In this document: one piece after another, positions 1-64,000 of the stretch
Layout: each line of letters starts with the position of its first letter
How positions within the stretch are numbered: position 1 is the stretch's first letter
Assembly: GCF_036898825.1 (NCBI RefSeq)
Contig: NZ_JARUND010000002.1
Coordinates: 3,720,001 to 3,784,000, forward strand
DNA length: 64,000 nt
Direction of reading: 5' to 3'
Source: Streptomyces sp. B21-083
GTDB lineage: Bacteria; Actinomycetota; Actinomycetes; Streptomycetales; Streptomycetaceae
The notes under the pieces: generated by a model
Seen by the model: only the letters and a program-made list of their open reading frames with translations
Database searches by the model: none
Told to the model about the DNA's origin: nothing
Translations under genes and position numbers: made by a program

Positions 1-105
1 CACAAACGCACCCCGATCCCACAGCCATCACCCCGACCAGCGATCACAGGCACACGCGTTCGCATCACCTCGGCGAAGCCGACAGCGGGTGAAGTCGGCT
101 CGCGG

Positions 106-966
106 TCAGCTCGCCGCGAGATCCCGATGGACGACCTTGGCGACGCCCTCGATGGTCGCGATGCCGTAGTTCCAGGTGCTGTTGCCCTGGCTGAGCACCG
201 TGATCATGTAGTCGTGGCCGCCACCCTTGAACGTGCCGACGCTGTGCACCCGCCAGCCGTTCGTCGCGCGTTCCAGCCAGCCGTTCTTGACGTGCACGGA
301 GACACCCGCGGGCGCGCCCTTCGGCGTGCCCCAGCGCTGGGAGGAGATGACCTCACTCATCAACTGCTGTATGTAGGCACGCGAGTTGTCGGTCAGCACC
401 GTGTTGGTGATGGTGGTGAGGGCCAGGAGCTTCTGCTCGTCACGGGCGGTGATCTGGGTGAGACCCCAGTAGCCGTTCGTGCCGGGCTTGGTCTGGGTCA
501 TGCCGGCCGCCGCGACGAAGTTCCTGATCTTCGTCAGACCCAGCTGGTTCCACAGCTTCGTGGTCGAGGCGTTGTCCGACTTGGTGATCATGGCCTTGGC
601 GAGACTCTTCTCGGTGGCCGTCAAAGCACGGTTGGTCTTCTGTGCGTCCCAGAGCAGGGTCGACAGGACGGTCACCTTGACGACGCTGGCGGAGTCGTAG
701 GCGGTCTGCGCCCGGTACACGCAGGTCGTCTTGGTGGACCGGTCGAAGACGCCGACACTGATGGAGCCCCGACGCCCGGAGAGAGCGGTGGTGATGTCTT
801 GCTTCAGCTTGGTGGCGAGGGCGGGCTTGGCGGACGTACAACTGACGGCCGCCGCAGCCGCGTTGGCGGGTGTCGCGGTGGCCGCGAGTGACAGCACGGT
901 GGCGGCGCAGACGGCGGCGCCCCCAAGTATGCGGGCACGCGCGGATCTGGATATGTGGTGAGTCAT
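106..966 (-). CDS. secreted class A beta-lactamase-like serine hydrolase
   Basis: A 286-residue protein with a Sec signal peptide: a basic start, a hydrophobic stretch at about residues 12-33, and a likely cleavage after the Ala-rich PANA motif. The serine hydrolase signatures are present: S94-V-V-K97 (SxxK), S130-D-N (SDN loop) and K227-N-G in place of the KTG box. This places it in the penicillin-binding fold of class A beta-lactamases acting outside the membrane. The altered KTG box and Streptomyces background suggest a beta-lactamase-related hydrolase or peptidase rather than a proven resistance enzyme. It stands alone, divergent from the next gene, with an ATG start at 966. Function is by family only. 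Confidence 0.85.
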   Translation of the reverse strand: MTHHISRSARARILGGAAVCAATVLSLAATATPANAAAAAVSCTSAKPALATKLKQDITTALSGRRGSISVGVFDRSTKTTCVYRAQTAYDSASVVKVTVLSTLLWDAQKTNRALTATEKSLAKAMITKSDNASTTKLWNQLGLTKIRNFVAAAGMTQTKPGTNGYWGLTQITARDEQKLLALTTITNTVLTDNSRAYIQQLMSEVISSQRWGTPKGAPAGVSVHVKNGWLERATNGWRVHSVGTFKGGGHDYMITVLSQGNSTWNYGIATIEGVAKVVHRDLAAS

Positions 967-1073
967 GGAGGTTCCCCATCCCCGTGAACGGCGTCAACGC
1001 GCCCCCGGCACGCTGGTCTCTCTGTGACCACGCGCGCATCCGAATGGTTGTACGCCAACTCGCACTATCTTTC

Positions 1074-1147
1074 GGACTTTTCTTGCGGACTTTTCGTGAG
1101 GACTTCTCTCGGGGACTTCTCGGACTTCCCTTGGGGACTTCTCTCAG
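1074..1147. repeat. 13-nt period GGACTT array (6 copies)
   Basis: GGACTT begins at 1074, 1087, 1100, 1113, 1122 and 1135. The spacing is 13 nt in four of five intervals and 9 nt once. The units vary after the core (GGACTTTTCGTGA, GGACTTCTCTCGG). The array sits in the gap between the divergent beta-lactamase-like and GT39 genes, so it could be slippage-derived or a cluster of protein sites. A related array with the same period lies at 50011-50061. Confidence 0.75.
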
Positions 1148-1247
1148 GGGAGGGCCATACCGCCCGAAACGCGCTGTTGCCCCGATTCACAGGTGGCCCC
1201 CAGCCACGCCACAGCGCGCACCCACCCCGCGTCCCGACGATTCGACG

Positions 1248-3512
1248 GTGACCTCTGCCACCGACCCCCTTCCCCACGCCCCGGAGCCCCCCGTCGCCGC
1301 CCATCCCGCGGCACCCATGGCTCCACCGGCCCCCACCCCGTCAGACACGCCCGAGAAGGCGCCGCGCTGGTCGCTCCCCGCGCTGCTCGCGATCATGTTG
1401 CTGGCCGGGGTCCTGTACTCCTGGAACCTCTCCTCCTCCGGCCTCAACAGCTTCTACAGCGCGGCCGTACTGAGCGGCACGCAGGGCTGGAAGGCGTGGT
1501 TCTTCGGCTCGCTCGACGCGGGGAACTTCCTCACGGTCGACAAGCCGCCCTTCGTCCTCATGGTCATGGGCCTGTCCTGCCGCGTGTTCGGCTACGGCAC
1601 CTGGCAGATGATGGCGCCGCTCATCGCGTCCGCGCTCGGCACCATCTGGATCCTGCACTCCTCCGTGAAGCGGGTGTTCGGTCACGCGGCGGCCACCTTG
1701 GCCGCGCTGGTCCTGGCGCTCACCCCGATCACCGTGGCCATCAACCGCGACAACAACCCCGACACACTGCTCGTCTGCCTGATGGTGGCGGGCGCGGCTC
1801 TCGCCCTGCGCGCCACCCGCGACGGCAGGCTGCTGCCGCTGCTCGGCTCGGCCGTGTGCTTCGGGCTCGCGTTCGACACGAAGATGCTCCAGGGCTATAT
1901 CGCCCTGCCCGCCGTCTTCGCGGTCTACCTGTACGCGGCCGACCTGGGCCTCGTGAAGCGGATCGTGAACCTGCTGCTCGCGGGCGTCGCGCTCGCGGTC
2001 TCCAGCTTCTGGTGGGCGACGGCCGTGTCCCTCGTACCGGCCGACGAACGCCCGTACATCGGCGGCTCGACGGACGGCAGCGCCTGGAACCTGATCATGG
2101 GCTACAACGGCCTCGGCCGTGTCCTCGGCGGCGAGGGCAACGGCGGGGGCGGCGGAGGCGGGGGCGGCGGCTTCTCCGGGACCGCCGGTATCGGCCGTAT
2201 GTTCAACGAGATCCTCGGCGGCCAGATCTCCTGGCTCATCCCCTTCGCGGGCATCGCGCTGGTGGGCGGCCTGGTGCTGGTCGGCCGAGCCCCGCGTACG
2301 GACGCGACCCGGGCCGCGCTGCTGATGTGGGGCGGCTGGACGCTGCTCCACTACCTCACCTTCGCCATGGCCGAAGGCACGATGCACCCGTACTACACGA
2401 CCGCCCTCGCGCCCGGCATCGCGGCGCTGTGCGGTGGCGGCGGAGTGCTCCTGCTGCGCGCGTTCCGCACCGACAAGCGGTGGGTGTGGGTGCTCCCGCT
2501 GGCCCTCGGCGTCACCGGCGTCTGGTCGGTCGTGCTGCTGCGCCGTACGTCCGACTGGAACGCGTGGCTGTGGCCGGCGATCGCCGTGGTCATGGCGCTG
2601 GCGATCACCGGTCTGCTGGTCTTCCGCACCGGGCGCCGAGTGCGGTTGCTGGCGGTGTCGGTGGTGGCGGCGATCGTCGCGGCGATGGCCGGCCCGGCCG
2701 CGTACGCCCTGGCGGAGACCTCCGCGACGGGCGGCGGCATGGGCGGCACGAACCCGACGGCCGGCCCTTCGACGGGCGGCGGAATGGGCGGCCCCGGGGG
2801 CGGTGGCGGTCGCGCGGGCGGCGGCTTCCCCGGCGGCAGCGGCGACCCTGGCCGGCAGAACGGTCAGCCTTCGCAGGGACAGCAGCAGGGCGGTCAGATG
2901 GGTACGCCGCCCAGTGGCGGTATGCCCAGCGGAGCACCCGGCGGCACCGGCCAGCAGGACAGCGGCACGGGCACGCCTCCGAGCGGCACGGGCGGCACCG
3001 GTGACACGAACGCCGAGGCCGACGGTCAGCAGCAGGGCGGGCAGCCCGGCGGCATGGGTGGCGGGGGTTTGGGCGGTGGCGGCGGCATGAGCGGCGGCGC
3101 CGACAGCCAGCTGATCACGTATCTGAAGAAGCACCAGGACGGCGCCAAGTGGCTGCTGGCGGTGTCCGGTTCGCAGAGTGCGGCGCAGCTGATCCTGAGC
3201 AGCGGCGAGCCGGTGATCTCCATGTGGGGCTGGTCCGGCACCGACAAGGCGATGACCCTGGCCAGGCTCAAGGAGCTGGTGAAGAAGGGCGAGTTGCACT
3301 ACATCCAGCTCGGCGGCGGCATGGGCGGCGGAGGCGGCGCGGGCGGCGCCGACCTCAGCTCGGAGGTCACGGCCTGGGTGCAGAAGAACGGTACGGCGGT
3401 CAAGGAGAGCGAGTACAGCAGCGGCACCAGCAACAACAGCGCGACGACGGAGTCCGGCAGCACACAGTCCACGTCGTCGATCTACCGTCTGGACGCGTCG
3501 GACGTCAGCTGA
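1248..3512 (+). CDS. GT39-family membrane glycosyltransferase (ArnT/PMT-like)
   Basis: An integral membrane glycosyltransferase of about 754 residues. The N-terminal half has many hydrophobic helices. The GT39 landmarks are the first extracytoplasmic loop with FFGSLDAGNFLTVDKPP (acidic DKPP motif) and the following INRDNNPD motif. Such enzymes use a polyprenyl-phosphate sugar to glycosylate lipids or proteins outside the membrane. Two Gly-rich tracts are notable: a run of ten glycines in a loop near 2140-2170 and a long Gly/Gln/Ser-rich linker at about 2740-3100, followed by a conserved C-terminal domain (SGSQSAAQLILSSG, then LHYIQLGGG). The start is uncertain: GTG 1248 or ATG 1317, neither with a clear Shine-Dalgarno. 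The acceptor is unknown. Confidence 0.85.
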   Translation: MTSATDPLPHAPEPPVAAHPAAPMAPPAPTPSDTPEKAPRWSLPALLAIMLLAGVLYSWNLSSSGLNSFYSAAVLSGTQGWKAWFFGSLDAGNFLTVDKPPFVLMVMGLSCRVFGYGTWQMMAPLIASALGTIWILHSSVKRVFGHAAATLAALVLALTPITVAINRDNNPDTLLVCLMVAGAALALRATRDGRLLPLLGSAVCFGLAFDTKMLQGYIALPAVFAVYLYAADLGLVKRIVNLLLAGVALAVSSFWWATAVSLVPADERPYIGGSTDGSAWNLIMGYNGLGRVLGGEGNGGGGGGGGGGFSGTAGIGRMFNEILGGQISWLIPFAGIALVGGLVLVGRAPRTDATRAALLMWGGWTLLHYLTFAMAEGTMHPYYTTALAPGIAALCGGGGVLLLRAFRTDKRWVWVLPLALGVTGVWSVVLLRRTSDWNAWLWPAIAVVMALAITGLLVFRTGRRVRLLAVSVVAAIVAAMAGPAAYALAETSATGGGMGGTNPTAGPSTGGGMGGPGGGGGRAGGGFPGGSGDPGRQNGQPSQGQQQGGQMGTPPSGGMPSGAPGGTGQQDSGTGTPPSGTGGTGDTNAEADGQQQGGQPGGMGGGGLGGGGGMSGGADSQLITYLKKHQDGAKWLLAVSGSQSAAQLILSSGEPVISMWGWSGTDKAMTLARLKELVKKGELHYIQLGGGMGGGGGAGGADLSSEVTAWVQKNGTAVKESEYSSGTSNNSATTESGSTQSTSSIYRLDASDVS

Positions 3513-3547
3513 GCCCGACCGACACCGACTGACAGCGACCGAACCCC

Positions 3548-3585
3548 GAGTGGCCCCTGACCGCGACGCCGGTAAGGGGCCACTC
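3548..3585 (+). terminator. intrinsic terminator after the GT39 gene
   Basis: An 11-bp perfect inverted repeat (arms 3548-3558 and 3575-3585, GAGTGGCCCCT) lies 35 bp after the GT39 stop codon. Confidence 0.7.
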
Positions 3586-3746
3586 CCGTGTCCACGGGCT
3601 CTACGCGCGTCAAATCACGGCGAAATCACCCGAGTTGCCGGATCACGTCACTCAACAGACACACGCAGTTCATTGCCTGAAACGCATGTCCATGTCACGC
3701 TCCCGGATGTCTCCCCCATTCGACACGCGTAGAACGGACACCCCCG

Positions 3747-4556
3747 ATGCCCGCGACGCAGATACGCACCCTCCGCTGGAAGACGGTGGCACTCGCCACG
3801 TCGACCGTCCTGGCCGCCCTCGCCATCCCCACGATGACCGCCACCCCGGCGGGCGCGACGACGACGGCGTACGACTCCACGTACTACAAGAACGCGATCG
3901 GCAAGACCGGTACGAGCCTCAAGTCCTCGCTGCACACGATCATCAGCAGCCAGACGAAGATCTCGTACTCCGCGGTCTGGAACGCCCTCAAGGTCACCGA
4001 CCAGGACCCGAACAACAGCAACAACGTGATCCTGCTGTACAGCGGTGTCTCACGCGCCAAGTCCCTCAACGGCGGCGACGTCGGCGACTGGAACCGCGAG
4101 CACACCTGGGCCAAGTCCCACGGCGACTTCGGCGAGGCGACCGGCCCCGGCACGGACCTGCACCACCTGCGCCCGGCGGATGTCCAGGTCAACAGCATCC
4201 GCGGCAACCTGGACTTCGACAACGGCGGCAGCGCCGTCACCAACGGCGGCGGCAGCACCGTCGACTCCGACTCCTTCGCGCCGCGCGCCGCGGACCGAGG
4301 CGACGTCGCCCGCATGATCCTCTACATGGCCGTGCGCTACGAGGGCGACGACGGCTGGGCCGACCTGGAGCCCAACGAGAAGGTCGGCAACGGCTCCAAC
4401 CCCTACATGGGCAAGCTCTCCGTACTCAAGGCCTGGAGCGAGGCGGACCCGCCCAGCGCCTTCGAGGAGAAGCGCAACCAGGTCATCTACGACACCTACC
4501 AGCACAACCGCAACCCGTTCATCGACCACCCTGAGTGGGTCGAGGCGATCTGGTAG
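3747..4556 (+). CDS. secreted endonuclease I family nuclease
   Basis: A 269-residue protein with a Sec signal peptide (hydrophobic residues about 15-31, cleavage near PAGA). The Endonuclease_1 (PF04231, beta-beta-alpha-metal) signatures are visible: DWNREHTWAKSHG at about 114-126 with the catalytic His, TDLHHLRPAD at 136-145, and NSIRGNLDFDNG at 149-160 with the metal-binding Asn. It is expected to degrade DNA outside the cell, for nutrient scavenging or in mycelial development. No convincing Shine-Dalgarno precedes ATG 3747. It is a single gene flanked by strong terminators on both sides. Confidence 0.85.
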   Translation: MPATQIRTLRWKTVALATSTVLAALAIPTMTATPAGATTTAYDSTYYKNAIGKTGTSLKSSLHTIISSQTKISYSAVWNALKVTDQDPNNSNNVILLYSGVSRAKSLNGGDVGDWNREHTWAKSHGDFGEATGPGTDLHHLRPADVQVNSIRGNLDFDNGGSAVTNGGGSTVDSDSFAPRAADRGDVARMILYMAVRYEGDDGWADLEPNEKVGNGSNPYMGKLSVLKAWSEADPPSAFEEKRNQVIYDTYQHNRNPFIDHPEWVEAIW

Positions 4557-4585
4557 TAGTTCCTTCTCACTCTGAACTCACGCTG

Positions 4586-4612
4586 AACGCCCCGTAATCC
4601 ACGGGGCGTTCA
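4586..4612. terminator. bidirectional terminator
   Basis: A perfect 11-bp stem (arms 4586-4596 and 4602-4612) with a 5-nt loop lies between the convergent endonuclease gene and the DUF6585 remnant. Confidence 0.8.
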
Positions 4613-4635
4613 AGTGCGTCACCGACCGGTACCGG

Positions 4636-5159
4636 CTATTTGCGGTAGAGGTTCTCGGCGATGGCCAGGAAGAGGTGGAGATTCGTGACGCCGCTGGCCG
4701 GGACGGTGAACCAGGGGCTGGACGTGCCGTACTTCATGACGTGGACCGCGCCTCCCTTCACCTGGACCCCATGGACCTCGGACCATGGAAGAGGTTTCTT
4801 CCCACGGATGACCACGCCCGTGCGCGAGACCGTGAAAGAACCGAAGTCGACCGTCCCGTCCGCACGCACCGAGTCCAGGACCGCCTGCCCCTGGGCCCGG
4901 AGTATCGCTTCCTGCAGCAACGGCCCCCACGTCTCGGGTCTCTCGTAGAACTCCGTGATCTCCATGCCGCCGAAGCTCGGGGCGGATATGGAGTAGACGT
5001 ACTTGGTGGGGGTGGGGATGCCGTTGACGATCAGTTGGGTGATGTCCTGGTACAGCTTCGCGGAATCCCAGCGGAAGGCGGTCATACCGTCCCCGAACTG
5101 CGGTTGCACGATCATGCCGTGCTCGAACAGGTGGAGACGCTTGGATGCCTGCTTCCTGG
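4636..5159 (-). pseudogene. DUF6585-like protein, 5' end removed by the TnpB element
   Basis: The reading frame encodes a DUF6585-type C-terminal portion: KRLHLFEHGMIVQ near the break, then TAFRWDSAKLYQDI, YVYSISAPSFGGMEITEFYERPE and the DGTVDFGSFTVSRTGVVIRGKKPLPWSEVHGVQV block typical of the family. The frame stays open upstream to an ATG at 5292, but residues encoded above about 5160 derive from the end of the TnpB element and are rich in Pro/Arg, so the native N terminus is missing. I could not find the lost 5' part beyond the element. A chimeric protein started inside the element is possible. The family function is unknown. Confidence 0.7.
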
Positions 5160-5330
5160 TCAACGTACCCGGGACTGAAGTCCTGGGCTTGCAGAGCGGG
5201 CGCCACTGGTTGTGGTGCTGCGCTTGCATCCGGTCCCACGCCCGGGTTCGGGGGGTGGGTCTGGGGCGGTTGACTGCGCCCCGCGTCGCCACAACTCTTC
5301 CGCGCGTGCGCGGATGTTGCGGGAGCTGTT
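5160..5330 (-). ncRNA. candidate omega RNA of TnpB
   Basis: In IS605-type elements the omega RNA covers the 3' end of tnpB and the right end. Here the right end carries a 9-bp hairpin (5168-5187, one G-T pair) and terminal TTGAC. The bases beyond it (below 5160) would be the guide, which is DUF6585 coding sequence. The 5' boundary is a guess. Confidence 0.4.
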
Positions 5331-6413
5331 GCGGTCTGCGTGATCAACGAATCCGCAGGACCGGCACGCGAACCAGGCCTGGGAGACCCGGTTCGCCTTG
5401 TCGATGTGGCCGCATTCGGCGCAGGTGCGGGAGGTGTACGCCGGATCGACGTACACCACCGGCACCCCTGCCTTACGGGCCTTGTACGCGATGAACGACC
5501 CCAGCTGGGCGAAGCTCCAGCTGGAGTGGGTGGCCCGTTGGGGCTTGCGAAGCCGTACCCGTTCACGGATGCCGCCCAGGTCTTCCAGGGCGATTCCGCG
5601 TCCGGTGCGTTCTGCCTCGGCCACCACATGCTTCGCGATCTTGTGGTTGATGTCCTTCGCCCGCCGCGCCTCCTTGCGCCGCCGTTTCTTCAGGCGGCGC
5701 CTGGCGGACGGGGTGTTCTTCTTCTGCAGCTTGGTCCGCAGTGTGCGTTCACGCAGCCGCCCCCGATTGAGTTCACGCCCGGCCATGATCTGGCCGTCAC
5801 TCGTGGTGGCGATGTTCACGATCCCCAGGTCGATGCCGAGGAAGCCGTCGGGGTCGGTGTTCAGGGGTGCTTCGGGGATCTCGCAGGTGGCCTGCAGAAA
5901 CCACATGCCGTCCCGCGCGACGAGGTCGGACTCGCCCTTGCGGTACAAGGCCAGGCGGGCCAGCTGCTCCGGGGAAGCGGTGAACGCCACCTGCTTCATC
6001 CGCCCGGACAGGGTCCACAGGGAGACGGTCCGGTCGGTGATCTGCCAGGACAGCATCCGGTCGTCATAAGGCTGAGCACCCTCGGCCCGAAACGTGATCG
6101 GCTTCTCCGCCGCCCGCCGGTAACGCTTCGACCACGGCCTGCCCAGATTCCCGGCCTTCAGATTCGAGGCCAGCGTCCGGTAGGCGTCACAGGTCTTCTT
6201 GACGGTGTGCTGGGCGGCCTGCGCCCCCAAACCCCACCGCTGCCTGATCTCGGCGTAGGTGTGCTCACGCAGCGCGAAGTTCCGCTTCGCATCCTTGGCG
6301 AAGGCGACCTCGGACGCCCAGGACGCGGCCTCGTTGCAGGCGTGCAGGGTCGCCTCAAGTGCCGCCGCCTGTATGGGCGTCGGTAGCAGCTTGACCTGCA
6401 CCACCAGCTTCAT
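5160..6413 (-). CDS. tnpB: TnpB RNA-guided nuclease (IS605 OrfB family)
   Basis: A 417-residue TnpB from ATG 6413 (MKLVVQVKLLPTP, the family start); 16 further upstream codons are probably not used. The N-terminal helix-turn-helix/WED region is followed by a RuvC domain with an intact triad: D195 (GIDLGIVN), E277 (ALEDLGG) and D360 (DHADRN). The four-Cys zinc finger (C331, C334, C350, C353) is complete. TnpB cuts DNA next to a target motif using an omega RNA encoded at the element's 3' end and helps retain the transposon. There is no tnpA Y1 transposase, so mobility would need help in trans. The TGA stop lies in the terminal TTGAC of the right end, so the coding frame runs through the end hairpin. 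Confidence 0.92.
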   Translation of the reverse strand: MKLVVQVKLLPTPIQAAALEATLHACNEAASWASEVAFAKDAKRNFALREHTYAEIRQRWGLGAQAAQHTVKKTCDAYRTLASNLKAGNLGRPWSKRYRRAAEKPITFRAEGAQPYDDRMLSWQITDRTVSLWTLSGRMKQVAFTASPEQLARLALYRKGESDLVARDGMWFLQATCEIPEAPLNTDPDGFLGIDLGIVNIATTSDGQIMAGRELNRGRLRERTLRTKLQKKNTPSARRRLKKRRRKEARRAKDINHKIAKHVVAEAERTGRGIALEDLGGIRERVRLRKPQRATHSSWSFAQLGSFIAYKARKAGVPVVYVDPAYTSRTCAECGHIDKANRVSQAWFACRSCGFVDHADRNSSRNIRARAEELWRRGAQSTAPDPPPEPGRGTGCKRSTTTSGARSASPGLQSRVR

Positions 6414-6508
6414 GACACCCGAACCTACACACCCCTCCGTACACACAGACGTCTTCCGCACAACCGTCCCACCATCCAGCGATCCGTCGACTGCACGTTC
6501 GAACTACC

Positions 6509-6578
6509 CCGGCTCCGCCGGACAGCCCCACGGGCGCTCCGCGCCCGAACTCCCGGACACCGCGACGCTCCGCGTCGC
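6509..6578 (-). other. three tandem GGA-triloop hairpins upstream of tnpB
   Basis: Three perfect inverted repeats, each with a 3-nt loop, read GGA on the minus strand: 6509-6521 (5-bp stem), 6531-6547 (7-bp stem) and 6562-6578 (7-bp stem). They would lie in the 5' leader of the tnpB transcript or in a neighbouring element's end. The region 6414-6814 has no convincing gene apart from these structures. Confidence 0.7.
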
Positions 6579-6594
6579 CACCACACGATGCGAT

Positions 6595-6640
6595 TCCTCC
6601 CAGCCTTAAACGCCTGGGGTTCCTCACAAGAATCTCGCTG
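6595..6640 (-). repeat. relic right end of a second TnpB-type element
   Basis: Read on the minus strand, a hairpin with CCCAG/CTGGG arms (6599-6603 with 6614-6618) is bracketed by GAGGAAC and GGAATC. This arrangement resembles the right-end hairpin of IS605-family elements. It is in the same orientation as the intact tnpB but upstream of it, so it would belong to another, mostly lost, copy. Confidence 0.35.
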
Positions 6641-6814
6641 AAGTTCGGGAAGCGGCCCAGCCACCAGAAGCACACCAGTCCGGGGACTTCGCCACTTGAA
6701 CCAGTCCCACGGACAAGGTGCGCGACACGACCCTCCCCTGCACTCACTCCCACTCACCAGAACGCTCTTGAACGCACTCCAGCGGTAGCAGCTCCAAACC
6801 CCTCCTGCCTCCCC

Positions 6815-7234
6815 ACGGCCGCCGGCATCACAACAGCCGTACTACGGGAGGACGAACTGCTCGTCGCCCTCCACCGCGAACACCCCCTGGCAGGAGCGGA
6901 GTCGGTCGACCTGCGCGACCTGCGCGACGAGACCTGGCTCCAGGACACGTACGGCGACCGCCCCACCATGCTCGCCGACGCCTGCGCCCGGGCCGGCTTC
7001 AGCCCCCGCAAAATCATCAGAATCGCGGAGTGGACAGGCAAGTTCGGCTACGTCGCCGCAGGCCTGGGAGTGGCCCTCGTCCCGTCACTGGCCACCTGGG
7101 CGCTCCCGGCCGAACTCGCCCTGTGCCGAGTCACCGACCCGGCGCTCCGCCGCACGGTCCACATGGCGTTGCCTGCCGCCCCGCTGCCGGCGGCACTGAA
7201 ACTCGGGGAGTTGCTGCGGGGCGCCACGGGCTGA
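6815..7234 (+). pseudogene. 5'-truncated LysR-family regulator
   Basis: The frame from about 6815 reads TAAGITTAVLREDELLVAL, then HREHPLAGAESVDLRDLRDE, and ends AALKLGELLRGATG. This is the C-terminal lobe of a LysR effector-binding domain. The N-terminal winged helix-turn-helix and the first half of the sensor domain are missing, and the sequence upstream is mobile-element debris. The internal ATG at 6968 could start only an 88-residue fragment. It is best read as a regulator destroyed by rearrangement at the TnpB site. Confidence 0.75.
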
Positions 7235-7339
7235 ACCGTCTCCCAGGCCAGATACGACAGGGCGACCCTCTCGGCCGGAAGGGACGGGGCAGGCGTTTAA
7301 TCGGATGTGCGTGCAGCGCGGAGTTGTTAGGTTCGCCGT

Positions 7340-8071
7340 GTGCCGAAGCTGAATCAGATCATCGCCGTCGAAAAGGGCGTCAAGTCCAAGGCTCTCCAGG
7401 AGCTCACCCAGGCTCACCAGGACGTGCAGAAGCCCGCCCTGCTGGCCGGCATCTCCCGGACCTACCAGCCCAAGGACGAGGAGGGCGAGCAGTTGCCGCC
7501 CGAGTCCACGCGGGTGCAGATCAAGGCCGAGGACGCTCTGCGGGCGACCGCCGGGACGCTGACGCGGCTCTTCGACGTGACCGCCACGAAGGACTGGGCG
7601 AACCGGTCTGCGGTCGCGGACGTGGTGGTCGACGGTACGGTGCTGTTGCCCCAGGTGCCCGTCCCGTACCTGCTGTTCCTGGAGAAGCAACTCACCGACC
7701 TGCACACCTTCGTGCGCAAGCTGCCGGTGCTCGACGCCTCCGAGTCGTGGAACCTGGACCCCTCGACGGACTCGTGGAAGACGGACCCGGTGCGGACCAT
7801 CCGCACGAAGAAGGTTCCGCGCAACCACGTGAAGGCCGAGGCCACGGAGAAGCACCCGGCGCAGGTCGAGGTGTACTACGAGGACGTCCCGGTCGGTTAC
7901 TGGACCACGGTGAAGTTCTCCGGCGCGCTGCCCGCCCGGCGGGTCAACGAGCTCCTCGACCGCGTCGAGAAGCTCCAGCAGTCCGTCAAGTTCGCCCGCG
8001 AGGAGGCGAACAACACCGAGGTCACCGACCAGCGGGTCGGCGACGCGGTGTTCGGCTACCTCTTCCGGTAG
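7340..8071 (+). CDS. conserved hypothetical protein (DUF7873-like)
   Basis: A 243-residue soluble protein starting at GTG 7340 (MPKLNQIIAVEKGVKSK). It is charged, with no signal peptide or membrane segment. It has a helical N terminus, a central region with DWANRSAVADVVVDG, a segment KTDPVRTIRTKKVPRNHVKAEATEKHPAQ rich in Lys/Arg, and a C-terminal helical tail ending FGYLFR. The family is frequent in Streptomyces, and I know no assigned function. The basic middle part could bind nucleic acid. It is followed by a hairpin (8084-8104) and then directly, in the same direction, by two permuted tRNA-like modules, which raises the question of a functional link. Confidence 0.8.
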   Translation: MPKLNQIIAVEKGVKSKALQELTQAHQDVQKPALLAGISRTYQPKDEEGEQLPPESTRVQIKAEDALRATAGTLTRLFDVTATKDWANRSAVADVVVDGTVLLPQVPVPYLLFLEKQLTDLHTFVRKLPVLDASESWNLDPSTDSWKTDPVRTIRTKKVPRNHVKAEATEKHPAQVEVYYEDVPVGYWTTVKFSGALPARRVNELLDRVEKLQQSVKFAREEANNTEVTDQRVGDAVFGYLFR

Positions 8072-8083
8072 CCCCCACATACG

Positions 8084-8104
8084 CCCTCCGTCGCGAGCGG
8101 AGGG
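8084..8104 (+). terminator. hairpin between the DUF7873-like gene and tRNA-like modules
   Basis: A perfect 7-bp stem (8084-8090 with 8098-8104) and 7-nt loop lie 13 bp after the stop codon. No T tract follows, so it may be a weak terminator or a processing site. Confidence 0.5.
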
Positions 8105-8145
8105 TGCGCGATGAGCGCAAGCTGAAACTGATGTTGAAGCTGATC

Positions 8146-8231
8146 AAGGGGTGTCAGTTGGGGGTTCGAATCCCTCTCCCCGCACCACGTGCGGGGGTGG
8201 CCCAAGCCTGGCAGAGGCGGCCCCGTGAAAC
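8146..8231 (+). tRNA. circularly permuted tRNA-like module A
   Basis: The order is 3' half then 5' half. 3' half: anticodon-stem 3' strand GGGGT 8148-8152, variable region 8153-8159, T stem 8160-8164/8172-8176 with loop TTCGAAT, acceptor 3' strand 8177-8183, discriminator A and encoded CCA 8184-8187. After a 3-nt spacer comes the 5' half: acceptor 5' strand GCGGGGG 8191-8197, T8-G9, D stem GCC/GGC 8200-8202/8216-8218, anticodon-stem 5' strand GCCCC 8220-8224, then G32-T33. The acceptor strands pair over 7 positions (one G-T), and the anticodon-stem strands over 5 (one G-T). T33 is in the expected place. The anticodon cannot be fixed because the joining point is unknown (GAA, GAC or GTC are possible). 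Confidence 0.6.
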
Positions 8232-8295
8232 TCAGATTCTCGCTCCAGTCTCAGTATTCGCCGCCGAACACCGGATCGACCGAGCGTGGGCGAAC

Positions 8296-8375
8296 ATCGA
8301 CGGATGGGGGTTCAAGTCCCCTCGGCGCCTCTCTCGTGGCGCTGTAGTTCAAAGGCAGAACACGTCGATCTCAAT
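8296..8375 (+). tRNA. circularly permuted tRNA-like module B
   Basis: Same order as module A. 3' half: anticodon-stem 3' strand CGACG 8298-8302, GAT, T arm 8306-8322 with loop TTCAAGT, acceptor 3' strand CGGCGCC 8323-8329, discriminator T 8330, no encoded CCA. A 7-nt spacer follows, then the 5' half: acceptor GGCGCTG 8338-8344, T8-A9, D arm GTTC/GAAC 8347-8361 with loop AAAGGCA, anticodon-stem 5' strand CGTCG 8363-8367, then A32-T33-CTC-A. The acceptor pairs 7 of 7 (one G-T) and the anticodon stem 5 of 5. The D arm and discriminator look glycine-tRNA-like, yet the most consistent anticodon is CTC. Both halves read C-A at positions 36-37, so joining after 35, 36 or 37 gives the same loop. Confidence 0.65.
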
Positions 8376-8426
8376 ATGACCCGCGGTTCTTAAACGCCGT
8401 CGGTGTGCGCAAATGGGTGGCAAGCT

Positions 8427-8459
8427 GGAGCCCGGGAGCTGGACATGCTCCCGGGCTCC
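8427..8459. terminator. strong terminator after the permuted tRNA-like modules
   Basis: A perfect 13-bp stem (8427-8439 with 8447-8459) and 7-nt loop. It lies between the rightward tRNA-like modules and the leftward acetyltransferase gene, so it can end both transcripts. Confidence 0.85.
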
Positions 8460-8536
8460 GTCACGTTGTGGTCCGAAGTGGGCCCCATGCCTGCACGCGC
8501 GCGAGCCGAGGGGTTCGCACACTCCCGTCCCGCTTG

Positions 8537-9853
8537 TCAGAAGCCGAAGGAGTTGTGCGGTTCGGGATCGCTCCGGAACATCCGGGCCAGCCGCCCGATC
8601 GCACCGTCGGCGTGCGGGGTGATGCGGCCGGCGTACGCCAGGTCGTGTGCCGACATGCCGCCGAAGTAGAGCGAACTGAGCGCCGGGACCGTGATGGTCA
8701 GGTCTGGCGGCTGCTCGGTCGGAACACATGTCGCTGAGTCACCGTCCGCCCGTAGGCACCACGTCCGGTTGTTCGCCGGGCACATCCGGTCGCCGTCGAC
8801 GGTGAACCGCAGCTCGCCGGCGGTCTCGTACGAGCGTTGCGTCAGGGCGCGAGGGACGTCGAGCAGGCGTGCCCACAGGTTGTCCGACTGGCGGGTCACG
8901 CGCATCGCCCGTGGGTTCGTGAGCATCCACCGCAGGGGTTCGTCGCGCGGACGGCCGGGCGCCACGACGGTCTTGGTGAGGTCGAAGTCGATCAGCAGAC
9001 TCCACAAGGCGCGGTAGGCCACCGGATCGGCCGCCTCAAGCGCCTCCACGACAAGGGTTCCCGCATTGCCCGCTGTCGAGGACCAGGGCAGTCGGAAGTT
9101 GGCGATGCCGTCCACAGCGCCGTGCTGGTCACGGTGGACGAGATACCGCAACGGTCCATTCGTGCCGGCCGCGTCGTCGGAAAGCCCGTCCCAACGCCCG
9201 GGAAGGGCGGTGAGCTCACCGACGCGGGACGCACGCACGGCCGCGTGCACCGCGGGCCAGGCCTGCTTCGCCTGCGCGGCACCGACCAGCTCCAGCGACC
9301 CGGGATCCGTCTCCGCCGGGAGGAGGGCGGCTTCGTGACGAGCCAGCTCCCACCGGACGCGATAGGTCGCCGGTGAGAACCCGTACCGCCCGTAGATGCT
9401 GCCTTCACTCGCGCTGAGCATCGCCAGGGGCTCGCCTCGGCCCAGGGCTGATTCGAACATGGCCTGCATCATCTGCCGCAGGTACCCGCGTCGGCGGTGG
9501 GTCGCGATCACCCCGGTGGAGGTGACGCCGGCCATCCTGACCGTGCCCCCGCCGGGGACCGTCACCCCGAAGGAGATGGTGGCCGATGCGCCGACGCACG
9601 TGCTGTCGACGAACGTAGCTATGGGGTGAAAGGACTCATCCTTGACGTCAGCCTCCGCCCACCGATCGAGCTGCTCCACGGTCGCGGGGGTGCGCGGCGG
9701 CGGCCACGGCTCGGCACCCCCGTGCCACGCGGCATCCGCCGGCTCCCAGTGCGGCAGCCCGTTCGCGAACGGCAATGCCCGGTAGTACGCAGTCATCTCG
9801 TCCGGACGCGGTGCACGAACCTGGGTCACCATGCCGGACATTGCATCCGCCAT
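8537..9853 (-). CDS. Eis-family GNAT N-acetyltransferase
   Basis: About 438 residues from ATG 9853 (MADAMSGMVTQVRAPRPDE); a start further upstream at 9925 is possible. The Eis architecture is visible: an N-terminal GNAT domain with the acetyl-CoA loop THRRRGYLRQMM (GVIATHRRRGYLR), the SIYGRYGFSPAT segment, a second degenerate GNAT region, a C-terminal SCP2-like domain, and the terminal Phe of NSFGF that serves as the catalytic carboxylate in Eis enzymes. Relatives acetylate amines of aminoglycosides, lysines or small peptides in the cytoplasm; the substrate here is unknown. It is a monocistronic leftward gene. Confidence 0.88.
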   Translation of the reverse strand: MADAMSGMVTQVRAPRPDEMTAYYRALPFANGLPHWEPADAAWHGGAEPWPPPRTPATVEQLDRWAEADVKDESFHPIATFVDSTCVGASATISFGVTVPGGGTVRMAGVTSTGVIATHRRRGYLRQMMQAMFESALGRGEPLAMLSASEGSIYGRYGFSPATYRVRWELARHEAALLPAETDPGSLELVGAAQAKQAWPAVHAAVRASRVGELTALPGRWDGLSDDAAGTNGPLRYLVHRDQHGAVDGIANFRLPWSSTAGNAGTLVVEALEAADPVAYRALWSLLIDFDLTKTVVAPGRPRDEPLRWMLTNPRAMRVTRQSDNLWARLLDVPRALTQRSYETAGELRFTVDGDRMCPANNRTWCLRADGDSATCVPTEQPPDLTITVPALSSLYFGGMSAHDLAYAGRITPHADGAIGRLARMFRSDPEPHNSFGF

Positions 9854-9949
9854 CTCACCGACCGGCAACCGAATATCCTCGGAGCAACGGGTGAACTCGA
9901 TCTGCGTAACCGCGAGTTCACCCAAGCGCGAGCCACACGCCGTACCTGT

Positions 9950-10150
9950 TCAGCTGCCCAAGGGTACGAACCCGGAATACACCCCGCCAAGGAACAGGGC
10001 CCACGCCGCTGCACCAACCCTGACGACAGGGCCGCGCGAACTCTTGGAGTCGCGGACGTCGATACCGGCCACCTGACTGCGTGCTTCTATGCATTCACCG
10101 TTCTGGCCGCTGTAGCTGCTCGTGAACCAAGTGGTCCGCTCCGACGACAT
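9950..10150 (-). CDS. DUF397 domain protein
   Basis: A 66-residue protein from ATG 10150 (MSSERTTWFTSSYSGQNGECIEA). The DUF397 pattern is clear: W-x-x-SSYSG-x-NGEC near the start and VRDSKSSRGPVVRVGAAAWALF in the second half. In Streptomyces these proteins pair with XRE-DUF5753 regulators, acting like antidote or partner proteins (BldB relatives). It lies 13 bp after the remnant of such a regulator. The last residues (SGFVPLGS) extend beyond the usual DUF397 end. Confidence 0.8.
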   Translation of the reverse strand: MSSERTTWFTSSYSGQNGECIEARSQVAGIDVRDSKSSRGPVVRVGAAAWALFLGGVYSGFVPLGS

Positions 10151-10163
10151 GGGCTGCTCTTCC

Positions 10164-10558
10164 TTACGAATCGGGCAGCCCCTCGGCGATCCCGATGATC
10201 CGGGACTCGGATTCCATCGCGCTGAGAGCTGCGGCACGGAGGTGGTCGAAGGCGCCGCCCAACCGAGCCGTGTCCTCCCGGGTCTCCAGGTACGCGTGAC
10301 TCGCGAAGTTCTCCAGGAGGACAACTTCCAGCCCCGCCGGGGGAGGAAAACTGTAGATCAGGAAGGGATATGGCCCGCCCTGGCAGGCTCCTGCCGTGAA
10401 GGGTAGTACCTGCAAAGTCACGTTCGGAAGCTGGGCCAACTCAACAAGGTCCTTCTCGTCCTCCCTCGGCGAGGACTCCGAGGCGATGGCCACACTCACA
10501 CGTGCGATGTTCGACGGCCCCTCCGACCTGGCTTCCAGCGCCGGACAGTCCCCGTCCA
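10164..10558 (-). pseudogene. truncated DUF5753 (XRE-family) regulator
   Basis: Only the C-terminal part of a DUF5753 domain remains: LVELAQLPNVTLQVLPFTAGACQG, the PYPFLIYSFPPP strand, VVLLENFASHAYLE and the helical tail LRAAALSAMESESRIIGIAEGL. The N-terminal XRE helix-turn-helix and the first half of DUF5753 are absent. The frame runs straight into the end of the ThDP enzyme gene. Such proteins normally bind DNA and partner the adjacent DUF397 protein, so the pair is probably defunct here. Confidence 0.7.
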
Positions 10559-12247
10559 TCACCCCAAATGCGTAGCCGCGAACATCCGCAGCACTGCCGG
10601 AAGCACCACCACCGACGGCCCCGGCTCGCCCAGCGCCTTCGCGAGGTCCGTGTCCAGTGTCTCCGGTGTGGTTCGTGTCGCCGGTACGCCGAACGACTCG
10701 GCCAGCGCCACGAAGTCCGGCCGCGTCAGTTCCGTCCCCGTCGCTTCCCCGAACGCGTCGGTCATGTACTCGCGCAGGATGCCGTAGCCGCCGTCGTCCA
10801 CGATCAGCCAGGTGACGTTCAGGTCGTACTGCCTGGCCGTGGCCAGCTCCGCGATGCCGTACAGGGCGCCGCCGTCGCCCGAGACCGCCAGCACCGGGTA
10901 CGTCGGGTCGGCCACCGCGGCTCCCAGGGCCGCCGGGAAGGCGTAGCCGAGGCCGCCCGCTCCCTGGGCCGAGTGCATGGTGTTGGTTCCGCGCGGGTCG
11001 AAGGCCGACCAGGCCCAGTAGGACAGGATCGTCATGTCCCAGAAGGATGGGGAGCGGGGTGGCAACGCCGCTCTGATCGACTTCAACAGGCCCTGTTCCA
11101 GGGTGAGTTCCTGGGCAGCGAGGCGCTCGCCCACCCGGTCGAGGACCCCTTTCACCCGCTCCTCCGCCGACTCGTCCTGCCGTGCCGCCGACACCGTCTC
11201 CAGCAGTGCCTGCAGCGCGAGTCGGGCGTCCGCGTGGATGCCCAGTGCCGGGTGGTTGGACTCCAACTTGCCGAGGTCCGCCTCGACTTGGATGACCCGG
11301 CCGCGCGGCTTGAACGTGTGGTAGTTCGAGGAGAGTTCACCCAGGCCCGAGCCGACGACCAGCAGGACGTCCGCGTCCTCCAGGAAGTCGGTCATGTGCC
11401 GGTCCTCCAGCCAGGACTGGAGGGAGAGGGGGTGCGTCCACGGGAACGCGCCCTTGCCGCCGTACGTCGTCACCACCGGCGCCTGGAGATACTCCGCCAG
11501 CGCCCTCAACTTGCCCGCCGCGTCCGCCCGTACGACCCCGCCCCCCGCGATGATCGCCGGTCGCTCGGCGTTCGACAGCAAGTGCGCTGCCAGCGCCGTC
11601 AGTTCGGGGCGCGGCGGCAACTCCTCGGGGAAGGCGTCGCCGCCCGTCACCACCGGAATCAGCGTCTCGGCGGTCAGAACGTCCTGCGGGATCTCCACCC
11701 ACACCGGGCCGTGCGGGGCCGTGAGCGCCGACTTCCAGGCGTCGGCGATCGCCGAGGGGATCTGGGACTGCGTACGGACGGTGTGGACCGACTTCACCAC
11801 AGCTCTGAACGACGCCTGCTGGTCCGGGAGTTCGTGGAGGTAGCCGTGTCGGCCGCCGCCCAGCCCCGCTGTCGGGATCTGGCTGCTGATCGCCAGGACG
11901 GGGGCGGAGGCGGCTGCAGCTTCCTGGAGCGCCGCCAGTGACGTCAGCGCGCCCGGCCCCGTCGACAGGAGCAGCGGCGCCGCCTCGCCCGTCATCCGGC
12001 CGTACGCGTCCGCCGCGAACCCCGCGTTGTTCTCCACCCGTAGGCCGATGTACCGGAGGTCCGAGCGGCGCAGCGCGTCGAACAGGCCCAGGGCGTGCTG
12101 GCCGGGCAGGCCGAAGACCGTCGTCGTGCCGAGGCCTGCCAGCGTCTCCACGACCAGGTCCCCGCCGGTGCGGCCGGCGGGCGGGTTCAGCGCGGCCTCC
12201 GTCTGTGCGGCGGTCGGCTTCAGCACCAGGTCGTGGTCGTGGGTCAC
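10559..12247 (-). CDS. ThDP-dependent enzyme (acetolactate synthase/decarboxylase-like)
   Basis: A 562-residue three-domain thiamine diphosphate enzyme. The N-terminal PYR domain carries [22 protein letters not shown] with the catalytic Glu in [17 protein letters not shown]. The middle domain contains PAIIAGGGV, and the C-terminal PP domain has the metal/ThDP motif [12 protein letters not shown] ending [11 protein letters not shown]. It overlaps the stop of the agmatinase gene by 4 bp (12244-12247), so the two are translationally coupled. The pairing suggests a role in agmatine or guanidino-acid catabolism, perhaps decarboxylating a keto acid. True acetolactate synthase is less likely because no small subunit lies nearby. 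Confidence 0.85.
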
Positions 12248-13293
12248 TTCGCAGCCTTCTCCTGAGCCATTTCCTGAGCCTTCTCCTGGGCCCTCGCCCC
12301 GGCGATCTGACGAGACATGATCGTCGTCAGTTCGTACGCCGTGTGCGACGCCGCGACCGACGTGATCTCGGCGTGATCGTACGCGGGGGCGACTTCGACG
12401 ACATCCGCGGAGACCAGGTTGCAGGACGCCAGGCCCCGCAGGATCTCCAGCAGCTCCCTCGACGTCATACCGCCCGCCTCGGGCGTGCCCGTGCCGGGGG
12501 CGAAGGCCGGGTCGAGGCAGTCGATGTCGATGGAGATGTACAGGGGGCGGTCGCCGATGCGCTGGCGGAGCTGGTCGGCGACCTCGTCGACACCGCGCCG
12601 CATGACGTCCGCCGACGTCACGATGCCGAAGCCCATCTTCGCGTCGTCGTCCAGGTCCTGCTTGCCGTACAGGGGGCCGCGCGTGCCGACGTGCGAAAGG
12701 GCGGAGGTGTCGAGGATGCCCTCCTCCACCGCCCGGCGGAACGGCGTCCCGTGCGTGTACTCGGCGCCGAAGTAGGTGTCCCAGGTGTCGAGGTGCGCGT
12801 CGAAGTGGAGCAGCGCCACCGGGCCGTGTTTCTTCGCCACCGAGCGCAGCAGGGGAAGCGCGATCGTGTGGTCGCCGCCGAGGGTCATCAGCCTCGCGCC
12901 TGTCCCCAGCAGCTCGTCGGCCGCCGCCTCCACCGTCTCCACGGCCTCGTTGATGTCGAACGGGTTGGCGGCGATGTCTCCGGCGTCCGCGACCTGGGCG
13001 AGGGCGAACGGGGACGCGTCCTGCGCCGGGTTGTACGGCCGCAGCAGCCGGGACGCCTCGCGGATCGCGTTGCCGCCGAAGCGTGCTCCGGGCCGGTACG
13101 AGACGCCCGAGTCGAACGGCACCCCGACCACGGCGACATCCGCCCGTCCGCCGACCTCGTCGAGGCGCGGCAGCCGCGCGAAGGTCGCGGGACCGGCGTA
13201 CCTCGGGATGCGGGACGAGTCGACGGGGCCGCGGGGCGTCTCAGAGCTGCGGAGTGTCTCGGGGCTGCTGGGCGTCTCGGGGCTGCTGGTCAT
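12244..13293 (-). CDS. speB: agmatinase / ureohydrolase family protein
   Basis: A 349-residue ureohydrolase from ATG 13293 ([13 protein letters not shown]). All manganese motifs are visible: [21 protein letters not shown] and [22 protein letters not shown]. The N terminus has repeated Ser-Ser/Pro-Glu-Thr units before the conserved [14 protein letters not shown] start of the fold. The C terminus has a repeated [15 protein letters not shown] tail. Agmatinase splits agmatine to putrescine and urea; guanidinobutyrase activity is an alternative that cannot be excluded by sequence. It is the first gene of a two-gene operon with the ThDP enzyme. Confidence 0.9.
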
Positions 13294-13476
13294 ACCGTCT
13301 GCCTTCTTCCTGGCCCAGGACCGGTTCGGTTTGGTTCGGATGCGTGTTCGATAGCGTGGTCCGTGCGGCGCTCGCGCCAGCGTAGGTGGCCCAGGTGAGC
13401 CCAGGAAATTCAGGTGGCGTGACCTGCGTCCCAGCGGCCGGGACGTCCGGGTGTTCGCGGTGTCGTCTGCCTCACA

Positions 13477-14280
13477 ATGGGAGGCATGCCGATACCCGGG
13501 ATTCCCAGCCGCGCCGAGCTTGTCGATCACCTCGTCAGAACCCGCATCGCGGGCGATGTCGCCACGCCCCGCGAGAACAACCTCTCCCACTACCGCAAGC
13601 TGGCGAACGGCGAACGGCACTACTGGCTCGGGCTGGAGCTGGGTGACCGCTGGAGCGACGAGCAGGACGTGCTCGCGGTGATGGCCGAGCGGGTCGGCGT
13701 GAGCGACGATCCCGAACACCGGTACGGCCAGGACACCATCGACCCCGAACTGACCATCGCCGGGCTGGAGCGCCTGGCGGCCCGGCTGCGCAAGGCGGCC
13801 GACGGGCAGCAGCGGGTGCTGTTCGCGACCGGTCACCCGGGCGGTCTGCTCGACGTGCACCGTGCCACGGCCGAGGCACTGCGGGCCGCCGGCTGCGAGA
13901 TCGTCGTCATCCCGGACGGTCTGACGACGGACGAGGGGTACGTGTTCCAGTTCGCGGACGTGGCGGTGCTGGAGCACGGAGCCTCGCTGTGGCACACACA
14001 CTCCGGTGAGCCGATGCGCGCGATCCTGACGGGCCTGGAGCGCGAGGGCCGCCCGCTGCCCGACCTGGTCGTCGCCGACCACGGCTGGGCGGGGTACGCG
14101 GGACAGCACGGCATCGACTCCGTCGGTTACGCCGACTGCAACGACCCGGCGCTGTTCCTGGCCGAGGCGGAGGGCACCCTCCAGGTGGCCGTTCCGCTCG
14201 ACGACCATGTGACGAGCCCGCGCTTCTACGACCCGCTGACGGCGTTCCTGCTGAACGAGGCCGAACTGATCAGCGAGTAG
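13477..14280 (+). CDS. conserved phosphatase-like hypothetical protein
   Basis: A 267-residue soluble protein conserved in streptomycetes and often labelled phosphatase. The start is ATG 13477 or ATG 13486. Features are an N-terminal helical part ([27 protein letters not shown]), a Rossmann-like core with [22 protein letters not shown] (a GHPG loop and a nearby His), IVVIPDG, and [17 protein letters not shown]. The acidic C terminus includes [15 protein letters not shown]. The pattern suggests a metal- or phosphate-binding enzyme, but I cannot name its substrate. It is divergent from the agmatinase operon across 183 bp. Confidence 0.75.
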
Positions 14281-14311
14281 AAAACAAGCGCTGATCAAGT
14301 AGAACTCCTGA

Positions 14312-15193
14312 TCAGGGCGTTCGGGGGATCCTGATCACGCCCTCCTGGATGACCGTGATGGCCAGCTGTCCGTCCTGCGTGTAGATGCGGCCCTGGCCGA
14401 GGCCCCGGCCGCCGGACGCGGACGGTGACTCCTGGTCGTACAGCAGCCACTCGTCGGCGCGGAACGGGCGGTGGAACCACATCGCGTGGTCCAGGGAGGC
14501 GCCGACCACGTCGTGGACCGCCCAGCCACCCCGTCCGTGCGCGAGCAGGACGGAGTCGAGCAGCGTGTAGTCGGAGACGTACGTGGCGAGGCAGACGTGG
14601 AGCAGCGGTTCGTCGACGGCGCCGCCGAGCTTGCCGTTCGTACGGAACCAGACCTGGGAGCGCGGTTCGCGGGGCTCGCCGAACCTGCCGTAGGGCGGGT
14701 CGTCGACGTAGCGGATGTCGACGGCCTCGCGGGACTGCAAAAACCTCTCGACGACCGCCGCGTCCAGATGCGCGTACTGGGGGAGCTGTTCCTCGGCCGT
14801 GGGGAGGGTCGCCGGGTCGGGGGCGGCGGGCATGGGGGCCTGGTGGTCGAGGCCCTCCTCGTGCGCCTGGAAGGACGCCGAGAGGTGGAAGATCGGCTGC
14901 CCGTGCTGGATCGCGACGACCCGGCGGGTGGTGAAGGAACGGCCGTCGCGGATGCGGTCGACGGTGTAGACGATCGGCGCGCCGGGGTCGCCCGGGCGCA
15001 GGAAGTACGAGTGGAGCGAGTGCGCGGGGCGGTCCGGGGGGACCGTGCGCCCGGCGGCGACGAGCGCCTGGGCCGCCACCTGCCCGCCGAAGACGCGCGG
15101 GACGATGGCGGGCCGGGACCGGCCGCGGAAGATGTTCTCCTCGATCTGCTCAAGGTCGAGCAGATCGAGGAGAGACTGAAGTGCCTGACTCAT
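14312..15193 (-). CDS. tesB: acyl-CoA thioesterase II
   Basis: A 293-residue double hot-dog thioesterase. Family features are [23 protein letters not shown] at residues 19-41, [12 protein letters not shown] at 59-70, [13 protein letters not shown], and in the second domain [37 protein letters not shown] ending [10 protein letters not shown]. The Asp of LDHAMWF, the Ser/Ser of SPSAS and the Gln of IQEGVIR match the Asp/Thr/Gln catalytic set of TesB. It hydrolyses acyl-CoA to fatty acid and CoA in the cytoplasm. It lies next to acdH on the same strand, in keeping with acyl-CoA turnover. Confidence 0.92.
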
Positions 15194-15244
15194 GCAGTCA
15201 TTTCTACGGGTCAGTGATTGCGAAAGCCTCGTGGACTCGTGTCC

Positions 15245-16411
15245 TTAGAGGCCCATGTCCTTCGCGATGATCGACTTCATGATCTCGCTGGTGCCGCCGT
15301 AGATCCGGTTGACGCGGTTGTCGGCGTACAGACGGGCGATCGGGTACTCGTTCATGAAGCCGTAGCCGCCGTGCAGCTGGAGGCAGCGGTCGATCACGCG
15401 GTGCGCGACCTCGGTGCAGAACAGCTTGGCGCTGGCGGCCTCGGCCGGGGTCAGCTCGCCCGCGTCCAGCGCCTCGGTGGCGCGGTCGGCGACGGCCTCG
15501 GCGGCGTCCACCTCGGCCTTGCAGGCGGCCAGCTCGAACTTGGTGTTCTGGAAGTGCGCGACCGGCTTGCCGAAGACGACGCGCTCCTGGACGTACTGCT
15601 GGGCGAACCGGACGGCGGCCTTGGCCTGCGCGTAGGCGCCGTAGGCGATGCCCCAGCGCTCGGAGGCGAGGTTGTGGCCGAGGTAGGAGAAGCCCTTGTT
15701 CTCCTCACCGAGGAGGTTCTCGACGGGCACCTTGACGTCGACGAACGCCAGCTCGGCGGTGTCGGAGGTCTTCAGGCCGAGCTTGTCCAGCTTGCGGCCG
15801 ATCGAGTAGCCCTCGGACTTGGTGTCCACCACGAGGAGGGATATGCCGTGGCGGCGGTCCTCGCTGCTGGGCGCGTCGGTGCGGGCGCAGACGATCATCT
15901 GGTCGGCGTGGACGCCACCGGTGATGAAGGTCTTGGAGCCGTTGAGGACGTAGTGCGTGCCGTCCTCGCTCAGCTTGGCGGTGGTCTTCATGCCCGCGAG
16001 GTCGGAGCCGGTGCCCGGCTCGGTCATCGCGATCGCCCACATCTCCTCACCGGAGACAAACTTCGGCAGGTAGCGCTTCTTCTGCTCGTCGTTGGCGAGC
16101 AGTTTGACGTACGGCAGACCGAGCAGCACGTGCACACCGGAGCCACCGAAGGACACACCCGCGCGCGCGGTCTCCTCGTACAGGATGGCCTCGAACTTGT
16201 ACGAGTCGATGCCGGCGCCGCCGTACTCCTCGTCGACGCGGATGCCGAAGACGCCCAGCTCGGCGAGCTTGTAGTAGAAGTCACGCGGCGCCTGGCCGGC
16301 GGCGAACCACTCGTCGTAGACGGGAACGACCTCGGCCTCGATGAAGGCGCGAATGGTCTCCCGGAACGCCTCGTGGTCCTCGTTGAACACAGTACGGCGC
16401 ACGGCCCGCAC
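15245..16411 (-). CDS. acdH: acyl-CoA dehydrogenase AcdH
   Basis: A 388-residue flavoenzyme of the acyl-CoA dehydrogenase family. Seen are MTEPGTGSDLAGMKTTA and GSKTFITGGVHADQ (FAD/substrate loops), the ASERWGIAYGAYAQAKAAV helix, FGKPVAHFQNTKF, LHGGYGFMNEYP, and the catalytic Glu in IYGGTSEIMKSIIAKD near the C terminus. Its close resemblance to S. coelicolor AcdH suggests branched- and short-chain acyl-CoA oxidation, including valine breakdown. A near-palindromic site (16439-16452) sits just upstream. It is followed by the thioesterase gene and faces the TetR gene. Confidence 0.9.
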   Translation of the reverse strand: MRAVRRTVFNEDHEAFRETIRAFIEAEVVPVYDEWFAAGQAPRDFYYKLAELGVFGIRVDEEYGGAGIDSYKFEAILYEETARAGVSFGGSGVHVLLGLPYVKLLANDEQKKRYLPKFVSGEEMWAIAMTEPGTGSDLAGMKTTAKLSEDGTHYVLNGSKTFITGGVHADQMIVCARTDAPSSEDRRHGISLLVVDTKSEGYSIGRKLDKLGLKTSDTAELAFVDVKVPVENLLGEENKGFSYLGHNLASERWGIAYGAYAQAKAAVRFAQQYVQERVVFGKPVAHFQNTKFELAACKAEVDAAEAVADRATEALDAGELTPAEAASAKLFCTEVAHRVIDRCLQLHGGYGFMNEYPIARLYADNRVNRIYGGTSEIMKSIIAKDMGL

Positions 16412-16438
16412 CTCTCTCTTCCAGATCGCTTCCCGACG

Positions 16439-16452
16439 GCTAAGCGCTTGCT
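16439..16452. promoter_or_regulatory. candidate TetR-type operator upstream of acdH
   Basis: GCTAAGCGCTTGCT is a dyad with one mismatch around AAGCGCTT, 28 bp upstream of the acdH start codon. The pattern resembles operators of actinobacterial TetR regulators of acyl-CoA metabolism. The regulator is not identified. Confidence 0.4.
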
Positions 16453-16512
16453 CAGATCAACCGTACCCGCGAGTACGAATCGCCGTCCAGAGGAGTCGCG
16501 CCGTAACGCTCA

Positions 16513-17103
16513 TCACTCCCCCGCCGCGCCGAACGCGCCGCGCGCCATTCGGTGCAGCAGGCCGGCCGTGACGGCCCGGCCCGGGAGGCCGCCCGGGCGG
16601 CCCAGGTGGGGGGTCGAGTTCAGCAGGCCGAAGACCGAGTGGACGGCCGAGCGGGCAGCCGGTTCGGGCAGCTCCGGGTACACCTCGCGCACCACCTCCA
16701 CCCACAGCTCGACGTACTGCCGCTGAAGCTGGCGCACCAGCTTGCGGTCGCTGTCGCGCAGGCGGTCCAGTTCGCGGTCGTGGAGGGTGATCAGGGGGCG
16801 GTCGTCGAGGGCGAAGTCGATGTGACCCTCGATGAGGGAGTCGAGGAGCGCCTCGGGGTCCCCGCCGGCCTCCGCGACCCGCCGCTTGCCGCCGGTCAGA
16901 AGCTGGCCGCTGATACCCACCAGCAGCTCGGCGAGCATCGCGTCCTTGCCCGGGAAGTGGCGGTACAGGCCGGGGCCGCTGATGCCCACGGCCGCCCCTA
17001 TCTCGTCCACACCCACACCGTGGAAACCGCGCTCGGCGAAGAGCCTCGCGGCCTCCTTGAGGATCTGTTCGCGGCGGGTCGGGGCGTCGGTTCTCGTGGC
17101 CAT
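16513..17103 (-). CDS. TetR-family regulator of the leucine/isovalerate operon
   Basis: A 196-residue TetR protein from ATG 17103 (MATRTDAPTRREQILKEAARLF). The DNA-binding helix-turn-helix is at about residues 9-55 (GVDEIGAAVGISGPGLYRHFPGKDAML), followed by a mostly helical ligand domain (LITLHDRELDRLRDSDRKLVRQLQRQYVELW). It is transcribed away from the methylcrotonyl-CoA carboxylase operon, and the shared 117-bp intergenic region has two near-identical operators. It is therefore the likely repressor of itself and of that operon, responding to an acyl-CoA. Confidence 0.9.
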   Translation of the reverse strand: MATRTDAPTRREQILKEAARLFAERGFHGVGVDEIGAAVGISGPGLYRHFPGKDAMLAELLVGISGQLLTGGKRRVAEAGGDPEALLDSLIEGHIDFALDDRPLITLHDRELDRLRDSDRKLVRQLQRQYVELWVEVVREVYPELPEPAARSAVHSVFGLLNSTPHLGRPGGLPGRAVTAGLLHRMARGAFGAAGE

Positions 17104-17125
17104 GCAAATGATTCTAGACACGGAG

Positions 17126-17141
17126 GTTAGCGGTCGTTAAC
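17126..17141. promoter_or_regulatory. TetR operator copy 1
   Basis: GTTAGCGGTCGTTAAC has outer GTTA/TTAAC symmetry. It matches the second copy at 17155-17170 in 12 of 16 positions and lies 22 bp upstream of the TetR start codon. Confidence 0.7.
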
Positions 17142-17154
17142 CTGAAGGGGTTGG

Positions 17155-17170
17155 GTTAACGCTCATTAAC
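17155..17170. promoter_or_regulatory. TetR operator copy 2
   Basis: GTTAACGCTCATTAAC, with GTTAA-N6-TTAAC symmetry, lies 29 bp from copy 1 and 50 bp upstream of the carboxyltransferase start. The two sites fit control of both divergent promoters. Confidence 0.7.
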
Positions 17171-17220
17171 TTGTCGACCATCAGCCAACCACTGGGTGAC
17201 CTGGGTAAGGGGACCGCAGG

Positions 17221-18837
17221 ATGCAGGAGGCACCGGAGCTCCACAGCGCGGCGGACCCCGCGTCGGAGGCCTGGCGGGCCAACGAGGCGGCTCACCGCGC
17301 GCTGGTCGAGGAACTGCGCGGAAAGCTGGCCGCGGCCCGGCTGGGCGGGGGCGAGAAGGCCCGGAACCGGCACACCGCGCGCGGGAAGCTGCTTCCCCGG
17401 GAGCGGGTCGACCGGCTCCTCGACCCCGGGTCGCCCTTCCTGGAGCTCGCTCCCCTCGCCGCCGACGGGATGTACGAGGGGCAGGCGCCCGCCGCCGGTG
17501 TCATCGCCGGGATCGGCCGGGTCAGCGGGCGTGAGTGCGTGATCGTCGCCAACGACGCCACCGTCAAGGGCGGCACGTACTACCCGATGACCGTCAAGAA
17601 GCATCTGCGCGCGCAGGAGGTCGCCCTCGACAACCGGCTTCCCTGCATCTACCTCGTGGACTCCGGGGGCGCCTTCCTGCCCATGCAGGACGAGGTCTTC
17701 CCCGACCGTGACCACTTCGGGCGGATCTTCTTCAACCAGGCGCGGATGTCCGGCGCCGGCATTCCGCAGATCGCCGCCGTGCTGGGGTCCTGCACGGCCG
17801 GCGGTGCCTACGTTCCCGCCATGAGCGACGAAGCCGTCATCGTCCGCAACCAGGGGACCATCTTCCTGGGCGGGCCTCCGCTGGTGAAGGCCGCCACGGG
17901 TGAGGTCGTCACCGCCGAGGAGCTGGGCGGAGGGGATGTCCACGCGCGCGTGTCGGGCGTCACCGACCATCTCGCCGAGGACGACGCGCACGCCCTGCGC
18001 ATCGTCCGCAACATCGCCGCCACCCTTCCCGCGCGCGGGCCACTGCCCTGGGACGTCCGGTCCTCCGTCGAGCCCAAGGTCGACCCCCACGGGCTCTACG
18101 GCGCCGTGCCCGTCGACTCCCGCACCCCCTATGACGTACGGGAGATCATCGCGCGCGTGGTCGACGGTTCCGGTTTCTCGGAGTTCAAGGCCGAGTTCGG
18201 GCAGACCCTCGTCACCGGCTTCGCCCGTATCCACGGCCACCCGGTCGGGATCGTCGCCAACAACGGCATCCTGTTCTCCGAATCCGCCCAGAAGGGCGCC
18301 CACTTCATCGAGCTGTGCGACCAGCGCGGCATCCCCCTGCTGTTCCTCCAGAACATCTCCGGCTTCATGGTGGGCCGGGACTACGAGGCGGGTGGCATCG
18401 CCAAGCACGGCGCCAAGATGGTCACGGCCGTGGCCTGCACACGCGTACCCAAGCTGACGGTCGTGGTCGGCGGGTCGTACGGGGCCGGCAACTACTCGAT
18501 GTGCGGCCGGGCGTATTCGCCGCGCTTCCTGTGGATGTGGCCCGGCGCCAAGATCTCGGTCATGGGCGGCGAGCAGGCCGCGTCCGTCCTCGCGACCGTC
18601 AAGCGGGACCAGTTGGAGGCCCGCGGGGAGACCTGGCCGGCGGCCGACGAGGACGCCTTCAAGGACCCGATCCGCGCGCAGTACGAGCGCCAGGGCAACG
18701 CCTACTACGCGACGGCCCGGCTCTGGGACGACGGGGTCATCGACCCGCTGGAGACCCGCCAGGTACTGGGACTCGCTCTCACCGCCTGCGCCAACGCGCC
18801 GCTGGGTGACCCCCAGTTCGGCGTCTTCCGGATGTGA
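17221..18837 (+). CDS. methylcrotonyl-CoA carboxylase carboxyltransferase (beta) subunit
   Basis: A 538-residue carboxyltransferase. The start ATG 17221 has an AAGGGGA ribosome site at 8-9 bp. Crotonase-fold landmarks are [29 protein letters not shown] (methylcrotonyl-type), [35 protein letters not shown], and in the second half [24 protein letters not shown] and [22 protein letters not shown]. It transfers CO2 from biotin to 3-methylcrotonyl-CoA in leucine degradation. It heads a four-gene operon with overlapping junctions. Confidence 0.92.
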
Positions 18838-18851
18838 GGGGCTCCACGACG

Positions 18852-20855
18852 ATGAAAGGCACGATGAAGGGCTTCAGCACGATGTTCGACACAGTCCTCG
18901 TGGCCAACCGGGGCGAGATCGCCGTACGCGTCATCCGTACGCTGCGCTCCCTCGGGGTGCGCTCGGTGGCCGTTCACTCCGACGCGGATGCCGACGCCCG
19001 GCACGTCCGGGAGGCCGACACGGCGGTACGGATCGGGCCGGCGGCAGCGGCGGAGAGCTATCTGTCCGTCCCCCGTCTCCTCGAAGCCGCCGCCCGCACC
19101 GGCGCGCAGGCGGTGCACCCCGGGTACGGCTTCCTCGCCGAGAACGCCGCCTTCGCGCGCGCGTGCACCGAGGCAGGGCTGGCGTTCATCGGCCCCCCGG
19201 CGGACGCGATCGCCCTCATGGGCGACAAGATCCGCGCCAAGGAGACGGTCCGGGCGGCCGGGGTCCCGGTGGTCCCCGGGTCGAGCGGCAGCGGCCTCAC
19301 GGACGCCGAACTGGCCGACGCGGCACGGGAGATCGGCATGCCCGTGCTCCTCAAGCCGAGCGCGGGCGGCGGCGGCAAGGGTATGCGGCTGGTCAGGGAC
19401 GCTGCCGCCCTGGGCGAGGAGATCGCCGCCGCGCGGCGCGAGGCCCGCGCCTCCTTCGGCGACGACACGCTCCTCGTCGAACGGTGGGTGGACCGGCCCC
19501 GGCACATCGAGATCCAGGTCCTGGCCGACGCCCATGGGGATGTGGTGCACCTGGGCGAGCGCGAGTGCTCGCTCCAGCGGCGCCACCAGAAGCTCATCGA
19601 GGAGGCGCCCAGCGTGCTCCTCGACGAGCGGACCCGGGCCGCGATGGGCGAGGCGGCGGTCCAGGCGGCGCGCTCGTGCGGGTACGAGGGCGCGGGCACG
19701 GTCGAGTTCATCGTCCCTGGCAGCGACCCGTCGTCGTACTACTTCATGGAGATGAACACCCGCCTCCAGGTCGAGCATCCGGTGACGGAGCTGGTCACCG
19801 GCCTCGACCTGGTGGAATGGCAGCTGCGGGTGGCGGCGGGCGAGCCCCTGTCCTTCGGACAGGAGGAGATCCGCCTGACCGGGCACGCCGTGGAGGCCCG
19901 TATCTGCGCGGAGACGGTCTCCGTGCGGGAGGGCGCGCGAGGGTTCCTGCCGTCCGGCGGCACCGTGCTCGCCCTGCGCGAACCCTCCGGTGACGGCGTA
20001 CGCACCGACTCCGGACTGAGCGAGGGCACGGAGGTCGGTTCGCTGTACGACCCGATGCTGTCCAAGGTGATCGCGTACGGCCCCGACCGGGCGACGGCGC
20101 TCAGAAAGCTCCGGGCGGCCCTCGCGGAGACGGTCACGCTGGGCGTGCCGACGAACGCCGGTTTCCTGCGCCGCCTTCTCGCCCATCCGGCGGTCGTGGC
20201 GGGGGAGTTGGACACGGGGTTGGTGGAGCGCGAGGTCGACTCCCTCGTCCCGGACGGCGTTCCGGAGGAGGTCTACGAGGCGGCGGCGGCCGTACGACAG
20301 GAGGCGCTGCGGCCGAAGGCGACGGAGGGCGGCTGGACGGACCCCTTCTCCGTGCCGAGCGGCTGGCGGCTGGGGGGCACGCCCAAGCCGCCGGCCTTCT
20401 GGCTGCGGGTGCAGGACCCCGTGGAGTACGTCCCCCGTGGCACCCACACGGTCACCGACACCCAGGTGTCCGTGGTCCTGGACGGCGTCCGGCACACCTT
20501 CCACCGCGCCGCCGACTGGCTCGGCCGGGACGGCGACGCGTGGCAGGTGCGCGACCACGACCCGGTGGCGGCCTCGCTCACCGGCGCCGCCCACGCGGGA
20601 GCCGACTCGCTGACCGCCCCGATGCCCGGCACGGTGACGGTGGTCAAGGTGGCGGTCGGGGACGAAGTGGCCGCCGGTCAGAGCCTGTTGGTGGTCGAGG
20701 CGATGAAGATGGAGCACGTCATCGCCGCCCCGCACGCGGGCACGGTCGCCGAGCTGGACGTCACCCCGGGGACGACCGTCGCCATGGACCAGGTACTCGC
20801 CGTGATCACGCCTGTGGATTCCCTGCCACAGCCCTCGGCAGAGGAGGAGAAATGA
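18852..20855 (+). CDS. biotin-containing carboxylase (alpha) subunit of methylcrotonyl-CoA carboxylase
   Basis: About 667 residues. Possible starts are GTG 18834, ATG 18852 (GAGGGG 10 bp upstream) and ATG 18882 ([18 protein letters not shown], the usual family start). Biotin carboxylase motifs are [14 protein letters not shown], the ATP-grasp loop [32 protein letters not shown], and EARICAE. The C-terminal biotinyl domain has [13 protein letters not shown] with the modified Lys. It carboxylates biotin with ATP and bicarbonate and pairs with the preceding beta subunit. Its stop overlaps the HMG-CoA lyase start by 4 bp. Confidence 0.92.
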
Positions 20856-21811
20856 CGCTTCCCATGGTCGTGCCGGCCCCGGATCTGCCCGCGCGGGTCA
20901 GGATCCACGAGGTCGGCGCACGTGACGGGCTGCAGAACGAGAAGACGACCGTCCCGACGGAGGTGAAGGCGCAGTTCATCCGCCGCCTGGCCGCCGCGGG
21001 CCTGACGACGATCGAGGCGACCAGCTTCGTCCACCCCAGGTGGGTGCCCCAACTCGCGGACGCGGAGGATCTGTACCCGCAGGTCAGCGATCTGCCCGTA
21101 CGTCTGCCGGTGCTCGTTCCGAACGAACGCGGGCTGGACCGGGCCCTGGCGCTGGGCGCACGCCAGGTCGCCGTGTTCGCCAGCGCGACGGAGTCCTTCG
21201 CGAAGGCCAACCTCAACCGGACGGTCGACGAGGCGCTGGCGATGTTCGAGCCGGTGGTGTCCCGGGCCAAGGCGGAGAACGCGTCGGTCCGCGGCTATCT
21301 CTCCATGTGCTTCGGCGACCCGTGGGAGGGCCCCGTGCCCGTCGCGCAGGTCGTCCGGGTGTGCCGGGCGCTGCTGGACACGGGCTGTGACGAACTGAGC
21401 CTGGGCGACACGATCGGGGTCGCGACGCCGGGTCATGTGCGGCGCCTGCTGGTCGAGTTGAACGAGGCCTCCGTACCGACGTCGGCCCTTGCCGTGCACT
21501 TCCACGACACCTACGGCCAGGCCCTCGCCAACACCCTGGCCGCGCTCCAGCACGGCGTCACCACCGTGGACGCCTCCGCGGGCGGCCTCGGCGGCTGCCC
21601 GTTCGCCAAGTCGGCGACCGGCAACCTGGCCACCGAGGACCTGGTGTGGATGCTCCAGGGCCTCGGCATCGAGACCGGAGTCGACCTCGGCCACCTCGTC
21701 GCCACGAGCACGTGGATGGCCGACCAGCTCGGCCGCCCGAGCCCGTCCCGCACCGTACGAGCCCTTTCCCACCAGGATTCCGAGGAATCCGCGGAATCCC
21801 AGGAGCCGTGA
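20852..21811 (+). CDS. hydroxymethylglutaryl-CoA lyase
   Basis: A 319-residue DRE-TIM metallolyase from ATG 20852, with a GAGGAGGAGA ribosome site. Signatures are [13 protein letters not shown] at the N terminus (HMGL motif with catalytic Arg and metal Asp), [14 protein letters not shown], the metal-binding [12 protein letters not shown], and the catalytic Cys loop in [22 protein letters not shown]. It splits HMG-CoA into acetoacetate and acetyl-CoA, the last step of leucine breakdown. It overlaps the biotin subunit gene, and the dehydrogenase starts 5 bp after its stop. Confidence 0.93.
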
Positions 21812-21816
21812 GGACC

Positions 21817-22989
21817 ATGGACCACAAGCTCTCTCCCGAACTGGAAGAACTGCGCCGTACGGTCGAGGCGTTCGCGCACGACGTCGTGGCCCCGAAGATC
21901 GGCGACTTCTACGAGCGGCACGAGTTCCCGTACGAGATCGTCCGCGAGATGGGCAGGATGGGCCTGTTCGGACTGCCGTTCCCCGAGGAGTACGGCGGAA
22001 TGGGCGGCGACTATCTGGCGCTGGGCATCGCGCTGGAGGAGCTGGCGCGGGTCGACTCGTCGGTGGCGATCACCCTGGAGGCCGGGGTCTCGCTGGGCGC
22101 GATGCCCATCCACCTGTTCGGCACCGAGGCGCAGAAGCGCGAGTGGCTCCCGCGCCTGTGCGCCGGCGAGATCCTGGGCGCGTTCGGCCTGACGGAACCG
22201 GACGGCGGCTCGGACGCGGGTGCGACCCGGACGACGGCACGCCTGGACCCGGACACCGATGAATGGGTGATCAACGGTACGAAGTGCTTCATCACCAACT
22301 CCGGCACGGACATCACGGGCTTCGTGACGGTGACGGCGGTGACGGGCCGCAAGCCGGACGGCAGGCCGCTCATCTCCGCGATCCTGGTCCCGTCGGGCAC
22401 GCCGGGCTTCACGGTCGCGGCGCCGTACTCGAAGGTCGGCTGGAACGCCTCGGACACCCGCGAGCTGTCCTTCGCGGACGTACGGGTCCCGGCCGCGAAC
22501 CTGATCGGCGAGCAGGGGCGCGGCTACGCCCAGTTCCTGCGCATCCTCGACGAGGGGCGCGTCGCGATCGCGGCGCTGGCGACCGGACTCGCCCAGGGCT
22601 GCGTGGACGAGTCCGTGAAGTACGCCAAGGAACGGCAGGCGTTCGGGCGCCCGATCGGCGCCAACCAGGCGATCCAGTTCAAGATCGCGGACATGGAGAT
22701 GAAGGCCCACACGTCCCGCCTGGCCTGGCGGGACGCGGCCTCCCGTCTGGTCACGGGCGAGCCCTTCAAGAAGGAAGCGGCCCTGGCCAAGCTGTACTCG
22801 TCCACGATCGCCGTGGACAACGCCCGCGACGCTACCCAGATCCACGGCGGCTACGGCTTCATGAACGAGTACCCGGTGGCCCGGATGTGGCGCGACTCCA
22901 AGATCCTGGAGATCGGGGAGGGCACGAGCGAGGTCCAACGGATGCTTATCGCACGGGAGTTGGGCTTGGGGCTGGAGATGGCGGGCTGA
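21817..22989 (+). CDS. acyl-CoA dehydrogenase, probably isovaleryl-CoA type
   Basis: A 390-residue acyl-CoA dehydrogenase from ATG 21817. Visible are LTEPDGGSDAGATRTTA, GTKCFITNSGTDITGFV, the ERQAFGRPIGANQAIQFKIADM helix, IHGGYGFMNEYPVARMWRDSKI, and EIGEGTSEVQRMLIARELGL, where the catalytic Glu of this subgroup is expected. Its place as the last gene of the carboxylase/lyase operon points to isovaleryl- or a related branched-chain acyl-CoA. Its last 44 bp overlap the convergent heme oxygenase-like gene. Confidence 0.9.
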   Translation: MDHKLSPELEELRRTVEAFAHDVVAPKIGDFYERHEFPYEIVREMGRMGLFGLPFPEEYGGMGGDYLALGIALEELARVDSSVAITLEAGVSLGAMPIHLFGTEAQKREWLPRLCAGEILGAFGLTEPDGGSDAGATRTTARLDPDTDEWVINGTKCFITNSGTDITGFVTVTAVTGRKPDGRPLISAILVPSGTPGFTVAAPYSKVGWNASDTRELSFADVRVPAANLIGEQGRGYAQFLRILDEGRVAIAALATGLAQGCVDESVKYAKERQAFGRPIGANQAIQFKIADMEMKAHTSRLAWRDAASRLVTGEPFKKEAALAKLYSSTIAVDNARDATQIHGGYGFMNEYPVARMWRDSKILEIGEGTSEVQRMLIARELGLGLEMAG

Positions 22990-23680
22990 GGCCCACGGAC
23001 AGGGCCCCGGTGATCGCGGCGGTGTGCCGATAGGCGACCCGGGCCGCCGTGACGACCTGTTCCTGCGCCTCGGGGTCGGTGAGGGCCTGGTTCATACGGG
23101 AGGTGAAGCGGGCCCAGCGGTCGCGGTCACCGCTGGTGTAGTAGGCGACGCCGGCTGTGCCGTCGTCCCTTCCGGGCAGGTGGTAGGCGGCGGTGACGTA
23201 CGGGTGCAGGAAGAGGGCGCCGAGCGTCGAGCCCTCCATGACGTAGAGGAACCCGAGGAGGGAGGGGAGACCGCGAAGGTCGGCCTCGGCTGCCCGCTGC
23301 CGTATCTCCGCCGCGAACGCTTCGGCTTCGGCGGCGGCCGAGGGGGCGAGAGCAGTACGTGGCGACGCGGTACTCGGCGACGCGGTACTCGGTGCGGTGC
23401 CGAGGTTCGCGAAGTAGGCCAGGTCGCGATCGATGAGGGGGAGTTTGACGAGGTCGGGTGACCATACGCGGTCAGATGCAGCCGACTCCGCGAGCCGGGA
23501 CAGCTCCCCTTCCAGGGCTCCCAACACCACCCGGTAGGCGGCGAGTTGGCCGACGTACCGCTCGACTGGCAGGGTCCCGGCGAGCATCGCGCTCGCGAAC
23601 GGGGTGGCCTCCAGGGCGTCGTGCCAGTCACGGGTACTCGTCCGCAGCCGCTCGACCATCGTGACCGGGGCCGCCGTCAT
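22946..23680 (-). CDS. heme oxygenase-like protein
   Basis: A 244-residue all-helical protein of the biliverdin-producing heme oxygenase family. The proximal His is H20 in STRDWHDALEATPF, and the distal-helix region is LGFLYVMEGSTLGALFLHPYV. A low-complexity insert (repeated SPSTASPRTA) lies at about residues 97-110, and the C terminus is a Pro/Ser tail. Heme oxygenases open heme to biliverdin, CO and iron. The gene starts inside the stop of the prenyl synthase gene (4-bp overlap), an odd partner for heme breakdown, so a non-heme diiron role of the same fold is an alternative. Confidence 0.8.
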   Translation of the reverse strand: MTAAPVTMVERLRTSTRDWHDALEATPFASAMLAGTLPVERYVGQLAAYRVVLGALEGELSRLAESAASDRVWSPDLVKLPLIDRDLAYFANLGTAPSTASPSTASPRTALAPSAAAEAEAFAAEIRQRAAEADLRGLPSLLGFLYVMEGSTLGALFLHPYVTAAYHLPGRDDGTAGVAYYTSGDRDRWARFTSRMNQALTDPEAQEQVVTAARVAYRHTAAITGALSVGLSPPSPAPSPTPVR

Positions 23681-24858
23681 GCGCCGCTCCGCTGCAGGAG
23701 GGTCTCATGGAGACGGTCGATGAGATGCCCCTTGCGTTCGATGGTGAGGTCGAAGTAGGCCGCGCTGCGGTCGGACCGGCACACCCGGTACACGCTCTCC
23801 TTGGCCTCCCGCTTCAGCCGGACCGCTTCGGCGGCGAGTGAGAGAAGCGTCGGCTCCAGTTTCGGATGCCCGAGGACGTACGACTTCAACTGCTCCCCGG
23901 AGAGTGCCGGTCGGGACGACTCGGGGTCGAGCAGTTCGAGGAAGACCCGGTTGCTGAGCCCGTCGTAGTCCTCGTGGATCCGGCCGCCGCCGAACTGGGG
24001 TACGAAGTCGGTGAGGTCGTTGAACAGCTGGCTCGCCAGGCCGAGTTGGCGCATGGCGGCGTCCAGGGTGTACTGCTCGTCGTCGACGACGCGCAGGGCA
24101 GCGAGAGCCGAGTCGAGCGGCATCCGGAAGAGGGTTCCGGTCTTGAGGGCGGCCAGTGACTCCCAGTAGGCCACGCGCTCTTCGAGGGGCGCGGCCAGCA
24201 ACTCGGCGCGGGTCTCGGGCGTATGCGTGGACAGGTCGACGGCCTGTCCGGTGAAGCCGCTCTCGACGGCCCGCGCGAGGCTGTCCACGACGACGGGGTC
24301 GGCGGCGTGCCGCAGGACGGCCGCGATCAGCCAGGACCCGGTGTTGAGCGCGAGCGGCACACCATGGGTGACGTGGAGGGCGGGTTCGCCGTAGCGGACG
24401 TCGCTGCCGTCCTGGATGTCGTCGATGGCGACGAATGCCTTGAGCATGACCCGCACGGCGACGGCGGCCCGCCGCACGACGGCCAGGTCGGCAGAGGAAA
24501 CGTCACCCCCCGTCCCGTTCCCGATCCCGGTCTCGTCGGGGAAGCCCCGGTAGTTGCGGTAGGCCCAGTACACCATCGACGGCCGCAACGGGGCCCGGTT
24601 ACCGCCGGGCGCTCCGGCGGTCGGGGGCAACGCCTCCTGCCCCACCTTGGATCCGACGGCGTCGGCGACGGGCTCGTAGAGGGAGCGCCGCAGAGCGGCC
24701 TCGTAGACGGACTGCGCGGGAACCCCCGCAGGTGCGGTCAACGACGCGAGAAACTCGGCCAGATCGTCCTCCAGCAGAGAAGCGTCACTCCGCACCACCC
24801 CCGCTACCGCGTCCGACGCTTCCCCAGCCGCGCCAGCGACCTTCTCCGTGGCACCCAT
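23677..24858 (-). CDS. polyprenyl diphosphate synthase family protein
   Basis: A 393-residue protein from ATG 24858 with a GGAGG site upstream; an in-frame ATG at 25023 is less likely. The first aspartate-rich motif DDIQD is at 146-150 and the GFTGQAVDL helix at about 201-209. The second motif is N280-DLTD rather than DDxxD. A Gly/Asn-rich insert precedes the first motif. Classical members condense isopentenyl diphosphate units into C15-C20 chains; the altered second motif leaves product and even activity open. It is coupled to the heme oxygenase-like gene downstream, with no terpene cyclase in view. Confidence 0.82.
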   Translation of the reverse strand: MGATEKVAGAAGEASDAVAGVVRSDASLLEDDLAEFLASLTAPAGVPAQSVYEAALRRSLYEPVADAVGSKVGQEALPPTAGAPGGNRAPLRPSMVYWAYRNYRGFPDETGIGNGTGGDVSSADLAVVRRAAVAVRVMLKAFVAIDDIQDGSDVRYGEPALHVTHGVPLALNTGSWLIAAVLRHAADPVVVDSLARAVESGFTGQAVDLSTHTPETRAELLAAPLEERVAYWESLAALKTGTLFRMPLDSALAALRVVDDEQYTLDAAMRQLGLASQLFNDLTDFVPQFGGGRIHEDYDGLSNRVFLELLDPESSRPALSGEQLKSYVLGHPKLEPTLLSLAAEAVRLKREAKESVYRVCRSDRSAAYFDLTIERKGHLIDRLHETLLQRSGA

Positions 24859-24989
24859 ACCCGCCCCAGCCTCCACTTCCTGCTCCCGCCCCCGACCCCC
24901 GTCGACTGCAGAAGCGTGATCGCAACTGACATATTTCGCAAGGGAGTTCGAGGACAGGGGGGTGGCCGATGTGGCGGAATTCAGCCACT

Positions 24990-25572
24990 GAGCACGCCAA
25001 ACAGACCCATACCCCTCTGACAAACCCGATCCCCATCGGCCTGCCGACCCATACCAGCAGCGCGGTCTTCCCCCTGGTCCTGGGACCCGACAACCTGCCC
25101 ATGATCATCGACCCGGCCGAAGCGGAACAGGACATCCCCTGGCGGTCCTTTCCGCACTCACCCACGCCAAGGACCCGGCCCTCCCTGCGATATTGGAAGC
25201 ACTGGCGACGGTGCTGGCCAATGTCGGCGGCAACGCCTTGGACGACTGGGCGGGAATACACCGGAATCGGCCTGGGTGACACCCCGGCCCGCGCGCTCCG
25301 GGGGAACCTCGTGGCCATGCGTCCCAGCCGCTTCCCGGGCAGCGGCACCATCGTGGAGGAATACCGCATCAACGGCTTCACCCAAGGTGAGGCCGAAGGC
25401 GAAGCCAAGGGCCGCGCGAAGGACATCCTGCGCATCCTCGACCTTCGCGGCATCGACGTCTCCGAAGCCGCCCGGGACGCATCAGCGCCTGCACCGACCT
25501 GGACGCCCTCGGCAGCCGGCTCGACCGGTCACTCACAGCGCCGCCACGGAGGAGCTGTTCACCCAGGCATAA
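24990..25572 (+). pseudogene. frameshifted Rpn/PD-(D/E)XK-like hypothetical gene remnant
   Basis: Pieces of one Streptomyces protein family appear in successive frames: FPLVLGPDNLPMIIDPAEAEQDIP, then in another frame LTHAKDPALPAILEALATVL, then ALRGNLVAMRPSR with GEAEGEAKGRAKDILRILDLRGIDV, then CTDLDALGSRLDRSLT and ATEELFTQA. These match the C-terminal half of the common family of recombination-promoting-nuclease-like proteins. The catalytic N-terminal part is missing and at least two frameshifts are present, so the gene is dead. Confidence 0.65.
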
Positions 25573-25634
25573 CCGCCGGAGCCGACACCGGCCGCGTGCC
25601 CGGACTCACCGATGAGAACGATCGCGTGTGTCCC

Positions 25635-25952
25635 CTAAACGCCACGCGGCCGAAGGCGCAGCCAGCTGCTGCCCTCGAACTCCACGGGAACGTCGTCCTC
25701 CCACGGATCGATGCCCAGAGCCTCCAGCTCGTCGAACCACCGGTCTCGCTGCGACTCGGGCAACCGCCGGCCGCACCACGGACAGAAGAGGATGCCAGTC
25801 GTCGCGGTACCGCCGTCGTGGATGATCAGCCCGTACTCCTGGAACTTCGCGACGAAGCCGACGAGCGCGTCCGGGCAGGCGTACGGATCGGCATGGACGT
25901 CGCAGTCCCAGTCCACACGGCGGGCCATCTCCGTACAGCAGTGATCGGTCAC
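25635..25952 (-). CDS. DUF6980 small protein
   Basis: A 105-residue protein from GTG 25952, preceded by a GGGGGAGGA ribosome site. It has an N-terminal CC pair (TDHCCTEM), the block ADPYACPDALVGFVAKFQEYGLIIHDGGT, and CPWCGRRLPESQRDRWFDELE, a CxxC pair likely to bind zinc. The C terminus, ELEALGIDPWEDDVPVEF, is typical of DUF6980. Function is unknown; it may be a small zinc protein. Confidence 0.8.
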   Translation of the reverse strand: MTDHCCTEMARRVDWDCDVHADPYACPDALVGFVAKFQEYGLIIHDGGTATTGILFCPWCGRRLPESQRDRWFDELEALGIDPWEDDVPVEFEGSSWLRLRPRGV

Positions 25953-25967
25953 CGGCTCATCCTCCCC

Positions 25968-26010
25968 CACCGGGGGCGGACGAGGGACCACCTCTCGTCC
26001 GCCCCCGGTG
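25968..26010. terminator. strong terminator after the NlpC/P60 gene
   Basis: A perfect 17-bp stem (25968-25984 with 25994-26010) and 9-nt loop lie between the leftward NlpC/P60 gene and the DUF6980 gene on the same strand. Confidence 0.85.
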
Positions 26011-26025
26011 AGGGCCCGGCACAGC

Positions 26026-27816
26026 TCAGATCCGGTGCACCGTGTGCAGGGTGGTGGCGTAGGTTCCCGTGCCGTCCAGGAGTGAGGCGCCGCCGAGGTC
26101 GCCCATCGTGGGCCCGTTGACGGTCTTGCGGCTGGAGAGGAACCGGCGCTTGCCGGCCGCGTCCGTGCCGAGGTGGATACCGACGTGATCGACGGTGACT
26201 GTCGGGTTGTTCGGGTCGTTCGGGGTGTCGTCACCGGAGTCGGCGTTGAAGAGGACCAGGTCGCCGGGCTGGAGCAGCGCGGCGGCGGGCGGGTTGGTGC
26301 CGTCGGTGCGGTCGATGCGTACGCCGGGGGCGTGGTCGGCCATGTGCCGGGACTTGCGCGGGATCCGGAGCCCTGTGGTGTCCTCGCCTGCGGCCATCGG
26401 AACGCCCAGGTGGTAGCCGTAGACCATGCGCGTGTACCCCGAGCAGTCGAGATTGCCGACCTGCTTGCTGGACGGCCCGGTGTGGACGCCGTCGTCGAAG
26501 GTCCAGCCGACGTTCATGTACTCGTGGAAGTCGGCGCCCTCGTACCGGTAGCCCTGGGGATCGAGATACCCGTACCCGGCCTCGCCCAGCACCTGCTTGC
26601 CCTGGGCCGGTCCGGCCCCGGCCGTCACCGCGGGCGCGTCGCCGAGGAACATGGCGGCGTACGCGAGCACGTCAGGGGCAGTGGATCCGGCCCACGTACG
26701 TATGACGGCTTCTGTCTCCTCGTTCCAGTTGCCGTCGAAGGGCTGGGGCAGCACCCGTACCCAGTCGCCGTGGGTGACGCTCGGCGGGGTGTCCCAGTTG
26801 GCGGCGTCCACCTGGAAACGGCTGACGGCGAGTGTGACCGGCAGGTTGGTGCACCCGGTTGCGGCCAGCGCGCGCAGTCCCACGCGTCCCTTGCCGAAGG
26901 TGGAGTCGCTGACCTCGACGGCCCAGGCGGACGGCTCCGCCGACGCCGACGCCCACGCCTTGGCCCGGATGACCGCCCCCTCCCGCCGCACCCGGATCGT
27001 CCAACGGGTGCCTGCGGACACCCCGGTGGCAAGGGTCACCGGGGAGGCCAACTGCCCTACGACGTCGGCGACTTCCTTCTCGACGCGCAGTTGGACAGCG
27101 CCTGTGGTGAGAAAGGACAGCCGGGCCCGGTAGTTGTTGTGCGTGTTCTGATAACCGAAGGACAGCGCGTACGAACACGCGTCCCCCGCAGGCACCTTGT
27201 CGAACGACGCCACCGCCCGCACGTCGACGTCGGTGATCTCGTCGTCCCGCAGGCTGGCGTGCCGACTGACGTTCTCCGTGGTCAGGGCGATTCTCCCGAC
27301 CCCTGGCACGACCGAGAAGTCGGTGTCGACACCCCCGAGTGTGGACCAACTGCCGCCCCCGGGCGAGGTACCCCAGTACGCCCGGCTCGTCTCCGGCAGC
27401 GACAGATCCGGCAGGGTGCGCTGGAAGTCGTCCACGAAGAGTCGCTTGTTCTCGGCGAACGTCCGCTGCGGGCCCGGCAGTACGACGGACCGAGCACCGT
27501 GCGTGAGCAGCGCGACGCGCTTGCCGCCTGAGGTGACCTCGGTGCGGGACGGGGTTCCGGGGAGGACGGTGGCGGTGAGCGCGGCGCCGAGGGTCAGGGA
27601 GGCGAAGTAGGAGGCGTTCAGCGGGGGGAGGGTCACTGCCGAACGGGCGCCTGCGGCAAGGGCGTTCGCTGCCACGCCGGTCGTCGGCGCGAAGGGCGGG
27701 ACGGACACGGACGAGCCGGCGGCGCGGGCCGGAGCAACGGTCAGACCGGCCAACGGCACGGAGGCCGCGGTGGCTGCGATGGCGGTGAGCAGGTGACGCC
27801 GTGAGGTGGTGGTCAT
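26026..27816 (-). CDS. exported NlpC/P60-type cell-wall hydrolase
   Basis: About 596 residues from ATG 27816 (MTTTSRRHLLTAIAATAASVPL), with a twin-arginine-like signal and AlaXAla cleavage; earlier in-frame ATGs exist at 27825 and 27843. The middle part is a beta-sandwich (LamG-like, VDDFQRTLPDL to VSRFQVDAANW). The C-terminal papain-like domain has the catalytic Cys in QVGNLDCSGYTRMVYGYH and the His in VTVDHVGIHLGTDAAG. It probably cuts peptidoglycan peptides outside the cell. It is monocistronic. Confidence 0.85.
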   Translation of the reverse strand: MTTTSRRHLLTAIAATAASVPLAGLTVAPARAAGSSVSVPPFAPTTGVAANALAAGARSAVTLPPLNASYFASLTLGAALTATVLPGTPSRTEVTSGGKRVALLTHGARSVVLPGPQRTFAENKRLFVDDFQRTLPDLSLPETSRAYWGTSPGGGSWSTLGGVDTDFSVVPGVGRIALTTENVSRHASLRDDEITDVDVRAVASFDKVPAGDACSYALSFGYQNTHNNYRARLSFLTTGAVQLRVEKEVADVVGQLASPVTLATGVSAGTRWTIRVRREGAVIRAKAWASASAEPSAWAVEVSDSTFGKGRVGLRALAATGCTNLPVTLAVSRFQVDAANWDTPPSVTHGDWVRVLPQPFDGNWNEETEAVIRTWAGSTAPDVLAYAAMFLGDAPAVTAGAGPAQGKQVLGEAGYGYLDPQGYRYEGADFHEYMNVGWTFDDGVHTGPSSKQVGNLDCSGYTRMVYGYHLGVPMAAGEDTTGLRIPRKSRHMADHAPGVRIDRTDGTNPPAAALLQPGDLVLFNADSGDDTPNDPNNPTVTVDHVGIHLGTDAAGKRRFLSSRKTVNGPTMGDLGGASLLDGTGTYATTLHTVHRI

Positions 27817-27988
27817 GGCGGACATGATCTCGTACGGCGTCACGATGGGCCGGTGTGCGAGTGGTCGGCCGGTCGGCCGGACTCAGGTGAGCCGCCCCGG
27901 AGCGGGAGGCGGCGCCGCCACCCATGCCGCCGGTACGCCCGCCGGCATGCCCGGAAGCCGCCGCCGCGGGCTGCCCCCACCGGCGGAA

Positions 27989-28126
27989 CTACACACGTGC
28001 CGCCCTGTCCCAGCCGTCCTCCGCGAGCATGACCAGGAGGAACGACAGCAGGTCGGTCGACGACTGCGTGGTCTCGGCGCCGCCGGTGAGATGGACCGAG
28101 ACGGCGGCCACGCCGGTGCCGCGCAT
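27989..28126 (-). CDS. candidate small protein, 45 residues
   Basis: A short frame (MRGTGVAAVSVHLTGG, then DLLSFLLVMLAEDGWDRAARV) runs from ATG 28126 to TAG 27989. An in-frame GTG lies 9 bp earlier. Nearly all third positions are G or C, as in real genes here. No ribosome site is obvious and I recognise no family. It lies in the otherwise geneless 475 bp between the NlpC/P60 gene and desE. Confidence 0.35.
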   Translation of the reverse strand: MRGTGVAAVSVHLTGGAETTQSSTDLLSFLLVMLAEDGWDRAARV

Positions 28127-28221
28127 GCCGGTCACGGGCCAACACGATGAAGGTGGTGAAGACGGTGAAGGTGGAGGGGACGGCGAAGACGGAAGACCTG
28201 GGCCGACCCCTGGACCTCAAG

Positions 28222-28240
28222 TGAGGTTAGGCTAACCTTC
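28222..28240. promoter_or_regulatory. iron box upstream of desE
   Basis: The 19-bp site TGAGGTTAGGCTAACCTTC matches the DmdR/IdeR iron-box consensus at the core GGTTAGGCTAACC and lies 51 bp upstream of the desE start. It predicts iron-dependent repression of desEF. Confidence 0.9.
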
Positions 28241-28291
28241 CTAGCGGATTGTCCGGCGGACCGAACCGCCCCGTTCGAAAGCAGCCATCTC

Positions 28292-29353
28292 ATGCCCAAC
28301 GCCCGTGCCACCCACCTCTCCCGCCGCGGCATCCTCGCCGCAGGCGGCGCCCTCGGCCTCGGTGCCGTCCTCGCCGCCTGCGGGGACGAGGACGCGAAAA
28401 ACGGTGGCGCGGGCGCGGACGCGTCGAAGGCCGGCGCGACTCCCCCCGCCGGGCCCTGGACGTTCGAGGACGACCGCGGCCAGACCGCCAAGGCCGACAA
28501 GGTGCCCTCCAGCATCGTCGCCTTCACCGGTGTCGCCGCCGCGCTCCACGACTACGGCGTCGAGGTCAGGGGCGTCTTCGGCCCGACCACGACCAAGGAC
28601 GGCAAGGCAGACGTCCAGGCCGGCGACATGGACGTCACCAAGGTGACCGTCCTCGGCAACGAGTGGGGCCAGTTCAACATCGAGAAGTACGCGGCCCTCG
28701 CCCCGGACCTCCTCGTCACCACGATGTTCGACAGCGCGGGCACCCTCTGGTACGTCCCTGAGGAGTCCAAGGAGAAGATCCTCGCCGTCGGCGCCCCGAC
28801 CGTCGGCATCTCCGTGTTCGACGTCCAGCTCGACCAGCCGCTGCGGCGCATGCTGGAGCTGGCGAAGACCCTCGGCGCGGACACCACCTCCGCCAAGGTG
28901 ACCGCCGCGAAGAAGGCATTCGAGGACGCCGCCGCCCGACTGCGCGCCGCCACCAGGGCCAAGCCGAACGTCAAGGTGCTGGTCGGTTCCGCGAGCCAGG
29001 ACATCTTCTACGTCTCCGGCTCCAACCTCTCCGTCGACCTGGAGTACTTCAAGGCCCTCGGCGTGAACTTCGTCGAGCCCGCCGCCGACGTCCTGAAGGC
29101 GAGCGGCGGCTGGTACGAGAGCCTGAGCTGGGAGAACGTCGACAAGTACAAGGCCGACGTGATCATGATGGACAACCGTACGTCGGCCATTCAGCCCGCC
29201 GACATCACCGAGGCGACCTGGAAGCAGTTGCCTGCGGTGAAGGCGGGTCAGGTGATCGCGCGTAATCCCGAGCCGATCCTGTCGTACGACAAGTGCGTGC
29301 CGCTTCTCACGAGCCTCGCGGAGGCGATCGAGAACGCGAAGAAGGTCGGTTGA
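28292..29353 (+). CDS. desE: ferrioxamine-binding lipoprotein DesE
   Basis: A 353-residue ABC-type periplasmic-binding lipoprotein. The N terminus THLSRRGILAAGGALGLG ends with the lipobox LAAC (Cys about residue 30) and carries an Arg pair compatible with Tat export. The class III binding-protein fold starts at GPWTFEDDRGQTAKADKVP and includes VFGPTTTKDGKADVQ and NVKVLVGSASQDIFYVSG. It captures ferrioxamines on the outside of the membrane for an importer. It is preceded by an iron box and followed by the siderophore reductase gene desF. Confidence 0.95.
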   Translation: MPNARATHLSRRGILAAGGALGLGAVLAACGDEDAKNGGAGADASKAGATPPAGPWTFEDDRGQTAKADKVPSSIVAFTGVAAALHDYGVEVRGVFGPTTTKDGKADVQAGDMDVTKVTVLGNEWGQFNIEKYAALAPDLLVTTMFDSAGTLWYVPEESKEKILAVGAPTVGISVFDVQLDQPLRRMLELAKTLGADTTSAKVTAAKKAFEDAAARLRAATRAKPNVKVLVGSASQDIFYVSGSNLSVDLEYFKALGVNFVEPAADVLKASGGWYESLSWENVDKYKADVIMMDNRTSAIQPADITEATWKQLPAVKAGQVIARNPEPILSYDKCVPLLTSLAEAIENAKKVG

Positions 29354-29412
29354 CACCGGGCACCTTGATTCGCGCCGTGAGTGTGCTCGTTCGTGGGGAG
29401 CCGCGCGTCCGC

Positions 29413-29460
29413 TGTGGCTGGTCGCGCAGTTCCCCGCGCCCCTTTCAGGGGCGTGCCATC
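29413..29460 (+). repeat. Streptomyces dispersed palindromic repeat, copy 1
   Basis: The segment contains CTGGTCGCGCAGTTCCCCGC followed by GCCCCTTTCAGGGGCG. It matches copies at 40557-40612 (reverse) and 55268-55324. All lie just after a stop codon and may serve as terminators or mRNA stabilisers. Confidence 0.7.
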
Positions 29461-29491
29461 CGCGCCCCCTGACCCCACTTCAGGAGGACTC

Positions 29492-30367
29492 ATGACGACC
29501 GCCGTCGCCGCCCCCTTCCGGTTCTTCGCCCTCCAAGTAGTTCGCACCGCCCGCCTCGGGCCATCCCTCCTCCGCATCACCTTCGCCGGGGACGATCTGT
29601 CGGACTTCTTCTCCGACGGGCGCGATCAGAGTCTCTCCCTCTTTCTTCCGCACCCGGGGCAGGACGCCCCCGCCGTGCCCGTCGAGCTGGGCGACGGATG
29701 GTGGCAGGGGTGGCGTGAACTCCCGGACGACGTACGGGCGGTGCTGCGCTCGTACACGCTCCGCGCTCTGCGCGCCGACGCTCACGGTCGTACGACGGAG
29801 ATCGACATCGACTTCGTGCTGCACGGCGTCGAACCCGGCGCCGTCGCCCCCGCCGGGCCCGCCTCCCTCTGGGCCTCCCGGGCGGGCGTCGGGGACCGGG
29901 TCCTGGTGCTCGGGCCGGCGATCGCCGACAACCGCGCGATCCGCTTCTGCCCGCCGACCGGCACCGATCTCGTCGTCATCTGGGCGGACGAGACCGCCGT
30001 ACCGGCCGCCTCCGCGATCCTCGAATCGCTGCCCGCCGGCACCCGGGCCCAGGTCTGGCTGGAGGCCGGGCACGCCGGCGACATGCAGGATCTGGTGACC
30101 GCCGCCGACGCCGAGATCACCTGGCTCGTGCGCGGCGCGGTCACCGGTGCGGGCGTCGGCACCCCCACCGCCCTGGAAGCGATCCGGGCCGCCCGACTCC
30201 CTTTCGCCGAGCGGCCGTACGTCTGGATCGCGGGCGAGTCGTCCGCCGTGAAGGAGCTGCGCCGGCATCTCGTACGGGAGCGCGGTGTCGACCGTCGGGC
30301 CGTCACCTTCGTCGGTTACTGGCGGCGCGGGCTGAGCGAGGAACAGCTGCGTGAGCAGCCCGAATGA
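29492..30367 (+). CDS. desF: siderophore-interacting protein DesF (ferric reductase)
   Basis: A 291-residue protein from ATG 29492, with a CAGGAGGA site 5 bp upstream. It is a ViuB/YqjH-type FAD reductase: the FAD-binding beta-barrel has RQ/DQSLSLFLPHP and LRSYTLRALRADA (RxYTxR motif). The C-terminal NAD(P)H part has VVIWADETAVPAASAILESLP and ends YVWIAGESSAVKELRRHLVRERG with GYWRRGLSEEQ. It would reduce Fe(III)-ferrioxamine in the cytoplasm to free the iron. It forms an operon with desE. Confidence 0.93.
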   Translation: MTTAVAAPFRFFALQVVRTARLGPSLLRITFAGDDLSDFFSDGRDQSLSLFLPHPGQDAPAVPVELGDGWWQGWRELPDDVRAVLRSYTLRALRADAHGRTTEIDIDFVLHGVEPGAVAPAGPASLWASRAGVGDRVLVLGPAIADNRAIRFCPPTGTDLVVIWADETAVPAASAILESLPAGTRAQVWLEAGHAGDMQDLVTAADAEITWLVRGAVTGAGVGTPTALEAIRAARLPFAERPYVWIAGESSAVKELRRHLVRERGVDRRAVTFVGYWRRGLSEEQLREQPE

Positions 30368-30420
30368 CGGGAGAGGCCCAGGTCACAGCCGTGACGGTGG
30401 GACCGGTGATTCACAGAAAC

Positions 30421-30439
30421 TTAGGTTAGGCTAACCTAA
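30421..30439. promoter_or_regulatory. perfect iron box upstream of desA
   Basis: TTAGGTTAGGCTAACCTAA is a full 19-bp palindrome identical to the DmdR1/IdeR consensus, 69 bp before the desA start. It predicts iron-dependent repression of desABCD. Confidence 0.95.
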
Positions 30440-30507
30440 GTTAATCGTTCGGCCGTTCGGCATGCTGAACCAGCACCTGCCCTCTCTGTTTCCCGGAGGC
30501 TCCCCCG

Positions 30508-31953
30508 ATGCGCTCGCACCTGCTCAATGACACGACCGCGGAGCGGTACCGCCGTTCCGTGACCGAAGGAGTCGAGCGGGTGGCGGCGAAACTCGCCACC
30601 ACGGACCGTCCGTTCACCGGCGTCACGGTCGACGCCCTCGCCCCCCGCATCGACCGGATCGACCTGGACCGCCCCCTCCTCGACGAGGCCGCCGCCCTCG
30701 ACGAGCTCGAAGAGGTCTATCTGCGCGACGCGGTCTACTTCCACCACCCGCGCTACCTCGCCCACCTCAACTGCCCGGTCGTCATACCGGCGGTGCTCGG
30801 CGAGGCCATCCTCTCCGCCGTCAACTCCTCCCTCGACACCTGGGACCAGTCGGCCGGCGGCACCCTCATCGAGCGCAAACTGATCGACTGGACCAACGAG
30901 CGCATCGGCCTCGGCCCCGCCGCCGACGGCATCTTCACCAGCGGCGGCAGCCAGTCCAACCTCCAGGCGCTGCTGCTGGCCCGGGAGGAGGCGAAGAGCG
31001 AGTCCACCGCCGACCTGCGTATCCTCGCCTCCGAGGTCAGCCACTTCAGCGTGAAGAAGTCCGCGAAGCTCCTCGGACTGAGCCCCGACGCTGTCGTCTC
31101 CATCCCCGTCGGCCACGACAAGCGCATGCAAACTGTCGCCCTCGCCCACGAGTTGGAGCGCTGCCGACGCGACGGGCTGGTCGCGATGGCCGTCGTCGCC
31201 ACCGCCGGCACCACCGACTTCGGCTCCATCGATCCGCTCCCCGAGATCGCCGAACTCTGTGCCCAGTACGGCACTTGGCTGCACGTCGACGCCGCCTACG
31301 GCTGTGGACTGCTCGCCTCGGTCAAGCGCCGGGACCTTCTCACCGGCATCGAGCGCGCCGACTCGGTAACCGTCGACTACCACAAGTCCTTCTTCCAGCC
31401 GGTGAGTTCGAGCGCGGTGCTGGTCCGGGACGCGGCCACGCTCCGGCACGCCACCTATCACGCTGAGTACCTCAACCCGCGTCGCATGGTGCAGGAGCGC
31501 ATCCCCAACCAGGTCGACAAGTCACTGCAGACGACCCGTCGTTTCGACGCGCTCAAGCTGTGGATGACCCTGCGCGTGATGGGCGCCGACGGTATCGGCG
31601 AACTCTTCGACGAGGTCTGCGACCTGGCCCAGGAGGGCTGGGAGATCCTTGCCGCCGACCCGCGCTACGACGTCGTCGTCGAGCCCTCCCTCTCCACCCT
31701 CGTCTTCCGCTACATCCCCGCCGCCGTCACCGACCCCGCGGACATCGACCGCGCCAACCTGTACGCCCGCAAGGCCCTGTTCGCCTCCGGTGCGGCCGTG
31801 GTCGCGGGGACGAAGGTCGGCGCACGGCACTACCTCAAGTTCACCCTGCTCAACCCCGAGACGACGACGGACGACATCACCGCCGTACTCGACCTGATCG
31901 CCGGCCATGCCGAGCAGTACCTTGGAGCATCCGTTGACCGCGTCGCTTCCTGA
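30508..31953 (+). CDS. desA: lysine decarboxylase DesA
   Basis: A 481-residue PLP-dependent group II decarboxylase. Motifs are [64 protein letters not shown] (PLP Asp), and the Schiff-base Lys in [19 protein letters not shown]. It makes cadaverine from lysine, the first step of desferrioxamine assembly. It heads desABCD under the perfect iron box. Its 3' end overlaps the proposed desB start by 20 bp, showing translational coupling. Confidence 0.96.
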
Positions 31954-33253
31954 AGCCGCAGCCAAGACGAACCACACCTACGACTTCATAGGGATCGGTC
32001 TCGGCCCGTTCAACCTCGGACTCGCCTGTCTCACCGAGCCGATCGCCGAACTCGACGGCCTCTTCCTCGAATCGAAGCCCGACTTCGAATGGCATTCGGG
32101 AATGTTCCTCGACGGCGCACATCTCCAGACGCCGTTCATGTCGGACCTCGTCACCCTCGCCGATCCGACCTCCCCGTACTCCTTCCTCAACTATCTGAAG
32201 GAATCGGGCCGTCTCTACTCGTTCTACATCCGCGAGAACTTCTATCCCCTGCGCGTCGAGTACGACGACTACTGTCGCTGGGCCGCCGGCAAACTCCGCA
32301 GCGTCCGCTTCAACACCACGGTCGCGGAGGTGACTTACGAGGACGAGGACGAGCTGTACGTGGTCCGCACGGTGGCCGGTGATGTGTACCGGGCGCGCAA
32401 GCTCGTCCTCGGCACCGGTACTCCCCCGTACGTCCCGGAGGCGTGTGCGGACCTGGCCGGCGACTTCATCCACAACTCCCAGTACATGCGGCACAAGCGG
32501 GAGTTGCAGACCAAGGAGTCGATCACGCTCGTCGGCAGCGGTCAGTCCGCCGCCGAGATCTACCACGACCTCCTCAGCGAGATCGACGTCCACGGCTACC
32601 GGCTCAACTGGGTGACGCGCTCGCCGCGTTTCTTCCCGCTCGAATACACCAAGCTGACGCTGGAGATGACCTCCCCGGAGTACATCGACTACTTCCGCGC
32701 GCTGCCCGAGCGGACCCGTTACCGCCTCACGCAGGAGCAGAAGGGCCTGTTCAAGGGGATCGACGGCGAGCTGATCAACGAGATCTTCGACCTGCTCTAC
32801 CGGAAGAACCTCGGCGGCCCGGTCCCCACCCGTCTGCTCACCAACTCCGCGTTGAACACGGTGACTTACGAGAGCGGCAACGAAAACGGCAGCAGCAGCG
32901 GGACGTACACCCTCGGGCTGCGCCAGGAGGAGCAGGAGAAGGACTACACGCTGGACACCCAGGGTCTGATCCTCGCCACCGGCTACAAGTACGCCGAGCC
33001 CGAGTTCCTCAGGCCCGTCCGCGACCGGCTGCGCTACGACACCCAGGGCAACTTCGACATCGCCCGCAACTACTCGATCGACACGACCGGACGCGGGATC
33101 TTCCTGCAGAACTCCGGTGTCCACACTCACTCGATCACCTCACCCGACCTGGGCATGGGCGCGTACCGCAACAGCTTCATCATCGGCGAGCTGCTCGGCA
33201 GCGAGTACTACCCGGTCGAGAAGACCATCGCCTTCCAGGAGTTCGCCGTATGA
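31934..33253 (+). CDS. desB: cadaverine N-hydroxylase DesB
   Basis: About 439 residues from TTG 31934 ([17 protein letters not shown]), with TTGGAG 7-8 bp upstream; ATG 31907 lies deeper in desA and is less likely. It is a class B N-hydroxylating monooxygenase: FAD motif [20 protein letters not shown] motif [18 protein letters not shown], and the C-terminal [13 protein letters not shown] motif. It oxidises cadaverine to N-hydroxycadaverine with NADPH and O2. Its stop overlaps the desC ATG by 4 bp. Confidence 0.95.
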
Positions 33254-33795
33254 GCACCTCAACCGCCGTAGGCAGCCTGACCGTTCGCGCGCTCGACCCC
33301 CTCCAGGACGCCGAGCTGCTGCACGGCTGGCTCACGCACCCCAAGGCGTCCTACTGGATGATGCAGGACTCCCGGCTCGAAGACGTCGAGCGGGCCTATA
33401 TGGAGGTCGCCGCCGACGAGCACCAGGAGGCCCTGCTCGGTCTCCGGGACGGCGAACCCGCCTTCCTGATGGAGCGGTACGACCCGGTCCACCGCGAGCT
33501 GGTCGGCCTGTACGAGCCCGAGCCCGGCGACGTCGGCATGCACTTCCTGGTGCCGGCGACCGACACACCGGTGCCCGGGTTCACCAGGGCCGTCATCACC
33601 GCCGTGATGACACACCTCTTCGCGGACCCGCGTACCGCCCGCGTCGTCGTCGAGCCGGACGTCGGCAACAAGGCCGTCCACGCCCTGAACGAAGCCGTCG
33701 GGTTCGTGCCCGAGCGCGAGATACAGAAGCCGGAGAAGAAGGCGTTGCTGAGTTTCTGCACCCGCGAGCAGTTCGAGAGGGCGATGTCCGTATGA
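33250..33795 (+). CDS. desC: N-hydroxycadaverine acyltransferase DesC
   Basis: A 181-residue GNAT-like acyltransferase of the IucB/RhbD type. Features are [31 protein letters not shown] near the start, [57 protein letters not shown] (acetyl-CoA-binding and C-terminal family block), and FCTREQFE at the end. It acylates N-hydroxycadaverine with succinyl-CoA or acetyl-CoA to form hydroxamate. ATGA overlaps on both sides link it to desB and desD. Confidence 0.95.
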
Positions 33796-35597
33796 GCCTC
33801 GCCGACGCCACGGCCCATCTCTCCCCCGAACGCTGGGAGCAGGCCAACCGCCTCCTCATCCGCAAGGCCCTCGCCGAGTTCGCGCACGAACGCCTGATCA
33901 CCCCCGAGCCCGAGCAGGACAAGGACGGGAATAGGGACGGGGACGGGGACGGGGACAGGTACGTCGTACTCGGCGACGACGGCCTGACCGGCTACCGCTT
34001 CACCGCCACCCGCCACGCCCTCGACCACTGGCAGGTCGACGCCGACTCCATCACCCGGCACCGCAACGGAGCCGAACTCCCGCTCGCCGCCCTCGACTTC
34101 TTCATCGAGCTGCGGAAATCGCTCGGCCTGAGCGACGAGGTCCTGCCCGTGTACCTGGAGGAGATCTCCTCCACCCTCTCCGGCACCTGCTACAAGCTCA
34201 CCAAGCCGCAGATCCCCGTCGCCGAGCTCGTGAGAAGCGGCTTCCAGGAGATCGAGACCGGGATGACCGAGGGTCACCCCTGCTTCGTCGCCAACAACGG
34301 GCGGCTGGGCTTCGGCGTGCACGAGTACCTCTCGTACGCACCCGAGACCGCGAGCCCGGTCCGGCTGGTGTGGCTCGCCGCGCACCGCTCGCGCGCCGCG
34401 TTCACGGCGGGCGTCGGTATCGAGTACGAGGCCTTCCTGCGCGCGGAGTTGGGGCATGAGACGGTCGTCCGCTTCCGTACGAAACTGTCCGACCAGGGCC
34501 TCGACCCCACCGAGTATCTCTTCATCCCGGTGCACCCCTGGCAGTGGTGGAACAAGCTCAGTGTCACCTTCGCCGCCGAGATCGCCCAGCAGCACCTGGT
34601 CTGCCTGGGCGAGGGCGACGACGAGTACCTGGCCCAGCAGTCCATCCGCACCTTCTTCAACCGGTCAGCCCCCGAGAAGCACTACGTCAAAACGGCTCTC
34701 TCGGTCCTCAACATGGGCTTCATGCGCGGGCTTTCGGCCGCCTACATGGAGGCCACCCCGGCCATCAACGACTGGCTCGCCCAACTCATCGACAACGACC
34801 CGGTGTTGAAGTCGACGGGCCTGTCGATCATCCGCGAGCGCGCGGCCGTCGGCTACCGTCACCTGGAGTACGAGGCCGCCACCGACCGCTACTCCCCCTA
34901 CCGCAAGATGCTGGCCGCGCTCTGGCGCGAGAGCCCGGTGCCGTCCCTCGCGGAGGGCGAGTCGCTCGCGACGATGGCCTCCCTGCTCCACGTCGACCAC
35001 GAGGGCCGCTCCTTCGCCGCCGCGCTCGTCGAGCAGTCGGGCCTGCCCCCGAAGGAGTGGCTGCGCGGCTACCTCCGCGCCTACCTCACCCCGCTCCTGC
35101 ACAGCTTCTACGCCTACGACCTGGTCTACATGCCGCACGGCGAGAACGTCATCCTCGTCCTGCGGGACGGCACGGTCCAGCGCGCGATCTACAAGGACAT
35201 CGCCGAGGAGATCGCCGTCATGGACCCGGACGCGGTACTGCCGCCGACGGTCGAGCGGCTGCGGGTGGACGTCCCGGAGGAGAAGAAGCTCCTGTCCGTC
35301 TTCACGGACGTCTTCGACTGCTTCCTCCGCTTCCTGGCCGCGAACCTCGCCACCGAAGGCGTCCTGGAGGAGGACGACTTCTGGCGGACGGTCGCCGAGG
35401 TCACCCGCGCATACCAGGCGTCAGCGCCCGAACTCGCCGACAAGTTCCGGCAGTACGACATGTTCGCGCCCGAGTTCGCCCTGTCCTGCCTCAACCGGCT
35501 CCAACTCCGCGACAACAAGCAGATGGTGGACCTCGCGGACCCGGCAGGCGCCCTCCAGCTCGTCGGCAACCTGAAGAACCCGATCGCAGGCCGGTAA
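33792..35597 (+). CDS. desD: desferrioxamine synthetase DesD
   Basis: A 601-residue NIS (IucA/IucC-type) synthetase. Landmarks are FIELRKSLGLSDEVLPVYLEEISSTL, EGHPCFVANNGRLGFG, FIPVHPWQWWNKL, QQSIRTFFNRSAPEKHYVKTALSVLNMGFMRGL, and YMPHGENVILVLRDG. It joins and cyclises N-hydroxysuccinylcadaverine units to desferrioxamines with ATP. An Asp-Gly run (DGNRDGDGDGDR, codons around 33922-33959) inserted near residue 50 comes from GGGGAC repeats and is absent from what I recall of other DesD proteins. It is the last gene of the operon. Confidence 0.96.
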   Translation: MSLADATAHLSPERWEQANRLLIRKALAEFAHERLITPEPEQDKDGNRDGDGDGDRYVVLGDDGLTGYRFTATRHALDHWQVDADSITRHRNGAELPLAALDFFIELRKSLGLSDEVLPVYLEEISSTLSGTCYKLTKPQIPVAELVRSGFQEIETGMTEGHPCFVANNGRLGFGVHEYLSYAPETASPVRLVWLAAHRSRAAFTAGVGIEYEAFLRAELGHETVVRFRTKLSDQGLDPTEYLFIPVHPWQWWNKLSVTFAAEIAQQHLVCLGEGDDEYLAQQSIRTFFNRSAPEKHYVKTALSVLNMGFMRGLSAAYMEATPAINDWLAQLIDNDPVLKSTGLSIIRERAAVGYRHLEYEAATDRYSPYRKMLAALWRESPVPSLAEGESLATMASLLHVDHEGRSFAAALVEQSGLPPKEWLRGYLRAYLTPLLHSFYAYDLVYMPHGENVILVLRDGTVQRAIYKDIAEEIAVMDPDAVLPPTVERLRVDVPEEKKLLSVFTDVFDCFLRFLAANLATEGVLEEDDFWRTVAEVTRAYQASAPELADKFRQYDMFAPEFALSCLNRLQLRDNKQMVDLADPAGALQLVGNLKNPIAGR

Positions 35598-35625
35598 GCA
35601 CACCCCGCGCACTCCCCTGTACAGA

Positions 35626-35660
35626 CGGGCACCTCGGAGTACGGTCCTTCGAGGTGCCCG
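35626..35660 (+). terminator. desABCD terminator
   Basis: A perfect 11-bp stem (35626-35636 with 35650-35660) lies 29 bp after the desD stop. Confidence 0.85.
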
Positions 35661-35690
35661 TCGTCTCGGGCATCGGGAACAATCTCCTTC

Positions 35691-36584
35691 ATGGCGGAAA
35701 TCATCCAGAAGGACGGCACATGGGTCTTCGACGGTGACGCCCTCCGGCTCACCCCGGGGCGCGACAGGAACATCAGCCTGCTCCGCAAGGACCTGGGCGA
35801 ACTCGCCGTCCCCCTGGACGCATTGGCCGGTGTCTCCTTCGAGCAGGGCAGAAAGGCGGGACGCCTCAGGCTCCGGCTGCGTGACGGCGCCGACCCGCTG
35901 CTCCAGGCGACCGGCGGCAAACTGACGGACACCGACGACCCGTACCAGCTGAACGTGGAGTCCGACCGCTACGGCGTCGCCGAGTACTTCGTGGACGAAG
36001 TGCGTAACGCGCTGCTGCTCGACGAGGTGCCGTCCGGTGCCGTGGACCGGTATCTGCTGCCCGGGCCCGCCGTACCGCTGTCCGTGTCGGCCGGGGACGG
36101 CACCGCCACCTTCGACGGTGAGCACGTCCGGCTGGAGTGGAACTGGAAGACGGAGGACGCGAAGGCCGCCGCCGGCCCCCGTTCCCTGGCCGTCGCCGAC
36201 ATCACGGCCGTGGAGTGGCATCCGGCGGTGGGCCTGGAGAACGGCCACCTGCGTTTCGGTGTGCGCCGCGCGCCGACCAAGGCCCCGCCGAAGTACGACC
36301 CCAACTCCGTCGAGCTGTGGGGGTTCAAGAAGGACCCGTTGATGGCGTTGGTCGCGGCGGCCGTCCAGGCCCGACTGCCGCATCCGGCGGCGCCCGTGAC
36401 GGACGTACCCCCACAGCGGCAGAAGGAGATCGCCGGACCCACGGCCGACAATTCACCGTCGGCCGAACACGACCACGACGCCCACCTCCGCCGTCTGCGC
36501 GAACTCGGTGAGCTGCACCGGACGGGCGTCCTCACGGACGACGAGTTCGCGCACGCCAAACAGGCGATCCTCAAGCGCATGTAG
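35691..36584 (+). CDS. DUF4429 protein with C-terminal SHOCT domain
   Basis: A 297-residue soluble protein. The N-terminal DUF4429 repeats show GTWVFDGDALRLTPG at about 10-24 and, in the second repeat, GDGTATFDGEHVRLEWNWK at about 132-150. The C-terminal SHOCT motif reads LRRLRELGELHRTGVLTDDEFAHAKQAILKRM. A Pro/Gln linker separates them. DUF4429 proteins are frequent in streptomycetes with no settled role; SHOCT often mediates oligomerisation. It stands alone downstream of the des terminator. Confidence 0.85.
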   Translation: MAEIIQKDGTWVFDGDALRLTPGRDRNISLLRKDLGELAVPLDALAGVSFEQGRKAGRLRLRLRDGADPLLQATGGKLTDTDDPYQLNVESDRYGVAEYFVDEVRNALLLDEVPSGAVDRYLLPGPAVPLSVSAGDGTATFDGEHVRLEWNWKTEDAKAAAGPRSLAVADITAVEWHPAVGLENGHLRFGVRRAPTKAPPKYDPNSVELWGFKKDPLMALVAAAVQARLPHPAAPVTDVPPQRQKEIAGPTADNSPSAEHDHDAHLRRLRELGELHRTGVLTDDEFAHAKQAILKRM

Positions 36585-36683
36585 AGACGCATGCAAGGAA
36601 CATGCGACTCACGCCGGAGAACCGCCTGTTGGTGTCACTCGTAACTCACTCGTACGCCCTGCCTTCTGGGCATACGCGCATGC

Positions 36684-38273
36684 TCAGCGTACGCGGCGCG
36701 CGACCGTGAAGCGGTCGACCTCCTCGCCTGTCTCCGCGATACCGCGCACCGTCAGCGTGGCGTGGCGGCCCTTGGCGGCGGGGGTGACGTCGACGCGCAG
36801 GAACGAGTAGTCGAGGTAGCGCACGCGCGACCAGGTGACCGTCTCGTTGACCTTGCCGTCCTTGGTGTTGATGAAGGATTCGACCGAGTCGACCTCGTTC
36901 TCGTGGCCCTCGTAGGACAGCGGGGCGGAGAACGCGTACAGGCTGCGGCCGGCCGCGCCCGCCGTCACGTAGACGACACCCTCGGACTCGGGGTACGCCG
37001 TGCCGCCGATCGGGAGCTTCTTGGTGACCGCGCCGCCCTTGATGACGTCGGTGCGCTCGTACTGGTGGTTGTGGCCGTTGATGACCAGGTCGACCGTGTA
37101 CTTCTCGAACAGCGGCACCCACTCCTGGCGCACGCCCCCCTCCGAGGCGTGCGCGGTGGAGGTGCAGTAGGCGCAGTGGTGGAAGAAGACGACGACGAAG
37201 TCGACGTTCTTGGAGGCGCGGAACTTCTTGAGCTGCGCCTCCAGCCACTTGGTCTGCGTACCGCCGGAGATGCCGAGGTTGGCCGGGATCTCGAGGGAGA
37301 TGTCGTTGGCGTCGAGCGAGATGACCGCCGTGTTGCCGTAGACGAAGGAGTAGACGCCGGGGAGGTTCTTCTTGTCCGGGCCGTTGTCGGGGAGGGTCCA
37401 GCGGGCGTCCTCGCCGCCGTAGCCGTTGGGCGAGTACCAGGCCTCCATGTCGTGGTTGCCGTAGGCCGGCATCCACGGGACGGACTTGGCGACCGACTCG
37501 GTCTGGGCGAGGAACTGGTCCCACACGCGCGAGTCGAAGCCGGTGTCGGAGGTCTTGCCCTGGCCGGCCGGGTCGCCGTACGCGATGTCACCGGCGTGCA
37601 GGTGGAAGGCCGGGTTCTGGCCGAGGAGCAGGCTGTTGTTGGCGAGGGCGTGGTAGCTGACACCCTCGTCGCCGAAGGCCGTGAAGGTGAACGGCTTGTT
37701 GTGGGCGGGGGCGGTGGTGAAGGTGCCGAGCGTGCCCAGCAGGTGTGCCTCGGCCGGGTCGAAGCGGGCGTGGCCGACGCCGTAGTAATACGTCCTGCCG
37801 GGGCGCAGGTGGGTGAGCTTGGCGTGCAGGTAGTACTGGGTGTGGTCGCCGCTGGCGCCGACACCGGCCGGGGTGTAGAGGGTGCGGACCTCGGCCTCTA
37901 TCTTGCGGGAGAGGTCCCACGGGTGAGCGCCGATCCGGATGAAGGGCTTCTTCACCGCGACCGGGACCTGCCAGGAGACGGTGATCTCCGTGCGGGGGTC
38001 GTTGCCCCAGGCGAGGTGACGGCCGAAGGGGGCGACGAGCGCGCCGTCGACCTTCTCGGCCTGCGCGTACGTCTGCGTCGGTACGGAGGTCCGCGTCGCG
38101 GCCTGGGCGACCGCGCCCGGCACGAACGCTCCGCCCGCGACGGCGCCGACGGTGACGGCGCCGCTTCTGATCATCGTGCGCCGCGAGAACTTGGCGCGAA
38201 GGTACTCGTGCTGCTCGGCCATGCTCATGCGGTCGGCGAGCTGCTCGGGTACGCCCATGCGAGGAGTGTCCAT
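36684..38273 (-). CDS. Tat-exported purple acid phosphatase
   Basis: About 529 residues from ATG 38273. A Tat signal is visible (KFSRRTMIRSGAVTVGAVAGG, cleavage after AQA). An N-terminal fibronectin-type PAP domain (TEITVSWQVPVAVKKPFIRIG, YYLHAKLTHLRPGRTYYYGVG) precedes a metallophosphoesterase domain: FGDEGVSYH, LHAGDIAYGDPAGQG, PAYGNHDMEAWY, FFHHCAYC and NGHNHQYER. It is a two-metal phosphatase acting outside the membrane, likely for phosphate release. It is monocistronic and divergent from the next small gene. Confidence 0.9.
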   Translation of the reverse strand: MDTPRMGVPEQLADRMSMAEQHEYLRAKFSRRTMIRSGAVTVGAVAGGAFVPGAVAQAATRTSVPTQTYAQAEKVDGALVAPFGRHLAWGNDPRTEITVSWQVPVAVKKPFIRIGAHPWDLSRKIEAEVRTLYTPAGVGASGDHTQYYLHAKLTHLRPGRTYYYGVGHARFDPAEAHLLGTLGTFTTAPAHNKPFTFTAFGDEGVSYHALANNSLLLGQNPAFHLHAGDIAYGDPAGQGKTSDTGFDSRVWDQFLAQTESVAKSVPWMPAYGNHDMEAWYSPNGYGGEDARWTLPDNGPDKKNLPGVYSFVYGNTAVISLDANDISLEIPANLGISGGTQTKWLEAQLKKFRASKNVDFVVVFFHHCAYCTSTAHASEGGVRQEWVPLFEKYTVDLVINGHNHQYERTDVIKGGAVTKKLPIGGTAYPESEGVVYVTAGAAGRSLYAFSAPLSYEGHENEVDSVESFINTKDGKVNETVTWSRVRYLDYSFLRVDVTPAAKGRHATLTVRGIAETGEEVDRFTVARRVR

Positions 38274-38422
38274 GGCTGAAAACGGTGCTCTGAGTACCCA
38301 TCTCCACGCAGGACACAGGGTGAACGGCGCTCGAACAGGGTCCCATAAGAGTTTCAACAGACCGTTGCCCGATATCGGGCAGGATTCTTGCGATTGCCCG
38401 CGCTTTACCTCAGGATCGTCAG

Positions 38423-38680
38423 GTGCACGACGACCTCATTGATCATCTGATGCGTACCACGCCCCTGGCCCGGGGCGAGGCGCTACGAGTGATTCAGGAC
38501 GTTCTCGCCTACTTCGACGAGACAACCGAGGATTATGTCCGTCGCCGCCACCGCGAACTCCAGGGCCAGGGACTGGTGAACGCGGAGATCTTCGACCGGA
38601 TCGAGGCGGACCTGAAATACCGCGCGGTCGCACCACCGGAGCTCACCCTCCGGCAACTGCGCCGCATCGTCTACGGCTAG
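38423..38680 (+). CDS. conserved small protein upstream of glmS
   Basis: An 85-residue charged, helical protein from GTG 38423 (HDDLIDHLMRTTPLARGEALRVIQDVLAYFDETTEDYVRRRH). It ends LTLRQLRRIVYG. No signal peptide or membrane helix. It lies 48 bp before glmS on the same strand and may be cotranscribed. I recognise it as a conserved streptomycete small protein without known function. Confidence 0.75.
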   Translation: MHDDLIDHLMRTTPLARGEALRVIQDVLAYFDETTEDYVRRRHRELQGQGLVNAEIFDRIEADLKYRAVAPPELTLRQLRRIVYG

Positions 38681-38728
38681 CTCATCCACGTACGCATCCA
38701 CGTACGACAGGGACAGGGACACTTATAT

Positions 38729-40546
38729 ATGTGCGGAATCGTCGGATACATCGGCAGGCGTGACGTGGCGCCGCTGCTCCTCGAAGGCCTGCAGCGCCTG
38801 GAGTACCGCGGCTACGACTCGGCGGGCATCGTCGTGACCTCGCCGAAGGCCACGGGCCTGAAGATGGTCAAGGCCAAGGGCCGGGTCCGGGACCTGGAGG
38901 CCAAGGTCCCCAAGCGCTTCGCCGGCACCACCGGCATCGCCCACACCCGCTGGGCCACGCACGGCGCCCCCTCCGACCACAACGCGCACCCGCACATGTC
39001 GACCGACAACAAGGTCGCCGTCGTCCACAACGGGATCATCGACAACGCCTCCGACCTGCGCAAGAAGCTGGAGGCCGACGGCGTCGAGTTCCTCTCCGAG
39101 ACGGACACCGAGGTTCTCACCCACCTCATCGCCCGCTCCCAGGCGGAGACCCTGGAGGAGAAGGTCCGCCAGGCGCTGCGCGTGATCGAGGGCACGTACG
39201 GCATCGCGGTCATGCACGCCGACTTCCCCGACCGGATCGTGACGGCCCGCAACGGGTCGCCGGTCGTCCTCGGCATCGGCGAGAAGGAGATGTTCGTCGC
39301 CTCCGACATCGCCGCGCTGGTCACCCACACGCGGCAGATAGTGACGCTGGACGACGGCGAGATGGCCACCCTCAAGGCCGACGACTTCCGCACCTACACG
39401 ACGGAGGGCACCCGCACCACGGCGGAGCCCACCACCGTGGAGTGGGAGGCCGCCTCCTACGACATGGGCGGCCACGACACCTACATGCACAAGGAGATCC
39501 ACGAGCAGCCCGAGGCCGTCGACCGCGTCCTGCGCGGCCGGATCGACGACCGTTTCTCCACGGTCCACCTCGGCGGCCTCAACCTGGACGCCCGTGAGGC
39601 GCGTGCCGTGCGGCGCGTCAAGATCCTCGGCTGCGGCACCTCGTACCACGCGGGCATGATCGGCGCCCAGATGATCGAGGAGCTGGCCCGTATCCCGGCC
39701 GACGCCGAGCCGGCCTCCGAGTTCCGCTACCGCAACGCGGTCGTCGACCCCGACACCCTGTACGTGGCCGTCTCGCAGTCCGGTGAGACGTACGACGTGC
39801 TGGCCGCCGTACAGGAGCTGAAGCGCAAGGGCGCGCGGGTGCTGGGCATCGTCAACGTGGTCGGTTCGGCGATCGCCCGCGAGGCGGACGGCGGCATGTA
39901 CGTGCACGCGGGCCCCGAGGTCTGCGTCGTCTCGACGAAGTGCTTCACCAACACCACGGTCGCCTTCGCGCTCCTCGCCCTGCACCTGGGCCGCACCCGG
40001 GACCTGTCGGTCCGCGACGGCAAGCGGATCATCGAGGGCCTGCGCAGGCTGCCCGGGCAGATCTCCGAGATCCTGGAGCAGGAGGAGGAGATCAGGAAGC
40101 TGGCCGAGCAGTACGCCGAGGCCCGCTCGATGCTCTTCATCGGCCGTGTCCGGGGCTACCCGGTGGCCCGCGAGGCCTCCCTGAAGCTCAAGGAGGTCTC
40201 GTACATCCACGCCGAGGCCTACCCCGCCTCGGAGTTGAAGCACGGTCCGCTGGCCCTCATCGAGCCCGCGCTGCCCACGGTCGCGATCGTCCCGAACGAC
40301 GACCTCCTGGAGAAGAACCGCGCCGCCCTGGAGGAGATCAAGGCCCGCAGCGGCCGCATCCTCGCGGTGGCCCACCAGAACCAGGAGAAGGCCGACGAGA
40401 CGATCATCGTCCCGAAGAACGAGGACGAGCTGGACCCGATCCTGATGGGCATTCCCCTCCAACTCCTCGCCTACCACACGGCGTTGGCCCTGGGCCGGGA
40501 CATCGACAAGCCAAGGAACCTGGCAAAGTCGGTAACGGTGGAGTAG
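38729..40546 (+). CDS. glmS: glutamine-fructose-6-phosphate aminotransferase (isomerizing)
   Basis: A 605-residue enzyme. The catalytic Cys2 follows the start Met (MCGIVGYIG), with the class II amidotransferase motifs RLEYRGYDSAG, IAHTRWATHGAPSDHNAHPH and VHNGIIDN. Two SIS domains follow, with CGTSYHAGM and SQSGETYDVL in the first and GRVRGYPVAREASLKLKE and ELKHGPLALIEP in the second, ending KSVTVE. It makes glucosamine-6-phosphate for cell-wall precursors in the cytoplasm. Only a weak AGGGACA ribosome site precedes the start. Confidence 0.96.
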   Translation: MCGIVGYIGRRDVAPLLLEGLQRLEYRGYDSAGIVVTSPKATGLKMVKAKGRVRDLEAKVPKRFAGTTGIAHTRWATHGAPSDHNAHPHMSTDNKVAVVHNGIIDNASDLRKKLEADGVEFLSETDTEVLTHLIARSQAETLEEKVRQALRVIEGTYGIAVMHADFPDRIVTARNGSPVVLGIGEKEMFVASDIAALVTHTRQIVTLDDGEMATLKADDFRTYTTEGTRTTAEPTTVEWEAASYDMGGHDTYMHKEIHEQPEAVDRVLRGRIDDRFSTVHLGGLNLDAREARAVRRVKILGCGTSYHAGMIGAQMIEELARIPADAEPASEFRYRNAVVDPDTLYVAVSQSGETYDVLAAVQELKRKGARVLGIVNVVGSAIAREADGGMYVHAGPEVCVVSTKCFTNTTVAFALLALHLGRTRDLSVRDGKRIIEGLRRLPGQISEILEQEEEIRKLAEQYAEARSMLFIGRVRGYPVAREASLKLKEVSYIHAEAYPASELKHGPLALIEPALPTVAIVPNDDLLEKNRAALEEIKARSGRILAVAHQNQEKADETIIVPKNEDELDPILMGIPLQLLAYHTALALGRDIDKPRNLAKSVTVE

Positions 40547-40556
40547 CCGACCCGCT

Positions 40557-40612
40557 GGTGGCTTCAAGGGGCGCGAGGAACTGCGCGACAAGCCCCCACG
40601 CACCCGCAGCGG
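40557..40612 (-). repeat. Streptomyces dispersed palindromic repeat, copy 2
   Basis: The reverse complement reads GTGGGGGCTTGTCGCGCAGT followed by TCCTCGCGCCCC, matching copies at 29413 and 55268. It lies 11 bp after the glmS stop. Confidence 0.7.
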
Positions 40613-40630
40613 CCGACGAACAGAAACGGA

Positions 40631-40659
40631 CCCCTCGTGCTGCCACCAGACACGAGGGG
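40631..40659. terminator. glmS terminator
   Basis: A perfect 9-bp stem (40631-40639 with 40651-40659), located between convergent glmS and the UspA gene. Confidence 0.75.
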
Positions 40660-40838
40660 CCCGCTCATACCGCCGGGAGTCGCCCAACCCCCAGCCTGCG
40701 CGGCACCCCGTGGCCGTCACACCCCGGGTGCGGTGACCGGTATATGCCCTTCACAAGCGCACGAACACCTCTACGCGCAAGTAGGTTTGCCCAGCGCAAT
40801 AGAGGCACCCTGCAAGGGAGTTCGGGCAGCCGGGGGAG

Positions 40839-41366
40839 CTAAGGAATGACCACGACGGGCCGCTGGGCCCGCTTGGCGAGCCGCCCGGCCACCGATCCGA
40901 AGATGCGCCCGACGATGCCGTGGGTCGAACCGACCACGATCGCGTCGGCCTCGTACTCCCGCCCCACCTCTTCGAGTTCGTGGCAGATGTCGCCGCCACG
41001 CTCGACAAGGATCCAGGGCACCTCGGCCAGATAGTCCGCGCACGCGAGTTCGAGCCCGAGGACCTCGGTCCGGTGGTCCGGCACGTCGACGAAGACGGGC
41101 GGCTCACAGCCGGCCCACACCGTGGTGGGCAGCCGGTTGGCGACGTGCACGATGATCAGACCCGAACCGGAACGGTGGGCCATGCCGATGGCGTACGCGA
41201 GGGCGCGCTCGCTCGACGTCGAGCCGTCGAAACCGACGACGACACCGTGCTTGAACGCGGGGTCGCAGGACTGACGTGGTTCTTCCGCCGCCAAGGGCTC
41301 GGCCGCCGTGTGATCGGCGACAGGGCGCTTGCGGTCCGCGGGTTCCAGAAATTCGTGACCGGCCAT
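40839..41366 (-). CDS. universal stress protein (UspA family)
   Basis: A 175-residue single-domain UspA protein. The N-terminal 40 residues are a variable extension; the domain starts HGVVVGFDGSTSSERALAYAIGMA. The ATP-binding signature near the C terminus is VVGSTHGIVGRIFGSVAGRLAKRAQRPVVVIP (G-2x-G-9x-G-S/T type, here GxxGRIFGSVAG). It probably binds ATP and acts in stress or dormancy responses. It is monocistronic and leftward. Confidence 0.88.
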   Translation of the reverse strand: MAGHEFLEPADRKRPVADHTAAEPLAAEEPRQSCDPAFKHGVVVGFDGSTSSERALAYAIGMAHRSGSGLIIVHVANRLPTTVWAGCEPPVFVDVPDHRTEVLGLELACADYLAEVPWILVERGGDICHELEEVGREYEADAIVVGSTHGIVGRIFGSVAGRLAKRAQRPVVVIP

Positions 41367-41712
41367 GGGATTCTCGGCGTTTTGATCCTCGTGGAGGGAC
41401 GACGTAATGGGGACGACAGTGTGCGGCGGAGCTGTGTCCGGGAATCATCTTCCCAACCCCATACCCCCAAGGGTACGGCGGCACGCCTCCGTAGCCCACA
41501 GCCCGCACCTGCTCCGGACGGGTTCCAGGGAGCATGCACGAGGGGGTGCCCGTAACGCAATGGTTGCTGCCACGTACAGGCTGTTTCCGCAGGGTTCGCC
41601 TACATCTCGCCTACGCCGATCGCGATCGCGTACATCTTCCGGACATCATGACCAGTGACCGACCGCTCGAACACGCGTTGAACCCGGTGACCCGTCGTCA
41701 CAGGGAGCAGCC
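41367..41712. other. intergenic region between the uspA-like gene and the small membrane protein
   Basis: This stretch holds the divergent promoters and a CGATCGCGATCG palindrome at about 41617-41628. A 60-codon frame (41534-41716) ends in a 4-bp overlap with the next start but has no family features, so I do not call it. Confidence 0.4.
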
Positions 41713-42042
41713 ATGACCTCACCGACCCAGGACTCCGCGACCGACCTCGTCCGCTGGGCGGCGTTCAGCTGCGTTCTGGTCCCCGTGGTGCTCGTCCTCT
41801 ACGGCACCTCACTGGGCGGCGCGGCCGGTACGGCGCTGGGCCTGGCGGCCGTGACAGGGGTGTGCCGGGTGCTGCTGAGGCAGTCCGAGCGGTGCGCGAC
41901 CCGCCCGCCGGCCGAGGAGAGCGCGCCGCCCCGGGGGCGGCCCGCCGAGGAGGGCGTCCATTCCCGGGGGCGGCACGGGAGGACCGGTTCCGGCCCCCAC
42001 CGGGGCGGTCGACACTCCGGCGGAAGTACACCGGTCGACTGA
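41713..42042 (+). CDS. small membrane protein, unknown
   Basis: A 109-residue protein with two predicted membrane helices at about residues 14-32 and 34-52 (FSCVLVPVVLVLYGTSLGGAAGTALGLAAVTGVCRVLL). A Pro/Gly/Arg-rich cytoplasmic tail follows. An AGGGAGCAGCC ribosome site precedes ATG 41713. No enzymatic motif is visible. It lies directly upstream of the long adpA promoter region; I do not recognise a function. Confidence 0.65.
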   Translation: MTSPTQDSATDLVRWAAFSCVLVPVVLVLYGTSLGGAAGTALGLAAVTGVCRVLLRQSERCATRPPAEESAPPRGRPAEEGVHSRGRHGRTGSGPHRGGRHSGGSTPVD

Positions 42043-42274
42043 CCTGTTTTAGCGCACGCGCCCGATGCTTTTCAGCCAACTTCCGGTAACCGTGCACCCC
42101 TTGGCCGAACAACCCCCAAACCCCTGTTCCACCTGCACTGAAAGGGTCCAGCCGGGGCCGCGCACCCTACGCGGATTGGCCACCAGGACGAGGCGCACTT
42201 CCCTGCACGCCCCACGAGTGCAACGCTTCGTGATCGAATGCTTTACGCCAAGTTGCCAAGTCGACAATCTGTCG

Positions 42275-42292
42275 AGTGACCAACTGGTCACC
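42275..42292. promoter_or_regulatory. candidate BldD box in the adpA promoter region
   Basis: AGTGA-N8-TCACC (AGTGACCAACTGGTCACC) matches the BldD consensus AGTgA-Nm-TCACc and is also a 6-bp-arm palindrome. It lies 137 bp upstream of adpA, a known BldD target in Streptomyces. The rest of 42043-42428 appears to be promoter and leader. Confidence 0.65.
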
Positions 42293-42428
42293 TCGGCATC
42301 ATGGGACACAGTAGATTCGATCTTGACTGTCTACGGCGGGGGACTCGTGCAGGACCGAGGGGAAACGTGTTGGAGCGACAGACCCGACCAGATAGGGGCG
42401 ACGCGACCACCGAGGGGGGCTTAGCAGT

Positions 42429-43709
42429 ATGAGCCACGACTCCACTGCCGCGCCGGAAGCCGCGGCCCGGAAACTCTCCGGGCGACGCCGCAAGGAGATC
42501 GTCGCGGTGCTGCTGTTCAGCGGCGGCCCCATCTTCGAGAGTTCCATTCCACTTTCGGTGTTCGGGATCGACCGCCAGGACGCCGGCGTACCGCGCTACC
42601 GACTGTTGGTGTGCGGCGGAGAAGAGGGTCCGCTGCGGACCACCGGCGGGCTGGAACTGACCGCACCGAACGGCCTGGAAGCGATCGCACGGGCAGGCAC
42701 GGTCGTCGTGCCCGCCTGGCGTTCGATCACCGCGCCGCCGCCGGAGGAAGCGCTCGACGCACTGCGCCGGGCCCATGAAGAAGGTGCGCGGATCGTAGGC
42801 CTGTGCACAGGCGCGTTCGTCCTCGCGGCGGCGGGCCTGCTGGACGGCCGGCCGGCGACGACACACTGGATGTACGCACCGACGCTGGCGAAGCGCTATC
42901 CGTCCGTCCATGTCGACCCACGCGAACTCTTCGTGGACGACGGCGACGTACTGACCAGCGCCGGTACGGCGGCAGGCATCGACCTGTGCCTGCACATCGT
43001 GCGGACGGACCACGGCAACGAGGCGGCCGGTGCGCTGGCCCGCCGACTGGTGGTCCCACCGCGCCGATCGGGCGGCCAGGAGCGCTACCTCGATCGATCT
43101 TTACCAGAGGAGATCGGCGCCGACCCGCTCGCCGAGGTCGTCGCCTGGGCGCTGGAGCACCTCCACGAGCAGTTCGACGTGGAGACGCTGGCGGCACGCG
43201 CGTACATGTCCCGTCGTACGTTCGACCGCCGCTTCCGCTCGCTCACGGGAAGCGCGCCGTTGCAGTGGCTGATCACGCAACGCGTCCTGCAGGCCCAGCG
43301 TCTCCTGGAGACGTCGGACTACTCGGTGGACGAGGTCGCGGGCCGCTGCGGCTTCCGTTCCCCGGTGGCCCTGCGCGGCCACTTCCGCCGCCAGTTGGGC
43401 TCGTCCCCGGCCGCGTACCGCGCGGCGTACCGGGCACGCAGGCCGCAGAGTGAGCGGGTGCAGGAGCCGGACGGAGCGGTGACCGGGGCGCAGGGCGGCC
43501 CCGGGGGCATGGGTACGCCGACCACGGCGGGCCAGGGCCACGGACAGCACGGCCCGAACCACGGCCACGACCGCGCCCCGCACCCGGACAGCCCGGTCCC
43601 GATCCAGGCCCGCCGCACGGCGAGCTCGGTCGGCCTGTCGGCGGACCACGGGCGGGATCCGTACGCCGGAAACCGCGCGAGCCTGCCGAGCCAGCGGAGC
43701 GGCGCGTAA
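42429..43709 (+). CDS. adpA: developmental regulator AdpA (BldH)
   Basis: A 426-residue AraC-family activator nearly matching S. griseus AdpA from its MSHDSTAAPEAAARKLSG start. The N-terminal DJ-1/PfpI-like dimerisation domain (about 28-195) has VLLFSGGPIFESSIPLSVFG and GLCTGAFVLAAAG. The C-terminal double helix-turn-helix (about 235-325) has AARAYMSRRTFDRRFRSLTG and EVAGRCGFRSPVALRGHFRRQLG. The linker between domains contains a TTA leucine codon (codon 225, 43101-43103), the hallmark of bldA control. The C-terminal 90 residues are Gly/Pro/His-rich. A GAGGGGGG site precedes the start. Confidence 0.97.
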   Translation: MSHDSTAAPEAAARKLSGRRRKEIVAVLLFSGGPIFESSIPLSVFGIDRQDAGVPRYRLLVCGGEEGPLRTTGGLELTAPNGLEAIARAGTVVVPAWRSITAPPPEEALDALRRAHEEGARIVGLCTGAFVLAAAGLLDGRPATTHWMYAPTLAKRYPSVHVDPRELFVDDGDVLTSAGTAAGIDLCLHIVRTDHGNEAAGALARRLVVPPRRSGGQERYLDRSLPEEIGADPLAEVVAWALEHLHEQFDVETLAARAYMSRRTFDRRFRSLTGSAPLQWLITQRVLQAQRLLETSDYSVDEVAGRCGFRSPVALRGHFRRQLGSSPAAYRAAYRARRPQSERVQEPDGAVTGAQGGPGGMGTPTTAGQGHGQHGPNHGHDRAPHPDSPVPIQARRTASSVGLSADHGRDPYAGNRASLPSQRSGA

Positions 43710-43752
43710 CGGCGCGTAACGGCAGGTGGCTTGTGAACGCCGGACGGGCTGG

Positions 43753-44165
43753 GGGACACCCCCGGCCCGTCCGACACCCCCGGCCCGTCCGACATTTCCG
43801 GCCCGGGCGCACCCTCCGGCCCGGGCGCACCCTCCGGCCCGGGTGCGCCAGCCGACCCGGGCGCGCCAGCCGACCCGGGTGCGCCATCCACTTCGGGCGC
43901 ACCATCCAGCCCCTGCGCGCCATCCGCTCGGGCGCATCCACCCTGGGCGCGCATCCACCCCGAGCGCGCATTCAGCCCGGCGCACCATCCATGCCGGGCG
44001 CACCATCCATGCCGGGCGCACCACCCACTCCGGGCGCACCACCCACTCCGGGCGCACCATCCAGCCTCGGGCGCACCACCCATGCCGGGCGCACCATCCA
44101 GCCTCGGGCGCACCACCCATGCCGGGTGCACCATCCATCCCCGGCGCACCATTCAGCCCGTCCGG
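43753..44165. repeat. 18-bp minisatellite between adpA and ornA
   Basis: About 410 bp of degenerate tandem repeats with the unit CCGGGCGCACCATCCATG and variants (CCACT, CCAGC). The early units are more diverged (GGCCCGTCCGACACCCC). The frame is open in several phases, producing spurious Gly-Ala-Pro-rich translations, but no start or family supports a gene. Confidence 0.85.
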
Positions 44166-44222
44166 CGTTTGAGGACGAGCGCGTTCAGCGCGACCGGGGG
44201 CCTGGGGGCGGAGCCCCCAGCC
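44157..44222. repeat. Streptomyces dispersed repeat (GTCCGGCGTTTGAGGACGAG type)
   Basis: CCGTCCGGCGTTTGAGGACG, a tract GTTCAGCGCGACC, and the terminal palindrome CTGGGGGCGGAGCCCCCAG (44202-44220) are a common intergenic repeat in the genus, probably acting as an adpA terminator. Confidence 0.6.
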
Positions 44223-44273
44223 GAGGCCTACACCGACACCGGGCGCCCAACCCCCCGCAGTAAGGTGAGACGC

Positions 44274-44879
44274 ATGAACGATCGCATGGTGTGGATCGAC
44301 TGCGAGATGACCGGTCTCTCGCTGTCCGACGACGCGCTCATCGAGGTGGCCGCACTGGTCACCGACTCCGAGCTGAACGTACTCGGCGAGGGGGTGGACA
44401 TCGTCATCCGTCCGCCCGACTCGGCGCTGGAGACGATGCCGGAGGTGGTGCGGCAGATGCACACCGCGTCCGGACTCCTCGACGAACTGGCCGGCGGTAC
44501 GACGCTGGCGGACGCCGAGGCACGGGTCCTGGCATATGTGCGCGAGCACGTCAAGGAGCCGGGCAAGGCCCCGCTGTGCGGCAACACGGTCGGCACCGAC
44601 CGCGGCTTCCTGCTGCGCGACATGGGGACCCTGGAGGCGTACCTCCACTACCGGATCGTGGACGTCAGCTCGGTGAAGGAGCTGGCCCGCCGCTGGTACC
44701 CGAGGGCGTACTTCAACAGCCCTGACAAGAACGGCAACCACCGCGCCCTCGCCGACATCCGCGAGTCGATCGCCGAGCTGCGCTACTACCGCGAGGCGAT
44801 CTTCGTACCGCAGCCCGGCCCGGACTCGGACACGGCCCGCACGATCGCGGCGAAGCACGTCCTGCCCGCGGCGCAGTAG
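44274..44879 (+). CDS. ornA: oligoribonuclease
   Basis: A 201-residue DEDDh exonuclease from ATG 44274, with AAGGTGAGA upstream. Motifs are WIDCEMTGL (D and E of ExoI), GNTVGTDRGFL (ExoII; the usual Asn/Ser-xx-D), and ExoIII NHRALADIRESI with the catalytic His and Asp. It degrades 2-5-nt RNA and pGpG to mononucleotides. Its place after adpA is the standard Streptomyces order, and its loss is known to affect growth and development. Confidence 0.95.
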   Translation: MNDRMVWIDCEMTGLSLSDDALIEVAALVTDSELNVLGEGVDIVIRPPDSALETMPEVVRQMHTASGLLDELAGGTTLADAEARVLAYVREHVKEPGKAPLCGNTVGTDRGFLLRDMGTLEAYLHYRIVDVSSVKELARRWYPRAYFNSPDKNGNHRALADIRESIAELRYYREAIFVPQPGPDSDTARTIAAKHVLPAAQ

Positions 44880-45019
44880 CCGTACGACGGCGACTGCCAC
44901 AGCGCCTGCGACAGTGCTCGCGACAGCCCCGAGAAAGCCGGGCGCGAGCACCCCTTCGGACCCTGTACACTTTTTCTCGGCCGGTCAGGAAGACCACTCG
45001 GACTTCCCAAGCCGGTCAT

Positions 45020-45093
45020 GGTGGGTGTAGCTCAGCTGGTAGAGCACCTGGTTGTGGTCCAGGATGCCGCGGGTTCAAGTCCCGTCACTCACC
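45020..45093 (+). tRNA. tRNA-His(GTG)
   Basis: A full cloverleaf: acceptor GTGGGTG 45021-45027 with CACTCAC 45086-45092, D arm GCTC/GAGC, anticodon loop TTGTGGT (GTG), and T loop TTCAAGT. G at 45020 (position -1) opposite C73 at 45093 is the histidine identity pair. CCA is not encoded. A likely -10 TACACT lies at about 44966. Confidence 0.95.
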
Positions 45094-45100
45094 CTGATCG

Positions 45101-45140
45101 ACTGAGGGGCTGAACCGTGAAAACGGTTCAGCCCCTCAGT
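45101..45140 (+). terminator. tRNA-His terminator
   Basis: A perfect 18-bp stem (45101-45118 with 45123-45140) closed by a GAAA tetraloop. Confidence 0.9.
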
Positions 45141-45241
45141 CGTATCCCGACTCCCGGGAACATCACGGGAACCGCCCAGGAACACCGCTTCCGCGCCCGT
45201 ACGTGAACTCCCGTACGCCTGCGAGGTGTTATCCCGCAGGC

Positions 45242-46297
45242 TCAGGACGACGTACGAGTCATCAGTTCCGTGGGAAGCACCACCTGGCGGCGCTCCAGTA
45301 CCCGGGATGCCGTCGGGCGGCGGTCCGCGACCTCCTCCAGGAGGAGGTCGATCATGGCCCGGCCCATCTCCACTATCGGCTGGCGGACGCTGGTCAGGGG
45401 CGGGTCCATGTGACGGGCGATGGCCGAGTCGTCGTAGCCGACGAGGGCCACGTCCTCCGGGATACGGCGGCCCCGTTCGCGCAGGACCTGGCGGGCGCCC
45501 GCCGCCGTCACGTCGGAGCCGGCGAAGACCGCGTCCAGGTCGGGGCAGCGGGACAGGAGTCGGGTCATCGCCCTACGGCCGCCCTCCTCGGTGAAGTCGC
45601 CCGGTTCGATCAGGTCCTCGTCCACCTCGTGGCCGGCCGCCTCCAGGGCTTCGCGGTAGCCGTCGACGCGGCGCTGGGCGCCGTACACGTCCAGCCGGCC
45701 CGTGATGTGGGCGACCTTGCGGCGGCCCCGGGAGAGGAGGTGTTCGACTGCCTGCCGGCCGCCTCCGTAGTTGTCGGAGTCCACCGAGGTGAGGTTTTCC
45801 GCAGCCGACCTCGGGCCGCTGATCACCGCCGGGATCTCCAGCTGGGCCAGCAGGTCGGGAAGCGGGTCGTCCGCGTGGACCGAGACCAGGAGGACGCCGT
45901 CGACCCGGTGGGCGGCCAGATACTGGGCGAGGCGCTGGCGCTCCCTGTCGTTGCCCGCGAAGATCAGCAGGAGCTGCATCTCCGTGTCCGAGATCGCGGC
46001 GCCCACACCGCGCAGCATGTCGGAGAAGTACGGTTCCGCGAAGAAGCGGGTCTCCGGCTCGGGGACGACGAGCGCGATCGCGTCCGTGCGGTTCGCCGCG
46101 AGGGCGCGGGCCGCGGTGTTCGGGACGTAGCCGAGTTCCGCGACCGCCGCCTCGACCGCCGCCCGGGTCACGTCGCTGACCCTCGGTGAGCCGTTGATCA
46201 CCCGGGAGACCGTGCCACGGCCCACTCCGGCGCGCGCGGCGACCTCTTCGAGGGTCGGCCGCCCGCCACTCCGGCCCCGCACTCCGTGGCCCACCAT
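45242..46297 (-). CDS. LacI-family regulator (CebR-type)
   Basis: A 351-residue repressor from ATG 46297 (MVGHGVRGRSGGRPTLEEVA). The LacI helix-turn-helix and hinge are RPTLEEVAARAGVGRGTVSRVINGSPRVS and PNTAARALAANRTDAIALVVPEPE. The sugar-binding core has DGVLLVSVHADDPL, VDSDNYGGGRQAVEHLL and VALVGYDDSAIARHMDPPLTSVRQP. It faces a sugar importer whose promoter bears a TGGGAGCGCTCCCA site, so it very likely represses the importer and the downstream beta-glucosidase until a cello-oligosaccharide binds. Confidence 0.92.
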   Translation of the reverse strand: MVGHGVRGRSGGRPTLEEVAARAGVGRGTVSRVINGSPRVSDVTRAAVEAAVAELGYVPNTAARALAANRTDAIALVVPEPETRFFAEPYFSDMLRGVGAAISDTEMQLLLIFAGNDRERQRLAQYLAAHRVDGVLLVSVHADDPLPDLLAQLEIPAVISGPRSAAENLTSVDSDNYGGGRQAVEHLLSRGRRKVAHITGRLDVYGAQRRVDGYREALEAAGHEVDEDLIEPGDFTEEGGRRAMTRLLSRCPDLDAVFAGSDVTAAGARQVLRERGRRIPEDVALVGYDDSAIARHMDPPLTSVRQPIVEMGRAMIDLLLEEVADRRPTASRVLERRQVVLPTELMTRTSS

Positions 46298-46594
46298 GGT
46301 CCGTCTCCCGTCACCGCTCTGGTCTGCTCTGGAATCTAACAGCACGCTTTGCGGACCGAAGTCCGGCAACAGGCCCAGCGAGACCTGGCGGCACCCCTTC
46401 CACGGTCCGCGGGGGATCCCGCGGCGCCCGGGGCTACGTTTCCGGGGTCGGATCCCGGTCGGTTCCCGGCCTTCCGAAGCCTTCCGTTCCGCTTTCAGGA
46501 GCTTTAGTTAACAGCCCGATAACCGAAGACACATCCCCGCGTCTCCACCCTTGACACCCCCGCCCAGACCGACGACTCTTCAACACATCACCTG

Positions 46595-46608
46595 TGGGAG
46601 CGCTCCCA
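46595..46608. promoter_or_regulatory. CebR-type operator upstream of the sugar importer
   Basis: TGGGAGCGCTCCCA is a perfect 14-bp palindrome (16 bp with flanking G/C) 118 bp upstream of the binding-protein start and matches the CebR box. The rest of 46298-46725 is promoter and leader, with no gene seen. Confidence 0.9.
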
Positions 46609-46725
46609 CGGTACCTGACACATACACATCCCGCACGTTCCCCGCCCGAGCCGCCGCATCAGAACTAACGGGCCCAGCAACGCAGTTGGCCGGGGGGTCG
46701 GCACGTCAGGCAACAGGAGGACGCA

Positions 46726-48063
46726 ATGCGCACGAGTACCCGCAGGTCCCGCAGACTGATGACCCTCACGGTCGTCGCCACACTGACGACGGGGCTGCTG
46801 GCCGGCTGCGCCGACGACTCGGGCGACGGCTCGTCGAACAGCGGCGGAGGCAACGGCGGAGGCAGTGGCGGCGGCGGCAAGACCGCGCTGACCATCGGCA
46901 CCTTCGGTGTCTTCGGTTACAAGCAGGCTGGTCTCTACGACGAGTACATGAAACTCCACCCGGACGTCAGCATCAAGGAGAACGTCACCACCAAGACCGA
47001 CGTGTACTGGCCCAAGACGATCACCCGTCTGCAGGCCGGTTCCGGTGTCGACGACATCCAGGCGATCGAGATCGGCAACGTCGCCGAGGCCGTACAGACA
47101 CAGGCGGACAAGTTCGTCGACCTCGGCAAGGAGGTCGACAAGTCCCAGTGGCTGGACTGGAAGAACGCCCAGGCCACCACCAAGGACGGCAAGCAGATCG
47201 GGCTCGGCACCGACATCGGCCCGATGGCGATCTGCTACCGCAAGGACCTGTTCAAGAAGGCCGGTCTGGAGACGGACCGGACCAAGCTCGCCGCACAGTG
47301 GGCGGGCGACTGGTCGAAGTTCGTCGGCGTCGGCAAGGACTACATGAAGAAGGCGCCGAGCGGCACCAAGTTCGTGGACTCCGCTTCCTCGGTCTACAAC
47401 GCGGCGCTGGGTGGCGGGAGCGAGCGCTACTACGACAAGGACGGCAACGTCATCTGGGACAAGTCCAAGGGCGTGAAGGACGCCTGGGACGCCGCGATGC
47501 AGGTGGCGACCAGCAACATGTCGGCGAAGCTGAAGCAGTTCGACAAGCCGTGGGACCAGGGCTTCTCGAACGCCACCTTCGCGACCGTGGCCTGCCCCGC
47601 GTGGATGATCGGCTACATCCAGGAGAAGTCCGGTGAGTCCGGCAAGGGCAACTGGGACGTGGCAGCGGCGCCGACCGCGGCCAACTGGGGCGGCGCGTTC
47701 CTCGGCGTACCGACGGCCGGCAAGCACCAGAAGGAGGCCATCGCGCTCGCCAAGTGGCTGACGGCCCCCGAGCAGCAGGCGAAGGTCTTCGCCAAGCAGG
47801 CGAGCTTCCCGTCGGCCCCGTCGGCGTACGCGACCCTGAAGCCGCAGGCCGCCACCGTCGAGTACTTCTCGAACGCCCCGATCACCGAGATCTACGCGGC
47901 GTCGGCCAAGACCATCCCGGTCCAGTACTTCGGCGTCAAGGACCAGCCGATCGGCACCGCGATCACGGACGTCGGCATCATCCAGGTCGAGCAGAAGGGC
48001 AAGAGCCCTGAGCAGGGATGGGACGCGGCCAAGAACGAGATCAAGGACGTGCTCGGCCAGTGA
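46726..48063 (+). CDS. sugar ABC transporter substrate-binding lipoprotein (CebE-like)
   Basis: A 445-residue family 1 solute-binding protein. The signal peptide STRRSRRLMTLTVVATLTTG ends with the lipobox LLAGC (Cys about 27), followed by a Gly/Ser-rich linker. The fold starts ALTIGTFGVFGYKQAGLYDEY and contains ETDRTKLAAQWAGDWSKFV and WDVAAAPTAANWGGAFLGVP. It probably binds cello-oligosaccharides outside the membrane. It is the first gene of a three-gene importer operon; the ATPase is not encoded here and is likely the shared MsiK. Confidence 0.92.
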   Translation: MRTSTRRSRRLMTLTVVATLTTGLLAGCADDSGDGSSNSGGGNGGGSGGGGKTALTIGTFGVFGYKQAGLYDEYMKLHPDVSIKENVTTKTDVYWPKTITRLQAGSGVDDIQAIEIGNVAEAVQTQADKFVDLGKEVDKSQWLDWKNAQATTKDGKQIGLGTDIGPMAICYRKDLFKKAGLETDRTKLAAQWAGDWSKFVGVGKDYMKKAPSGTKFVDSASSVYNAALGGGSERYYDKDGNVIWDKSKGVKDAWDAAMQVATSNMSAKLKQFDKPWDQGFSNATFATVACPAWMIGYIQEKSGESGKGNWDVAAAPTAANWGGAFLGVPTAGKHQKEAIALAKWLTAPEQQAKVFAKQASFPSAPSAYATLKPQAATVEYFSNAPITEIYAASAKTIPVQYFGVKDQPIGTAITDVGIIQVEQKGKSPEQGWDAAKNEIKDVLGQ

Positions 48064-49079
48064 CCAGCTCCAAGCAGGCTCTCGCGCATCCCGCGCCGAG
48101 TGCCGAGACCGCGCCCGGCGACCAGCCGGGCGCGGTCCGGGGCGCTCAAGGTCGCGGTAAGCCGCCTACCGGCCCCGGCTCGTGGCGCAGTCGGCTGTAC
48201 CGCTGGGACATGAAGGCGTCGCCGTACGCGTTCATCACCCCCTTCTTCCTCGTCTTCGGGGCCTTCGGACTGGTCCCGCTCCTCTACACGGGCTGGTACT
48301 CGCTGCACAGCGTGCAGCTGTCCTCGCTGGACAACCAGACCTGGGTGGGCCTGGAGAACTACAAGAACCTGTGGTCCTCGGACTTCTTCTGGAACGCCCT
48401 GAAGAACACCTTCACCATCGGTCTGATCTCGACCGTGCCGCAGCTGCTCCTGGCGCTCGGCATCGCGCACCTGCTCAACTACAAGCTGCGCGGCTCGACC
48501 CTGTGGCGGGTGGTCATGCTCACCCCGTACGCCACCTCGGTGGCCGCGGCGACGCTGGTCTTCACGCTGCTGTACTCGTGGGACGGCGGCATGATCAACT
48601 GGCTGCTGCACTTCGTCGGGGTCGACCCGATCAACTGGCGCGAGTCCGACTGGGGCGGTCAGTTCGCCGTCTCCAGCATCGTGATCTGGCGATGGACCGG
48701 CTACAACGCGCTGATCTACCTCGCGGCGATGCAGGCGATCCCCTCCGACCTGTACGAGTCGGCGGCTCTCGACGGCGCGAACCGCTGGCAGCAGTTCCGC
48801 CATGTCACGATCCCGATGCTCCGGCCGACGATCCTGTTCACCGTGGTCGTGTCCACCATCGGCGCGACCCAACTCTTCGGTGAGCCCCTGCTGTTCGGCG
48901 GGTCCAAGGGCGGCTCCGAGCACCAGTACCAGACGCTCGGTCTGTACATGTACGACCAGGGCTGGATCATCGGCAACCTCGGCAAGGCGTCCGCGATCGC
49001 GTGGTCGATGTTCCTGATCCTGCTGATCGTCGCCGCGGTCAACATGCTGATCAACCGACGTCTGAGGAAATCCCAATGA
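48060..49079 (+). CDS. sugar ABC transporter permease (CebF-like)
   Basis: A 339-residue MalF-type permease from GTG 48060, overlapping the previous stop by 4 bp. About six membrane helices begin at YAFITPFFLVFGAFGLVPLLY. The cytoplasmic EAA loop, which docks the ATPase, is YESAALDGANRWQQFRHVTIPML. The first 50 residues form a hydrophilic Pro/Gly-rich extension. It forms the channel with the next gene. Confidence 0.93.
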   Translation: MTSSKQALAHPAPSAETAPGDQPGAVRGAQGRGKPPTGPGSWRSRLYRWDMKASPYAFITPFFLVFGAFGLVPLLYTGWYSLHSVQLSSLDNQTWVGLENYKNLWSSDFFWNALKNTFTIGLISTVPQLLLALGIAHLLNYKLRGSTLWRVVMLTPYATSVAAATLVFTLLYSWDGGMINWLLHFVGVDPINWRESDWGGQFAVSSIVIWRWTGYNALIYLAAMQAIPSDLYESAALDGANRWQQFRHVTIPMLRPTILFTVVVSTIGATQLFGEPLLFGGSKGGSEHQYQTLGLYMYDQGWIIGNLGKASAIAWSMFLILLIVAAVNMLINRRLRKSQ

Positions 49080-50002
49080 CCACAAGTGATCTGACGCTGC
49101 CTCAGGCGGACACGGACACGGACACAGAGCCGAAGCCGAAGGACGACAGGGGCTCCCGGCGCCGCCGGATGGTCGGCGCGGGCAAGCAACTGCACGCGGG
49201 CCCGGTCACCTACGTCGTCCTGACGGTCTTCTCGCTGGTCTCGCTGGCCCCGCTGCTGTGGACGGCGATCGCAGCCTCCCGCGACAACACCCGGCTCGCC
49301 CAGACGCCGCCGCCGCTGTGGTTCGGGGCGAACCTGTTCAAGAACATGCAGGCCGCGTGGGACGAGGTGGGACTCGGCACGGCGATGCTCAACAGCACGC
49401 TCGTCGCCGGCGCCATCACGGTCAGTACGGTGCTGTTCTCGACGCTGGCCGGATTCGCCTTCGCCAAGCTGCGGTTCAGGTTCTCCAGCGCGCTGCTCCT
49501 GCTGACCATCGGCACGATGATGATCCCGCCGCAGCTCGCCGTCGTACCGCTGTACCTGTGGATGGCCGACCTCGGCTGGTCCAACCAGTTGCAGACCGTG
49601 ATCCTGCCGACGCTGGTCACCGCCTTCGGTACGTTCTTCATGCGGCAGTACCTGGTGCAGGCGCTGCCCTCCGAGCTGATCGAGGCGGCGCGGGTGGACG
49701 GCGCGAACAGCCTGCGCGTGGTGTGGCACGTGGTCTTCCCGGCGGCTCGGCCCGCGATGGCCGTGCTCGGCCTGCTGACCTTCGTGTTCGCCTGGAACGA
49801 CTTCCTGTGGCCGATCATCGCCCTGAACCAGCAGAACCCGACGGTCCAGGTCGCCCTGAACGGCCTCGGCACCGGTTACGTCCCCGACCAGGCAGTGATC
49901 ATGGCGGGCGCGCTGCTGGGCACGCTGCCGCTGCTCATCGCCTTCCTCCTGTTCGGCAAGCAGATCGTGGGCGGCATCATGAACGGCGCGATCAAGGGCT
50001 GA
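49076..50002 (+). CDS. sugar ABC transporter permease (CebG-like)
   Basis: A 308-residue MalG-type permease from ATG 49076, overlapping the previous gene by 4 bp. An Asp/Thr-rich N-terminal tail ([11 protein letters not shown]) precedes six helices starting [19 protein letters not shown]. The EAA loop is [25 protein letters not shown]. It ends [12 protein letters not shown]. It is the second channel subunit of the presumed cellobiose importer. Confidence 0.93.
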
Positions 50003-50010
50003 CCCGCACA

Positions 50011-50061
50011 GGACCTTCGTACGGGACTTTCGTCAGGGACTTTCGTACGGGAACTCTCGGG
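50011..50061. repeat. 13-nt period GGGACTTTCGT array
   Basis: GGGAC/GGGAA units begin at 50023, 50036 and 50049, exactly 13 nt apart, with a partial GGACCTTCGTAC at 50011. The core GGGACTTTCGT is closely related to the 13-nt array at 1074-1147. It lies just after the permease stop. Confidence 0.7.
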
Positions 50062-50144
50062 GGCCGGGTCACCGCCGCCTCGGCCCCCTCGCATTCTCCC
50101 CCCACTTCCCTCATCTCCGACCCGTCGGTCTCCACGACCTCCTA

Positions 50145-50158
50145 TGGGAGCGCTTCCA
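50145..50158. promoter_or_regulatory. CebR-type operator overlapping the beta-glucosidase start
   Basis: TGGGAGCGCTTCCA differs from the upstream importer operator at one position. Its GGGAG is the only Shine-Dalgarno-like sequence and its last A is the first base of the ATG start (50158-50160). Confidence 0.85.
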
Positions 50159-51585
50159 TGCCTGAATCCGTTACGCCTGTGACCTTTCCTCCCGCCTTCC
50201 TCTGGGGCGCGGCGACCTCCGCGTACCAGATCGAAGGGGCGGTGCGGGAGGACGGCCGCACCCCCTCGATCTGGGACACCTTCAGCCATACGCCGGGCAA
50301 GACGGCCGGCGGTGAGCACGGTGACATCGCTGTCGACCACTACCACCGCTACCGCGACGACGTTCAGCTGATGGCCGACCTGGGCCTGACCGCGTACCGC
50401 TTCTCCGTCTCCTGGTCGCGGGTGCAGCCGACGGGCCGGGGACCGGCGGTCCAGCGCGGTCTGGACTTCTACCGGCGCCTCGTCGACGAACTGCTCGAAC
50501 ACAACATCAAGCCTGCGGTCACCCTCTACCACTGGGACCTCCCGCAGGAGTTGGAGGACGCGGGCGGCTGGCCGGAGCGGGAGACCGCGCTGCGTTTCGC
50601 CGAGTACGCCCAGATCATGGGCGAGGCCCTGGGAGACCGCGTCGAGCAGTGGATCACGCTCAACGAGCCCTGGTGCAGCGCGTTCCTGGGTTACGCCTCG
50701 GGTGTGCACGCGCCGGGCCGTACCGAGCCGCTGGCCTCCCTCCGGGCGGCGCATCACCTCAACCTGGCGCACGGGCTGGGCGCTTCAGCCCTGCGGGCGG
50801 CGATGCCGGCCCGCAACACGGTCGCGGTGAGCCTCAACTCGTCGGTGGTCAGGCCGCTTTCGCAGACCCCGGAGGACCTGGCCGCCGTCCGGAAGATCGA
50901 CGACCTGGCCAACGGCGTCTTCCACGGCCCGATGCTGCACGGCGCCTACCCGGAGACCCTGCTCGCCGCCACCTCGTCGATCACCGACTGGTCGTACGTC
51001 CTCGACGGTGACCTCGCGCTGATCAACCAGCCGCTGGACGCGCTGGGCCTCAACTACTACACGCCGACGCTGGTGTCGGCGGCCGAGGAGAGGCCGAGCG
51101 GCCCGCGTGCCGACGGTCACGGGGCGAGCGACTTCTCGCCGTGGCCGGGGGCGGACGAGGTCCTCTTCCACCAGTCTCCGGGCGAGCGCACGGAGATGGG
51201 CTGGTCGATCGACCCGACGGGCCTGCACGACCTGATCATGCGGTACACGAAGGAGGCTCCGGGGCTGCCGATCTACGTCACGGAGAACGGCGCCGCCTAC
51301 GACGACAAGCCCGAGTCCGACGGCCGCGTCCACGACCCCGAGCGGATCGCCTACCTCCACGGCCATCTGCGGGCGGTCCGGCGCGCGATCGCCGAGGGCG
51401 CGGACGTCCGGGGCTACTACCTGTGGTCCCTGATGGACAACTTCGAGTGGGCGTACGGCTACGGCAAGCGTTTCGGCGCGGTGTACGTCGACTACGCGAC
51501 CCTGGGCCGCACCCCGAAGTCGAGCGCCCTCTGGTACGGCCGCGCGGCCCGCAGCGGCACCCTGCCGCCGACGAACACGGAGTGA
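50158..51585 (+). CDS. bglC: GH1 beta-glucosidase (BglC-like)
   Basis: A 475-residue family 1 glycoside hydrolase from ATG 50158. The N-terminal signature is [20 protein letters not shown]. The acid/base E170 is in ITLNEPW and the nucleophile E376 in [10 protein letters not shown], with the substrate-binding [18 protein letters not shown] near the end. No signal peptide is present, so it acts in the cytoplasm on imported cellobiose, yielding glucose. It follows the importer genes and has its own operator, completing a CebR regulon. Confidence 0.95.
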
Positions 51586-51605
51586 CCCTCCGGGGGTTGG
51601 GCGGG

Positions 51606-51664
51606 GGTTCTGAACCCGGGTTCTGTATATGGGTTCTGTATACGGGGTCTGAGCGGGGGTTCTG
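51606..51664. repeat. 13-nt period GGTTCTG array (5 copies)
   Basis: GGTTCTG begins at 51606, 51619, 51632, about 51645 (as GGTCTG) and 51658, exactly 13 nt apart. The remainder of the geneless 51586-52139 holds only a 28-codon frame (52005-52091, MEFAAGADRLTVFCTWHDG) with no clear family. Confidence 0.75.
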
Positions 51665-52139
51665 AGTCCGGCCGGGACGCGACACCTGAGGGGGGTGCCG
51701 CGCCCCGGCCCGGGCATGTCCCGGGGTATCGACCGACGGCAAGCAGGGCGGCTTCCTCCGTCATCGGCGCCGGTGAGCGGGGGCTCACATGTACGGCCGC
51801 ACGACAGAGGGACGCCGGAATCGGTATCGGCCAGTACCTTGTGCACGTCGTGCGCCTCGCGGTCGAGCCGGCTGATACGCCGAATCGCCCTGACCACGAC
51901 CCGGCTACGCCTGCCCCGCCGCTCGGGAGCGGGCATTCACCCCAGCTCTGAAGGACCAGGCACCCTGCCCGGAAACCAGGTGGGAGACGGAGTCGTAGAT
52001 TCGAATGGAGTTCGCTGCGGGCGCGGACCGGCTGACGGTGTTCTGCACCTGGCACGATGGCCCGCCGCACGTGAAGATCGGCAACTACTGAGCCGCGTAC
52101 GGCCCTTACGGCCCCCGACGGCTCCTCACGTCCTGGGTG

Positions 52140-53009
52140 TCAGCGGAACACCGACGGTGGTGGTGCCGGTGAGGCGACCGCCGCCGCGTCCGTGACCGGT
52201 ACGGCCCCGCCGGTGAAGTCGGTGAGGGCGCGGCCGTGTTCGAGGCGGGCGGGGTACGGGTCGGAGGCGGTACGGCGGGTCAGCTCGGCGATGGGCAACG
52301 GGTGCGCGGAGGCGACGAGCACCGCGTTGCCGAACCGTTTCCCCCGCAGCACCGTCGGGTCGGCGATCAGGGCCAGCTCGGGGAAGACGGCACCCGCGGT
52401 GGCGATCTGGCCGCGCAGATGTGCGAGGGGTGGTCCGTCGGCGAGATTGGCGGCGTAACAGCCCGCGTCGTTCACGACCCTGCGTACGTCGGTCAGGAAC
52501 TCGACCGACGTCAGATGGGCCGGGGTGCGCGCCCCGCTGAACACGTCCGCTATGACCAGGTCGGCCCAGCCGTCGGGGACCTTCGCGAGGCCCTCGCGGG
52601 CGTCGGTGGAGCGCACCCGGATCCGGGCGTTCGGGTCCAGCGGCAGCTCACGGCGGACCAGTTGGACGAGGGCCGCGTCCCGTTCGACGGCCTGCTGGGT
52701 GGACCGGGGGCGGGTCGCGGCGACGTACCGGGCGAGGGTGAGGGCGCCGCCGCCGAGGTGCACGACCTGCACGGGCTTGCCGGGCGGGGCGACGAGGTCG
52801 ATCACATGGCCGAGGCGGCGCTGGTACTCGAAGGAGAGGTACGCCGGGTCGTCGAGGTCGACGTGGGACTGCGGGGCGCCGTCGATGAGCAGTGTCCAGG
52901 CACGCGCCCGGTCCCGGTCGGGGATCAGCTCGGCGAGCCCGCCGTCGACCGTCTCGACGACTGCCTCGACGGCCGACTGTCCGCGCCGCGCGTTTCTGGA
53001 CTTTCCCAT
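52140..53009 (-). CDS. spermidine synthase-like methyltransferase-fold protein
   Basis: About 289 residues from ATG 53009 (MGKSRNARRGQSAVEAVVE). It contains the spermidine-synthase fold: SHVDLDDPAYLSFEYQRRLGHVID, glycine-rich nucleotide loop VVHLGGGALTLARYVAATRP, acidic strand end AVERDAALV, and VRSTDAREGLAKVPDGWADLVIADVFSGART. The Asp pair of true aminopropyltransferases is only partly kept, so the substrate is uncertain. It is monocistronic and leftward. Confidence 0.82.
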   Translation of the reverse strand: MGKSRNARRGQSAVEAVVETVDGGLAELIPDRDRARAWTLLIDGAPQSHVDLDDPAYLSFEYQRRLGHVIDLVAPPGKPVQVVHLGGGALTLARYVAATRPRSTQQAVERDAALVQLVRRELPLDPNARIRVRSTDAREGLAKVPDGWADLVIADVFSGARTPAHLTSVEFLTDVRRVVNDAGCYAANLADGPPLAHLRGQIATAGAVFPELALIADPTVLRGKRFGNAVLVASAHPLPIAELTRRTASDPYPARLEHGRALTDFTGGAVPVTDAAAVASPAPPPSVFR

Positions 53010-53062
53010 TCCCCCATTATCGGGGTGGGTGAACACCTCGGCCGTACGACGGTCGCGGCAGG

Positions 53063-53521
53063 TCAGCGACGGTTGTCGGCGGCCTCGATGAGCCGCGCCG
53101 CCTCACCGAGCGCCGCGCGGAGCACCGCCGGGTCGGTGGCCAGGTCCGCGTCCCCGGGCGGGAGCAGCCAGTCCGAGCCCTCCATGGGGGGCGCGGGATC
53201 GGGGACCGCGAGGCTCAGGCCACGCCCGTTGGTCTCCGTGCAGGTGCTGCCCGGGACGTCCCAGGCGGCGGCGGTGCCCGGCGGGACGAGGAAGCCGAGG
53301 GTGTCGCAGCCGTCGTCGTGCAGTACGGGGCCGACCGCGTCGCCGGCTCCCCGGCGCAGGATGTCCACCGCCTCCAGCCCCTGCCGCGCCGGAACCGTCA
53401 CCAGATCACAGTTGGGCGCCGCGTTTGACGCCGACGATGCGGGCAACGCGATTGATGTGTGCGCCCTGACCGGCGTACACGGATCGATGCTTGGGCTGAT
53501 CTCCATCCCGACCTCCACCAC
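53063..53521 (-). CDS. conserved hypothetical protein
   Basis: A 152-residue soluble protein (start ATG 53521 or 53506). A recognisable core is CDLVTVPARQGLEAVDILRRGAG and LGFLVPPGTAAAWDVPGS, followed by SLAVPDPAPPMEGSDWLLPPGDADLATDPAVLRAALGEAARLIEAA. The LVTVPARQGLEAVD and WLLPPG elements recall the N-terminal bifunctional primase/polymerase-like (Prim-Pol) proteins of streptomycetes that judge nucleotide or DNA binding, but the catalytic acids are not evident. I cannot assign a function. Confidence 0.65.
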   Translation of the reverse strand: MVEVGMEISPSIDPCTPVRAHTSIALPASSASNAAPNCDLVTVPARQGLEAVDILRRGAGDAVGPVLHDDGCDTLGFLVPPGTAAAWDVPGSTCTETNGRGLSLAVPDPAPPMEGSDWLLPPGDADLATDPAVLRAALGEAARLIEAADNRR

Positions 53522-53800
53522 GGAACCCCTCCTGAAACGAACGGGTCGGGAGTTCGGGTGGCTCCCGGTCCATCCGGTTCAACGCGCCACAGCGTCAACG
53601 GCTACGGCAAAGACCGCTGCAAAGGATGGCAGTTCATGGCGGATCGTGGATGAGATATCCGGTTTGTAGCCAAACCCCGCATGGCGGGTCGTGCGCAGCC
53701 GGTACGTTCTTGCCCGCCGGAAACAGGACGTCCGATGGATAACTGTTCCAACTCGTCAGGAATCCGGCACGGTTCGACGGTTCGCAGAGAGGGCCCGGCC

Positions 53801-55255
53801 ATGACGTCGTCAGCAGTGACCTCGTCGGAGGCCCCCCGGCCACCACGGCCGAACCTCGCCTTTCGGCAGTTGCGCGGACAGCGCTCTCCGGGCGAGTTCG
53901 CCGCGGCGGTACGGCGGGCCGCCCGCGAGATCGGGGAGCGGGTCAGCTGTGACGCGCGTTACGTCGGTCGGGTCGAGGCGGGTGAGATCCGCTGTCCCAA
54001 CTACGCGTACGAGCGGGTGTTCCTGCACATGTTCCCCGGCCGGACACTGGCCGACCTGGGGTTCGCGCCCCGCTCGTCGGTACGCGGACGCGGGGCGCGC
54101 GACACGGAGGACACGCCCCCCGTGCCCACCGCGAGCCCGACGTACGACAGCGGTGAGACGCCGGGGGCGGATGAGCCGTATGAGATGCAGGACGCGCAGG
54201 ACCCGTACGGAACGCACGACAACTACGAGGAGAGCGACGTGCTGCGTCGCGCATTCATGACGGGCGGTGCCACAGCGGCAGCCGCCTCCCTGAGCCCCTT
54301 CGGGTTCACCTACGAAGCGTCGGCCTCGGCCGCGGGTCGTCCCGTGCGCCGCGTCGGAGCCGGTGAGGCGGGGGCCCTGGAAGAGGCGGTACGCCGCATC
54401 AGACTGCTCGACGACCGGCACGGCGCCGACGGCCTCTACCGGCGCGCGGCGGAACCACTGCGGGCCGCCTACGAACTGCTGGACGCGGGCGCGGTACGGC
54501 AGTCCACCGCCGACCGGCTGCACTCGGGCGCCGGTGAACTCGCCATCTCCGTGGGCTGGCTGGCGCACGACTCGGGCCGCTTCGACGACGCGCGTTCGCA
54601 CTACGCGGAGGCGCTGGCGACCGCCCGAGTGTCCGGGGACGCGGCCCTGGAGGCGCATGCCTTCTGCAACACCGCGTTCCTCGCGCGTGACTCGGGGCGG
54701 CCACGCGAGGCGGTCAGAGCGGCGCAGGCCGCGCAGCGCGTGGCACGGCCCCTGGGCTCACCCCGGCTGATGTCGCTGCTGGCGCTGCGCGAGGCGGGCG
54801 GCTGGGCGGGGCTCGCCGACCGCGCCGGCTGCGAACAGGCCCTGGCGCGGGCCCAGTCGCTGTTCGAACGCGGTCCGTCCGAGGCCGACCCCGAGTGGAT
54901 GAGCTTCTACGGGGAGGCCGAGCTGGAGGGCCTGGAGGCGCAGTGCTGGTCGACGCTGGGCGACTGGCCCCGGGCGGCTCGGCACGCCCGCCGCGCGGCC
55001 CATCTGCAGAACCCGCACTTCACCAGGAACATCGCCCTGTACACGGCCGAACTCACCGACGACCTGGCACGCGGTGGCCACCCGGACGAGGCGGCGGTCG
55101 CGGGTATGCGTGTCCTGGACCTGCTGGACGAGGTCCAGTCCTCCCGCATCCAGACGATGCTGGCGGCCACGGCGAGGGTGCTTCTGCCTCACCGGCGGGC
55201 TTCGGGGGTCTCGGCGTTCCTGGAGAGGCATGCGAGTCTGCCGCGCACGGCCTGA
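53801..55255 (+). CDS. NsdA-like helix-turn-helix/TPR regulator
   Basis: About 484 residues from ATG 53801 (an in-frame ATG at 53735 is an alternative). The N-terminal XRE-like region reads FRQLRGQRSPGEFAAAVRRAAREIGERVSCDARYVGRVEAGEIRCPNYAYERVF. An acidic linker and a Tat-like stretch (LRRAFMTGGATAAAASLSPFG) come next, then TPR-like helices such as GELAISVGWLAHDSGRFDDARSHYAEALATAR. This layout matches the NsdA group of Streptomyces repressors of sporulation and antibiotics. Target genes are unknown. Confidence 0.8.
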   Translation: MTSSAVTSSEAPRPPRPNLAFRQLRGQRSPGEFAAAVRRAAREIGERVSCDARYVGRVEAGEIRCPNYAYERVFLHMFPGRTLADLGFAPRSSVRGRGARDTEDTPPVPTASPTYDSGETPGADEPYEMQDAQDPYGTHDNYEESDVLRRAFMTGGATAAAASLSPFGFTYEASASAAGRPVRRVGAGEAGALEEAVRRIRLLDDRHGADGLYRRAAEPLRAAYELLDAGAVRQSTADRLHSGAGELAISVGWLAHDSGRFDDARSHYAEALATARVSGDAALEAHAFCNTAFLARDSGRPREAVRAAQAAQRVARPLGSPRLMSLLALREAGGWAGLADRAGCEQALARAQSLFERGPSEADPEWMSFYGEAELEGLEAQCWSTLGDWPRAARHARRAAHLQNPHFTRNIALYTAELTDDLARGGHPDEAAVAGMRVLDLLDEVQSSRIQTMLAATARVLLPHRRASGVSAFLERHASLPRTA

Positions 55256-55267
55256 GGCTTGTCCCCG

Positions 55268-55324
55268 GCTGCGGGCCCGTGGGGGCTGGTCGGGCAGTTC
55301 CCCGCGCCCCTTAAGGGCGCTCCA
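55268..55324 (+). repeat. Streptomyces dispersed palindromic repeat, copy 3
   Basis: GTGGGGGCTGGTCGGGCAGT followed by TCCCCGCGCCCCTTAAGGGC matches copies at 29413 and 40557. It lies between convergent genes, 13 bp past the NsdA-like stop, and enters the 3' end of the phosphatase gene. Confidence 0.7.
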
Positions 55325-55910
55325 GGTGACCCTGGTCGTTCCAGGTTTCCACGGCCGGCTCGCCGTAGGCCCATCCCAGCACCGACAGTGATGTCGGGTT
55401 CAGTCTGATGCGGGCCGCGAAGTCGATCGGCTGGCCGAGCCAGCGCGCCCCGATCGACCTGAGTATGTGGCCGTGGGCGAACACCAGTACGTCGCGCTCG
55501 GCCGACCGTGCCCACGCGACCACCTCGTCCGCGCGCGCGGTGACCGCCTCCAGGCTCTCGCCCCCGGGGACCCCGTCCCGCCAGATCAGCCACCCGGGCC
55601 GGACGGCCTGGATCTGGGCCGGGGTCATGCCCTCGTACGCCCCGTAGTCCCACTCCATGAGCGTGTCCCACCCGGTCGCACGCTCGGCGAACCCGGCGAT
55701 CTCGCACGTCTCCCGCGCGCGTGCCAGCGGACTCGTGCGCACCTCGACCCCGGGGAGCCCGTCGAAGGGCGCCCGGTGCAGCCGTTCGCCGAGCAGCTTG
55801 GCACCGCGCCGTCCCTCGTCGAGAAGGGGGACGTCGGTCCTGCCGGTGTGCCTGCCGGACAGCGACCACTCCGTCTGTCCGTGCCGGGCCAGCAGGATGC
55901 GCGATGCCAT
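55311..55910 (-). CDS. histidine phosphatase family protein (phosphoglycerate mutase-like)
   Basis: A 199-residue protein from ATG 55910 ([19 protein letters not shown]). The catalytic RHG motif is residues 9-11, the second Arg lies in [17 protein letters not shown], the acid is in EWDYGAYEG, and the second His is in [19 protein letters not shown]. It removes phosphate from a small metabolite in the cytoplasm; the substrate is not evident. Its last bases overlap the dispersed palindromic repeat. Confidence 0.9.
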
Positions 55911-56193
55911 GAGGACCCCTTCCGGGGGGAGACGGTGAGCGTGGCAAATGAGGCGAGAGACGAACGAAAGGGGACGCCGAAGCGAATCAGGGGTACCGAA
56001 TGGCGGAAAAGCAAGGCGGAACCCCTCCATCATCGCGCACGCTGTCGGGGGGCAACCGGGGGGTCGATCTTTGCGTCTTGGGACAGGGGCGCCGCCCAGC
56101 GCGTTCACGTACACCGTAAAATCGGACGAACCGCAGGCCACCGACGACCGGAGGCGCAGCTCAACGGGAACACAGAGTGGGAGAAACGATCGG

Positions 56194-57171
56194 ATGCCGC
56201 GGACCGACAGTGCACGGACCGAGACAGGCCCACCCTCCCGGCTCCGCTGGTGGACCGAGCTGCCGCTGCTCCTGCTCGTCTACGCGTGCTACTCGGGCGG
56301 ACGCCTGCTGGTGCGGGGCAACGAGTCGACCGCCGTGGACCACGGCCTGGCGATCCTCCGGTTCGAGAAGGCGCTGCGGCTGAACGCCGAGCATCCGCTC
56401 AACCGGCTGTTCACCCGCGAGCCCTGGATCGGCGTACCGGCGGACTTCTGGTACGCGTCGCTGCACTACCTCGTCACCCCGGCCATCCTGATCTGGCTCT
56501 TCCGGTCCCATGCCGTCCGCTACCGGGCGGCCCGCACCTGGCTGATGGCCTCGACGTTCATCGGCCTGGTCGGCTTCACCCTGCTGCCCACCTGCCCGCC
56601 CCGTCTGCTGGACGCCGGTCACGGCTTCGTCGACACGATGGCCCAGTACAGCTCGTACGGCTGGTGGGGCGGCGAGGCGAGTGCGCCGCGCGGGCTCGGC
56701 GGTATGACGAACCAGTACGCGGCGATGCCGAGTCTGCACGTCGGCTGGTCCCTGTGGTGCGGGGTGATGCTGTGGCGGTACGGCGGTACGCGCACCACCA
56801 AGGTCCTGGCCGTCGCTTATCCGACGATCACGACGATCGTGGTGATGGGCACCGCGAACCACTACTTCCTCGACGCCGTCGCGGGTGCGGCCGTGATGGG
56901 CCTCGGCCTGCTGCTGGCACCGCTCGTCATCCGGAACGCGGACCGGGTGAGGGTGTGGATCACGGCTCGCGCCACGCCCGTCGGGGCGCGCTCTCGTGGC
57001 GCGGAGGCCCCGATTGTCAGTGGTGAATGCCAGACTTCCCCGCGTGAGCGAATTCCAAGGCAGCGCGAGTCCGTCTTCGGGCCGGTTCCCGGACCCGGGG
57101 CCGGACCAGGGGCCGAGCCGGGTGCCGCTTCCGCGGACGCGGGGGACGGCGCTGCGGCAGCGGCTCGCTGA
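56194..57171 (+). CDS. PAP2-family membrane phosphatase (inositolphosphotransferase-like)
   Basis: A 325-residue protein from ATG 56194, with GGGAGAAA 11 bp upstream. Six hydrophobic helices start at [22 protein letters not shown]2 catalytic motifs are [15 protein letters not shown] and [18 protein letters not shown]. The fold resembles inositol phosphorylceramide synthase-type phosphotransferases acting at the outer membrane face. The C-terminal 60 residues are a Pro/Gly/Ala tail whose coding region overlaps the next gene by 128 bp in another frame. Confidence 0.88.
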
Positions 57172-58357
57172 GCTGCGCGGTCCCTCGGTCCCGCCGAAGG
57201 CACTGGACGCGCGTGCCCTCGCGGCCCTCGCCGCCAACCCCGGGTGCAGAAGGCGCGCGATCCTGGACGGCGCGGGGGTGAACAAGGCGACGCTGGCGAG
57301 CGCGCTGGGCTCACCGTCCGCCTTCGGACAGTCCCAGTTCGCCCTGGCGCGCGGCAACACCTTCGAGGCCCGGGTCAAGGCCGACGGGGGCGCAGAGCTG
57401 CTCCGGCTGGTGCACGAGAATCTGGACCCGGGTGCCCCGGCGCCGGTGGAGGCCGAGGTCCCCGACCTCACGGCGACCGGACCGGAGGGCCGCACCGCGA
57501 GGACGGCACTGGCCCTGCGTGAGGCCACGACGGCTAGGGCCGGCACCGGTGCCGGTGGCTGGACGTTCCTCGACCACCCCATGCTCGCCCTCGACGTCGC
57601 GGGCTCCCCGGCCTTCCTGGAGCCGGACGCGGTGGTCGTGCACCCGGACGGCAGCTGGACGGTCGTGGAGATCAAGTCCTTCCCGATGCTGGACGGTTCG
57701 GCGGACCCCGCGAAGGTGGGCGCGGCGGCCCGCCAGGCCGCGGTGTACGTGCTGGCCCTGGAGGAGGTCGCCGCCCGGCTCTCACAGGGCGGCGATCCGG
57801 CGCCGGTCGTGCGCCATCGTGTGCTGCTGGTCTGCCCGAAGGACTTCTCCAACCTTCCGGCGGCGTCCGCGGTCGACGTCCGTAAACAGCGCGCGGTGAC
57901 CGGCCGCCAGCTGTCCCGGCTGACCCGTATCGAGGACATCGCCGACACCCTCCCCGAGGGCACCTGCTTCGCCCCGGACCTGCCCGCCGCCGAACTGACA
58001 GCGGCGGTCGAGTCGGTGCCCGCCGAGTACGCGCCGGAGTGCCTGTCCGCGTGCGAGCTGGCCTTCCACTGCCGTGACCGTTCCCGCGCGCGGGGCGCGG
58101 TGACGTCCCTGGGCCGTTCGGTACGGGCCGAACTGGGCGCCCTGACCACGGTCGACGACGTCCTGTCGGCGGCCCACGGCCGGTCCGGTGACCCCCAGGA
58201 CCCGACCGTGGGCGCGCTGCGCAGAGCGGCGGCCCTGCGCGCGGAGGCGCTGCGCGACGCCGAACTCGCTTCTCCGAATCCGGAGTCGGAGCCTGCGTCG
58301 GAGTCGGCATCGGCGTCGGGTCTGCGGCTGGAGTCGGGGGGCGCCGGATGTCGTTGA
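57044..58357 (+). CDS. Cas4/RecB-like Fe-S PD-(D/E)XK nuclease
   Basis: About 437 residues from GTG 57044 ([14 protein letters not shown]). Nuclease motifs in order: RGNTFEARV (about 103-111), D195 in LEPDAVVVH, E209-I-K211 in WTVVEIKSF, and Q231-xxx-Y235 in ARQAAVYVLAL. Four Cys suit a 4Fe-4S cluster: C68 (NPGCRRRAIL) and C333-x3-C337-x5-C343 (PECLSACELAFHC). This is the Cas4/AddB/Dna2 nuclease layout. It starts a three-gene coupled operon with a helicase. It should cut or trim single-stranded or flapped DNA; its true role is unknown. The start lies inside the PAP2 gene. Confidence 0.85.
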   Translation: MSEFQGSASPSSGRFPDPGPDQGPSRVPLPRTRGTALRQRLAELRGPSVPPKALDARALAALAANPGCRRRAILDGAGVNKATLASALGSPSAFGQSQFALARGNTFEARVKADGGAELLRLVHENLDPGAPAPVEAEVPDLTATGPEGRTARTALALREATTARAGTGAGGWTFLDHPMLALDVAGSPAFLEPDAVVVHPDGSWTVVEIKSFPMLDGSADPAKVGAAARQAAVYVLALEEVAARLSQGGDPAPVVRHRVLLVCPKDFSNLPAASAVDVRKQRAVTGRQLSRLTRIEDIADTLPEGTCFAPDLPAAELTAAVESVPAEYAPECLSACELAFHCRDRSRARGAVTSLGRSVRAELGALTTVDDVLSAAHGRSGDPQDPTVGALRRAAALRAEALRDAELASPNPESEPASESASASGLRLESGGAGCR

Positions 58358-59961
58358 TCGCCACCCTCGCCCGTCTCGAAGCCGTCAGCACCGGTCGCGC
58401 CCAGCCCGCCGCCACCGTCCGGCACCGCCATCTGTCGGAGCGGCCCCTCGTCCTCGTGCCGCTCATCACCGCCGGTGAGGCCGGGGCTCCGCTGGGCGCG
58501 CTGGTCGGCGACGACCGGGACGCGCCGCGGCTGCTCGTCGTACCGCAACCACGCGACCGCGACCTCAGGTTCGCGTTCCTCGCCGAACTGGCCGACGTCG
58601 TCCTGCCGTTCATCGACTCCCACGCCGACGCCGTGGAGGCCGCGGAGCGCGGCGAGACCGACCCGGAGACCGGCAAGCGGGTCAAGGTCGAGGTCGAACT
58701 GTGCTCGGACGCACCCCAGTTGATCGTCCCGAGCCGCGCCGGCATCGAGCTCGTACGGCTGCTGGGACGCTCGATGCGCTTTCGGCGTACGGCGGAACAG
58801 GACCCGGAGACGCCGCATCCCGCGCCGCCCCGGGTGCCGTTGCTCGGCCGCTGGTTCACGCACTACGGGGAGCGGGCCCGGGTCCCCGGCTCCGCCCTCC
58901 TCCTGGCGCTGACGGACGTGTTGTCGCGGCACTGGGCGACCGGGCAGTCCACGCTGGAGGACCAGCACCTGGGTGCGCTGCTCGCCTGGATCGACCCGCC
59001 GGACGGTGTGTCGGGCGCCGAGGCGGCGCTGCGGGCCGAGTTGGCGCGGGACGCCAAGGGGCAGCTGCTGTGTCCGCCGGCCGGTCCGGCGACCGACCCC
59101 GCGTTCGACAACAAACTGCTCGCACCCGCGATCGAGAACTACAACCGCGCACGGACCGCGCTCTCCGCCGCCGAGGACGGCGAGTCGGCGGACGACCGGC
59201 TCGGTGAACTCACCGCCGCCGAGCGTGACATCCGCGCCCTCGTCGAGAGCCGTACGCGGCCCACCTGGGACGCGGTGTGGCGCGGCCTCGACCTGCTGCG
59301 GGCACTGCCGGAGGGTGCCCACGCGGCCGACCGGTGGACACGCGACCGCTGGTCGTTCACCGGCCACCGCGACCGGGTCACCGCGGGCGAGCCCCCGCAG
59401 CCGCGCCGCGACGACGCGGTGACGGCGGCGAACAAGCTGGCCACGCGGGAGCGCGAGCAGGCCCGTCTGGAGGCCCAGGAGGCCCTGGACGACCCGCTGG
59501 TGATGGCGGGCCGGCGGCTGGCCGGGGAGGCGTTCGCGGGCGAGGTCACGGACGTCGTCATGACGTACAGCGAGGGCAAGCGGCCGAGCCCGCGCCCGCT
59601 GGTCACCGTCCGCACGGACGACCGCCCGCAGCTCGGAGGGCGGGTGAAGGTGTACCGCTCGCTGGGCGGCAAGCCGCAGGCGGCGGAGTTCGTGGGCCAT
59701 GAGGACGGTCCGGGCGACGAGGGTTCGGTGATCGTGCTGCGGGTGGTCGACAAGATGGGCCGGGGCAAGGAGCCGGAGGCCGGGTCGGTGCCCGAGAAGG
59801 GGGACCTCGTCTGCTTCACGCTCTTCGAGCACGAGCAGCGGGGCGGCGCGAAGCTCCCCGACGCGGACCAGACACCGTGGACCCACGGCGGGCCTCCGGG
59901 CGAGGAAGCGACGCCGACGCTGCCGGCAGCCGACCCGGTGACGGAAGAGGATGTGCTGTGA
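58348..59961 (+). CDS. unknown protein between Cas4-like nuclease and SF1 helicase
   Basis: A 537-residue soluble protein overlapping the nuclease gene by 10 bp and the helicase gene by 4 bp. The N-terminal 190 residues are mixed alpha/beta (MSLIATLARLEAVSTGRAQ, VEVELCSDAPQLIVPSRAG). The middle is helical and Arg/Ala-rich (ANKLATREREQARLEAQEALDDP). The C-terminal 150 residues look beta-rich (EVTDVVMTYSEGKRPSPRPLVTVRTD, GGRVKVYRSLGGKPQAAEFVGHED), recalling the beta-barrel that precedes SF1B helicase cores in Dna2/Upf1. No catalytic motif is seen. It may bridge the nuclease and helicase. Confidence 0.8.
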   Translation: MSLIATLARLEAVSTGRAQPAATVRHRHLSERPLVLVPLITAGEAGAPLGALVGDDRDAPRLLVVPQPRDRDLRFAFLAELADVVLPFIDSHADAVEAAERGETDPETGKRVKVEVELCSDAPQLIVPSRAGIELVRLLGRSMRFRRTAEQDPETPHPAPPRVPLLGRWFTHYGERARVPGSALLLALTDVLSRHWATGQSTLEDQHLGALLAWIDPPDGVSGAEAALRAELARDAKGQLLCPPAGPATDPAFDNKLLAPAIENYNRARTALSAAEDGESADDRLGELTAAERDIRALVESRTRPTWDAVWRGLDLLRALPEGAHAADRWTRDRWSFTGHRDRVTAGEPPQPRRDDAVTAANKLATREREQARLEAQEALDDPLVMAGRRLAGEAFAGEVTDVVMTYSEGKRPSPRPLVTVRTDDRPQLGGRVKVYRSLGGKPQAAEFVGHEDGPGDEGSVIVLRVVDKMGRGKEPEAGSVPEKGDLVCFTLFEHEQRGGAKLPDADQTPWTHGGPPGEEATPTLPAADPVTEEDVL

Positions 59962-61310
59962 ACGCCGCTCACACCCCGCGGGCCGCCTTCGACCCCGGAG
60001 CCGCAGCCGGCCGGGCCACCGACGCGATCCTCCACGACACGCTGCACGGCACGCACCGCGGAGTCGTCGTCGACTCGCCGCCCGGGGCCGGGAAGTCCAC
60101 CCTCGTGGTCCGGGCCGCCCTCGAACTGGCGGATGCAGGGCGCCCGTTGATGGTCATCGCGCAGACGAACGCCCAGGTCGACGACCTCGTCGCCCGTCTC
60201 GCCGAGAAGAACCCCGAGCTGCCGGTGGGCCGTCTGCACAGCAGTGACACCGACCCGTACGACAAGGCGCTGGACGACCTGCCGAACGTACGGAAGTCCG
60301 CGAAGGCCGCCGAGCTGGCCGGCCTGGACGTGGTCATCTCCACTGCCGCCAAGTGGGCCCACGTCAAGGTCGACGAGCCGTGGCGGCACGCGATCGTGGA
60401 CGAGGCGTACCAGATGCGCTCGGACGCGCTGCTCGCCGTCGCCGGACTGTTCGAGCGGGCCCTGTTCGTGGGCGACCCGGGTCAGTTGGACCCCTTCTCG
60501 ATCGTCGGCGCGGAGCAGTGGGCAGGTCTGTCGTACGACCCGTCGGCCTCGGCCGTCACGACGTTGCTGGCCCACAACCCCGAGCTGCCGCAGCACCGGC
60601 TGCCGGTGTCCTGGCGGCTCCCGGCCTCGGCCGCGCCGCTCGTCTCGGCCGCCTTCTACCCGTACACCCCGTTCCGTAGCGGCACCGGCCACGGCGACCG
60701 GCGGCTCGCGTTCGCGGTCCCGTCGGACGGCTCGACTCCGGACCGGGTGCTCGACGAGGCCGCCGAATCGGGCTGGGGCCTGCTGGAACTCCCCGCCAGG
60801 CACACCCCTCGTACGGACCCGGAGGCGGTCCGCGCGGTCGCCATGGTCGTACGCCGCATGCTGGACCGGGGCGGCGCGGCCACGTCGGAACGCGGACCCG
60901 AGCCGACCCCCCTCACGGCCGACCGGATCGCGGTCGGCACGGCGCACCGGGACCAGGCGGCGGCGGTCCGGGCGGCGCTCGCCGAGCTGGGCGTCCCGGA
61001 CGTCACCGTGGACACGGCGAACCGGCTCCAGGGACGGGAGTTCGACGTGACGGTGGTCCTGCACCCCCTGTCGGGCCGCCCAGACGCCACCGCCTTCCAC
61101 CTGGAGACGGGCCGCCTCTGCGTCCTCACCTCCAGACACCGGCACGCGTGCGTGGTGGTGTGCCGGGCGGGCGTGACCGAACTCCTGGACGACCATCCGT
61201 CGACGGAGCCGGTGCAGCTGGGCGTGACGGTGAAGTTCCCCGACGGCTGGGAGGCGAACCACGCGGTGCTCTCGCAACTGTCCGAGCACCGGGTGACCTG
61301 GCGTCCCTGA
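59958..61310 (+). CDS. SF1B (Dna2/Upf1-like) helicase
   Basis: A 450-residue ATPase from GTG 59958, overlapping the previous stop by 4 bp. Helicase motifs in order: I PPGAGKST (41-48), Ia VIAQTNAQVDDLV, II HAIVDEAYQM (DEAY 148-151), III FVGDPGQLDPF (171-180), IV LPVSWRLP, V DTANRLQGREFDVTVVLHP and VI TGRLCVLTSRHRHACVVV. It is a compact SF1B core lacking large inserts. With the Cas4-like nuclease it makes a split version of the nuclease-helicase Dna2, presumably in end processing, repair or defence. Confidence 0.9.
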   Translation: MNAAHTPRAAFDPGAAAGRATDAILHDTLHGTHRGVVVDSPPGAGKSTLVVRAALELADAGRPLMVIAQTNAQVDDLVARLAEKNPELPVGRLHSSDTDPYDKALDDLPNVRKSAKAAELAGLDVVISTAAKWAHVKVDEPWRHAIVDEAYQMRSDALLAVAGLFERALFVGDPGQLDPFSIVGAEQWAGLSYDPSASAVTTLLAHNPELPQHRLPVSWRLPASAAPLVSAAFYPYTPFRSGTGHGDRRLAFAVPSDGSTPDRVLDEAAESGWGLLELPARHTPRTDPEAVRAVAMVVRRMLDRGGAATSERGPEPTPLTADRIAVGTAHRDQAAAVRAALAELGVPDVTVDTANRLQGREFDVTVVLHPLSGRPDATAFHLETGRLCVLTSRHRHACVVVCRAGVTELLDDHPSTEPVQLGVTVKFPDGWEANHAVLSQLSEHRVTWRP

Positions 61311-61551
61311 CCCCCGCTCCGGCGCCTGTCCGACACCGGCAGAAACCTCCCCCCAACCACCGGACGGAGTCCGGCCCGCCGCCGGGGGCGGCCGATAGTT
61401 ACAGCCCCGGACGGCTGGGAGGCGAACCACGCGGTGCTCTCACAGCTGTCCGAGCACCGGGTGACCTGGCGTCCCTGACCCCCGCTCCGGCGCCTGTCCG
61501 GCAGCCGAGCGGAGAGCCCCGCCCAACCACCGGACGGAGTCCGGCCCGCCG
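61236..61551. repeat. tandem duplication of the helicase gene 3' end
   Basis: Copy 1 (61236-61381) covers the last 24 or so codons and the trailing region. Copy 2 (61403-61551) repeats it 168-170 bp later with few changes, including the stop and a CCGGAC-GGA-GTCCGG hairpin (61360-61374 and 61530-61544). The second copy is outside the gene. The rest of 61552-61749 shows no gene. Confidence 0.9.
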
Positions 61552-61749
61552 ATGGCTACCGGGTGGGCCGGCGGTCGTAGGGGCAGATCAGGGGCGTGCT
61601 GGGGTGAACCCCGGGGCCCACTTGCGCGGGCAGGGGACAATGGACGGTGGCCCGGCTCGATCGCGGGGCCTTTTCGACCGTGTGCCGTACATGCCGTGGT
61701 GCATGGAGGGTACGTACGAACGGTGCGGACCGTACGAGGAGGAGAAGAC

Positions 61750-62175
61750 ATGGCGGAGCCCACGCCGCGTCGCAACGAACCGCGGCTACGCCCCGCGCCC
61801 CTGCTCTTCGAGCCCACGCAGGTGGCCGACGACCCCGAGCACTTCTTCGACCTGGAGTCGATAGACGACCCCCGCGCGCTGCTGACCCGCGCCACGGAGC
61901 TGACCCTCGCGTTCCGCGCCGCGACCGACCGCGCCGTCGAGTTCCAGGCGATGGCGGCGGCCCAGCTCGCCGACCCGCGCCGCTTCGACCGGCTGACGCC
62001 GGCCGACATCGCGGAGCAGGCCGAGTGGACCGAGGACTACGCGCGGAAGATGGTCGAGTACGGCCGTGAGCTGCTGCGCGACGGCGGGGAGAACACCAGC
62101 GGCGGGGACGGCGGGACCGGCAGAAGCGGTCTCGGCGAGCCCGGTCACGGTCACGACCACGTCGACCCGGTCTGA
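61750..62175 (+). CDS. conserved small hypothetical protein
   Basis: A 141-residue acidic protein from ATG 61750, with a GAGGAGGAGA ribosome site. The core is LLFEPTQVADDPEHFFDLESIDDPRALLTRATELTLAFRAATDRAVEFQAMAAAQLADPRRFDRLTPADIAEQAEWTEDYARKMVEYG, which is strongly helical. A Gly/His-rich tail follows. It is conserved in streptomycetes with no known function. It lies 207 bp upstream of the primase-like gene on the same strand. Confidence 0.8.
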   Translation: MAEPTPRRNEPRLRPAPLLFEPTQVADDPEHFFDLESIDDPRALLTRATELTLAFRAATDRAVEFQAMAAAQLADPRRFDRLTPADIAEQAEWTEDYARKMVEYGRELLRDGGENTSGGDGGTGRSGLGEPGHGHDHVDPV

Positions 62176-62382
62176 TCCACGCCGGCCCCACCCGATCCGG
62201 CCCCACCCGATCCGGTCAGACCCGGTCCGTTCTTGCCTGACCCGGTCCGTCTCGATCTGCTTCGGTCCCGAAAGTCCGCGCGGCATATTCAGGAGGGCAA
62301 GGTACTCCACCTCGCCCCCTCTCGTCCCGGTTTCCGGCAACCCTCGGAGACCGACCGGTCACCGCCGGTAGATCTGTATGCC

Positions 62383-63105
62383 ATGAGCAGCCCACACACG
62401 GACATCTCGGGAGTCACCTCGGAGGGAGCCGCCTGGCTCGCCTCCGCAGGAACGTATCCGCGCAGCACGCTCTCCCTCTGGGCCGAGCGGCCCACCGCTC
62501 CGCTCGTCCTGCCCTGCGGCACCGCGTTCGACGTCGTCAACGTGCCCGCCGTCTTCGGCCGCAGGATGCTCGACCGGCTCTGGGACGGCGGACCGGGCTC
62601 GGGCCCCGTGGCGGCCTACCGGGGCCGGATCCTCCTGTTCGCGGCACTGGGCACGGCCCAGCGGCTGCCGTCGCTCCTGAGGTGGGAGGAATGGGGCTCG
62701 GCCGGCGAGGGCGGTACCGGACGGCGCCACGCGATCCCGCCGCTCCTCTGCCACGGCCGCGGCGACGCCGTGACGGTCCCCGCCCTGGTGAACGACGAGA
62801 CCGGAGACGGGAATGGAGCCGGATATGGAGACAGGACGGGAGGGGGGACAGGCGAGGGGACTGGAGACGAGATCGGACACGCCACCCGATGCGGGAGCGG
62901 AGACGGCTCCGAGGGTGATCCCCGGCCCGAATCCCGCTGGGTCGTCGCCCCCGACACCAGTCGCCCCTGGCTTCCGGGCCCGGAAATCCTGCTCTGGGCG
63001 GCCGTCCGAGCGGCCCGTTCCGCGGTCGCCGGTGGGGTGCGGATATCGATTTTTCCTCCCGTCGATCAGGGTGCTAAGGTCTACGACGTCAGCAGGCGCC
63101 GCTAG
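62383..63105 (+). CDS. bifunctional primase/polymerase-like protein, C terminus running into tRNA-Lys
   Basis: A 240-residue protein from ATG 62383 (MSSPHTDISGVTSEGAAWLASAGTY). The PLVLPCGTAFDVVNVPAVFGRRMLDRLWDGG block resembles the Prim-Pol-like family common in streptomycetes, and RWVVAPDTSRPWLPGPEILLWAAVRAARS is its usual C terminus. The normal catalytic acids are not all visible. A Gly/Asp/Thr-rich insert of about 40 residues (DGNGAGYGDRTGGG) lies near residue 145. The frame stops at 63103-63105, inside tRNA-Lys, overlapping it by 10 bp. Confidence 0.7.
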   Translation: MSSPHTDISGVTSEGAAWLASAGTYPRSTLSLWAERPTAPLVLPCGTAFDVVNVPAVFGRRMLDRLWDGGPGSGPVAAYRGRILLFAALGTAQRLPSLLRWEEWGSAGEGGTGRRHAIPPLLCHGRGDAVTVPALVNDETGDGNGAGYGDRTGGGTGEGTGDEIGHATRCGSGDGSEGDPRPESRWVVAPDTSRPWLPGPEILLWAAVRAARSAVAGGVRISIFPPVDQGAKVYDVSRRR

Positions 63106-63169
63106 CTCAGTTGGTTAGAGCAGCTGACTCTTAATCAGCGGGTCCGGGGTTCGAGTCCCTGGCGGCGCA
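63096..63169 (+). tRNA. tRNA-Lys(CTT)
   Basis: A full cloverleaf: acceptor GCGCCGC 63096-63102 with GCGGCGC 63162-63168, D arm GCTC/GAGC, anticodon loop CTCTTAA (CTT), T loop TTCGAGT, discriminator A at 63169. CCA is not encoded. Confidence 0.95.
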
Positions 63170-63178
63170 CGTTGTCGA

Positions 63179-63210
63179 TTGGCGAGGCTGTTTTCGAACA
63201 GCCTCGCCAA
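63179..63210. terminator. tRNA-Lys terminator
   Basis: A perfect 14-bp stem (63179-63192 with 63197-63210) closed by a TTCG tetraloop, also facing the leftward protease gene. Confidence 0.9.
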
Positions 63211-63231
63211 CGTCGTTTTCCGGACCCCTAC

Positions 63232-64000
63232 TCAGCTAACGGCGTTCGTGATCCGCACCGTCCACGCCCCCGACGGCGTGCGGCCCTCCACCTCGACTCG
63301 GACGTTCTCGCCGGGCACGGTGAAGGTCTCGCCGAGGGCGACGGGCGCGTCCGCGAGGGGCGGGTAGACCGAGTCCTCCCAGCAGGCCTCGGTACGCGGA
63401 TGGGCGTCGACCACCTGGACCGGGCCACCGCCGGACTCGGCCCCGCCGCGCACCCGGTAGACGAGCACCCCCTGTGTGCAGGTCGCGCTGTCGTTGCCCG
63501 TCGCCCCCCGCGCCTCGAACGCGAGCGCCCGGTCGACCCCGGTCCGCACGACGGCCAGCTTGACCCCGTCCCCCTGCCCAGGGGCCGGTGGACCGGCCCC
63601 CGTACCCCCGCCGCCGAACCCGTCCGCGCCCGCCCCCGCACCCCCACGCGCGTAAACGGTCGTGGCCGGACGCGCCTCCAGTGATTCCAGGGTCAGCCGG
63701 GTCGAGCCTCTCCCGCGCACGCACACCACCTGGCGCGGTTCCAGCCACCCGAGTTTCCACTTGTGCCAGGCGAACAGGTCGGGCGCCAAGCCGAACTGAC
63801 TGCCCATCAGGTCCCAGTCGCCGACGTACGTGTCCCAGTCACCCTTTCCGTCCACGGGCCGGTGGTAGAGGTCGGGCAGGTCGAAGACATGGCCCGTCTC
63901 GTGGGCGAGGACGAGCCGGTCCGGTGGATGCTTCTCGAAGACGGTGACGACGCGGCGGATGTCCGTGCCGTCGGCGCGCAGCGGGACGTCCAGGTTGACG
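63232..64000 (-). CDS. M6-family metalloprotease, C-terminal part (runs off the window)
   Basis: The frame is open to the window edge, so the N terminus and signal peptide are missing. The zinc motif HETGH (63889-63903) is followed by VFDLPDLYHRPVDGKGDWDTYVGDWDLMGSQFGLAPDLFAWHKWKLGWLEPRQV, typical of immune-inhibitor-A-like M6 proteases with a Met turn at DLMGS. A Gly-rich loop (GAGAGADGFGGGGTGAG) and a beta-sandwich C terminus (VPGENVRVEVEGRTPSGAWTVRITN) follow. It is a secreted zinc protease. Confidence 0.88.
   Translation of the reverse strand, partial: VNLDVPLRADGTDIRRVVTVFEKHPPDRLVLAHETGHVFDLPDLYHRPVDGKGDWDTYVGDWDLMGSQFGLAPDLFAWHKWKLGWLEPRQVVCVRGRGSTRLTLESLEARPATTVYARGGAGAGADGFGGGGTGAGPPAPGQGDGVKLAVVRTGVDRALAFEARGATGNDSATCTQGVLVYRVRGGAESGGGPVQVVDAHPRTEACWEDSVYPPLADAPVALGETFTVPGENVRVEVEGRTPSGAWTVRITNAVS

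Follow-up and report, generated by a model that had tools for sequence, protein, structure and literature searches.

The stretch directly 3' of the stop codon of a DUF7873 gene in Streptomyces sp. B21-083 holds a conserved element, at about 8082–8459 of the window (the whole stretch of DNA analysed, 64,000 nt), in which two modules, module A (8148–8224) and its twin module B (8296–8369), carry the parts of a tRNA in the same permuted order. Rather than a tRNA gene, it is probably a noncoding RNA whose mimicry of tRNA serves to hold proteins that handle tRNAs. More specifically, the element is probably a Y-RNA-like RNA, which would assemble with the DUF7873 protein into a particle and dock tRNA-binding enzymes through its twin tRNA mimics. 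The original prediction, which concerned module A, was of a circularly permuted tRNA gene; the permuted order, the arms and T33 proved to be real and conserved, but a tRNA gene was not supported.

All parts of the element lie on the plus strand, as does the DUF7873 protein gene that is its constant neighbour (PF25283, 243 aa; 7340–8071; Pfam E 6.9e-121). A 5' hairpin (8084–8105), recognised by sequence reading and in alignment A1, lies outside the RNAalifold consensus and differs in sequence among species, and the 5' limit of the element is uncertain. Unit A (8121–8255), taken from the RNAalifold consensus of 56 sequences, is a long interrupted stem (8121–8136/8242–8255) bearing module A, which was delimited by sequence, a strict detector, covariation and a sub-threshold match to YrlA. 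Module A begins with an anticodon-type 3' strand, GGGGT (8148–8152), and continues with a T arm (8160–8176; T loop TTCGAAT, 8165–8171), an acceptor 3' strand, TCCCCGC (8177–8183), an acceptor loop, ACCACGT (8184–8190), which places ACCA (8184–8187) next to that strand, an acceptor 5' strand, GCGGGGG (8191–8197), a D arm (8200–8218) and an anticodon-type 5' strand, GCCCC (8220–8224). Unit B (8260–8421) rests on the consensus, covariation and a model, R1, and comprises the stems 8260–8265/8416–8421, 8269–8274/8400–8405 and 8282–8290/8380–8389, with a conserved TTAAACG (8390–8396). The module that it bears, supported by covariation and another sub-threshold YrlA match, is made up of an anticodon-type 3' strand (8296–8302), T arm (8306–8322), acceptor 3' strand (8323–8329), acceptor loop TCTCTCGT (8330–8337), acceptor 5' strand (8338–8344), D arm (8347–8361) and anticodon-type 5' strand (8363–8369). 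A 3' hairpin (8427–8459; loop TGGACAT), with 11 pairs in the RNAalifold consensus, is a possible terminator. Hairpins with a GGRYA loop were found 3' of the modules in 66/91 bacterial and 45/82 phage loci, against 10/164 background stretches; the GCTC core motif, present in 52/82 phage loci versus 57/164 background stretches, is weak evidence.

The strings quoted in the original prediction (GGGGT, TTCGAAT, TCCCCGC, GCGGGGG and GCCCC) all occur where it had placed them, and its view that module A forms no normal cloverleaf when read linearly agrees with ARAGORN and with Rfam at gathering scores, neither of which calls a tRNA there. Acceptor, D, T and anticodon-type stems are all present in permuted order. 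That the rearranged module would look like a tRNA was also upheld, as all 198 selected modules were called by ARAGORN once rearranged around a neutral loop, compared with five of the 198 in natural order and 93 with swapped halves. The closest isotype for the D arm of module A is tRNA-Leu in 51/52 bacterial and 46/47 phage cases (97/99 in total; Leu makes up 64 of the 471 entries in the isotype library), and the same comparison gave no clear isotype for module B. T33 of module A (8226) is invariant in the 56 aligned A1 sequences even though the anticodon loop is absent: joining the halves yields no loop with an anticodon and, in the consensus fold, the strands past the anticodon-type stem run on into longer, conserved stems of a bigger RNA. 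Variable loops close the acceptor ends of both modules. A short hairpin takes the place of module A in seven of 85 loci, the window being one of the 85 (L022, L036, L038, L073, L077, L080 and L081, found by the spacing of two core motifs; the motif position in L046 was false), so that module A behaves as an exchangeable domain on a stem. Because there is no anticodon, the acceptor ends are closed by loops and module A can be replaced by a hairpin, the tRNA shape is best seen as a domain of a larger RNA.

Compensatory changes in relatives, which the original prediction had put forward as a check, are found in the acceptor and T stems and, for module B, in the anticodon-type stem. The RNAalifold consensus has 86 pairs, 42 of them with at least one two-sided change. 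Aligning unit B by sequence only (33 sequences) leaves 97.3% of the cells paired, with two-sided changes at 27 of the 40 pairs and a covariation score of 0.430 against 0.189 for shuffled alignments (none of 500 as high) and 0.062–0.151 for slid partners. Module A on A1 has a T stem that is 100% paired and an acceptor stem that is 99.7% paired, the anticodon-type stem being paired in 69.7% of cells, where gaps shift that strand. Two-sided changes are seen at 8 of its 20 pairs, 113 of 500 shuffles equal its number of further pair types, and its covariation is 0.189 versus 0.158 for a slide by -1. The interrupted stem of unit A varies hardly at all, and its predicted pairing is supported by conservation, not by covariation.

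The modules are concentrated in the stretch after DUF7873 at a density that exceeds chance. A strict detector, requiring a T stem of 5/5, an acceptor stem of 7/7, U8 and a GG-bearing D loop, was applied to 171 distinct downstream stretches from 179 loci (L090, one of 180, was left out, its match being on the other strand). Within 700 nt after DUF7873 it found 168 modules in 62.0 kb of bacterial loci (2.71 per kb) and 117 in 55.4 kb of phage loci (2.11 per kb); the opposite strand of these 700-nt stretches gave none in either group. Across both strands of the remaining sequence there were two in 1.55 Mb of bacterial loci (0.0013 per kb) and nine in 1.40 Mb of phage loci (0.0064 per kb). Both bacterial detections in this control sequence are in the Nonomuraea locus L002 and look like Y RNAs, since a Ro60 gene lies just downstream; those in L137, L098 and L134, among the nine from phages, coincide with R1 matches and are the same RNA elsewhere in the locus. 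In loci with at least 450 nt downstream, two strict modules were present in 79/89 bacterial and 42/78 phage loci, a single one in a further 10/89 and 31/78, and none in 5/78 phage loci.

The element is closely linked to DUF7873. The neighbour protein matches PF25283 at 403 bits (cut-off 27), and its AlphaFold2 model is confident (mean pLDDT 93.7, pTM 0.78), with no clear match among known folds; a full-text literature search returned no paper on DUF7873. We infer an RNA-binding role for the protein purely from this linkage, that is, from gene order. All of the first 84 relatives (the best 80 of 575 genome contigs and four plasmid records, one plasmid being represented twice) have DUF7873 with recognisable core motifs downstream. 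R1 models the module-B unit and was built from actinobacterial sequences, without phages. Of 121 Streptomyces genomes, 59 carry DUF7873, and precisely these 59 gave full-length R1 matches of 48–153 bits, always on the same contig and strand and 146–351 nt downstream of the DUF7873 match; that the element tracks DUF7873 in 59 of 59 genomes also speaks against a tRNA gene. With Infernal at stricter filters, the other 62 genomes have no R1 match of 48 bits or more. Some R1 match occurs in 113/121 genomes, the weaker ones scoring 45 bits or less. DUF7873 was found in 7 of 396 genomes sampled across the phylum, all of them Streptomyces, and protein searches added Nonomuraea, Streptosporangium, Planomonospora, Actinomadura, Micromonospora and others. 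The control genome, Deinobacterium chartae, has both DUF7873 and TROVE.

Among known RNAs the closest resemblance is to YrlA, which passages of PMC8394870 describe as bearing, on a stem, a tRNA-like domain made up of D, T and acceptor arms. The element likewise has a tRNA-like domain with acceptor, T and D arms, and R1 also finds modules adjoining Ro60 genes in Streptomyces, but there are two modules, the core is its own, and the constant neighbour is DUF7873 and not Ro60. YrlA itself binds PNPase and carries tRNA modifications. Permissive Rfam scoring of 8050–8520 gave 13 matches, the best two of which were to YrlA (RF02553), one over each module (8284–8389, E 0.0057, for module B; 8136–8242, E 0.084, for module A), at 24.4 and 20.4 bits, far below the gathering score of 69. 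Rfam gave no confident match for the element, and no YrlA reached the gathering score in 13 other loci scanned, five of which were weak R1 matches near Ro60. The window's own genome has no match to Ro60 (TROVE). As no Ro60 match was found in that genome and the Rfam score falls short, the element has been filed as a tRNA mimic working like the YrlA domain and not as a Y RNA. No description of it was seen among the papers listed by literature searches, although the core YrlA papers may mention related RNAs without Ro60.

TROVE occurs in 67/121 Streptomyces genomes; 36 have it together with DUF7873, 23 have DUF7873 only, 31 TROVE only and 31 neither, and on these counts (36 with both, 23 with DUF7873 only) the DUF7873 cassette is independent of Ro60. 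Each of the 14 short R1 matches among those listed (model positions 34–95 in 13 and 33–96 in one) lies 1.0–1.2 kb upstream of a TROVE match on the same strand, so these are likely Ro60-linked Y RNAs. Permuted modules near TROVE in L213 (201–262), L214 (177–235), L218 (547–608) and L220 (269–329), which receive no call at the Rfam gathering score, are likely unannotated Y RNAs of this kind. In Nonomuraea gerenzanensis (L002), two Y-RNA-like modules and a Ro60 gene (5334–5570 and 5598–7382) lie about 2.5 kb upstream of the DUF7873 cassette.

If the element works as a Y-RNA-like RNA, 8082–8459 would be transcribed as a noncoding RNA and DUF7873 would bind its core stems, taking the position that belongs to Ro60 on Y RNAs. 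A partner that recognises tRNA (PNPase, RNase P, an enzyme that modifies tRNA or one that cleaves it) could then be recruited through the elbow and acceptor stack; a Y RNA tethers Ro60 to PNPase, as stated in parts of PMC8394870 and PMC8058203. In phages the cassette, sometimes located inside tRNA arrays, may protect or process tRNAs during infection. Bacterial tRNA mimicry is known from few examples, tmRNA and YrlA being those named in passages of PMC8394870. The element would add to these a family with two mimics per RNA and a constant neighbour other than Ro60, found in 59/121 of the Streptomyces genomes sampled and in phages whose hosts differ widely. It would also supply a function for DUF7873 and opens a direct test of what an anticodon-less tRNA body is for.

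Matches to DUF7873 were found in 73 of 50,697 phage records, with hosts belonging to Vibrio (29), Gordonia (12), Rhizobium (12), Klebsiella (7), Serratia (6), Arthrobacter (3), Pseudanabaena (2), Rhodococcus (1) and Microcoleus (1), and in 85 IMG/VR stretches, of which the best 80 were kept; the phage set includes near-duplicates (e.g., L132 and L172). An R1 match at E <= 4.4e-7 lies 99–772 nt downstream of DUF7873 in 71 of the 87 phage loci searched (L148 left out), and in another two a strong match is found elsewhere in the locus. No strong R1 match was seen in 14 of the 87, at least three of which are cut off by contig ends. ARAGORN detected tRNA genes in 53 of the 88 phage stretches fetched. 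Eight phage records were inspected with their annotation: the cassette stands within a tRNA array in four (GodonK, Racecar, NiceHouse and RHph_Y65), tRNA genes occur within about 4 kb of it in KpLz-2_45, K479 and Fryberger, and PA-SR01 has none annotated near the cassette. Ro60 was matched in 7 of 50 phage records searched; the other 43, many of them possibly fragments, gave no match. TROVE proteins in jumbo phages are noted in passages of PMC7824862. In Rhizobium phage RHph_Y65 (L228, 1580–3148), a TROVE gene shares the tRNA array with DUF7873. Gordonia phage GodonK (L172, 3384–3912) has a tmRNA by Rfam (90.3 bits), inside which the record annotates a tRNA-His.

A tentative alternative is that these cassettes represent a separate class of RNA–protein particle, in which DUF7873, without Ro60, holds twin tRNA bodies, one with a Leu-like D arm. 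Were this true, the particle could occupy two tRNA sites at once, either on the ribosome or on two tRNA enzymes, and might regulate translation or tRNA repair in infected cells.

The main rival is processing at the acceptor loops, where host RNase P and RNase Z would cut to leave three base-paired pieces with two chargeable CCA ends. In permuted tmRNA, the T arm and acceptor end are written before the acceptor start. The two-piece tmRNA resembles the element in being permuted and bacterial (passages of PMC3985003), but the element has a D arm, two modules and a link to DUF7873, and the only Rfam tmRNA matches in 8050–8520 are fragments of 15–17 nt (6.4 and 7.7 bits versus 47). The order of parts and the position of the loop are those of permuted tmRNA precursors, for which cutting by RNase P and RNase Z has been proposed (passages of PMC3985003). 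Among the 99 loci paired by script, 69 of 198 modules have NCCA immediately after the acceptor strand, where about three would be expected by chance: 50/99 modules A (26/52 bacterial, 24/47 phage) and 19/99 modules B (0/52 bacterial, 19/47 phage). In the same loci, the first position past that strand holds A in 84/99 modules A and T in 64/99 modules B. CCA is also encoded in 26 of 54 modules from phage loci whose ordinary tRNA genes mostly lack it, but the contrast between locus classes is weak (18/24 versus 26/54, p 0.047; the modules are not independent). Against such processing, CCA is absent from 129 of the 198 modules, including all 52 bacterial modules B, and many acceptor loops are short and could stay closed. 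In L150 and L151, about 80–235 nt past the DUF7873 stop, a tRNA-Arg-like body in normal order (called by ARAGORN in L151) appears, when read by eye, to sit in the acceptor loop of module A, with the acceptor helices of module and insert continuous. Cleavage of this kind is rather unlikely.

The element may instead be a decoy, its tRNA bodies soaking up host or phage enzymes that attack tRNAs. The position of the cassette within the tRNA arrays of the four phages named above is in line with this. Phages counter host attack on tRNAs with their own tRNAs and with repair systems, according to passages of PMC7824862, and parts of PMC7790460 propose a competitor role for YrlA. However, a widespread form of attack described in passages of PMC7824862 is cleavage of the anticodon loop, which the element lacks, and a decoy could do without a fixed protein partner, whereas DUF7873 goes with the element in 59/59 Streptomyces genomes. 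A decoy is distinctly unlikely.

A true circularly permuted tRNA gene of the archaeal and algal type, with a circular RNA through which its halves are joined, is highly improbable. The tRNA body obtained on rearrangement in all 198 selected modules, the invariant T33 of the 56 sequences and the Leu-like D arm of 97/99 modules A would fit it, and the permuted order is shared with the archaeal and algal genes (passages of PMC3978253). Unlike those genes, the element has no anticodon, its flanks pair into a conserved core, and the permuted body is a domain of a bigger element and, in module A, dispensable and replaceable by a hairpin; the cases described in passages of PMC3978253 also depend on a bulge–helix–bulge motif and a splicing endonuclease.

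That the modules are decayed tandem tRNA genes, or normal-order tRNAs that are poorly called, is scarcely credible, and the evidence against decay as the present state is strong: 97.3% paired cells and two-sided change at 27/40 pairs would not survive decay, and the twin layout is kept from Streptomyces to Gordonia and Arthrobacter phages. The original prediction had named an intact normal-order tRNA in homologues as the finding that would count against it, and this was seen in part, as ARAGORN run on the first 450 nt after DUF7873 in 179 loci made 21 calls, 12 of which, all bacterial (12/91 loci), join T arm A to the 5' hairpin; the window has no such call in those 450 nt. We read the twelve as spurious: they are marginal, their variable arms are long, their anticodons differ, and they pair 5–7 acceptor positions against 7 for the permuted partner in 12/12. 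Since all 7 acceptor pairs form in either order in four of the twelve, an alternative normal-order fold is conceivable. Of the nine phage calls, eight are placed 3' of detected modules and look like separate tRNA genes, the ninth being the tRNA-Arg-like body of L151.

Junctions between tandem tRNA-Asn genes (L210, 207–514; also L211, L212, L215, L216 and L221) are laid out in the same order, the T arm and acceptor end being followed, after a spacer, by the acceptor start and D arm. With R1 scores of up to 42.6 bits, they count in favour of decay and are a source of false positives in screens for permuted tRNAs. They are also a plausible route to permuted tRNA shapes, and the order seen in the element may have begun at such a junction, with the T arm and acceptor end coming from one gene and the acceptor start and D arm from the next.

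The only ordinary tRNAs in the window (by ARAGORN, and by Rfam at gathering scores) are at 45021 and 63096. The latter, a tRNA-Lys (63096–63170; C2:3783096), has tRNA matches of identical score at 3795038 and 3806423, and this spacing of 11–12 kb within the genome suggests repeated segments. Upstream of the cassette, a gene for a TnpB-family RNA-guided nuclease lies on the minus strand (5160–6461; NCBIfam, 201 bits), and between it and DUF7873 there is a fragment that, read by eye, resembles the end of a LysR-type regulator.
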